The notes under the pieces are model-generated. The model worked only from the letters and a program-made list of their open reading frames with translations, had not been told where the DNA came from and ran no database searches. The position numbers and the translations under genes are program-made. Shown piece after piece: positions 1 through 37,383 of a DNA stretch of 37,383 nt; positions within the stretch are counted from its first letter, which is position 1, and the number at the start of each line of letters is the position of its first letter. Origin of the DNA: an uncultured Methanobacteriaceae archaeon (GTDB taxonomy: Archaea > Methanobacteriota > Methanobacteria > Methanobacteriales > Methanobacteriaceae). The stretch covers positions 1-37,383 of the forward strand of contig CACZOU010000008.1 in assembly GCA_902782945.1 (NCBI GenBank), given 5' to 3'.

Positions 1-2420
1 TAAACAATACTACATTCAAATCAAACAATGCAAATAATTCACTAATATACATTCAAGATTATTCAAAGGAAAATATAATCAATAACAGCCATATACTAAA
101 CAACAACTGTGGTGACACATTAATAACCAATCTGGAAAATATGACAATAGAAAACACCACTCTATCAAATAACAACGTTACAAACACATTAATATACCTA
201 ACAGGAAATACAGTTCTCTACAAAATAAAAATAACAAACAATACCAGCAATAACACAATAATAAATACAAATACAACAACAATAATCAAACAATCGGAGA
301 TAACAAATAACAATGCTACAAACCTAATAAGAAATTATGATCAATTATTTATCAATGACACTATGATAACAAGCAATACATTAACTAACACTGGAATTAT
401 AAACAATAATTCATTAATTCTAACAAATAATACATTCAATAACAATACAGTCATAGAAAAATCATTAATCTATGATAAAATAGGAATAACCAAAGTACAT
501 GAAAACAAATTCTATGAAAATAAATGCAATGATTTGTTTATTGGAACAGAAAAAACATTTTCCCAAGTCATCAATAATATATACAAAGGAAATAATCTAA
601 GATACACTGATATAACCATTAACAACAAGAAAATATATAATTATGATGAAAATGTTACAATAAATGGTCAAGTAAATACTGATAAGATTTATAATACTAC
701 AGTCAACACAGGAAAAATATCCTTAATGTATAATGATGAAATATTAGATACAGCTGACGTAATAAATGGTTCATACACAATTAATAAATATTTGAATAAG
801 ACAGGTATGCTTAATTTAACATTAATCTATGAAGGTCAAAATGATTACATTGACACAGCAGATAATGTTAATATATCCATTGAAATCCCACATTATATTC
901 TTCAAATAATAACTGAAAATGAATCATATAGTTATGGAGAACCTATTACATATACTGTGTATCTTACTAATACTGGAAAAGGTAATGGTAGTAATATAAC
1001 AATCAAGAATATACTAGATAAAAATCTAGAATATATGAATTCCACAGATGATAATTTCAGTATAACTACTAATACGTGGTATATTGATAGATTAAATTCA
1101 AATGAAACAAAAAATATTACCATAACCACTACTTCAAATAAAAAAGATGATATAAACATCACAATAACCACTAATTCACCAATAAATGAAACTTCTACAG
1201 CAACTAAGATCATTAGGTATGTAGAACCTGACTATAATCTGACAGTGAATAGTTCTGACATGTATCTATTTGGAAGTAGAATAGTAAACCAGATTATTAT
1301 AAACAACACGGGAGCAGGCCGTGGAAATAACATATCATTAATATTTAGTTTAAGTAAAAATGATAAAGAAATAATGCATGAAGTAATACCCCTTAATAAA
1401 ATAGAGCCTCATGACATAATTATAGTTAATAAAAGATACACAAGTCTAACTTACGGTAATCTCACTGGAAAAATAATACTAAATGATTTGTTAAACAATA
1501 CCTGTGTTTATAATTTTAAATACATCGTACCTAAACCATATATTACTTTAGACAAAAAAACAGCACATCCTGGAGATACAATTAATATTTCAGCCACATT
1601 ACACAATATCAACACAACTGTGAATGGAAAATTTGTTTTCAAGTTAAACAATAAAACATTACGAAACTACACTATTAACCAATACAACAATACTATTACA
1701 GTGTTAAATTACAAAATTAGTGATGGTCTAAAAGGAAATAATGTACTTGAAGTAAAATATAATGTTAGAGGATTAGATTATGTATTATGTAATAAGACCT
1801 CTTTAAATCTTCATAAATTTAAAGTTACCAGTATCCTTGATAACATTAAAGGTTACCCTGGAGATTATGTAAATTTAACAGTACATTTAAAAGATAACCA
1901 AAATAATAATGTAACAAGAGGAAAAGTAGTATTTAAAATCAACGATAAAACAATTAAAGATAAAAGAGGTAATGTAATTTACATTAATGTTACAAATGGA
2001 ATAGTCCAACTAACAAATTTCCAAATACCTCTTAATTTTGGTAAGGATAAATATAAAATATCTGTAGTATACGGATCAAACAACAAGTATGAATACAATA
2101 GAAACTATTCCTCACTAAACATTATACATCAACAAACTAGAATAATAATAACAAATACCACATTTAAACCAGGAAATAAATTTACAATACACTGTCAACT
2201 AAAAGCCATGAAAACAAATAAAGCTATCTACGGCGGCAATATAGTATTCAAAGTTAATGGAAAAACAATTAGTCCTAAGATTCAAGTAAACAACAATACC
2301 CTATCATTTACATATTACCCAAAAAATGCAAAATTTATAAAAAATATAATAGTATGTTTCTCAGGAAATACCATTTATCATAGTACCCGTGAAACATTAA
2401 GTTTTGTACCTAGTACTTAA
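1..2420 (+). CDS. Asn/Thr-rich adhesin-like surface protein (5' partial)
   Basis: The frame is open from base 3, so the true start lies outside the window; the ATG at 141 is probably internal. The visible 800 or so residues are Asn/Thr/Ile-rich with very many N-x-S/T sequons. Counting from the Met at 141, residues 1-165 are short repeats of the parallel beta-helix style (NNTF, NNN turns). Residues 170-250 look like an Ig fold, and 250-350 resemble a DUF11 repeat (YTVYLTNTGKGNGSNITI). Residues 360-455 resemble a CARDB-like domain (INNTGAGRGNNISL), followed by three Ig-like repeats starting near 465, 560 and 664, each with a PGD/PGN turn. Family knowledge: adhesin-like proteins are abundant in Methanosphaera and Methanobrevibacter and face outward. 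No C-terminal membrane segment or pseudomurein-binding repeat is visible, so the anchoring is unclear. The domain names are inferred by eye. Confidence 0.85.
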   Translation, partial: NNTTFKSNNANNSLIYIQDYSKENIINNSHILNNNCGDTLITNLENMTIENTTLSNNNVTNTLIYLTGNTVLYKIKITNNTSNNTIINTNTTTIIKQSEITNNNATNLIRNYDQLFINDTMITSNTLTNTGIINNNSLILTNNTFNNNTVIEKSLIYDKIGITKVHENKFYENKCNDLFIGTEKTFSQVINNIYKGNNLRYTDITINNKKIYNYDENVTINGQVNTDKIYNTTVNTGKISLMYNDEILDTADVINGSYTINKYLNKTGMLNLTLIYEGQNDYIDTADNVNISIEIPHYILQIITENESYSYGEPITYTVYLTNTGKGNGSNITIKNILDKNLEYMNSTDDNFSITTNTWYIDRLNSNETKNITITTTSNKKDDINITITTNSPINETSTATKIIRYVEPDYNLTVNSSDMYLFGSRIVNQIIINNTGAGRGNNISLIFSLSKNDKEIMHEVIPLNKIEPHDIIIVNKRYTSLTYGNLTGKIILNDLLNNTCVYNFKYIVPKPYITLDKKTAHPGDTINISATLHNINTTVNGKFVFKLNNKTLRNYTINQYNNTITVLNYKISDGLKGNNVLEVKYNVRGLDYVLCNKTSLNLHKFKVTSILDNIKGYPGDYVNLTVHLKDNQNNNVTRGKVVFKINDKTIKDKRGNVIYINVTNGIVQLTNFQIPLNFGKDKYKISVVYGSNNKYEYNRNYSSLNIIHQQTRIIITNTTFKPGNKFTIHCQLKAMKTNKAIYGGNIVFKVNGKTISPKIQVNNNTLSFTYYPKNAKFIKNIIVCFSGNTIYHSTRETLSFVPST

Positions 2421-2579
2421 AATCATAAAAAACATAAAATTGAAAATAATATTAAAGAAAAAATAGAACAATTTAACCCATTCAGAGAAAAAATGGATAA
2501 TTAAAAAGGATAAATAATAAGGAGGATAGTCATTTAATAATAATACATTAGAATAAAAAGTATTACAATAAATAAAAAC

Positions 2580-2610
2580 TTTATGAGATTATTTCTCATA
2601 AATGTTTTTT
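2580..2610 (+). terminator. Hairpin followed by T-run between adhesin and monooxygenase genes
   Basis: A perfect 9-bp inverted repeat (TTTATGAGA / TCTCATAAA) with a 5-nt loop occupies 2580-2602 and is followed by TGTTTTTT. It lies 160 nt past the adhesin stop and 70 nt before the next start. It could be a terminator or, since the next promoter must lie close by, an operator. Confidence 0.45.
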
Positions 2611-2680
2611 AAAATAAACTATAAATAAATTCAAATAAATATTAATAATTATCAAACAATCAACATAGGAGATTTTAAAA

Positions 2681-3022
2681 ATGATTATTGTTAACGCAAC
2701 AATGAAACCAATAGCAGATAAAAAAGAAGAAATAATCGAAAAAGCTGAAACATTAATAGCAGCATCTAGAACACATCATGGAAATATTAGTTACAACCTA
2801 TACTCTGACATTGAAACTGGTAATTTAATGTTTGTTGAAAAATGGGAATCCAAAGAAGCATTACAAAAACACATGCAAACTGATGAATTTGTCGACTTTG
2901 GACAAGAAACAAAAGATTTAGTTGACGGTGATTTAGGTATTGACATCTACTATGCAGAATTATTATCTAACAGTGCAGATGTCAAAAATGATGTGAAAGA
3001 AATTAGAATATATTATCAATAA
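2681..3022 (+). CDS. Antibiotic biosynthesis monooxygenase (ABM/YgiN-like) domain protein
   Basis: A 113-aa protein with the dimeric alpha/beta-barrel ABM signature: an N-terminal strand (MIIVNATMKPIADKKEEI), then SRTHHGNISYNLYSDIETG and FVEKWESKEALQKHMQTDEF, followed by a C-terminal extension of about 20 residues. Members such as YgiN are cytoplasmic and act on quinols or other aromatic or redox compounds, or protect against oxidants; the substrate here is unknown. AGGAGA at 2667-2672, 8 nt before the ATG, supports the start. It is a single-gene unit with a hairpin upstream and a convergent terminator downstream. Confidence 0.82.
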   Translation: MIIVNATMKPIADKKEEIIEKAETLIAASRTHHGNISYNLYSDIETGNLMFVEKWESKEALQKHMQTDEFVDFGQETKDLVDGDLGIDIYYAELLSNSADVKNDVKEIRIYYQ

Positions 3023-3038
3023 ATCTCTTCTCCTAAAA

Positions 3039-3066
3039 AAAGATAATTATTAAAGTAATAATCTTT
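3039..3066. terminator. Bulged inverted repeat between convergent genes
   Basis: AAAGAT (3039-3044) pairs with ATCTTT (3061-3066), and inside it TATTA (3048-3052) pairs with TAATA (3056-3060) around an AAG loop. T-rich sequence follows on the plus strand. The site separates the ABM gene from the converging MscS gene and could end both transcripts. Confidence 0.45.
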
Positions 3067-3110
3067 ACTTTAATAACATTTATTTTTCTTAAATATTTTC
3101 CTATAACAAA

Positions 3111-3866
3111 TTATAAATCCTCAAAAATTATTTTTCTCTTGAATTCCTTTAATAATTCAGATACTACCATTGTATCATCCAGAGGATTAGATATAGGTAC
3201 CTTAATTACTATTTCAACACCACTAGTTCCAATACTCTTAACAAAAATACTATAACTTGGATTTTTAAGAATCAAATCACTATTATCCAGAATTTCTGAA
3301 ATCTCCTTAATGACTTCATCAAGATCAGATTTATTTACTATTTGTATTGTGAATGGAACTATGTAAAATCCTGTTTTAGTATAATTCTTGAATGGTGTTG
3401 TTGTGAATAATACGTTAGGAATAACAGTTAGTTGATTATTAGAAAATAATTGTACAGATTTAAAGCCTATCTTCTTTACCTGTCCTTTATGACCATTAAT
3501 CTCAATCATATCTTCTACTTCAAATCTTTTCTCTACCAATATGATTAGACCAGAAATAATATTTGATAAAGTATCTTTAGCTGCTAAACTTACTGCTACA
3601 GTTACTAATCCTAAACTTATTACCAGAGAACGAATATTAATACCTAAAATCTCTAAAACGCCTAGAATTATTATTATTACTATAATATATCGTAGTATTT
3701 TTATAAGTGTTTCAATTGAACTTTTCTCTATCGTACCATTATTTTCAAGTTTTATTAACATTTTAGAAATTAATTTATATATAATTACAGGAATAGCTAT
3801 CATTAATGCTAAATCAACTATTAGATATAAGTTAGTGATAAGAGTGTTTATATTACTTTCTAACAT
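3111..3866 (-). CDS. MscS-family small-conductance mechanosensitive channel
   Basis: A 251-aa membrane protein that releases osmolytes when membrane tension rises. Hydrophobic segments lie near residues 12-32, 56-76 and 80-105. The third is the pore-lining helix, running into the family signature AAKDTLSNIISGLIILVEKR and then the beta domain (DMIEINGHKGQVKKIGFKSVQL, VIPNVLF). Length and domain order fit a minimal MscS. The start follows GGAGAAG upstream on the minus strand. The gene stands alone, convergent with the ABM gene and divergent from the U32 gene. Confidence 0.92.
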   Translation of the reverse strand: MLESNINTLITNLYLIVDLALMIAIPVIIYKLISKMLIKLENNGTIEKSSIETLIKILRYIIVIIIILGVLEILGINIRSLVISLGLVTVAVSLAAKDTLSNIISGLIILVEKRFEVEDMIEINGHKGQVKKIGFKSVQLFSNNQLTVIPNVLFTTTPFKNYTKTGFYIVPFTIQIVNKSDLDEVIKEISEILDNSDLILKNPSYSIFVKSIGTSGVEIVIKVPISNPLDDTMVVSELLKEFKRKIIFEDL

Positions 3867-4032
3867 TAAATATCTTCTCCATTCTCTAATAATATTATAT
3901 TCTATTTATAAAATAAAATTATCATTAAATTTGTATACTAAAAGAAATATATATTATATAAATATAGTTTAGGATAACTAATCTTATTATTTTTTTTATT
4001 TTTCAAAATTAATTTTAGAGGTCACAAATAAA

Positions 4033-6582
4033 ATGGTTTTAACAGAATTATTAGCACCAGCAGGATCATATGATATACTTGTTGTTGCTATTAATGCAGG
4101 AGCTGATGCAGTATATATTGCCGGACATAGATTCGGTGCAAGAGCATTTGCCCAGAATTTCACATCAGAGGAAATTGAAAAAGCTGTTAAATATGCTCAT
4201 CTAAATGGATCTACAATACATGTTACTGTTAACACATTATTTAACACTGCTGAAATCCTAGACGTTCTTAAATATGTTCAATTTTTATATCGTGTAGGTG
4301 TGGATGCAGTTATCGTACAAGATATTGGATTAGTATATTTATTAAATAAATTTATTCCAGAAATGGAGATTCACGCATCTACCCAGATGACATTACGTGA
4401 TTATAATAGTTTTTTATGGGCACATGATGCAGGAATTAAAAGGATTATTCTTCCACGAGAAATGGAAGTAGATGAGATTAAAAGAGTATCTGATAGATTA
4501 AAAAAGGACAAGGTAGACTTAGATTTAGAAGTATTTGGTCATGGTTCATTATGCTACTGTATTTCTGGTGACTGCTATATGTCATCATTTATATCAGGAC
4601 GTAGTGCAAATAGAGGAGCATGTGCTCAGCCTTGCAGGTCTAACTATAAACTCAGATATAAAAATCATAGTATTAGTCATGGCTGTTTAATATCAACACA
4701 TGACCTTGCTACATTTAAAGGTATTAAAGAAATATCCGATGCTGGAGTAAAATCATTAAAAATAGAGGGAAGATTAAAAACTGAGGATTATGTGTCAACT
4801 GTTGTACAGGCATATCGTACAATGATTGATAATATGAATAATGAAGATAATACTGAACTTATCCATGACTTAAATAGATCATTAGATTTAATATTTAATA
4901 GATACTATACTAATGGATACATACTAGGTGATAATCCTGGAGAAGTAATGGGTAGACGAAGTTCATTCCACCAAGGATTATACTTAGGAAAAATTAAATC
5001 CATTGAAGGAGAAAGAGTTGACATTGAATTTGAAAACTCAGACCATCCAGTATTACAAAAAGGTGATGGTATTGGATTTAAACATAATAATCATATTAGA
5101 GGAATATATCTTGATAAAATAGTTGAACAAGATGAAAAACACATACTAATAGAAACAACACGTGATATTAGAGTTGGTTCAGAGGTATATATCAGCTACT
5201 CCAAGGGATTACATGATGAACAAAAGAAATATAAGAAAGAACAAGTAAAACCAAGTATTCCATTATCCCTAGATATATCAGCTAACAAGAAAAACAGAAT
5301 GACTGTTAATGCTAGTTTCAAAGTTAATAATGATATAATCAGCTTTGGATATAAATCAAAGGTTACATTCTCTGAAGCTATTAATAAGCCATTAACAGAG
5401 GAAACTATTATTAATCAAATGACAAAGAGTGGAAACACTCCATTTATTGTTGATAATGTAAAAGTCAATAATTTACCAGACAACGTATTTATGGCTATTG
5501 GAAAAATTAATAATATTCGACGTGATGTATTAGATATAGCTACTGATAAACTATTACAATACTATATTCCAAATGAAGAAAAATCAGAGCAAATACGAAA
5601 AGATATTAAAAAATACACTAAAAAAGTAAAAAATGATAAACATGGCATAAAACCAGCTAGTTATGTTGGACTTAATGTATATGTAGATAACCTAGAATTA
5701 TTAACTGTAGCTAATAGAAATCCATTAAACAGAATCTACTTTGACACATCATACATGTTTAAAAATAAAGAAGACTACTTTAATAACGTTGAAAATGTTC
5801 TAAGAAAAGCAGCAGACATTGCTGCGGATAAGGAATTAGTATGGGTATTATCAGCATTCATCTCAGATGATGATTTAGAAAAGATAGTTGAAATATATGA
5901 AAATCTTAGAAAAGATAATATTTCCATCTCAATTATGGGTGATACTCCATCATTAGCTAGGCTATTTCCAGACACAAAAGTTTATGGTTCACATAACCTA
6001 AACATTTGGAATAATTTCAGTGTAAAAATGCTCGAAGAAGCAGGATTTACAGGAGCTACTATATCCAGTGAATTATCAGAGAAAGAAATAAGAGAATTAA
6101 TTAATAAGTCAAAGGGTTATAATACAAAAATGGAATTAATTGTACAGGGAAATCAGGAGATAATGGTTTCTAAAGATGATTTCTCTAATTTAAATGAAGG
6201 ATTTGATTTAGATATTGGTACAAATGAATATGTTGTATTAGAAGATAAAGAAAATAATGCTAAATTCAAAATCTACTTTGATTATAATAGACAAAGTCAT
6301 TTCTTCAATAATGACATGTTATGTTTAATTGATGAAATTGATGAAATAAAAGAGATGGGCATTGAAAATATAACTCTTGACTGTCGATTTACTAAAGAAA
6401 AATACATATCTAAAGTTATTTCATTATATATACAAAGACTAAGAGATCATAATCCTGAAAGATGTTATTCTGAGAGTATTGATGAAATTTCTTATTCAAA
6501 ATTAAATAAAGGTAATTTCAAGAATACACGTGTTTTAGAGGATAAAAAAAGCCGAAACAAAAGAAAAAGACGAAGATCTTAA
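4033..6582 (+). CDS. Peptidase U32 family protein (RlhA/TrhP-like), long form
   Basis: An 849-aa protein. Residues 1-330 are the U32 TIM-barrel domain: LLAPAGSYD at the start, then the family signature around 168-201 (FGHGSLCY, SGDCYMSS, NRGACAQPCR). Cys174, Cys181, Cys197 and Cys201 match the four cysteines that hold an Fe-S cluster in RlhA, TrhP and UbiU/V. Later regions carry the extra C-terminal domains of long U32 proteins, and the last 20 residues are strongly basic, which fits RNA binding. Despite the family name, characterised relatives hydroxylate rRNA or tRNA pyrimidines or ubiquinone precursors, so an RNA hydroxylase is more likely than a protease (inference). GAGGT at 4018-4022, 10 nt before the ATG, supports the start. 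Confidence 0.88.
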   Translation: MVLTELLAPAGSYDILVVAINAGADAVYIAGHRFGARAFAQNFTSEEIEKAVKYAHLNGSTIHVTVNTLFNTAEILDVLKYVQFLYRVGVDAVIVQDIGLVYLLNKFIPEMEIHASTQMTLRDYNSFLWAHDAGIKRIILPREMEVDEIKRVSDRLKKDKVDLDLEVFGHGSLCYCISGDCYMSSFISGRSANRGACAQPCRSNYKLRYKNHSISHGCLISTHDLATFKGIKEISDAGVKSLKIEGRLKTEDYVSTVVQAYRTMIDNMNNEDNTELIHDLNRSLDLIFNRYYTNGYILGDNPGEVMGRRSSFHQGLYLGKIKSIEGERVDIEFENSDHPVLQKGDGIGFKHNNHIRGIYLDKIVEQDEKHILIETTRDIRVGSEVYISYSKGLHDEQKKYKKEQVKPSIPLSLDISANKKNRMTVNASFKVNNDIISFGYKSKVTFSEAINKPLTEETIINQMTKSGNTPFIVDNVKVNNLPDNVFMAIGKINNIRRDVLDIATDKLLQYYIPNEEKSEQIRKDIKKYTKKVKNDKHGIKPASYVGLNVYVDNLELLTVANRNPLNRIYFDTSYMFKNKEDYFNNVENVLRKAADIAADKELVWVLSAFISDDDLEKIVEIYENLRKDNISISIMGDTPSLARLFPDTKVYGSHNLNIWNNFSVKMLEEAGFTGATISSELSEKEIRELINKSKGYNTKMELIVQGNQEIMVSKDDFSNLNEGFDLDIGTNEYVVLEDKENNAKFKIYFDYNRQSHFFNNDMLCLIDEIDEIKEMGIENITLDCRFTKEKYISKVISLYIQRLRDHNPERCYSESIDEISYSKLNKGNFKNTRVLEDKKSRNKRKRRRS

Positions 6583-6593
6583 ATCTCTTTTTC

Positions 6594-7070
6594 TTAATCT
6601 ATTTTTTTATACATTAATATCATATGTTCCTCTACATCTAATTTTTTATTATTCTTATAAAAATCAAAACCATTATTTAAAAAGAACATTGCTGTTTTTA
6701 CAAATGAGTTTGCTAATATGTATTCGTAGGACTTGTTATTATTATTTTTTACTGACCACTGAATATCATTTAATATTTCAGTTCCATAGCCCCGTAATCT
6801 GTATTCTTTAAATATATGAATGCATAGAATTTTTATTATGTTATATGTCTTCTTTGTGAATAATTCCATGTGTTCTTCTTTTATTGCAAAAAATCCCAAT
6901 ATATTATAATCAGATATCATCATATAACATTCTATATCCTCATTTAATAGTTTTGTTATTAGATTATTTGTTAATTTTTTGTTTAATGTTCTATCCATTG
7001 ATTGTATTTGTTTAAAATCATTTTCATTTGTAATTTTTCTGTAATAGTAATTGTCTAACATGTTAAACAT
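6594..7070 (-). CDS. GNAT-family N-acetyltransferase
   Basis: A 158-aa protein with a GNAT fold. The acetyl-CoA pyrophosphate-loop motif is LRGYGTEIL after the strand IIKILCIHIFKEYR, and the C-terminal part has FVKTAMFFLNNGFDFYKN, the usual alpha4-beta7 element. The acceptor substrate cannot be told. The gene converges on the U32 gene with only 11 nt between stops. No ribosome-binding site sits directly before the ATG at 7070; a GGAGG lies about 37 nt upstream, so the message may be leaderless or the second Met (7061) may be used. Confidence 0.8.
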   Translation of the reverse strand: MFNMLDNYYYRKITNENDFKQIQSMDRTLNKKLTNNLITKLLNEDIECYMMISDYNILGFFAIKEEHMELFTKKTYNIIKILCIHIFKEYRLRGYGTEILNDIQWSVKNNNNKSYEYILANSFVKTAMFFLNNGFDFYKNNKKLDVEEHMILMYKKID

Positions 7071-7377
7071 GATTTTTAATATTTTGATATTTTATTTACC
7101 AAATACCTCCATTTTATTATTTTTATTTATTAATATATTAAAAATAATATAAATAATTAACTAAATAATTAAACATTGTATATAATATATTCATTTTAAA
7201 TAAAAATATAAAAAACATTTCAAAAAGAACTAGAAAATAATAAAATGAAAAAACTAAAAAATATAGAAAAGTTTTTATTTAATATTTAAGATAAATATTA
7301 AAGTACGAGGATTTGAAAGAAAAAAATACAAATCCAAAAAAAAATCATACACGACAATAAAACAGGAGATAGGATTT
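7071..7377. other. Intergenic region between GNAT gene and purA
   Basis: About 307 bp, over 85 percent A+T by eye, with no ORF of note. It should hold the divergent promoters of the GNAT gene and purA. The one marked structure is the perfect palindrome at 7278-7302, listed separately. Confidence 0.6.
7278..7302. promoter_or_regulatory. Perfect A/T palindrome upstream of purA
   Basis: TTTAATATTTA and its exact reverse complement TAAATATTAAA flank AGA, about 75 nt before the purA start. A perfect 11-bp arm is notable even in AT-rich sequence. It could be an operator or a leader hairpin; no binding protein is implied by the sequence. Confidence 0.4.
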
Positions 7378-8403
7378 ATGACATGTACCATTTTAGTTGG
7401 TGGACAATGGGGAGACGAAGGTAAAGGTAAATGTATCACATACTTTTGTACTAAAGATAAACCAGAAATAATAGCAAGAGCAGGAGTAGGACCAAATGCG
7501 GGACACTCTGTTGAATTCAATGGTGAAAAATATGGATTAAGATTAACACCATCAGGATTCTTCAATGAAGATGCAAGATTATTAATAGGTGCTGGTGTAT
7601 TAGTAAATCCCGATGTATTTAAACACGAACTAGATTACCTAAGCAAGTATAATTTAGAAGGAAGAACATACATGGATGCAAACTGTGCAATAATCACAGA
7701 AAAACATACAAAAGCTGACAAAGATTCTTCCTATCTATCTAAGAAAATAGGAACAACAGGTAGTGGTTGTGGACCGGCAAATGCAGATCGTATAAACAGA
7801 ACAATAGACTACGCAAAAGATATTGACGAACTAAAAGACTATGTAACAGACGTACCACAAGAAGTTAATAAAGCAATAGACGAAGGAAAAGATGTATTCA
7901 TCGAAGGTTCACAAGGATTTGGATTATCCTTATACTATGGAACATACCCATACGTTACAAGTAAAGATACATGTGCAAGTACAGCAGCAGCAGACGTAGG
8001 AATAGGCCCAACAAAAGTAGACCAGGTAATTGTAATATTCAAAGCATATATTACAAGAGTAGGAGAAGGACCATTCCCAACAGAAATATCACCAGAAAAA
8101 GCAGAAGAAATGGGAATAGAAGAATATGGAGTAGTAACTGGACGTAAAAGAAGAGTTGGTCTCTTCGATAAAGAACTAGCTAAAAGATCATGTATGATTA
8201 ATGGTGCAACCCAAATCGCATTAACATGCATAGACAGATTATACCCAGAATGTGCAAAAGTAAACAAATACGAAGACTTATCACAAGAAGCAAGAGATTA
8301 CATTGAAGACATTGAAAAAGATGTAGGTGTACCAATAACAATTATCTCCACAGGTCCAGATTTAGTTGATACAATAGACTTAAGAGACGAAAAACTAAAC
8401 TAA
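7378..8403 (+). CDS. purA: Adenylosuccinate synthetase
   Basis: A 341-aa protein, the shortened archaeal form (bacterial enzymes are about 430 aa). It makes adenylosuccinate from IMP, aspartate and GTP, the first committed step to AMP, in the cytoplasm. The N-terminal [11 protein letters not shown] loop holds catalytic Asp13, and GPNAGHS holds His43. [14 protein letters not shown] near residue 125 and TGRKRRVG near 260 are IMP/GTP-site motifs of the family. AGGAGAT lies just upstream of the ATG. No purine genes are adjacent, so the gene appears to be a single transcription unit, ended by a T8 run at 8420 or so. Confidence 0.97.
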
Positions 8404-8540
8404 TCTCCTTTCAATTTACTTTTTTTTAAATAATTAATAAAAATTCTACTTAAAAACAGTTGATATAACTAATTCTAAAATAATAATTAAATTGTTAAAT
8501 AAAAAATAGAAAAAAATAGTAGAGAATATAATGAATAATC

Positions 8541-9317
8541 TTATTCAGCATCTCTGTACATATGTGCAAATTTAGGGTCATATAATTTAGATTGTTCTCC
8601 GCTTTGCTGATCTAATACATCACCAACAACAATCATTGCTGTTTTAGTAAATCCAGCTTCGTGAACTTTTTCAGCTATATTAGATAAATTACCCCTGACA
8701 ATTTCCTGATCAGGCCATGTAGCTTTTTTAACTACAGCAACAGGAGTTTTTTCATCATATTCTTTAACTAATTCAGCTACTACTTCCTCAATCATATGTA
8801 CTCCAAGGAATATACACATTGTAGCATTATGCTCAGCTAACTTACATAAAGCTTCTTTAGAAGGCTTAGGTGTTCTTCCCTCTGGTCTTGTAATAATAAT
8901 TGTCTGAGAAACTTCAGGTAATGTAAGTTGTGATTCAAGAGCTGCAGCAGTACCAAATAAACTACTTACACCAGGAATAATAGTATATCCAATATCTAAT
9001 TCTTTAAGTTGATTAATTTGTTCTGCAATAGCACCATAAATTGATGGATCACCAGTATGTACACGTGCAGTAATCTTGTTTTCCTCATGAGCCTTTTTAA
9101 TTACATCAATGATATCATCTAAATTCATTTCTGCACTATTATATATTTCAGCACCATCTTTTGCATAATCTAAAATTGCTGGATTAACTAAAGAACCTGC
9201 ATATATTATTACATCAGAATTTTTAATAGCTTCTGCACCTTTAACTGTTATGAGTTCAGGATCTCCTGGTCCTGCACCTAAAAATATAACTTTTCCTTTA
9301 TAATCATCAAAATTCAT
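8541..9317 (-). CDS. cobM: Cobalt-precorrin-4 C11-methyltransferase
   Basis: A 258-aa SAM-dependent tetrapyrrole methylase (CobM/CbiF). It methylates C11 of (cobalt-)precorrin-4 in corrin ring synthesis, needed for the corrinoid cofactors of methanogenic methyltransferases. Visible are the SAM-binding GAGPGDPELITVKG, the second glycine-rich site VHTGDPSIYGAI, PGVSSLFGTAAAL, and the CbiF-typical LPEVSQTIIITRPEGRTP. The full family length is present. No other cob/cbi gene is in the window, consistent with scattered corrin genes in these archaea. Confidence 0.94.
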   Translation of the reverse strand: MNFDDYKGKVIFLGAGPGDPELITVKGAEAIKNSDVIIYAGSLVNPAILDYAKDGAEIYNSAEMNLDDIIDVIKKAHEENKITARVHTGDPSIYGAIAEQINQLKELDIGYTIIPGVSSLFGTAAALESQLTLPEVSQTIIITRPEGRTPKPSKEALCKLAEHNATMCIFLGVHMIEEVVAELVKEYDEKTPVAVVKKATWPDQEIVRGNLSNIAEKVHEAGFTKTAMIVVGDVLDQQSGEQSKLYDPKFAHMYRDAE

Positions 9318-9413
9318 TTTCTTTTTTCTCCATCATTTTATGTTAATGACTTTTTTTATATACTATTAATCTTTTTTTCATTAATAATAAGTTTTAATGT
9401 TAAATAACTATTA

Positions 9414-10274
9414 TTATTTTTTATATCTGGCCATTGTATCAGTAATAATACCTGAAATGAATAAAACTATTCCCATAATCACTATAAATAATCCAATAGA
9501 CATTAAATATATGTTATTATTATATGCAGTCATATTAATTGTTAAAAGAATTAATATACCAAAGAATAGGATTATTGCTCCGCTGATTCCATAAAAATAT
9601 AATGGTCTATTAAAACGCATAAGCTCTAATACTCTCATTAACACTGAAAAACCTTGAACAACAGGGTTATCCGTACTTGTATCTACATCATATCTAACAG
9701 TAATCTCAACTTCAACTATACGTAAATGATTTTTAGTAGCCTCTATTAACATGTCACTTTCTATTCCAAAACCATCTGGGTCAAAGTTAAAATGTTTAAA
9801 AGACTCTGATGAAAATGCTCTGAAACCACTTTGTGTATCAGTTAACTTAATACCTGATGCTAAATTAGTAGCAGTATCTAAAACCGTTTGACCTACACGC
9901 CTATATTTAGGTGTGTTTGTCTCGTTACCATTAATATATCTACTACCATTAACAATATCGGCCTTACCCTCTTCTATTGGTTTAACAAGATTAGGTATTT
10001 CTGAGGGATTATGTTGTCCATCAGCATCTAATGTTACAATAACATCATATTTTTCAGCATATTTAAAACCAGTTTTTAATGCGGCTCCCTTACCTTGATT
10101 AGTTTTATGACGTAACACTGTAGCCCCTGCTCTTTTAGAGACTTCAGATGTTCTATCAGTACTACCGTCATCGATAACGATTACTTCATCAGCATACTTG
10201 GAAGATAATATAATCATACTTGCTATAGAAACCTCTTCATTATATGCTGGTAACAAAACCGCAACATTACTCAT
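9414..10274 (-). CDS. Family 2 glycosyltransferase with C-terminal membrane anchor (DPM1-like)
   Basis: A 286-aa protein. Residues 1-210 form a GT-A domain: LLPAYNEE, the nucleotide-sugar site DDGSTDRT, the metal-binding Asp83-Ala-Asp85 of TLDADGQHN, and DTQSGFRAF. Two membrane spans at about 225-248 and 254-279 end the protein. This layout matches polyprenyl-phosphate sugar synthases (dolichol-phosphate mannose or glucose type), which load a lipid carrier at the inner membrane face for protein or surface glycosylation. It is divergently transcribed from the GT4 gene and close to an epimerase, suggesting a shared surface-glycan role (inference). Confidence 0.88.
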   Translation of the reverse strand: MSNVAVLLPAYNEEVSIASMIILSSKYADEVIVIDDGSTDRTSEVSKRAGATVLRHKTNQGKGAALKTGFKYAEKYDVIVTLDADGQHNPSEIPNLVKPIEEGKADIVNGSRYINGNETNTPKYRRVGQTVLDTATNLASGIKLTDTQSGFRAFSSESFKHFNFDPDGFGIESDMLIEATKNHLRIVEVEITVRYDVDTSTDNPVVQGFSVLMRVLELMRFNRPLYFYGISGAIILFFGILILLTINMTAYNNNIYLMSIGLFIVIMGIVLFISGIITDTMARYKK

Positions 10275-10494
10275 TAATTGTACAACTCCTAAAAAAAAAT
10301 AATAAATTAATTATTATAATATTTCCCAATATTTAATATTATAATAATATTTGATTTTTTAAATTATTATAATTTTAGATATTAGAGTTAATAACTACAA
10401 AAATATATTATATAAATAACTATGAAAAATAAAGTATTATTAACATTCAATAAAATAAACTTATGAAACATAATTCAATACAAGGGAGATTACA

Positions 10495-11637
10495 ATGAAT
10501 ATATGCATCGTGACAGAATATTTTCCACATAGTGCTGATTTAGAAATAAAGGGTGGTGTGGAAGTATGTGCATTTAATGAATCAGTAGAACTATCTAAAT
10601 ACAATAATATCACAGTATTAACATCAAATGATGAAAATAATAGTGATGACTTTTACATTAATGATATTCATGTTATATGCTGTGGTGATAAAAGAGGTTA
10701 CACTCAAAAAGGCTCATTATTAAAAAGATTAAATTTCATGAAAGATGCATATAATGTTGGTAAAAATCTTAAAGATATTGACCTAGTAATAGGATATAAT
10801 TTTATCACATATCCTGTAGCATGGCATATTTCACAGAAACTAGATATTCCAATTGTTGCTAGATATCATGATGTGTGGATAGGTCGATGGATTAATACTA
10901 TGGGCATTACAGGAATATTTGGTGAATTTATGGAACGACATTTTTTAAAACAGGACATTGATTTAATTCTACCTGTATCTGATTACACGAAAAACAATCT
11001 GTTACTTTATTTTCCAGAGGATAAAATAAAGACTGTGCATAATATAGTTGATTTTCCTGTAGTTGAATCAGAGCCTTATGATAAACCTACAATTGCCTGT
11101 GTTGCTAGACTAGTTGAGTATAAACGTGTTGAAGACTTAATAAAAGCTGTGAATATTATCAAGAAGGAAATACCTGACATACAATGTAAGATTATTGGTA
11201 CAGGTCCTCTTGAAAATGAATTAAAAAATCTTACTAAAGAATTAGAGTTAGAAGATAACATTGAATTTTTAGGATTTGTCGAAAAGCATGAAGATGTTAT
11301 GAAGGTGGTGAACTCCTCTGATGTATTTTGTCTTCCTAGTGTTGTTGAGGGTTTTGGTATAGTTATTATTGAAGCATTATCCTTAAAGACGCCTTTTGTT
11401 GCTGCAGAGATTCCTCCTGTTGTTGAAGCTAGTGGTAGAAAAGGAGGATTATTTTATGAACCTAAAAATTATAAAGAATTAAGTGAATGCCTCTTAAAGA
11501 TATTAACTAATGATGAACTACATTCTAAATTAGAAATAGAGGGCTATGAACAATCTAAAAATTATACAAAAGAAGTTATTGGTGCTAAACTTAATACAAT
11601 ATTTAATAATTTAAAAATAGATAAAAAAATAAAATAA
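10495..11637 (+). CDS. Family 4 (GT-B) glycosyltransferase
   Basis: A 380-aa protein with the GT4 layout. The N-terminal acceptor domain starts MNICIVTEYFPHS with the GG loop at 20-21. The C-terminal donor domain has ACVARLVEYKRVEDLI near 201-216, IIGTGPLENEL, and the E-x7-E motif Glu285/Glu293 in VEGFGIVIIEALS. The acceptor and sugar are not predictable. GGGAGA lies a few bases before the ATG. The gene is divergent from the GT2 gene and convergent with the epimerase, so the three probably belong to one glycan locus without forming one operon. Confidence 0.88.
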   Translation: MNICIVTEYFPHSADLEIKGGVEVCAFNESVELSKYNNITVLTSNDENNSDDFYINDIHVICCGDKRGYTQKGSLLKRLNFMKDAYNVGKNLKDIDLVIGYNFITYPVAWHISQKLDIPIVARYHDVWIGRWINTMGITGIFGEFMERHFLKQDIDLILPVSDYTKNNLLLYFPEDKIKTVHNIVDFPVVESEPYDKPTIACVARLVEYKRVEDLIKAVNIIKKEIPDIQCKIIGTGPLENELKNLTKELELEDNIEFLGFVEKHEDVMKVVNSSDVFCLPSVVEGFGIVIIEALSLKTPFVAAEIPPVVEASGRKGGLFYEPKNYKELSECLLKILTNDELHSKLEIEGYEQSKNYTKEVIGAKLNTIFNNLKIDKKIK

Positions 11638-11662
11638 AAAAAATGGAGTGGTATTCCTACTC
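11629..11662 (-). terminator. Hairpin plus T-run overlapping the epimerase stop codon
   Basis: On the minus strand GAGT-A-GG pairs with CCACTC around loop AATA (plus 11646-11662, one bulged A), followed by T8 and further T-rich sequence. The TAG stop of the epimerase gene lies within the 5' arm. The site also lies between convergent genes. Confidence 0.5.
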
Positions 11663-12598
11663 TAATCTGTAGTACCATTTCATCCATTCAGCTGTTTTTT
11701 TAATACCTTCTTTAGGTTTTACTTTAGGGTCATGTTTTAAATCCCTGATGGATTTAGAAAAGTCTATTGTTTTTACTTTTGTTGTGAATGGTTCTGCTTC
11801 TTTGTAAGTTACAAGACTATCATCACGTCCTGTAGCTTCTAATACTAAATCAGAATATTCTTTAATATCCATTTCCCAGTCTTGATTTCCACCAATATTA
11901 TATACTTCACCTGGAATAAAGTTATCCACAATATTTGCAAAAGTTCTTACAGTATCTCCCACATAATCTATGATTCTTTTATGTCCAGTGTATACCGTGT
12001 ATGGTTGATCATGTAATGCTAGGTATGTAAATTTAGGTATGAATCCTCTGTATGGAGTGTATTTCTCTCCAGGACCATAACAGTTTACTGGTCTAACTCT
12101 TACTGTTTCTGTTCCAAACATTTTTGCAGAGTTCATGCACATTAATTCTCCATCCCATTTACTTATAGCATAATCATTCATTTGGTATGTGTCTTTTATT
12201 GGATTGTTTTTCATTACATCTTCAGACATTTTACCATTATAATCTCCGTATACTTCAGCTGATGAGAAGAATATCATACGAAACTTGTTTTTTTCCTGTA
12301 ATCTAATCATATTTTTTGTACCTATAACATTTGTCTGCCATAGGTTTTCGTAGTATGCTTCCCCATTCCATCTACCGTATTCTGCTGCTAAGTGGTATAC
12401 GTAATCAAATGGGCCTTCTTCTTCAAGTGTACGTTCTATTTGTCTATAATTTCTAACATCTGTACGTACATAATCGTCACGATTATTATTAAGTAAATCT
12501 GCTGCTATAACCTCGTGTCCCCTATTTCTTAATTCATTTACGAGGTTTGTTCCTATAAATCCTGCTCCACCAGTAACTAATATTCTATTGGTTTCCAT
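11657..12598 (-). CDS. NAD-dependent epimerase/dehydratase (extended SDR)
   Basis: A 313-aa nucleotide-sugar epimerase-like protein. The Rossmann motif VTGGAGFIGTNLV spans 8-20, the catalytic Ser is in FFSSAEVYGDY (Ser112/113), and the catalytic pair Tyr143-x3-Lys147 is in YAISKWDGE. RPVNCYGPGEKYTPYRG and the late KPKEGIKKTAEWMKWYY are typical of the UDP-glucose/galactose epimerase superfamily. The exact sugar cannot be assigned. Its position beside two glycosyltransferases suggests it supplies a sugar nucleotide for surface polymers or glycoproteins. Confidence 0.88.
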   Translation of the reverse strand: METNRILVTGGAGFIGTNLVNELRNRGHEVIAADLLNNNRDDYVRTDVRNYRQIERTLEEEGPFDYVYHLAAEYGRWNGEAYYENLWQTNVIGTKNMIRLQEKNKFRMIFFSSAEVYGDYNGKMSEDVMKNNPIKDTYQMNDYAISKWDGELMCMNSAKMFGTETVRVRPVNCYGPGEKYTPYRGFIPKFTYLALHDQPYTVYTGHKRIIDYVGDTVRTFANIVDNFIPGEVYNIGGNQDWEMDIKEYSDLVLEATGRDDSLVTYKEAEPFTTKVKTIDFSKSIRDLKHDPKVKPKEGIKKTAEWMKWYYRLE

Positions 12599-12701
12599 AA
12601 AATTCCTCTTAAATTATTGTATAAAAGTATATATTTAATAGTATTAATATTTTAATAAGATAAAAAAATGAAATAATAGGATAATAAATAAGGTGAAGAA
12701 T

Positions 12702-13535
12702 ATGTTTACAATAGGAGCTCATTTATCAATAAATAAAGGATTTGAAAATATTGGACTTGAGGCATTAAGTATTGACGCGAATACTTTTCAATTTTTCCCA
12801 CGAAGTCCAAGAGGCGGAAAAGCAAAGAAATTAGATCCTGATGATGTTGATAAACTTCAAGAATTAATGGATAACACAACAATGGACGTTATTTTAGCTC
12901 ATGCCCCTTATATTATTAACTTAGCATCTAAATCAGAGAAAACTAGGAATAATGCTTATGAGATTTTCGAGGATGACCTTAGAAGATTAGACCAGTTACC
13001 TAATAATATGTACAATTTTCATCCTGGAAGTCATGTGCAACAAGGTGTAGATAAGGGTATTGAGTTAATTGTTGATTCATTAAATAAATTAATTCGTGAA
13101 GACCAAAAGACAACAGTTCTATTAGAAACTATGGCTGGAAAGGGTACTGAGATTGGAAGATCATTTGAGGAACTACAGGCTATTATTGAAAAAGTAGAAC
13201 TTGATGATAAATTAGGAGTATGTCTTGATACTTGTCATGTATATGATGCTGGTTATGATATAGTGAATAATCTCGATGGTGTACTTGATGAGTTTGATTC
13301 TGTGATTGGCTTAGACAGATTAAAAGCTATACATTTAAATGATAGTAAATTTGGATTAAGTAGTCATAAGGATAGACATGAAAAAATAGGTTTAGGTAAA
13401 ATTGGTATTGATGCTATAACAGATATTATCAATCATGAAAAACTACGTGACTTACCATTTTATTTAGAAACACCTAATGATGTAGAAGGATATAAGAACG
13501 AGATTGAATTATTACGTGGCTTATATAAAGAGTAG
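12702..13535 (+). CDS. nfo: Endonuclease IV (AP endonuclease)
   Basis: A 277-aa TIM-barrel enzyme that cuts DNA 5' of abasic sites in base excision repair. Metal-ligand motifs appear in order: [59 protein letters not shown] and LETP. I chose the ATG at 12702 over the in-frame GTG at 12693 because AGGTGA at 12691-12696 overlaps that GTG and is correctly placed (5 nt) for the ATG; family members also begin this close to the GxH motif. The next gene starts 8 nt after the stop, so the two form an operon. Confidence 0.95.
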
Positions 13536-13543
13536 GGATTAAT

Positions 13544-14134
13544 ATGATTAAAGAAGATTTTGAGGAGTTTGCTCATGGTAATGGTGTTAATCTATTAGGA
13601 TATGCTGATATTCCTGAGGAATTTAAATTAAGTCATATGTTTGAAACAACAATTGTAGGTATTATTAAAAAAGATAAGAAATATTCAAAAGAAGATAATA
13701 GCGAAGAGTATGATGAATATACAGAGCTTTTAATAGAATTATGTGATTTTATTGAAAAAAGAGGTTATCATACTTTTTTAGTAAATAAGGAAAATTTAGA
13801 TATTGATTCTTCAGAAATTATTCAAAGCTCTAAGTTACATAATCTTGATAATGAAATATCCTCTGATTATGATGTTAATGTAGATAACGATGAAGTATTT
13901 TTTATTAGTACAGATATGCCTGTTGATTATAAAAATTTACCTAAGCATTTAAAACCTATTATTGAAAAGTATTGTAAAAAATGTTATAATTGTGTGAATA
14001 ATTGTCCTCAACATGCATTATATCTTGTTGATGGTGAAATTCGTTATGATAAAGAAAAATGCCTTGGTTTTGGTGAAAGCTGTATTGAATGTATAAAGGG
14101 TTGTCCGTTTTATGTTGAAAAACCTAAAAAATAG
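13544..14134 (+). CDS. Ferredoxin-like protein with two 4Fe-4S clusters
   Basis: A 196-aa protein. The N-terminal 140 residues are acidic and not recognised, though they are reminiscent of a reduced QueG-like region. The C-terminus has two cluster motifs: Cys144-x2-Cys147-x2-Cys150-x3-Cys154 (followed by PQHAL) and Cys173-x6-Cys180-x2-Cys183-x3-Cys187. A role in electron transfer or in an RNA/DNA-modifying redox step is possible but not shown. It starts 8 nt after nfo with AGGGA upstream, so it is co-transcribed with the repair endonuclease. Confidence 0.75.
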   Translation: MIKEDFEEFAHGNGVNLLGYADIPEEFKLSHMFETTIVGIIKKDKKYSKEDNSEEYDEYTELLIELCDFIEKRGYHTFLVNKENLDIDSSEIIQSSKLHNLDNEISSDYDVNVDNDEVFFISTDMPVDYKNLPKHLKPIIEKYCKKCYNCVNNCPQHALYLVDGEIRYDKEKCLGFGESCIECIKGCPFYVEKPKK

Positions 14135-14137
14135 ATA

Positions 14138-14168
14138 AAAATAAAAAAATATTTTTATTTTATTTTAG
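14138..14168 (+). terminator. A/T hairpin with T-rich tail after the ferredoxin-like gene
   Basis: Ten A/T bases at 14138-14147 pair with 14152-14161, and T-rich sequence follows. It begins 4 nt after the stop. A second weaker inverted repeat (TTGAAT / ATTCAA, 14196-14220) with TTTT follows. Either could end the nfo operon. Confidence 0.45.
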
Positions 14169-14264
14169 AATGACTTATAATAAAGTAGATTATTGTTGAA
14201 TAATAATATTAATAATTCAATTTTATTCTATTTTGTTCTTTGTTTTTGTTTTTTATTAATGTTA

Positions 14265-14399
14265 TCAACTTATTTTTTTTAATGGTAGGTAAATAGGTTT
14301 TGTTTCGTAAATATGTAGGTAGAATAAACCTATTAACATTATTATTGCCATTAATACTTGTACTATTGCTAATCCTATTTTTTTAATTATTCCATTCAT
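14265..14399 (-). CDS. Small single-span membrane protein (44 aa), putative CsoR-regulon member
   Basis: This small ORF reads MNGIIKKIGLAIVQVLMAII, then MLIGLFYLHIYETKPIYLPL and KKIS, ending at TGA. It has a short basic N-terminus, one hydrophobic helix at about residues 8-28, and a basic tail. GAGGTG at plus 14406-14411 lies 6 nt before the ATG, an excellent ribosome-binding site for this genome. It is the first start with such a site downstream of the two palindromic promoter-operators at 14500-14558 and 14736-14794. No Cys, and one His (residue 29), so no obvious metal site. Function unknown; context suggests expression controlled by the neighbouring CsoR-type repressor. Confidence 0.6.
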   Translation of the reverse strand: MNGIIKKIGLAIVQVLMAIIMLIGLFYLHIYETKPIYLPLKKIS

Positions 14400-14499
14400 T
14401 GTTCACACCTCATGATAGAATTAATTTTATTAATGACCTCATAGTCAAGTATATTCTAATTGTCTTAATGATACTTGAATACTTATTTAACCATAAGAC

Positions 14500-14558
14500 T
14501 ATACCTATACCCCTATAGGTATACTAATTAATATAAAAAAAATACTATATAAATCTAT
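14500..14558 (-). promoter_or_regulatory. Palindromic operator plus TATA box, copy 1
   Basis: Arms TATACCTATA (14500-14509) and TATAGGTATA (14514-14523) are perfect reverse complements around CCCC. On the minus strand a consensus archaeal box A, TTTATATA, lies at plus 14546-14553, preceded by an A-rich BRE-like stretch. The expected start about 25 nt downstream falls at the operator, an ideal site for a repressor to block initiation. The C4 tract in an A/T dyad resembles CsoR/RcnR-family operators (family knowledge), and a csoR-family gene is 300 bp away. Confidence 0.65.
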
Positions 14559-14683
14559 TTTAGTCAAGTAACCAATGACTTAATTAATACTTTATATAGT
14601 TAAAATTTCTTTTAATAAATCATTAATATTTTTTTAATTAACAGATTATGTAATTGATTTATATTAATAAATTATATTCAACA

Positions 14684-14725
14684 CCTTTCGAGTTTAACAC
14701 CTTTTGATTTTGACCTTTTGAGTTT
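14684..14725. repeat. Three short direct repeats CCTTTYGAKTTT
   Basis: Copies at 14684-14695, 14700-14711 and 14714-14725 (CCTTTCGAGTTT, CCTTTTGATTTT, CCTTTTGAGTTT), spaced 16 and 14 bp. They lie just downstream, on the minus strand, of operator copy 2, inside the gene-free segment. Confidence 0.6.
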
Positions 14726-14735
14726 ATTTTTATAT

Positions 14736-14794
14736 TATACGTATACCCCTATAGGTATAATAATTAATATAATAATACTACTATATAAAGATAT
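14736..14794 (-). promoter_or_regulatory. Palindromic operator plus TATA box, copy 2
   Basis: Ungapped alignment with copy 1 gives 52 identities in 59 positions. The operator half (14736-14759) differs at one base (TATACGTATA in the left arm); CCCC and TATAGGTATA are identical. The minus-strand TTTATATA box is at plus 14782-14789, the same 22-nt gap from the operator as in copy 1. No ORF follows before copy 1, so its transcript either reads into the small membrane ORF or is non-coding. Confidence 0.62.
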
Positions 14795-14845
14795 CTAAAA
14801 AAAATCATAAAAAAGAAAAAATAGTTAAAAAAATAGAAAAAATAC

Positions 14846-15118
14846 TTAAATTCTAGAATAATAATCAATAATTTTTGACAAGTCCTTAATAGCCTCAGAG
14901 CTATCTCCCTTATCAATAGCATCTTTAACACAATGATTCATGTGTCCTTCAAGAATAATACTACCTACTTTGTTAAGAGCAGACTTAGCCGCATTCACTT
15001 GCATTAAAACATCTTCACAAGGAATATCTTTCTCAATCATACGATCAATAGCTGCAACCTGACCTTCAATTTTACTAAGACGTCTATGTAAATTATCTAA
15101 ATCCATACATTGTTTCAT
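14846..15118 (-). CDS. CsoR/FrmR-family metal- or thiol-sensing repressor
   Basis: A 90-aa all-helical DUF156 protein. LHRRLSKIEGQVAAIDRMI at 10-28 is the family's DNA-contact start. The sensor positions are Cys34, His59 and Cys63, with the spacing of the Cu(I) Cys-His-Cys triad of CsoR; CstR-type persulfide sensors lack the His. The tyrosine second-shell position next to the first Cys is Pro33 here, so copper specificity is likely but not certain. It is the last gene of the egsA-UPF0179-rpiA operon, 18 nt after rpiA. There is no palindromic box before its own operon; the two boxes lie downstream, suggesting it controls the small membrane ORF rather than itself. Confidence 0.9.
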   Translation of the reverse strand: MKQCMDLDNLHRRLSKIEGQVAAIDRMIEKDIPCEDVLMQVNAAKSALNKVGSIILEGHMNHCVKDAIDKGDSSEAIKDLSKIIDYYSRI

Positions 15119-15136
15119 ATATACACACCTGATTAC

Positions 15137-15832
15137 TTATAATATATCTTCTCTATCAATCTCCTCAATACGAGACATTTTACCAACAATAACCTTATCA
15201 GTTAAACCTGCAAAAATACCATTCTCAAGAACACCAGGTATAGTATTTAATTCCTTCTCTAATTTTTGAGGATTTTTAATTTTATCAAACTTGGTATCTA
15301 AAATAAAATTACCATTATCAGTTATAACAGGACCATCCTTTTGAATACCCATACGTAACTCAGGTTTACCACCCATTTGAATAAGAGTTTCTTTAACAAC
15401 TCTTAATGCATCAGGAATAATTTCAAGAGGTACTGGGAACTCACCTAAATCCTCAACCATCTTACTCTCATCAACTATTACAACAAATTTTTTTGCAGAA
15501 CTATCAACTAGTTTTTCTAAAGTATGTGCTGCGCCTCCACCTTTAATTAAATCAAGAGAAGAATTTACCTCATCTGCACCATCAACTGCTATGTCAATAT
15601 CATATTCATCTAATGTAGTGGTATTAATACCTGCTTCTCTAGCTATTATTAAAGATTGATAAGAGGTAGGAATTCCAAGAATATTTAATTCTTCTTTTTT
15701 AATTCTCTCACCTAAATATCTAATAAAATAATGAGTTGTGGAACCAGTTCCTAATCCAACAATTTGACCATCTTTAATTAAATCTGCTGCTTTTTTTCCA
15801 ACTTTATCTTTCAATATATCCATGTTTACCAT
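15137..15832 (-). CDS. rpiA: Ribose-5-phosphate isomerase A
   Basis: A 231-aa enzyme that interconverts ribose 5-phosphate and ribulose 5-phosphate, feeding nucleotide and aromatic precursors. Motifs: VGLGTGSTTHYF near 26-37 (phosphate loop), DIAVDGADEVN with catalytic Asp residues, and KGGGAAHTLEKLV with the catalytic Glu/Lys region. Full length for the family. AGGTGA 7 nt before the ATG supports the start MVNMD. It is inside a minus-strand operon with UPF0179 upstream (17-nt gap) and csoR downstream. Confidence 0.96.
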   Translation of the reverse strand: MVNMDILKDKVGKKAADLIKDGQIVGLGTGSTTHYFIRYLGERIKKEELNILGIPTSYQSLIIAREAGINTTTLDEYDIDIAVDGADEVNSSLDLIKGGGAAHTLEKLVDSSAKKFVVIVDESKMVEDLGEFPVPLEIIPDALRVVKETLIQMGGKPELRMGIQKDGPVITDNGNFILDTKFDKIKNPQKLEKELNTIPGVLENGIFAGLTDKVIVGKMSRIEEIDREDIL

Positions 15833-15849
15833 TTTTCAATCACCTATTA

Positions 15850-16272
15850 TTAATGACTTAAAATAACTTCTGTCAACTTATTACCCACCGGACATGTTAA
15901 TTCCGGACCAATTTCTTCTATTTGACATTTATCATCATTATATAATCCTTCTGGATGACATATGTCATAATTTTCACAATCAACATCACAATCTTTTAAT
16001 CTAAATATAATTGTTAATCCTTTATATGCTTTTTTAGTTTCAATTGATGTTCTAATAGTAGCTGGTTCGACTTCAACTGTCTGAACTTTACCATCTTTAT
16101 GTAATGGACATTTATGAGTAACTTTTTTTACGTTGGTTATTTCATATTTTCGTCCTTTTTCAAGATTTAAACATGTTCTGTTAAATCTACATGATTCACA
16201 TTTACTAGAACCACCATAAAAAGTAAAAACTAAACCCTTTTTAGCTAAACTCGTACCAATTAAAGTAATCAT
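15850..16272 (-). CDS. UPF0179 family protein, cysteine-rich
   Basis: A 140-aa archaeal protein with nine cysteines: 25, 28, 34, 55, 95, 99, 105, 116 and 127. Two clusters, Cys25-x2-Cys28-x5-Cys34 and Cys95-x3-Cys99-x5-Cys105, suggest two zinc or Fe-S sites. UPF0179 is an uncharacterised family, found in euryarchaea as far as I know. GGAGGA just before the ATG supports the start. It lies 11 nt after egsA and 17 nt before rpiA, so it is expressed with lipid and pentose-phosphate enzymes, which does not by itself fix its role. Confidence 0.82.
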   Translation of the reverse strand: MITLIGTSLAKKGLVFTFYGGSSKCESCRFNRTCLNLEKGRKYEITNVKKVTHKCPLHKDGKVQTVEVEPATIRTSIETKKAYKGLTIIFRLKDCDVDCENYDICHPEGLYNDDKCQIEEIGPELTCPVGNKLTEVILSH

Positions 16273-16283
16273 GCTTATCCTCC

Positions 16284-17330
16284 TTATTCGATTACATGAG
16301 TATTTCTTGCAATATTTTCTGCTGCTTCTCTTGTTAAACCACGGTCACCTAAAATAGTGTATCTTTCTTTTCGAATATTATGTGCCTGTGTTAAAGCTTC
16401 TATTATATATTCATCTTCGATTCCTAATTCTTTTGCTGTAGTAGGTGCTTTAACTTTTTGTAGAATAGATCTTATTTTCTTCCAGTTACCACCCTGTAAA
16501 TACATCATCATAATTGTTCCAACACCACACTGTTCTCCATGTAATGCTGGGTTAGGTGCTATAACATCTAGAGCATGACTGAATTTATGCTCAGATCCGC
16601 TGGCTGGCCTACTACTACCTGCTATACTAATAGCCATACCACTGCTTATTAATCCTTTAACAACAATACCTACGCTTCCAACATGTCTTGGTCGTATATT
16701 GTCTGCTTCATCAACTAATAATTTTGCTGTCATTAATGATAATGCTGCTGCTGAATCACTGAATGGTTCGTTGATAAGTTTATAAGCCAATTTCCAATCT
16801 TCTACTGCAGTGAAATTAGATATTATGTCAGCATAACCTGCTGCTGTATATCTATATGGTGATTTGGCTATTATTTGAGCATCTACAACTAATCCAAAAG
16901 GTGCATTTGCTTGTAAAGATACACTACCATCATCACTTTTAATAGATGCTCGTGGTGATGCCATACCATCATGTGAAGCGGTAGTAGGTATGCTGATTAA
17001 TGGAATGTGATTGTTAGTCGATGCCATTTTTGCAACATCTATTACTTTTCCTCCACCTACACCTAAAATTGCTGTGGAATTTTTTGATTGTTTTGTTACT
17101 TCATCTACTGATTCGTATGATGCTGTTTTTATGATTATTTCTGTTATATCGTAACCTTCATCTTCAAGAATTTCAGTTACTTGATCTCCAGCAATTTTTT
17201 TTGTTGTAGGACCTGTTACTAATATTATATCTTTTTCTGAAAAGAGACTATCACATACTTCCCCTATATCTTTAATTACTCCGGGACCCGTACGTATTTC
17301 TCTAGGTAATTGTACATTTCTGAAATCCAT
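16284..17330 (-). CDS. egsA: sn-Glycerol-1-phosphate dehydrogenase
   Basis: A 348-aa NAD(P)-dependent enzyme that reduces dihydroxyacetone phosphate to sn-glycerol 1-phosphate, the stereospecific backbone of archaeal lipids. Motifs: LGVGGGKVIDVAK (89-101, nucleotide binding), SIPTTASHDGMASPRASI (113-130). The likely zinc ligands are Asp168 (GYADIIS), His248 (SEHKFSHALD) and His264 (LHGEQCG), the ligand set of the family. AGGT lies upstream of the ATG. It is the first gene of a four-gene minus-strand operon. Confidence 0.97.
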   Translation of the reverse strand: MDFRNVQLPREIRTGPGVIKDIGEVCDSLFSEKDIILVTGPTTKKIAGDQVTEILEDEGYDITEIIIKTASYESVDEVTKQSKNSTAILGVGGGKVIDVAKMASTNNHIPLISIPTTASHDGMASPRASIKSDDGSVSLQANAPFGLVVDAQIIAKSPYRYTAAGYADIISNFTAVEDWKLAYKLINEPFSDSAAALSLMTAKLLVDEADNIRPRHVGSVGIVVKGLISSGMAISIAGSSRPASGSEHKFSHALDVIAPNPALHGEQCGVGTIMMMYLQGGNWKKIRSILQKVKAPTTAKELGIEDEYIIEALTQAHNIRKERYTILGDRGLTREAAENIARNTHVIE

Positions 17331-17834
17331 TTTGTAGCCTACCTGAAATTTTTGAATAAATATAATATATTATATATTTTTCTTTATTTAATACAATTAC
17401 TTATAAAGAAAGGATAACTGCTGTTATATAATCTTTACTATTTCTAATTGTTACTTAATATCCCATTCAGAAAAATTTGATTTTTTAAAATGTAAATTTA
17501 TAAATAAAATGAGATAGAATACTAATAATTTTATATTTTATTATTATTTATACATTATTATTTATAAATTTAGACAAACCTAAAAATTGTTACAAAAATC
17601 AGATAAAATAAATATTTTTTTAATAATTATCAAGTATTTTATAAAAAATATACATTGCAATAAATTCTAAAATATTTTTTTTAACAAAAATGAAAGATAA
17701 TAAACTAGTCTTTAAATAGTTGATAATATATAATCTGTAGTAGAGAAGGAAAAAACAAGGCTTATCATGTCAAAAGATAAACTTTGTAACATTTTTCCTC
17801 AAAAAAATATCAAAAATTTATGGAGATTATAAAA
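17331..17834. other. Long intergenic region between egsA and aqpM
   Basis: About 500 bp with no convincing ORF. The left part must hold the egsA promoter. The right part shows a likely plus-strand promoter (CTTTAAATAG near 17709-17718) followed by a leader of roughly 100 nt containing the nested hairpin listed at 17747-17799. Confidence 0.5.
17747..17799 (+). promoter_or_regulatory. Nested hairpin in the aqpM leader
   Basis: Outer stem AGGAAAAA (17747-17754) with TTTTTCCT (17792-17799), and inner stem TTATC (17762-17766) with GATAA (17776-17780) around a 9-nt loop. The structure ends about 20 nt before the aqpM ribosome-binding site, a position suited to translational or transcriptional control. 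It is a pairing seen by eye, without a covariation test. Confidence 0.35.
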
Positions 17835-18569
17835 ATGACCGAAATGAAAAAATTTCTAGCAGAATTAGTAGGTACATTTATTCTTGTATTCTTTGGTACA
17901 GCATCAGTTGTACTAACATTATTCATCAATAATGGACAGACTTTCCCTAGTATTTACAACATAGGAATAACAATGCCAGACTGGATAGGAATAGGTTTAG
18001 CATTTGGTCTAGCATTAACCGTAGCAATTTACGCATTTGGTCCTATATCTGGAGCTCATTTCAACCCTGCAGTAACCATAGGATTATGGGCAGGTAAGAA
18101 ATTCCCAGGATCAGATGTAATACCTTACTTAATAGCACAATTTATTGGAACTATACTAGCTTCAGCAGCTTTATTAGCTATTTCCGGTACTCCAGCATCA
18201 TCCATTGGTGCACTAGGTGGTGTAGGACCATTCGGAGATATTGGAATGGTTGGTATGTTCATTGCTGAGTTCTTAGGTACATTCCTATTAATGTACGTAA
18301 TTATGGCAACAGCAGTAGATAAAAAAGCACCTGCAGCTGATGCAGCATTAAGTATTGGTTTAGTATTAGCAGGTATTGTAATAGCAATAGGTAACTACAC
18401 TGGTGCAGGTGTAAACCCAGCACGTGCATTCTCACCTATGTTATTAAACTACTTTGTAACAGGTGCAAACGCATTTATTTACTATCCAATTTATCTATTT
18501 GCACCAATAGTTGGAGCAATTGTAGCTGTATACTTATACGACTACTTCCACAAAGAAATAGGTTACTAA
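17835..18569 (+). CDS. aqpM: Aquaporin AqpM
   Basis: A 244-aa MIP-family channel for water and small neutral solutes in the cell membrane. The two pore half-helices carry HFNPAVT and GVNPARAF; six spans are evident, and the loop AVDKKAPAAD and the motif LAEFLGTFLLM match methanogen AqpM. I place the start at the ATG at 17835 because GGAG (17822-17825) lies 9 nt before it; an upstream in-frame ATG at 17820 would overlap this site. Strongly hydrophobic, near the length of Methanothermobacter AqpM. A single-gene unit with a leader hairpin and a strong terminator. Confidence 0.95.
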   Translation: MTEMKKFLAELVGTFILVFFGTASVVLTLFINNGQTFPSIYNIGITMPDWIGIGLAFGLALTVAIYAFGPISGAHFNPAVTIGLWAGKKFPGSDVIPYLIAQFIGTILASAALLAISGTPASSIGALGGVGPFGDIGMVGMFIAEFLGTFLLMYVIMATAVDKKAPAADAALSIGLVLAGIVIAIGNYTGAGVNPARAFSPMLLNYFVTGANAFIYYPIYLFAPIVGAIVAVYLYDYFHKEIGY

Positions 18570-18574
18570 AATAT

Positions 18575-18606
18575 AATTGTAATAATCTACTTATTACAAT
18601 TTTTTT
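18575..18606 (+). terminator. Intrinsic-type terminator of aqpM
   Basis: A perfect 11-bp inverted repeat (AATTGTAATAA, 18575-18585, with TTATTACAATT, 18591-18601) around TCTAC, running directly into T7. It begins 5 nt after the aqpM stop. Confidence 0.7.
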
Positions 18607-18757
18607 ATCAAATCCTTCAAATAATAAAAACTATTTTCTAAAAAATTTTATCAAAAATACTCTTTTTGCCAAATGGTTCATTTGTATTAAATAAATTATT
18701 AATAAGAAAACTTATAAATTTTATATACATTACACTTATTAATAAAAGGGATAATAA

Positions 18758-19258
18758 ATGATTTCAGAAAAAAATATTAAGAAATATGCTAGTAGTGTTT
18801 TAATATCCACTGTTGATAGATTATTTGATCATAAAGAAATATTGATAGATAACTTTTATAAAGACTTTGTTAAATCTAATAAGAAAAATAAGAAATTGAA
18901 AAATAATTACAAAGATAATGAAGTAGTTGATGAATTACTCCTTGAAGAATTAGAAAAAAGTTTCACACGTAATGACATTGGATATGCCTTACAGAGTGAA
19001 ATGGTTAAAGCAAATGAGGATGCTTTAGATGATTTATCAACAATATTAGATGAAAAACTAAGACCTATTGCATATAGTCTTAGATCAGTATTTAATGATA
19101 ATAATCAATATGACCAGTTTAAAAAGTATGTTACAGAAAACCTTGTTGTATCTAAAATGAATTTAAGTACAGCCACAGTTAAAGCATTAAAAACCATGAA
19201 TATATCTGGTAATAAATCACTTCAAATCATTCAACTTATTAGCCAAGTTGACAACTAG
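18758..19258 (+). CDS. Hypothetical protein, helical, 166 aa
   Basis: I do not recognise this protein. It is soluble, predicted mostly helical and rich in Lys, Asn and Asp. It has no Cys, no signal and no membrane span. Visible blocks are MISEKNIKKYASSVLISTVD (1-20), a lysine/asparagine-rich stretch at 39-52, and a more conserved-looking middle, LDEKLRPIAYSLRSVFND. GGGA lies about 9 nt before the ATG. It sits alone between two hairpin terminators, so it is a monocistronic gene. Codon use resembles its neighbours, and real expression is likely given its own ribosome-binding site and terminator. Confidence 0.72.
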   Translation: MISEKNIKKYASSVLISTVDRLFDHKEILIDNFYKDFVKSNKKNKKLKNNYKDNEVVDELLLEELEKSFTRNDIGYALQSEMVKANEDALDDLSTILDEKLRPIAYSLRSVFNDNNQYDQFKKYVTENLVVSKMNLSTATVKALKTMNISGNKSLQIIQLISQVDN

Positions 19259-19267
19259 TTTTAAATT

Positions 19268-19308
19268 TAAACTTGTACTGAGAATATACAAGTTTATACA
19301 CTTTTTTT
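19268..19308 (+). terminator. Intrinsic-type terminator of the 166-aa gene
   Basis: TAAACTTGTA (19268-19277) pairs perfectly with TACAAGTTTA (19287-19296), 9-nt loop, followed 5 nt later by T7. It starts 10 nt after the stop codon. Confidence 0.65.
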
Positions 19309-19456
19309 ATAAAAAATATTAATGATAAACTTAATAATATTAAAAAACCTATTTAAAATCAGTAATTTATATTACATCATGTACATAAAAACTACTTTTT
19401 TTATTAATACATTGTGTATTCGAAAAAATAATAAATAAAAAAAGAATGAGGGGAGA

Positions 19457-20212
19457 TTATATTCCTTCTGTTTTATCAATATGTTTTGTTACTTCAACCA
19501 TTAATTTATGAAAGTCAAGGGAATCTCTATCACGTGGCCTTGGTAAATCATCATTGATTATTTTTTTAATAGTACCTGGCCTTTTTGAGAAGACAACAAT
19601 TTCATCTGCTAAGTAAACGGCCTCTTCTACATCATGAGTAACAAACACAATAGATCTATTACGTTTTCTCCAATTCTCAACTATTTGTTCTTGAAGATTT
19701 CTTTTTGTTTGGAAATCTAATGCACTGAATGGCTCATCCATTAATAATGTTTCAGAATGATTAATCATAGACCTGATAATAGCAACACGTTGTTTCATTC
19801 CACCAGATAATTCATGAGGATAACTATATGCAAAGTCTTTAAGTCCAACAGCATCAAGATATTTCAATGCTCTTTCCTTATTTTCTTCCTCTGATTCTCC
19901 TGCTATTTTTAAACCAAATGTTACATTATCCATTACATTAAGCCATGGAAATAATGAATATTCCTGAAAGATAAATCCTCTATCACTTGAAGGTTTTTTT
20001 ACTATATTACCATTATGTTTTATAGTACCTTCTGTTGGATTTTCAAATCCCTCCATCAACCTAAGTAGTGTTGTCTTACCACAACCAGATGGACCTATGA
20101 AACATACAAATTTACCTGTTTCAAGAGTTAGGTTAATGTTTTTTAATGCTGTAACCTCTTCATTTTCATTGTTAATGAATCTTTTTGATACGTTTTCTAT
20201 CTCAAATGTCAT
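19457..20212 (-). CDS. ABC transporter ATPase, nitrate/sulfonate/taurine type
   Basis: A 251-aa ATPase of the SsuB/TauB/NrtD group. Walker A GPSGCGKTT at 40-48, Q-loop FQEYSLFPW at 82-90, signature LSGGMKQR at 135-142, Walker B TLLMDEP at 155-161, and H-loop FVTHDVEEA. It energises import through the adjacent permease; its start is 10 nt after the permease stop. Last gene of a three-gene operon; a T-run follows. The substrate class is defined only to the sulfonate/nitrate/bicarbonate family. Confidence 0.93.
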   Translation of the reverse strand: MTFEIENVSKRFINNENEEVTALKNINLTLETGKFVCFIGPSGCGKTTLLRLMEGFENPTEGTIKHNGNIVKKPSSDRGFIFQEYSLFPWLNVMDNVTFGLKIAGESEEENKERALKYLDAVGLKDFAYSYPHELSGGMKQRVAIIRSMINHSETLLMDEPFSALDFQTKRNLQEQIVENWRKRNRSIVFVTHDVEEAVYLADEIVVFSKRPGTIKKIINDDLPRPRDRDSLDFHKLMVEVTKHIDKTEGI

Positions 20213-20221
20213 ATAGTCACC

Positions 20222-20977
20222 TTACCAGAATATTTGTTCTTGTATTTTTGTAAATATGAAATCAAATACTATTCCAATAAATCCTATTAATAACATACCT
20301 ACTACTGTTGAACCAGTATCAAATATATTTGTTGATGTTAAAATCATATAACCTATACCAGAACTTGAACCAATCATTTCACCAGAAATTGTACACATTA
20401 ATGCTATACCTACCGCTACTTTTAGTCCTGAGACTATGTAAGGTACTGTTGAAGGTATTATTACTTCTCTTAACATTTGACTGTTGGAAGCACCAAAAGA
20501 CATAGCTGCTTCAATTAATACTCTTTTAGTTCTGTGAACACCATCTACTGTATATACTAGTATTGGAAATACACATCCCATGAATATGATGAATACTGCT
20601 GGTGCTATTCCTATTCCAAACCATAATATGGAGAATGGAATCCATGCCATTGGTGGTATTGGTCTTAATATACTTATAACTAAACTAGATAATCTTTCTA
20701 ATCTTTCAGACCATCCCATAATTATTCCTAATAATACTCCAACTACTGATGCAAAAACCATACCTATAATAACTTTGTATAATGTATCCCATACATCAGT
20801 GAATAATTCACCTGTACTCCATAATTTTATGAAGGAATTAACTACTTCTACAGGTCCTGGAAACATATATGATGGTAATACAGTTAATACATCAGCTAAT
20901 ATATACCATACTATTACGATAAGAATAGGTAAAATTAACTTATCTAGTCCCATATAATATTTTCTTTCTTCTGTCAT
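20222..20977 (-). CDS. ABC transporter permease, nitrate/sulfonate/taurine type
   Basis: A 251-aa integral membrane protein (SsuC/TauC-like) with about six spans. The cytoplasmic EAA loop is EAAMSFGASNSQMLREVIIP near residue 156, which docks the ATPase. ISILRPIPPMAWIPFSILWF is the family's characteristic segment. It is the middle gene, 28 nt after the binding-protein gene and 9 nt before the ATPase gene. Confidence 0.93.
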   Translation of the reverse strand: MTEERKYYMGLDKLILPILIVIVWYILADVLTVLPSYMFPGPVEVVNSFIKLWSTGELFTDVWDTLYKVIIGMVFASVVGVLLGIIMGWSERLERLSSLVISILRPIPPMAWIPFSILWFGIGIAPAVFIIFMGCVFPILVYTVDGVHRTKRVLIEAAMSFGASNSQMLREVIIPSTVPYIVSGLKVAVGIALMCTISGEMIGSSSGIGYMILTSTNIFDTGSTVVGMLLIGFIGIVFDFIFTKIQEQIFW

Positions 20978-21005
20978 TTTATCCCTTTTTATTGATTTTT
21001 AATGA

Positions 21006-21950
21006 TTATGCAGTGTAGAATAATTTTTCATCACTAAATGTTTGATTTAACACTCTTAAATCTTTTTCTGTACTTATGAAATCTCTTACATCTTGTTTGT
21101 ATGTATCATTTAAGTCAGATACCCAGCTCATGTTAGCTAATATTTGTCCTTCTAAGGTTTCATTAGCTACAATGTTACGTGGTAAATACTTTACACATCC
21201 GTATGGATCATTTTCTAGTTTTTCTGTAGCATTTTTATGTATTTCTGCTATTTTTTTAACTTTATCTGGATGTCTATTTGCGAATTTATCAGTAACTACT
21301 ACTACACAACATGGATGATTTTCTAATATCTCATGAGATGTATCTACAACTGTCATATTATTTTGTTTTTCAGCAATTGACATATATGGTTCATATGTTA
21401 ACATTGCATCAATACTTCCAGTTTTTAATGCATCATTCATGGATGCTACTTTCATACTTGGACTTGTTATATCTGACATTGTCATGTCATGTTTTTTTAA
21501 GTCGTATTGTAGTAACATGTATTGTATTGAAGATTGACCTGGTGTAGCTATTGACTTTCCTTTTAAATCTTCAATTGATGTAACATCAGGTTCATTAGTT
21601 ACTAATCCACTACCTTCTAGTTGAGCTCCTGCAACGATTTTTATAGGTACGTCTTTTGATATGGATGATAATACGGGTGTTACTCCCACATATCCTACAT
21701 CAACTGTCCCGCTTGTCATTGCACTTATTAAATCTCCACCATTATTATATTCATGTAGTTCTACATTTAACCCTGCATCTCTATACATGCCTGAAGCATT
21801 TGCTACAAATAATGCTGCATCGTGATCTGAAGGTAAGTATCCTATTGATACTGTATCATCATCTGAGTAGAATGATGTATATGTATAGGATACTACTGCA
21901 AGGACTACAATAATTACTATTATTAAATCAATGTATTTTCTTTTTAGCAT
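21006..21950 (-). CDS. ABC transporter substrate-binding protein (SsuA/NMT1-like)
   Basis: A 314-aa periplasmic-type binding protein, membrane-tethered by an N-terminal span at about 8-27 that lacks a lipobox cysteine. The mature part has the SsuA/THI5 pattern: IGYLPSDHDAALFVANASGM, then GGDLISAMTSGTVDVGYVG, DLKGKSIATPGQSS and SIDAMLTYEPYMS. The ligand could be an alkanesulfonate, taurine or another small anion. AGGAG lies before the ATG. It is the first gene of the operon, facing nifS across a 449-bp region with three TTGCCCGAT copies, so a sulfur compound is my favoured substrate (inference). Confidence 0.87.
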   Translation of the reverse strand: MLKRKYIDLIIVIIVVLAVVSYTYTSFYSDDDTVSIGYLPSDHDAALFVANASGMYRDAGLNVELHEYNNGGDLISAMTSGTVDVGYVGVTPVLSSISKDVPIKIVAGAQLEGSGLVTNEPDVTSIEDLKGKSIATPGQSSIQYMLLQYDLKKHDMTMSDITSPSMKVASMNDALKTGSIDAMLTYEPYMSIAEKQNNMTVVDTSHEILENHPCCVVVVTDKFANRHPDKVKKIAEIHKNATEKLENDPYGCVKYLPRNIVANETLEGQILANMSWVSDLNDTYKQDVRDFISTEKDLRVLNQTFSDEKLFYTA

Positions 21951-22399
21951 TCTTTAATAGCTCCTTGATTTACTAAAATAAACAAATTTAAAATAAACTA
22001 TATTATTTTTTTTATTGAAAAATTAATTTGTTTTTTTTTTATTGTTGCCCGATATTATTTGTTTTATTGCCCGATTAATATTATTATATTAATTATATTA
22101 TTTTTGTGTTTTGTTTAATTTAAAGTAAACTATGTTAGTCTTCTATTAAAAATAATTTTTGTCTATTTTTATAATCAATTTGTCTGTTTTATTGCCCGAT
22201 TTTTTCAATCGAATTATTTATAATAATATTATAACAATAGTTATATTTTTAGTATTATTAATATGTTTCAATTTAGGAATTATAAGAATAGCTTTAAATA
22301 GTATTAATATGAAATATAACAATGTGAAATAAATAACAATGTGAAAGAATTTTATTATAAAAATCATTATTAAAAAAAATAAATCGGGAGAAAATAAAA
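21951..22399. promoter_or_regulatory. Divergent control region of the ABC operon and nifSU, with three TTGCCCGAT boxes
   Basis: TTGCCCGAT occurs at 22045-22053, 22067-22075 and 22192-22200. Copies 2 and 3 share 17 identical bases, TGTTTTATTGCCCGATT. Copies 1 and 2 are 22 bp apart, about two helical turns. These are the only GC-rich islands in an otherwise T/A-rich stretch without ORFs. A plausible nifS box A is TTTAAATAG near 22294. The region contains no gene that I can support. Confidence 0.6.
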
Positions 22400-23650
22400 A
22401 TGGCACATGAATTAATATACATGGATAACTCAGCAACTTCACCAGTAGATGAAGAAGTACTAAAAGAAATGTTACCATTCTTTAACGAAAGATTTGGAAA
22501 CGCATCAACATTATACAGATTAGGAGTAGACGCAAAAGAAGTACTTGAAAAAGCAAGAAAGCAAGTAGCAGACCTAATCAATGCAGATCCAAGTGAAATA
22601 ACCTTCACAAGTGGAGGAACAGAATCAGATAACATGGTCATTAAAGGAATAGCATTAAAAGAAATACAAAAATCAACAGAGGAAAACCCTAGAAACCACA
22701 TCATAACTTCTGCAATAGAACACCCAGCAGTACTAAAAACATGTGAATTCCTAGAAAAATTCGGATTTGAAGTAACATACTTACCAGTAGACGAAGATGG
22801 ACTAATAAGTCTAGACGACTTAAAAAATGCAATAAAAGACAGCACCATCTTAATTACAATCATGCACGCTAACAACGAAGTAGGTACAATCCAGCCAATA
22901 AAAGAAATAGGAGAAATAGCAAGAGAACACAACATACCATTCCACACTGATGCAGTACAAAGTGCAGGTAAAATACCAGTAGACGTAAAAGAACAAAACA
23001 TAGACCTATTATCATTATCAAGCCACAAAATAAACGGTCCAAAAGGTGTAGGAGCAGTATACATCAAAAAAGGAATAAGACTTGAAGTATTCATGCACGG
23101 TGGAGGACAAGAAAACGGACTAAGATCAGGAACTGAAAACATACCTGGAATTGTAGGATTCGGTAAAGCAGCAGAACTTGCTAATGAAAGATTAGAAGAA
23201 CACATGAAACACAACCAAGAAATCAGAGATGCATTAATAGAAAAAGTATTAGCAAACATTAAAGACTCATACGTAAATGGTAGCCTAGAACACAGATTAC
23301 CAAACAACGTACACTTCAGATTCTCAGGAGTAGAAGGAGAATCACTAATTTTAAGATTAGATAACGAAGGAATAGACGGAGCAACTGGATCAGCATGTTC
23401 AACCCATGATCTTAAAGGATCACACGTATTAGCAGCATTAGGAATAAAACCAGCATTATCTCACGGTTCACTAAGATTATCCATAGGACCAGAAAACTCA
23501 ATCGACGATGTAGACTACATAGTAGCATCAATTAAAAAAGTAGTAGATTATCTAAGAGACCTATCACCACTATGGGATAACGAAGAAGACAAATACATAG
23601 GAGATAGGTTTGAAAAACCAGTAGAAGATGAAGATTTAGACAGATATTAA
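22400..23650 (+). CDS. nifS: Cysteine desulfurase (NifS/IscS family)
   Basis: A 416-aa PLP enzyme that takes sulfur from cysteine for Fe-S cluster assembly. MDNSATSPVDEEV begins the fold; His108 is in AIEHPAVLKTCE, HTDAVQSAG follows, Lys210 (SSHKINGPKG) binds PLP, and Cys333 (GSACSTHDLKGSH) is the persulfide-carrying residue. The C-terminal 25 or so residues are an acidic extension. CGGGAG lies before the ATG, and nifU follows 35 nt after the stop. Coding-strand composition is rich in A and C, as in other apparently well-expressed genes here. Confidence 0.95.
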   Translation: MAHELIYMDNSATSPVDEEVLKEMLPFFNERFGNASTLYRLGVDAKEVLEKARKQVADLINADPSEITFTSGGTESDNMVIKGIALKEIQKSTEENPRNHIITSAIEHPAVLKTCEFLEKFGFEVTYLPVDEDGLISLDDLKNAIKDSTILITIMHANNEVGTIQPIKEIGEIAREHNIPFHTDAVQSAGKIPVDVKEQNIDLLSLSSHKINGPKGVGAVYIKKGIRLEVFMHGGGQENGLRSGTENIPGIVGFGKAAELANERLEEHMKHNQEIRDALIEKVLANIKDSYVNGSLEHRLPNNVHFRFSGVEGESLILRLDNEGIDGATGSACSTHDLKGSHVLAALGIKPALSHGSLRLSIGPENSIDDVDYIVASIKKVVDYLRDLSPLWDNEEDKYIGDRFEKPVEDEDLDRY

Positions 23651-23685
23651 AAAAGTAGGATAATAAAAAAGGATGGTGAATAAAA

Positions 23686-24072
23686 ATGCAATACAGTGAC
23701 AAAGTTATAGAACATTACACACACCCACGAAACACAGGTGTAATAAAAAACCCAGATGGTGAAGGAACAGTAGGAAATCCAGTTTGTGGAGATATCATGA
23801 CAATCTACATAAAAGTAGATGATGATGAAAAACTAACTGATGTAAAATTCAGTACATTTGGATGTGGAGCAGCAATAGCTACAAGTAGTATGATTACAGA
23901 AATGGCTATTGGAATGGATATAGATGAAGCATACAAAATATCAAGAAATGACGTAGCAGAAGAATTAGACGGACTACCACCAATTAAATTACACTGTTCC
24001 AACCTAGCAGCTGATGCATTACAAGCAGCTATAGAAAACTACAGAGAAAAAAAAGCAAAAGGTGAAGAATAA
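23686..24072 (+). CDS. nifU: Fe-S cluster scaffold protein (NifU/IscU N-domain)
   Basis: A 128-aa scaffold on which NifS-derived sulfur and iron form a transient cluster. The three conserved cysteines are Cys34 (NPVCGD), Cys60 (FGCGAA) and Cys104 (LHCSNLA), with Asp36 completing the ligand set. It lacks the ferredoxin and NFU domains of full-length NifU, so it is IscU-like in length. It is co-transcribed with nifS. T-rich sequence after the stop is a likely terminator. Confidence 0.95.
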   Translation: MQYSDKVIEHYTHPRNTGVIKNPDGEGTVGNPVCGDIMTIYIKVDDDEKLTDVKFSTFGCGAAIATSSMITEMAIGMDIDEAYKISRNDVAEELDGLPPIKLHCSNLAADALQAAIENYREKKAKGEE

Positions 24073-24209
24073 ATTATTAATTTTTCACTAACTCCTCTCT
24101 TTTTATTTAATTTACTCTTTTTATTAAATTTAACTTCAAAAAGGATTCTTTTTCTAAAAAAATAAATTCTATTCTATAAAAAAAAATATTAAAAAAATAA
24201 TTAAGGGGT

Positions 24210-25616
24210 TTAGTATGTTTTTGATATTAAAGCCTTATAATGAGCTTCTTTACCACAATTTAAACATGGTCCAGATACATCAGCCTCTTGAGTACCTAAT
24301 ACGTCAATATCGAATTTTTCTTCCATGTCCTTACCACAGTCAGTATCTCCACACCAATTAAATGTAACAATTCCACCTTTCTTGTTAATAGTCTTTTTAA
24401 CCTGTTCAAGATTTTCAACGGAATATGTTTTTTCTTCTTGGAATTTATTAGCAGATACTTTCATATCCTCAGTAATATTATCTAATGTATCTCTAACAAC
24501 ATCTGCAATAGTGTTCTCATCGTAATCAATGAATTCTTTATTACCAGTATCTCTTCTTATTAATACAATAGATTTATTTTCAATATCTCTAGGACCAACT
24601 TCTATTCTTAATGGAACTCCACGTTTTTCCCATTCATAATATTTCTTACCTGGCCTCATATCTCTTTTATCTTGTCTTACACGGATACCATTACTTTTTA
24701 ATAGTTTTTCAAGATTATCAGTGAAGTTTAGTACTACATCTTGATTTTCTTTGAATATTATTGGTACAATTACTACTTGTTCAGGTGCTACTACTGGAGG
24801 TAATTGTAATCCTTTCTCATCACCATGGGCAGCTATTAATGCAGCAATCACACGATCAGATAATCCATAACATGTTTGATGAGCATATTCATGTTCACCT
24901 TCATCATTTTCAAATTCTATGTCAAATGTTTTAGCAAAGGTTGTACCTAAATTATGTACTGTTCCTATTTGAAGAGTTTTTCCATCAGGCATAATCATGT
25001 CAAATGCCATTGTGTATTTTGATCCAGGGAATTTATCCCATTCAGGTCTTTTACTTATGGAGTATGGTATACCTAGTTCATCAAAGAATGTTTTATATAT
25101 TTCTATTCCAGTTTTTACTTCTTCTTCAGCTTCTTCTTCTGTTGCATGTACTGTGTGAGTTTCATTGAATGTTGTTATTTCACGAACTCTTATTAATGGT
25201 CTTGTATGTTTTGTTTCATATCTGAATGTGTTTACTGTCTGGTATACTTTTATTGGTAAATCCATGTGTGAACGTACCCATAATGAAAACATTGGATACA
25301 TTGATGTCTCACTTGTAGGTCTTAATGCTAGTTGTTCATTAAGATCTCTTTTTCCACCTTTTGTTACCCAGTATACTTCATCTTCAAAACCTTTAACGTG
25401 TATTGCTTCTTTTGCTAATTCACTTTCAGGTATTAACATTGGAAATAATACTTCTTCATGGTCTTTATCAAGTAATTCCTGTAATGCTTTGAGTGCATAT
25501 TTTCTAATTTGAAAACCTCTTGGTAGCCATACACTCATTCCTTTAATAGGATATCTTGAATCAATTAATTCAGCTTCCTCTAATATGTTATGAAACCATT
25601 CGCTAAATTTCTTCAT
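24210..25616 (-). CDS. proS: Prolyl-tRNA synthetase, archaeal/eukaryote type
   Basis: A 468-aa class II synthetase. [20 protein letters not shown] is motif 2, and the region [18 protein letters not shown] leads into the anticodon-binding domain, which includes [16 protein letters not shown]. The C-terminal extension has NWCGDTDCG and GPCLNCG, a four-cysteine zinc-like site of the archaeal form, ending in the family's conserved Tyr. It charges tRNA-Pro in the cytoplasm. A monocistronic minus-strand gene. Confidence 0.97.
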
Positions 25617-25877
25617 TTACTCACCATAATTTGTTTTTTTTAAATAATATAAAAATTAAATTTCATAAAATAAGTTTTAATCTTGATTAGTTCATTTATT
25701 ATATCTATATTTGTTTTTTAATGATTATAAAATTTTATACTTAACATTTAGTAGCCTTTAAAATTAGACTATTTCTTAAGTTGAAATAAAAAAGAGAATC
25801 GTTTTTCTGATTAAATTATTGTTAAATAATTATTTAATAGTTAAATATTTTTATTATAATAAGATAAAAGTTAATAT

Positions 25878-26564
25878 ATGTATAAATTAGTTACGATTAT
25901 ACCTATTTCTAATTTCAGTAATTCTAAGACTAGATTATCACCATTTCTATCTGAAATTGAAAGAAAGGAATTATTAAAGTGTATGCTTAAAGATATTGTA
26001 TCTAATATCAGAAGTAGTGTAGAGGAAATAATTGTTATAAGTAAAGATGAGGAAGTTCTTGAATATGCTCAATCTCTTGGTTTAAAGTGTTTAAATGAAA
26101 GAGAACATGAAAGTGACTATCTGAATAATTCATTACTTGATAGTATCTCTTATGTTAAAGATAATTATTCTGATGCTAATATTTTAATGTTACCTGCTGA
26201 TATTCCGTTAATTAAACAAAGAAATATTCAGTATATTCTAGAAAACAAGAATGATTTTATTATTTCACCCTCTAAAGGTGGTGGAACAAATCTATTGTAC
26301 ATTAATAATGAATATAACTTTAAGCCACAGTTTGGTGAGTTTAGCTTCTTTAAACATGTGAATGAAGCAAGAAGATTAGTTATGAATCCTAATATTTATG
26401 ATTCATTTTATTTATCTATAGATATTAATACACCTCAGGATTTAGGTGAATTATTATTACATGGAAAAAATACGTATACTTTCAAGTATCTTAATAGTCT
26501 TGATATTGTAGTTGAAAATAATCATGGTGGTGAACGATTAAATGTCTACAGAAAAAATGAATAA
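25878..26564 (+). CDS. cofC: 2-phospho-L-lactate guanylyltransferase
   Basis: A 228-aa nucleotidyltransferase that activates 2-phospholactate (or phosphoenolpyruvate) with GTP for coenzyme F420 synthesis. Motifs: IIPISNFSNSKTRLSPFLS (NTP binding), ILMLPADIPLI (metal-binding Asp), ISPSKGGGTNLLYI and SIDINTPQDLGELLLHG. No ribosome-binding site precedes the ATG, and an A/T-rich TATA-like stretch lies about 20-30 nt upstream, so the transcript may be leaderless. Its 3' end overlaps thiD by 23 nt, indicating a two-gene operon of cofactor genes. Confidence 0.93.
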   Translation: MYKLVTIIPISNFSNSKTRLSPFLSEIERKELLKCMLKDIVSNIRSSVEEIIVISKDEEVLEYAQSLGLKCLNEREHESDYLNNSLLDSISYVKDNYSDANILMLPADIPLIKQRNIQYILENKNDFIISPSKGGGTNLLYINNEYNFKPQFGEFSFFKHVNEARRLVMNPNIYDSFYLSIDINTPQDLGELLLHGKNTYTFKYLNSLDIVVENNHGGERLNVYRKNE

Positions 26565-27321
26565 AAAGTGTTCTATGACTATTGCAGGTTTAGATCCATC
26601 AGGTGGTGCTGGGATTATTGCTGATTGTAAAACTTTTCATGCTCATGGTATTTATGCTACCTGTGTTGTAACAGCTATCACTGCTCAGAATCCTTATAGT
26701 GTTAGTAATATTGGTAAAGTAGATTTGCAATTAATTGAAGATGAAATTGACCAAATTATGGATGTTTATCCTATTGAATTTATGAAGACTGGCGTATTAT
26801 ATTCAGGAGATATTATTAAATTAGTATCTAAGAAGATTAAGGAATATCAATTGAAAGCTGTTGTTGACCCTGTTATGATTTCTGAGTCTGGTAAAAATCT
26901 TACAGGAGACTCTTATGTTACTACTTTCAAAAAATATCTTATGAAAAATGCATATATTATCACACCAAATATACATGAAGCAGAGAATATTTCAAATAAA
27001 AAAATAGAAACTGAAGAAGATATGATTAATGTTGCAGAAAAATTAAGTAATTCAAACAACACTGTAATTACTGGTGGACATATGCAAGGAAATGATATAC
27101 TGTACACAAACGGCGAAGTTCATAAAATAAAAGGTGAACTAATCAAATCAAATAATACTCATGGTACAGGATGCACATACTCATCTGCAATAACATCACA
27201 ATTAATCAATAACCATGATTTACTAGAATCATGCAAACTAAGTAATCAATTTATCAGAAATAGTATAATCAATGGTTTTAATAATACACCGTACCAATTC
27301 TGGAATTCTATAAAATTCTAA
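26542..27321 (+). CDS. thiD: Hydroxymethylpyrimidine/phosphomethylpyrimidine kinase
   Basis: A 259-aa ribokinase-fold enzyme that phosphorylates HMP and HMP-P in thiamine synthesis. Motifs: IAGLDPSGGAGIIADCKTF near 14-32, DPVMISESGKNL, ITPNIHEAE, and the anion-hole and catalytic THGTGCTYSSAI near 214-225. The start at 26542 is supported by GGTGGTGAA ending 7 nt earlier, inside cofC; an ATG five codons later lacks such a site. It lacks the C-terminal ThiN domain found in some archaeal ThiD fusions. Confidence 0.94.
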   Translation: MSTEKMNKKCSMTIAGLDPSGGAGIIADCKTFHAHGIYATCVVTAITAQNPYSVSNIGKVDLQLIEDEIDQIMDVYPIEFMKTGVLYSGDIIKLVSKKIKEYQLKAVVDPVMISESGKNLTGDSYVTTFKKYLMKNAYIITPNIHEAENISNKKIETEEDMINVAEKLSNSNNTVITGGHMQGNDILYTNGEVHKIKGELIKSNNTHGTGCTYSSAITSQLINNHDLLESCKLSNQFIRNSIINGFNNTPYQFWNSIKF

Positions 27322-27405
27322 TATATGTTATCAATATTGGTTTCTAAAAAAAAGTTCATAATTTACTTATTCAAATATTAATTAAAGGAAAAAAATAATC
27401 TAAAA

Positions 27406-28203
27406 TTATAAATAAAATTTCTTATTTCTTAAACTGAAATAAGATTTAGATTTCCTTACTTTAGTTGCATTATCTAAATTAATATCAGCCAATAATAATT
27501 GCTCTGTATTATCAGCTATTTCTATAGTATTTCCATGATAATCACTTACTATTGATTTACCTGAGAATTCCATCTTACCTTCAACACCAACACGGTTACA
27601 GCATGCAATATTAACACTATTCTGAAATGCTTGAACATTAATTTCCCATTTATAAAGTTCCTCTGGTTCTAGCGTAATATTAGCTGTAGGAATAATAATA
27701 AGTTCTGCACCTTTTAATGCACATGTTCTGATACTTTCAGGGTAATGTCTATCAAAACATACGACCATACCAATCTTTCCAAATTTAGTATTGAAAACAT
27801 TAAATCCTTCCTCTGAGGGAGTATAATATGTTTGTTCATAGAAATTTTTACATTGAGCAATATGAACCATTTTCTGTTTACATATAATCTTACCTGAGTC
27901 ATCTATTAACAAGCTCATATCATAGAGTTTATTATTTTCTTTAACATAGAAATTAGGTGATGTATATATTTCATGTTTTCTGCATGCTTCTTGTATTCAT
28001 TGAACATATTTAGAGTCTAGTTCAAGTATATAATCTGTTACATCCATTTTTTCATATTGTGGGAAAAAAGGACTTAACTGTATTTCTGGAAAACAAATTA
28101 AATCAGCGCCTAAATAAGATGCTTTTTCTATAAAATTGATAGATTTATTATAATTTTTTTCTAAACTAGAATCCATTTTCATCTGTGCTGATGCAATTTT
28201 CAT
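27406..28203 (-). pseudogene. Carbon-nitrogen hydrolase (nitrilase family) interrupted by one in-frame TGA
   Basis: One reading frame of 266 codons including the terminal stop encodes a complete nitrilase-family amidase, but codon 69 (plus 27997-27999) is TGA. The N-part begins MKIASAQMKMDSSLEKN and carries catalytic Glu40 in CFPEIQLSPF. After the TGA the frame continues without a shift (IQEACRKHEIYTSPNFYV, YDMSLLIDDSGK). It includes the catalytic Lys (KQKMVHI, near 111) and Cys149 (VVCFDRHYPES), then PTANITLEPEELYKWE and NSVNIACCNRVG. All catalytic residues are intact and there are no other lesions. A recent nonsense mutation, a sequencing error or recoding could explain it; TGG, CGA, AGA or GGA are possible ancestral codons. 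No recoding signal is visible. Confidence 0.85.
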
Positions 28204-28303
28204 ATAATCTACCTGGTTATATCTATAATTTAAAAAAATAGGAAGTATCTGTTAAAGCCTAAAATAATTTATATTATAACTTATATTTTTAACAGATTTA
28301 ACT

Positions 28304-28343
28304 AAAAAAAGGAAGATATACATTATTATAATGTATATGCTTC
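28304..28343 (-). terminator. Long hairpin plus T7 overlapping the ACT gene stop codon
   Basis: An 11-bp perfect palindrome (ATATACATTAT, plus 28316-28326, with ATAATGTATAT, 28328-28338) is extended by GAAG/CTTC after one bulge. On the minus strand it runs into CTTTTTTT. The TAA stop of the ACT gene lies at the loop. Confidence 0.68.
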
Positions 28344-28757
28344 ATCTTGACCTATTAATGAAAAACCATTGTCTTGTAATATTTTTAAGGTTCTTTCATT
28401 TTCTTCAGTTCTTAGTACAACTAAAGCTTTCTGTGTTTTCTTTTCCACGAATGCGTAGATGTATTCTACATTGATATTATTACTATTTAGTATGTTTAGT
28501 GCTGCTTCTAGTCCTCCAGGTTGATCTTCTACTTCTATAGCTAGTACATCAGCTAGACTTACAGCAAAATTTTCAGATTCAAGTGCTTCCTTTGCATTTT
28601 TAGGATTAGAGACAATCATTCTTAATATTCCGAATTCCGATGTGTCAGCAATAGATAATGCTCTTATATCAATATCATTTGATTTAAGAATATTTAATGC
28701 TTTCCATAATCTTCCTGTCTTATTTTCTAAAAATACTGATACTTGTTTTATTGGCAA
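28326..28757 (-). CDS. Tandem ACT-domain protein
   Basis: A 143-aa protein of two ACT domains: PIKQVSVFLENKTGRLWKAL to about residue 70, and LADVLAIEVEDQPGGLEAAL to the end. ACT domains bind small ligands such as amino acids. I place the start at TTG 28757: GAGGTG (plus 28765-28770) lies 7 nt before it and directly after the paaK stop, and the protein then begins with the ACT strand. An ATG at 28793 would add 12 residues and overlap paaK by 23 nt. The pairing with a phenylacetate-CoA ligase-like gene recurs in archaea, suggesting ligand control of, or partnership in, aryl-acid metabolism. Confidence 0.85.
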   Translation of the reverse strand: MPIKQVSVFLENKTGRLWKALNILKSNDIDIRALSIADTSEFGILRMIVSNPKNAKEALESENFAVSLADVLAIEVEDQPGGLEAALNILNSNNINVEYIYAFVEKKTQKALVVLRTEENERTLKILQDNGFSLIGQDEAYTL

Positions 28758-28770
28758 TGTTATGCACCTC

Positions 28771-30099
28771 TTAATTAAAGTTTCTTTTATCAATTACTCT
28801 TTTTGCTTTTCCTTCACTTCTTGGAATTGAGTATGGTTCTGCTAGAGTTACTTTTACTCCTATACCTATTGCTTCTTTGATTTCCTTACCAACCTTATAT
28901 TTGAATTCTTCTAGGTTGGTCATGGAATCAGAGAATGTTGCTTGGTCAATTTCTACTTGTACTTCTATTTCATCTAGTGTATCTGGTCTTGATACAATGA
29001 TTTGATATGCTGGTGATAGTTCATCCATAGCCATGATAACTTCTTCGATTTGTTTAGGGAATACTATTACTCCTTTTACTTTAAGCATGTCATCGCTACG
29101 TCCGATAATTCTGCTCATTCTAACAGTTGTTCTTCCACATTCACATTTATCATAGTTTAGTGATGTGATATCTTTTGTTCTGTATCTGATAACTGGCATA
29201 CCTGTTTTTGTAAGGGATGTGAATACTATTTCACCTGTTTCTCCTTCTGGTAGCACTTCTAGTGTGTTAGGGTCTATTATTTCTGGATAGAAATGGTCTT
29301 CTGCTATGTGCATTCCATCTTTTATATGGCATTCTGTTGATACTCCAGGACCCATTACTTCTGTTAGTCCATAGATGTTCTGGGCAGATATTCCAAATTT
29401 ATCTTCTAATTTCTGACGTATTTCTTCTGTCCACATTTCTGCTCCAAATACTCCTCCCTTAATAGGTACTGTTTTTGGGTCTATTCCTGCTCTTTCAAAT
29501 GATTCTGCTATGTATAATGCATATGATGGTGTGCAACATAGGAAGTCTGCTGGGAAGTCTTTGAGGAAGTTCATTTGTTTTTTTGTATTTCCTGAAGACA
29601 TGGGTACTGCTAGTGCTCCTATTTTCTGTGCTCCATATTGTGCTCCGTGTCCTCCTGTGAATAATCCAAAACCGTATGCTATGTTTACTATGTCTTTTTT
29701 ATGTACTCCTACACTTGCCAGTCCTCTTGCTGTACATTCTGCCCATATGTCTAGGTCTTTTTGTGTGTATGCTGCTACTGTTGGAATTCCTGTTGTTCCA
29801 CTTGTTGAGTGTACTTCTACCCAGTCTTCTTTTGGTGCTGCCTGTAGGTCGAAGGGATATGTATTTCTTAGGTCATCTTTTGTTATGAATGGTAGTAGCT
29901 GTATGTCCTCTAATGTTTTTATGTCATCTGGTGATACATTGTTTTTGTCGTATAGATTTCTATAAAATGGTACGTTATCGTATGCATAGCGTACTACTTT
30001 TTTTAATCGTCTTAGTTGTAATTCTCTGAATTCTTCTCGACTCATGCATTCTCTTTCTTTGTTAAATATGTATACATCTTCTTCTTTGAACTTTGTCAT
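28771..30099 (-). CDS. paaK: Phenylacetate-CoA ligase family protein
   Basis: A 442-aa adenylate-forming enzyme (ANL superfamily). YAYDNVPFYRNLYD near 38-51 and the P-loop STSGTTGIPT at 98-107 are PaaK hallmarks. YGLTEVMGPG is the A5 motif, VIRYRTKDIT and CECGRTTVRMSRIIGRSDDM lead to the hinge, and the C-terminal domain follows. Family role: aryl acid + ATP + CoA to aryl-CoA; in methanogens it is thought to help salvage arylacetates to aromatic amino acids via indolepyruvate ferredoxin oxidoreductase, but no such genes are in this window. It is operonic with the ACT gene. Confidence 0.9.
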   Translation of the reverse strand: MTKFKEEDVYIFNKERECMSREEFRELQLRRLKKVVRYAYDNVPFYRNLYDKNNVSPDDIKTLEDIQLLPFITKDDLRNTYPFDLQAAPKEDWVEVHSTSGTTGIPTVAAYTQKDLDIWAECTARGLASVGVHKKDIVNIAYGFGLFTGGHGAQYGAQKIGALAVPMSSGNTKKQMNFLKDFPADFLCCTPSYALYIAESFERAGIDPKTVPIKGGVFGAEMWTEEIRQKLEDKFGISAQNIYGLTEVMGPGVSTECHIKDGMHIAEDHFYPEIIDPNTLEVLPEGETGEIVFTSLTKTGMPVIRYRTKDITSLNYDKCECGRTTVRMSRIIGRSDDMLKVKGVIVFPKQIEEVIMAMDELSPAYQIIVSRPDTLDEIEVQVEIDQATFSDSMTNLEEFKYKVGKEIKEAIGIGVKVTLAEPYSIPRSEGKAKRVIDKRNFN

Positions 30100-30129
30100 A
30101 TAATTCCTCTTTTTAGTTTAATCATCTCT

Positions 30130-30801
30130 TTATTGTATAGTAAATATCTTTATGTTAACATTTTTATTTTTGATGTCTTCATCTGTTAATTCTAGGAGGC
30201 ATGCATGTCCATTTGCTGCGTCTCCTGGATTTACTACTACAGTGTCTCCAATTTTGTCTTGACCTATTGATTCGTGAACGTGTCCACATACATTTAGTGT
30301 TGGCTGTGTTTCTTCAATTATTTTTCTTATACCTTCACTTCCTACATGTGCACCAGATTCTATTTTGTCTGCATTTGTGTTTAGTGGTGGTGCGTGTGTT
30401 ACTAAAATAGTATAAGAATCTGAACCCAATACATCTTTGTATTTACTTAATTCATTGTATAATATTTCATCACTAAATTCATTTGGTGTATCGAATGGTG
30501 TAGGATTTGATCCACCAAAACCAACTACTTGTATATCTCCAATATTTGAAGTATTATCATGTATATTGATTATGTTAGATTTATCTAGTAGTTCATTTGC
30601 ATTTTTCGGATCACAATTTCCTTGTAGTGCATGAACTTGAGCATATTCACTAAATTTATTAAGTGTTTCTATAAAATAGTCTTCAGGACCAAATTCTGTT
30701 ACATCACCCGTTATAATAATTTGGTCTACTGGATTTTCGTCTAAATAACTAAATATTTTATCAGGAGCACTATGAATATCTGTAATTATTAATATTTTCA
30801 T
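30130..30801 (-). CDS. YfcE/MJ0936-like metallophosphoesterase
   Basis: A 223-aa calcineurin-like phosphodiesterase. Metal-site motifs appear in order: ITDIHSAPDK (Asp8, His10), ITGDVTEFG, LQGNCDPKN, VTHAPPLNT and VCGHVHESIG, followed by VVNPGDA. Small archaeal relatives hydrolyse phosphodiesters with Mn or Ni; the natural substrate is unknown. Its stop lies 30 nt before the paaK start, so it may be the first gene of a unit with paaK and the ACT gene. GGAGA upstream supports the start. Confidence 0.88.
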   Translation of the reverse strand: MKILIITDIHSAPDKIFSYLDENPVDQIIITGDVTEFGPEDYFIETLNKFSEYAQVHALQGNCDPKNANELLDKSNIINIHDNTSNIGDIQVVGFGGSNPTPFDTPNEFSDEILYNELSKYKDVLGSDSYTILVTHAPPLNTNADKIESGAHVGSEGIRKIIEETQPTLNVCGHVHESIGQDKIGDTVVVNPGDAANGHACLLELTDEDIKNKNVNIKIFTIQ

Positions 30802-30942
30802 CGTAAAAAATTCTCCTTAATTTAATTAACTATATGTAGATATCTCATTTGATATTAATATTATTTAGTATAAAAAAAAGTATAAGTATAGAAAAAATAG
30901 AATTGTGTAATTATATATTTTACACATTTTATAAAACAGTTA

Positions 30943-32073
30943 TTAATCAGATATATCAATATCTGAGACTATCTGAACTTCATAATCAGGATAAAGTTCA
31001 TTAACCTCTTTTTGTAGAATATCCAGTCCTTCATCCCAGTCAATATCAAAACTCATCACTACATCGAAGCGCATCTGTTTTTTATCGACTTCTACAAAGA
31101 ATCCATGAAGTTGTAATACCCATTCATGATTCATCACAGTTTCCATTACTGTATTATGTATTTTTCCTGCTTCATCATTTTTAGTGTTATATGAGTAAAC
31201 ACCTACTCCTATAAGAGTTATTCCCATTTCTTGGTAGACTTTTTCCTGTAATTTACGGGTTAATTCATCAACTTCTTCTACTGTCATTACATCAGGTAAT
31301 TCTAGATGTACTGATGCATAATTTTTATCCGGACCATAATTTGTTATGAATATATCATAAGCTCCCCTTACTTGTGGTTCTTCTGTTAGAAGTTCTTTTA
31401 GATGAGCAGTAGTTTTTGGGTCAGCACGTTTTCCTAGTATATCATTTAATGTTTCTATCATCATATCAATACCTGCCTTGATAATTACTGCTGAGATTAT
31501 AACACCTACGTATGCTTCTAATGAGATGCCTGTGAATATGTATAGAAGTGCTGATAATAGTACTGATAAAGATAAAACTGAATCGAAAGTTGCATCTGCT
31601 CCTGATGCTATTAATGCTCCAGAATTAGCAATCTCACCCCTCTTTTTCACATATGACCCAAGCACTAGTTTTACGATAATTGCCACTGCAAGGATTAATA
31701 ATGTAATACTTGTGTATTCGGGTGTTGCAGGATTGATAATCTTCTTAACTGATTCAATAATTGAAGTAATACCTGCATAAAGTACAATTCCTGCTACAAT
31801 CATAGCACTTAGATATTCTATTCTTCCATAACCTAGTGGATGATTCTTATCTGGAGCTTTAGATCCTAACTTATTTCCAATAATAGTAATTACAGATGAT
31901 AAAGCATCAGATAAATTATTTACAGCATCAAGGGTTACTGCAATAGAATTAGACATTATACCTGCAAATGCTTTGAATACTGCTAATAATATATTTGCCA
32001 GAATACCTATCACACTAGTTTGAATAATTATCTTATCTCTATCAACTTTTTGATTTATATCATCATTTGTCAT
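30943..32073 (-). CDS. Cation diffusion facilitator metal exporter
   Basis: A 376-aa CDF transporter, exporting divalent metals (Zn, Mn, Co or Fe) by proton exchange. Six spans occupy roughly residues 15-210. LDAVNNLSDALSS carries the first metal-site Asp pair, HPLGYGRIEYLSAM is the family signature, and SGADATFDSVLS holds the second site. The cytoplasmic C-terminal domain (PQVRGAYDIFITNYGPDKNYASVHLE) has a ferredoxin-like fold, and it is followed by a further acidic region of about 80 residues, making the protein longer than average. Its upstream region has TAGGGTATAC near 32131, loosely like half of the CsoR-type boxes. Confidence 0.92.
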   Translation of the reverse strand: MTNDDINQKVDRDKIIIQTSVIGILANILLAVFKAFAGIMSNSIAVTLDAVNNLSDALSSVITIIGNKLGSKAPDKNHPLGYGRIEYLSAMIVAGIVLYAGITSIIESVKKIINPATPEYTSITLLILAVAIIVKLVLGSYVKKRGEIANSGALIASGADATFDSVLSLSVLLSALLYIFTGISLEAYVGVIISAVIIKAGIDMMIETLNDILGKRADPKTTAHLKELLTEEPQVRGAYDIFITNYGPDKNYASVHLELPDVMTVEEVDELTRKLQEKVYQEMGITLIGVGVYSYNTKNDEAGKIHNTVMETVMNHEWVLQLHGFFVEVDKKQMRFDVVMSFDIDWDEGLDILQKEVNELYPDYEVQIVSDIDISD

Positions 32074-32189
32074 AATATTCTCCCCGTGTTACAATTATAA
32101 ACAAAAAATAATCATGATTAAATTCTCTATTAGGGTATACATACTACTTGTATATGAATATATGTATATTTATCAATATATTAGAAAAT

Positions 32190-32217
32190 AAAAAAAAAGA
32201 AGAAGCCTAAGCTTCTT
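32190..32217 (-). terminator. Hairpin plus T8 overlapping the DUF2096-like stop codon
   Basis: AAGAAGC (plus 32200-32206) pairs with GCTTCTT (32211-32217) around a 4-nt loop. On the minus strand the stem is followed by CTTTTTTTTT. The TAG stop lies at the loop. Confidence 0.65.
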
Positions 32218-32761
32218 GTAACTGTTCAGAAAAGAATGGACTCATTTCTTTTAGAGCACTTTTAATATTAGGTTTTTCACCAAATACAAATACAGAAGTA
32301 TCATTATCATCAAATTCTATGATAACATTCTCATACTCACAGATTTCAATAAACCTTTCTTCCTGGATAGGTTCCCTGAAATTAAATCTGATAAAATCAA
32401 AGTTTGCAGGCATACCTGGTATAAACTTTGACTGAATATTCACTGACTTGAATACTTCTTTACCCTGTGATGCTTCTAATAATTTTTGTTCCCACTCTTT
32501 TACGTATTCTTCTCCTTCATTACTAGCTAAAGCTAATAGATTTCTTTCAACTGTATTTAATAATGAATCAATACGTCCTATCTCCTTAGCTCTATCTGGT
32601 TCTGTTGGGTCTTCTAGGTAAAAGTTTGTTAATGCCCTAGCATATTGTAAATCTCTAATCATTTCTTTTGGAATATCCTCATACTTCTTTTTAAGTTCTT
32701 TAAGAAGATGATCAAGAACACCCCATCTTAAATATAATGGATCTTTCATATCATTAACCAT
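32207..32761 (-). CDS. Methanogen conserved protein, DUF2096-like
   Basis: A 184-aa soluble protein. The first half is helical: HLLKELKKKYEDIPKEMIRD, RALTNFYLEDPTEPDRAKEI and RIDSLLNTVERNLLAL. The second half is mixed and includes FRFNFREPIQEERFIEICEY and a short acidic C-terminus. I recall the helical pattern with a Y-x-E-D-P-T-x-P-D block from the archaeal family DUF2096, which has no known function; the family name is from memory. It starts 8 nt inside the preceding DUF749-like gene, so translation is coupled. Confidence 0.7.
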   Translation of the reverse strand: MVNDMKDPLYLRWGVLDHLLKELKKKYEDIPKEMIRDLQYARALTNFYLEDPTEPDRAKEIGRIDSLLNTVERNLLALASNEGEEYVKEWEQKLLEASQGKEVFKSVNIQSKFIPGMPANFDFIRFNFREPIQEERFIEICEYENVIIEFDDNDTSVFVFGEKPNIKSALKEMSPFFSEQLQEA

Positions 32762-33038
32762 TCATATGCCCCTGTAATATGTTACGTATTGTGTAATTAT
32801 ATATTTGACCATCTAATTTTTCTTCTAATTCCTGATCTATTTGTTCTAATGAATCATATTCATCTAGGAATAATACATGATAACTAGTAGTATCTTTAAC
32901 TTTCATGATAGCTATAGGAGTTTTTTCCTGTACTTCTTTCTTATCTATTGTTGCTTTATATTCTACGAATTTCTCATAATCTTCAGGTAAATCTTTTGTT
33001 GTGAATACTCCTACTAGCTCTACAATAAAATTCTGCAT
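32754..33038 (-). CDS. Methanogen conserved protein, DUF749-like
   Basis: A 94-aa protein with the pattern VELVGVFTTKDLPEDYEKFV, then TPIAIMKVKDTTSYHVLFLD and a helical C-terminus EQIDQELEEKLDG. This resembles the methanogen family DUF749 of unknown function (from memory). GGAGATGG just before the ATG supports the start. It is the first gene of a two-gene unit with the DUF2096-like gene. Confidence 0.7.
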   Translation of the reverse strand: MQNFIVELVGVFTTKDLPEDYEKFVEYKATIDKKEVQEKTPIAIMKVKDTTSYHVLFLDEYDSLEQIDQELEEKLDGQIYNYTIRNILQGHMNG

Positions 33039-33278
33039 GGTATTCCATCTCCTTATAATGTAAATTTTATTATCTTTAATATTTTTATTTTATTTTTTTA
33101 TGTTTTTTCATTTCTATTATATAATTATGTTATTCCCTTTAATCTAATAAATATATTGATAATTATAGGAAATAAGAATGGAATTTATTTGTGTGTAAAT
33201 TAAGATAATTAAAAATTTTATTAAAAAAAAAAGATGGGGGTGAGAAAATTTAACTTTAAGTTATATGTTTGTGAACAC

Positions 33279-34184
33279 TTATTCAGCTTCAGCTTCTTCT
33301 CTAGGTGTGTTCATTTTTTTAATTAACTCTGTAGGGTCAACTACTTGTTTATCAAGTGTTAACTCTTCTGGAGATAATCCCATTGCTAATCCGTATAATT
33401 GAGCTAAGTGTAATACAGGGATTGCGAAGTCTGTTCCGTATTGTTCGTTTACTTCTTTTTGTCCTACATCAAACTGCATGTGACAGAAAGGACATACGTT
33501 TACAATAGCATCTACGCCAGCTGCTTTCATGTTTTCTAATTTTTCATGGGTGAAACTGGTTGTTACTTCTAAATCTCTTGCTCTGAGTCCTCCACCTGCT
33601 CCACAGCACATCATTTTGTCTTTGTATGGTACTGATTTAGCACCTGTGATTTCTACAAGTTCATCTAAGATTTTTGGATTTTTAGGGTTGTCTATTTGTA
33701 ATTCATCACTAGGTTTTAAGAAGTGGCATCCGTAGTGTACAGCAACGTTTAAGTTTAAATCTTTTTCGAAGATTTCAGATATTTTATCTAATCCTACATC
33801 ATTGTATAATACTTCTGCGAAGTGTCTTACTTCTGTTGTACCTTTGTATTCTCTGTTGATTTCAGATAAGGAATTGTTTACTTTGTTTTTGAAATCTTCA
33901 TCTTCTTTTAATAATAAGTTTGCTTCGTGAAGTGAACCGAAACATCCGTTACATTCTGTTAATACTTGGGAACCCATATCTTCTGCAATTGTTAAGTTTC
34001 TTGCTGCAATTGTTGCCCATGTTTCTTTATCAAATGAACCGAATACACCTGGTGCAGGACAACAGGAAGCTCCTTCCATTTCTTGTAACTCTACACCTAA
34101 TTTGTCCATTAATACTCTGGTTGATTTTTCGATACCTGGGTATCTGTTGTTCATTATACATCCTAAAAAGTAAGCATATGCCAT
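33279..34184 (-). CDS. hdrB: CoB-CoM heterodisulfide reductase subunit B
   Basis: A 301-aa catalytic subunit. With HdrA and HdrC it reduces the CoM-S-S-CoB heterodisulfide formed in the last step of methanogenesis, coupled by electron bifurcation to ferredoxin reduction. Two complete CCG cysteine motifs are present: Cys9-x31-Cys41-Cys42-x35-Cys78-x2-Cys81 and Cys153-x39-Cys193-Cys194-x36-Cys231-x2-Cys234. They bind the two noncubane 4Fe-4S clusters at the active site. It follows hdrC by 30 nt. HdrA and the hydrogenase partner are outside the window, as is usual in this order. Confidence 0.97.
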   Translation of the reverse strand: MAYAYFLGCIMNNRYPGIEKSTRVLMDKLGVELQEMEGASCCPAPGVFGSFDKETWATIAARNLTIAEDMGSQVLTECNGCFGSLHEANLLLKEDEDFKNKVNNSLSEINREYKGTTEVRHFAEVLYNDVGLDKISEIFEKDLNLNVAVHYGCHFLKPSDELQIDNPKNPKILDELVEITGAKSVPYKDKMMCCGAGGGLRARDLEVTTSFTHEKLENMKAAGVDAIVNVCPFCHMQFDVGQKEVNEQYGTDFAIPVLHLAQLYGLAMGLSPEELTLDKQVVDPTELIKKMNTPREEAEAE

Positions 34185-34214
34185 GTTTTTATCCTCCTAT
34201 TATTAATTACAATC

Positions 34215-34772
34215 CTATTCTTTTAAGTCGCCAGCTTCCCAGTCATATCCGATTAATTCATCGAATCCAGTTGCTTTGATTAATGTTTGTACTTCTTCTA
34301 ATGCAGCTGCATCTGAGTGAGTTGTTGCTGGTAATTCACTAAGACCAATTTCTTTTCTTAATGCTTTTGTTTTATCGTTAATAGGTACAGCGTGACCAGT
34401 TTTTGCTACGAAAGAACCAGTTTTTTTGTGTGCTGTTGCCATGTAACCTTCGTGTGCAGCAACGTTTCTGATTGCTTTTACGATTTCTACGATTTTTACA
34501 TCACGAGGACATCTTTCTTGACATTCGTAACAGGTTGTACACATCCAAATTGCGTCATCTGCAATTACGTCTTTGTAACCCATTAATGCTTTTCTTACTA
34601 ATCTTCTTATCATGTAAGGTGTTCTTCTTCCTGAAGGACATGCACCTGAACAGGTACCACATTGATAACATACAGCTAAAGTTTCTGATCCATTTACCAT
34701 TATAGCTTCTTTGAAAGCTGGGTCTAGATCTTTTTCAGTTACTAAGTATTCACTTTCGTTTAATAATGTCAT
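34215..34772 (-). CDS. hdrC: CoB-CoM heterodisulfide reductase subunit C
   Basis: A 185-aa electron-transfer subunit. Two 4Fe-4S motifs: Cys35-x2-Cys38-x2-Cys41-x3-Cys45 (CYQCGTCSGACPSG) and Cys78-x2-Cys81-x2-Cys84-x3-Cys88 (CTTCYECQERCPRD). It carries electrons from HdrA to HdrB in the cytoplasm. It is the first gene of hdrCB, preceded by a 349-bp divergent region with an inverted repeat near 34870. Confidence 0.96.
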   Translation of the reverse strand: MTLLNESEYLVTEKDLDPAFKEAIMVNGSETLAVCYQCGTCSGACPSGRRTPYMIRRLVRKALMGYKDVIADDAIWMCTTCYECQERCPRDVKIVEIVKAIRNVAAHEGYMATAHKKTGSFVAKTGHAVPINDKTKALRKEIGLSELPATTHSDAAALEEVQTLIKATGFDELIGYDWEAGDLKE

Positions 34773-35121
34773 TTTTTCACTCCATTGATAAAATACACAA
34801 TAAATAAATATTAATTTATAATATTTAATTTAATATTTTACATCTAAAAATATTTCAGATGGTTTTTTTGATTGACTCACCTATCTGTCAATCTTGATAA
34901 ATTTTTAATAGTTAACTTGTAGAAATTTACAAACTGAACACTCTAAATAAATTTCTATTAATATGTTATTTGAAATTAGTATATAAAGGTATCATAAAAA
35001 ATGGCTTGTGTAATCTAAAAGATGACACAAATATAATGAAAATAAAAAATATAACAAAAAAAATACAATATAATAATAAAACACAAAAACCTCAAAAAGA
35101 GTATAAGGAGTAAATAAAAGA
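34773..35121. promoter_or_regulatory. Divergent region between hdrC and the ArcS-like gene
   Basis: This 349-bp stretch has no supported ORF. GATTGAC (34870-34876) and GTCAATC (34887-34893) form a perfect inverted repeat about 100 nt upstream of hdrC. CATCT/AGATG (34841-34861) followed by GTTTTTTT lies beside it. TATATAAAG near 34980-34988 is a plausible plus-strand box A for the right-hand gene, which then has a long leader rich in A. Confidence 0.4.
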
Positions 35122-35838
35122 ATGTTAAAAATAAAAGCACATGATGGACCATCAAGACTAGGACAATGGAACAACAAAGACACACCAACACTAATAGATT
35201 ACAAGACAGTAGAAACAATAAAAAACATACCAACACCATTCAAAATACAAGAAGAAATAGCAGAAGAATACGTTGAACAAACAATACAATCAGCAGAAAA
35301 CCAGGAAAAAAACAAAGTAGCAGTAATTCAAGGAGCCCAATACCCCCAACTAAGAATAAAATGTGCACAAGAACTAGAAAAACTAGGATACACAACACTA
35401 GCATTTGCAAATACAGATGAACTACAAAGAAATCCTGAAAGTCTACTAGACATAATAATCCAAACAAGAGAAAATATAAACCCAAACACAACACTATACT
35501 TCCCATTTGCAACAACACAAATCACACCTATTTTAGCATACATAGGAATAGATATCTTTGACACAAGTAGAGCAGTATACGAAGCAAAAAATAACAACTT
35601 AATGACAAGTACAAACATATACCCTGGCAATGAATATCAACTAACAGACGACCTAGAACAAGAAAACATAAAACAAATAGAATTCACAATAAAAGAAATA
35701 CAAGAAAACATGAAAAACAAAACACTAAGAAACCTAACAGAACAAAAAGCAGCAACAAACCCAGAACTCATGACACTACACAGACTGCTAGATAAAAACT
35801 ACCAAGACTATCTGCTTAAATACACACAATTATACTAA
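35122..35838 (+). CDS. ArcS/TGT-like N-terminal domain protein (putative archaeosine pathway)
   Basis: A 238-aa protein of uncertain function. The N-terminus LKIKAHDGPSRLGQWNNK followed by TPTLID resembles the opening of archaeosine synthase and archaeal tRNA-guanine transglycosylase-like proteins. The segment LYFPFATTQITPILAYIGID, then FDTSRAVYEAKNNNLMTS, matches their barrel region where 'G(V/I)D-x-FD' follows a P-A run. There is no PUA domain, so this would be a stand-alone N-terminal module, and residues 180-238 are a basic helical tail. AAGGAG lies about 12 nt before the ATG. Composition is extremely A/C-rich on the coding strand. The assignment is from pattern memory, moderate confidence. 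Confidence 0.55.
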   Translation: MLKIKAHDGPSRLGQWNNKDTPTLIDYKTVETIKNIPTPFKIQEEIAEEYVEQTIQSAENQEKNKVAVIQGAQYPQLRIKCAQELEKLGYTTLAFANTDELQRNPESLLDIIIQTRENINPNTTLYFPFATTQITPILAYIGIDIFDTSRAVYEAKNNNLMTSTNIYPGNEYQLTDDLEQENIKQIEFTIKEIQENMKNKTLRNLTEQKAATNPELMTLHRLLDKNYQDYLLKYTQLY

Positions 35839-35944
35839 AAAACAAACATAACCTCCCCTCCCACCAAAAAACTAATTTTCAAAAAATAAAAAAAAATAAA
35901 AAAATACGTGTATTATAATATTAAAAAAAATGATAAATAGAGTA

Positions 35945-36169
35945 CTACTTACTATCATTAGCAGATGCAATGATACGATTATAAGTCCGACGAGCAGCCG
36001 CACCGTCATATCCAATATAAACATGACATTCTGAATTATCATATTTTGTACAAATTACTTCATAAAAACATGTTTTCTTATCATGAATAAACTGAATATC
36101 CTTATACATATCATGATTAATATGAGTACCCTTAATAAAGTCTACGGAATTATCATCAGAGTAGTTCAC
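35945..36169 (-). CDS. Small hypothetical protein (74 aa), GTG start
   Basis: Not recognised. The ORF starts with GTG and has no strong ribosome-binding site. The middle reads HINHDMYKDIQFIHDKK and CHVYIGYDGAAARRTYNRII, the latter looking like a genuine strand-helix element, which argues for a real gene. It has two Cys (39 and 48) but no clear metal motif. An internal ATG (residue 21) is an alternative start. It lies alone between an A/C-rich plus-strand gene and dphB. Confidence 0.5.
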   Translation of the reverse strand: MNYSDDNSVDFIKGTHINHDMYKDIQFIHDKKTCFYEVICTKYDNSECHVYIGYDGAAARRTYNRIIASANDSK

Positions 36170-36315
36170 TTAAAACACTTCTATTTACTTAATAAGATTT
36201 TATTTAGAACGCTTATTTCTATCTAAAGTATCACATTCCAAAAATAATTTTTTTTAATATCTAATATTAATATATGTAAATCAGCATTATATAAAATATT
36301 TGCAATACTAATTAA

Positions 36316-37107
36316 TCATAAAAAATCTTTAAGTAAATCCTCATCAACATCAGCAAGTGTAACTAAAGCCTCAGCTTCAAGAAAATGTAAATCACCAGGA
36401 ACAATCATACAGTGTAAAGGATTACCAAAGTCAAAATCAGCAACATCAGCAACCCTACCACCCTTAACAATAGGATGATCACTACCAGCCTGAGCAATAC
36501 CAATAACTATACAATCATCATCAAAAACATGCTCCCCACGCTCAGACTCAACCTTACGTAAATAATCAATAGCCTCATTAATAGTCATATACCTATCCTT
36601 ATGAGCCTGAATATCTAACAATACTAAAGTATGTAAACCAATACTGGAATTTAATTTGATAGCATCATATGGTGAATGAGGGAAGAAATTCTCATCAGGA
36701 AAAGGAACAGTAGTAGTCTTACCAAACTTATAAGCTTGAAGACCAGCAAGACCTGGAGCAGCAGAAAAAATACTACTACCATGAATAATACGAGTCTCAA
36801 TACCCTTATTAACAGCTTCAACATACAACTCAGTATGAGTAGTAGCCATTAAAGAATCTCCAGCAGTGACAAAAGCAATATCCTTAGTCATAGCCTCATT
36901 AATAATAACATTACAATCCTCAACATCCTCACGTTTTAAAGTAATGAAAGGAACATCAAGTTTATCAATCAAATTATCAATATTACCGCCCATTAACTTA
37001 GCAGTATAAAACTCAGCATAAATACAATCAACAGACTGCAAAGCTTTAAATCCTTTATATGAAATATCATCTTCACTAAACAATCCAAGACCTACAAAAT
37101 ATAACAT
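36316..37107 (-). CDS. dphB: Diphthine synthase
   Basis: A 263-aa SAM-dependent methyltransferase of the tetrapyrrole-methylase fold, which trimethylates the modified histidine of elongation factor 2 on the way to diphthamide. Motifs: [15 protein letters not shown] at the start, [24 protein letters not shown] (SAM site), [23 protein letters not shown] and [27 protein letters not shown] just upstream of the ATG supports the start. It lies downstream of the 5S rRNA gene on the same strand, with about 210 bp between. Confidence 0.96.
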
Positions 37108-37319
37108 TTATATATCCTCCAAAAATTATTCTAAAATAGATATAATAACATATTTATAATAATAGATTATTAAACAATTCTAATAATCCACATAAAAAAC
37201 TGTTATTAATAAAACAAGAAAAACAATACTGCTTTTAAACACTTAATTTTGTAAAAATAGAACTTTATAATACTAAGATTTGAATAGAAATAGTTGTTTA
37301 TTTAAATAATATATTTGAA

Positions 37320-37383
37320 AGGCCGGCAACTTTCTGAAATTCCCATAGACTTACCATCTATAGTACCAAACAAAACGTGGATA
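37320..37383 (-). rRNA. rrf: 5S ribosomal RNA, 3' half (cut by window edge)
   Basis: The reverse complement reads TATCCACGTTTTG, then GGTACTATAGATGG, TAAGTCTATGGGAA and ends GTTGCCGGCC. This matches the second half of archaeal 5S rRNA: the GGUAC...GGGAA loop-E region, the CUAUAGA/UCUAUGG hairpin, and the 3' end GCCGGC that pairs with the 5' end. About 63 of roughly 120 nt are inside the window. Its GC content stands out from the surroundings. The rest of the gene, and perhaps a 23S-5S operon, would lie past the right edge. Confidence 0.82.

Follow-up and report, generated by a model that had tools for sequence, protein, structure and literature searches.

A question raised by this locus is why a short box, rich in G and C, should stand three times in the divergent gap between a transporter operon and the genes nifS and nifU of a methanogen, and whether it is this box that links the two. 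The window analyzed here is the whole stretch of 37,383 nucleotides from an uncultured Methanobacteriaceae archaeon, and the gap spans positions 21951–22399. On the minus strand it is flanked by an ABC operon encoding an NMT1/SsuA-like substrate-binding protein (21006–21950; the match to TIGR01728 is just under the cut-off), a permease (20222–20977) and an ATPase (19457–20212). On the plus strand a cysteine desulfurase NifS/IscS (22400–23650) and a NifU/IscU scaffold protein (23686–24072) are encoded. These identities agree with the initial annotation of the region, which also reported the box TTGCCCGAT at 22045, 22067 and 22192, a 22 bp phase and 17 bases common to copies 2 and 3; all of these observations were reproduced.

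On the plus strand the nine-letter box occupies 22045–22053 (copy 1), 22067–22075 (copy 2, 22 bp from copy 1) and 22192–22200 (copy 3), and copies 2 and 3 have the 17-mer TGTTTTATTGCCCGATT in common. Read on the strand of the ABC operon the box is ATCGGGCAA. The G+C content of the gap is 15.8%. The window contains three exact copies compared to 0.05 expected from shuffles, and 0 out of 100 shuffles reached three; if the gap itself was shuffled by dinucleotides 3000 times, at most one copy per shuffle was obtained. Another genome of the species has all three copies in the same place. A genome-wide scan, proposed in the initial annotation as a way to find other sulfur or Fe-S targets of the box, gave no further copy, as the only exact matches in the whole 1.7 Mb genome (n = 3) are those in the nifS/ABC gap. 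With zero copies outside the gap we rejected the box as a genome-wide operator; it is not shared with other sulfur promoters of the same genome. The overall picture is mixed, since the box is not scattered at random over the genome, yet the gap of most relatives is without it. The exact nine-mer is missing from the corresponding gap in the other species examined, and G012 has ATCGGGCTA there.

We also searched for two boxes at the 22 bp spacing in 84,980 species, a collection from which the window's own genome is possibly absent. The result was 41 stretches with scattered bacterial matches only, and no archaeal title was among the matches listed. From the pattern length alone approximately 7 single chance matches are expected, so that repeats, and not chance, account for part of the 41 stretches. 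In the Bacteroidaceae MAG RGIG8907 (L093) the double box is matched five times, mostly at a distance of 44 bp, which reflects an unrelated tandem array. Within the window, AATCGGGAG in the nifS leader (22380–22390, just 5' of the start codon) has ATCGGG in common with the box, and seems, from its sequence, to belong to the ribosome-binding region.

A second motif in the gap is the palindrome ATAAC-N3/4-GTTAT at 22231–22244, with tandem relatives at 22316–22344. The first of these sites is a predicted sulfur operator of the N4 form (ATAACAATAGTTAT; ATAACTATTGTTAT on the ABC strand), and exact ATAACWATWGTTAT occurs once in the window, at 22231. The predicted operator on the nifS side consists of two copies of ATAACAATGTGA on the plus strand (22316–22327 and 22333–22344, the second 17 bp after the first), and ATAACAWTGTKA accordingly occurs twice, at 22316 and 22333. 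A TATA-like box of nifS, TTTAAATA, was read from the sequence at 22293–22300 on the plus strand, where it aligns with TTTAAATACTACTTT of the relatives. Throughout the genus, a TATA box of the TTTAAATA type in the nifS promoters is closely followed on its 3' side by copies of ATAACAWTGTGA/ATAACAWTGTTA, and the transporter promoters contain ATAACATTGTTA, ATAACAATTGTTAT or ATAACTATTGTTAT. The palindrome overlaps the TATA box or sits just downstream of it at nifSU, and likewise at the ABC operon in many relatives.

To quantify this we counted TAAC-N3/4-GTTA in up to 300 bp upstream of the genes. The palindrome was found upstream of nifS in 15 out of 18 regions and upstream of the transporter in 10 out of 29, compared to 0 out of 18 and 0 out of 29 for the reversed control, where two of the genomes behind the 18 nifS regions belong to the window's species and divergent pairs may count one site twice. 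The promoters of sulfur and Fe-S genes throughout the genus are thereby enriched in the palindrome, which represents a predicted marker of a sulfur regulon. No description of it was found in the literature searched, which covered few subscription papers, so that its novelty is not proven.

This bears directly on the proposal of the initial annotation that the box itself is the operator of one regulator for both the ABC operon and nifSU. Three copies in a divergent gap and zero elsewhere in the genome are in favor of it. All three boxes, however, are flanked by the palindrome on one side and the translation start of the binding-protein gene on the other, which places them in the predicted 5' leader of the ABC operon, and they have a single orientation, sense to that operon. 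One orientation and the confinement to the ABC leader are an argument that the box is not a symmetric divergent operator. Moreover, the palindrome separates the boxes from nifS, whose TATA box lies approximately 90–250 bp downstream of them, the nifS promoters of the relatives are without the box, and the motif that the ABC operon, nifSU and other sulfur genes share is a different one. We therefore leave very little probability to the box as the common operator. The idea of a regulatory motif shared between sulfur uptake and nifSU is supported in part: it holds in spirit, but mostly by way of another sequence, and the shared switch is, judging from these promoters, probably the palindrome and not the box.

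The palindrome is also found at further sulfur genes. In the relatives it precedes nifS, the ABC operon, cysK/cysE (cysE is divergent from cysK, with the palindrome in between), O-acetylhomoserine sulfhydrylase, sufC and thiI, as well as ThiS-like, homocysteine-biosynthesis (HcyBio) and glutamate-cysteine ligase genes. In the window's genome (G000) together with the relatives, LarE-like PP-loop, SDF symporter and nitrogenase-component-1-like genes are added to this list, and the palindrome also stands before a ThiF/HesA/MoeB-like gene, a name that comes from reading its sequence alone. Other genera possess the palindrome, too. Exact TAACWATTGTTA sites occur eight times in the window's genome, and for seven of these a gene was read downstream: one in the nifS/ABC gap, two in the cysK/cysE gap, one each 5' of glutamate-cysteine-ligase-like, ThiF/HesA-like and small uncharacterized protein genes, and one 5' of O-acetylhomoserine sulfhydrylase, from which a ribbon-helix-helix-like gene diverges. 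In the stretch that was read around the eighth site (C97:24866), this site falls within an ORF.

Two of the genes next to the palindrome deserve a separate remark. In several species (L143:1618-1900, L156, L205, L206, L248) a protein of approximately 80 residues, starting with MNKFDIDGKKIE in the window's genome, is encoded shortly after the palindrome; by eye only it is barstar-like, and the copy of the window's genome has no Pfam match. At L213 (G012) a nitrogenase component 1-like gene (PF00148) lies approximately 130 bp downstream of a palindrome at 814, and by analogy it could be a sulfur-scavenging relative of nitrogenase.

We compared the gap to operators that are known from comparable settings. 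The SurR operator of Thermococcales, GTT-N3-AAC(-N5-GTT), is archaeal and sulfur-linked, and like the sites seen here it is built from AAC and GTT half-sites close to the TATA box. Their order is reversed, though, as the palindrome reads AAC-N3/4-GTT, and no SurR site was found in 21951–22399 with up to one mismatch. NrpR has the operator GGAA-N8-TTCC, which like the one proposed here is a palindrome for a repressor in methanogen promoters, but its targets are nitrogen genes and not sulfur genes; allowing up to one mismatch, the gap contains no NrpR site either. The methanogen redox regulator MsvR likewise has a palindromic operator, TTCG-N4-CGAA, which is missing from the gap; the closest site, with one mismatch, is within nifS at 22478. 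In bacterial regulons of the IscR/CymR/MetJ type one operator family serves Fe-S assembly or cysteine/methionine genes together with sulfur transporters. The joining of Fe-S and sulfur genes with transporters by one operator family is alike, whereas the setting here is archaeal with TATA-type promoters, and a homologous regulator was not identified.

Regarding the protein that might bind the palindrome, a coiled-coil protein with a ribbon-helix-helix-like N-terminus (L144:1653-2786) attracts attention, since the palindrome lies between its gene and the divergent O-acetylhomoserine sulfhydrylase gene (metY). Related N-termini are encoded in most genomes of the genus. We judged this protein an unlikely regulator because it is confined to the genus, plus one weak distant match, and because its G007 locus has no palindrome core, while the palindrome itself occurs in other genera. 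A 130-residue HTH_3 protein with a Cys-rich C-terminus (L224:1010-1402, G014) is encoded directly upstream of a glutamate-cysteine ligase gene that has the palindrome in its promoter. No copy of it was found in the other loci examined, and as a candidate regulator it is only a lead.

What, then, is the role of the box? When the palindrome was searched for together with TCGGG downstream of it, matches were obtained, besides the gap of the window, in G012 (transporter, thiI and SDF symporter, with an extra match inside the symporter region), in G007 (HcyBio) and in G015. At four unrelated sulfur promoters, namely the transporter, thiI and SDF symporter of G012 and HcyBio of G007, ATCGGGC follows the palindrome core after 12–14 nt, compared to 31 nt between the core and copy 3 on the ABC strand of the window. 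In the relatives ATCGGGC lies approximately 26–28 nt from the TATA center, and because of this spacing it is predicted to be at the transcription start. WATCGGGC is rare, with 9 copies in the window's genome, 22 in G012 and 9 in G007. In the window's genome 3 out of 9 are non-coding, and all of these are the three boxes in the nifS/ABC gap; in G012 3 out of 22 are non-coding, all at the palindrome promoters of the transporter, thiI and the SDF symporter. If 139 genomes of the family were scanned for the palindrome, 6–22 nt and ATCGGGC, four matches (three in G012, one in G007) were obtained versus two control matches in two other genomes. This excess is modest, and most palindrome promoters are without ATCGGGC. 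Chance is still unlikely, because three matches fall into one genome and lie at unrelated sulfur genes. The presence of ATCGGGC at four further sulfur promoters in two relatives indicates that the box is probably not meaningless.

The origin of the three copies has to be weighed against this. Two imperfect units of an approximately 130 bp tandem can be aligned in the gap, unit 1 (21985–22101) with copies 1 and 2 and unit 2 (22117–22232) with copy 3. The gapped alignment has a score of 54.5 compared to a maximum of 45 in 2000 dinucleotide shuffles, which by this comparison means that copies 2 and 3 arose by one tandem duplication and are not independent. If the boxes are masked the score drops to 31, a value reached by 3 out of 500 shuffles. 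Copy 1 looks like the product of a further short duplication. The boxes might be passive passengers without function: a GC-rich word that arose by chance in an AT-rich spacer and was copied there by local tandem duplication, ATCGGGC in the relatives being coincidental or unrelated. The significant duplication spanning copies 2 and 3 and the gaps of the relatives without the exact box would fit such an origin. We nevertheless regard this explanation as rather unlikely: the GC-rich core is identical in all three boxes although the surrounding repeat has diverged, and ATCGGGC recurs at a narrow spacing at unrelated sulfur promoters, four in number, of which three account for all non-coding copies of one genome.

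A further thought concerns the RNA. AUCGGGC near the mRNA 5' end could be a leader element that binds a protein, a small RNA or a metabolite and affects stability or translation of the ABC operon. The box is always sense and within the predicted leader, and a small hairpin CGAUU-GAAAA-AAUCG is found at copy 3. Against this, Rfam gave no match up to E = 1 for nine loci, the fold of the ABC leader is only slightly better than that of shuffles (z −2.05), and no common structure is apparent by eye in the leaders of the relatives. An action of the box in RNA is therefore unlikely in our view.

With a probability of roughly one half we favor the reading that this gap controls two divergent transcription units of a sulfur/Fe-S regulon, and that the box is an accessory element close to the start site of some promoters of this regulon which was amplified in this species. 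A sulfur-status regulator, probably a repressor, would bind the palindrome and block TBP/TFB or RNA polymerase under sulfur sufficiency, and its release would follow when sulfur is short. The box, ATCGGGCAA on the ABC strand, would be added at a subset of the palindrome promoters. In the present species the ABC leader would have been lengthened by the approximately 130 bp duplication and the short one, leading to three boxes, and the most likely role of these would be a promoter-proximal tuning of the ABC operon, in which the box either is bound by another DNA-binding protein or serves as a favored sequence for the first transcribed nucleotides. One may tentatively go further and consider ATCGGGC at the transcription start as the recognition site of a second, sulfur-specific input beside the family-wide palindromic sulfur operator, giving a two-element promoter of which one element was amplified here to tune a single transporter; this is possible but doubtful.

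Little is understood of how methanogens perceive and allocate sulfur, despite their heavy dependence on Fe-S enzymes. The palindrome provides a concrete, testable candidate sulfur regulon for gut methanogens, with target genes and predicted sites, for which the regulator can now be sought. The box could represent a second layer of control at the transcription start, and the locus offers an example of a leader that gained copies of a putative regulatory element by local duplication.
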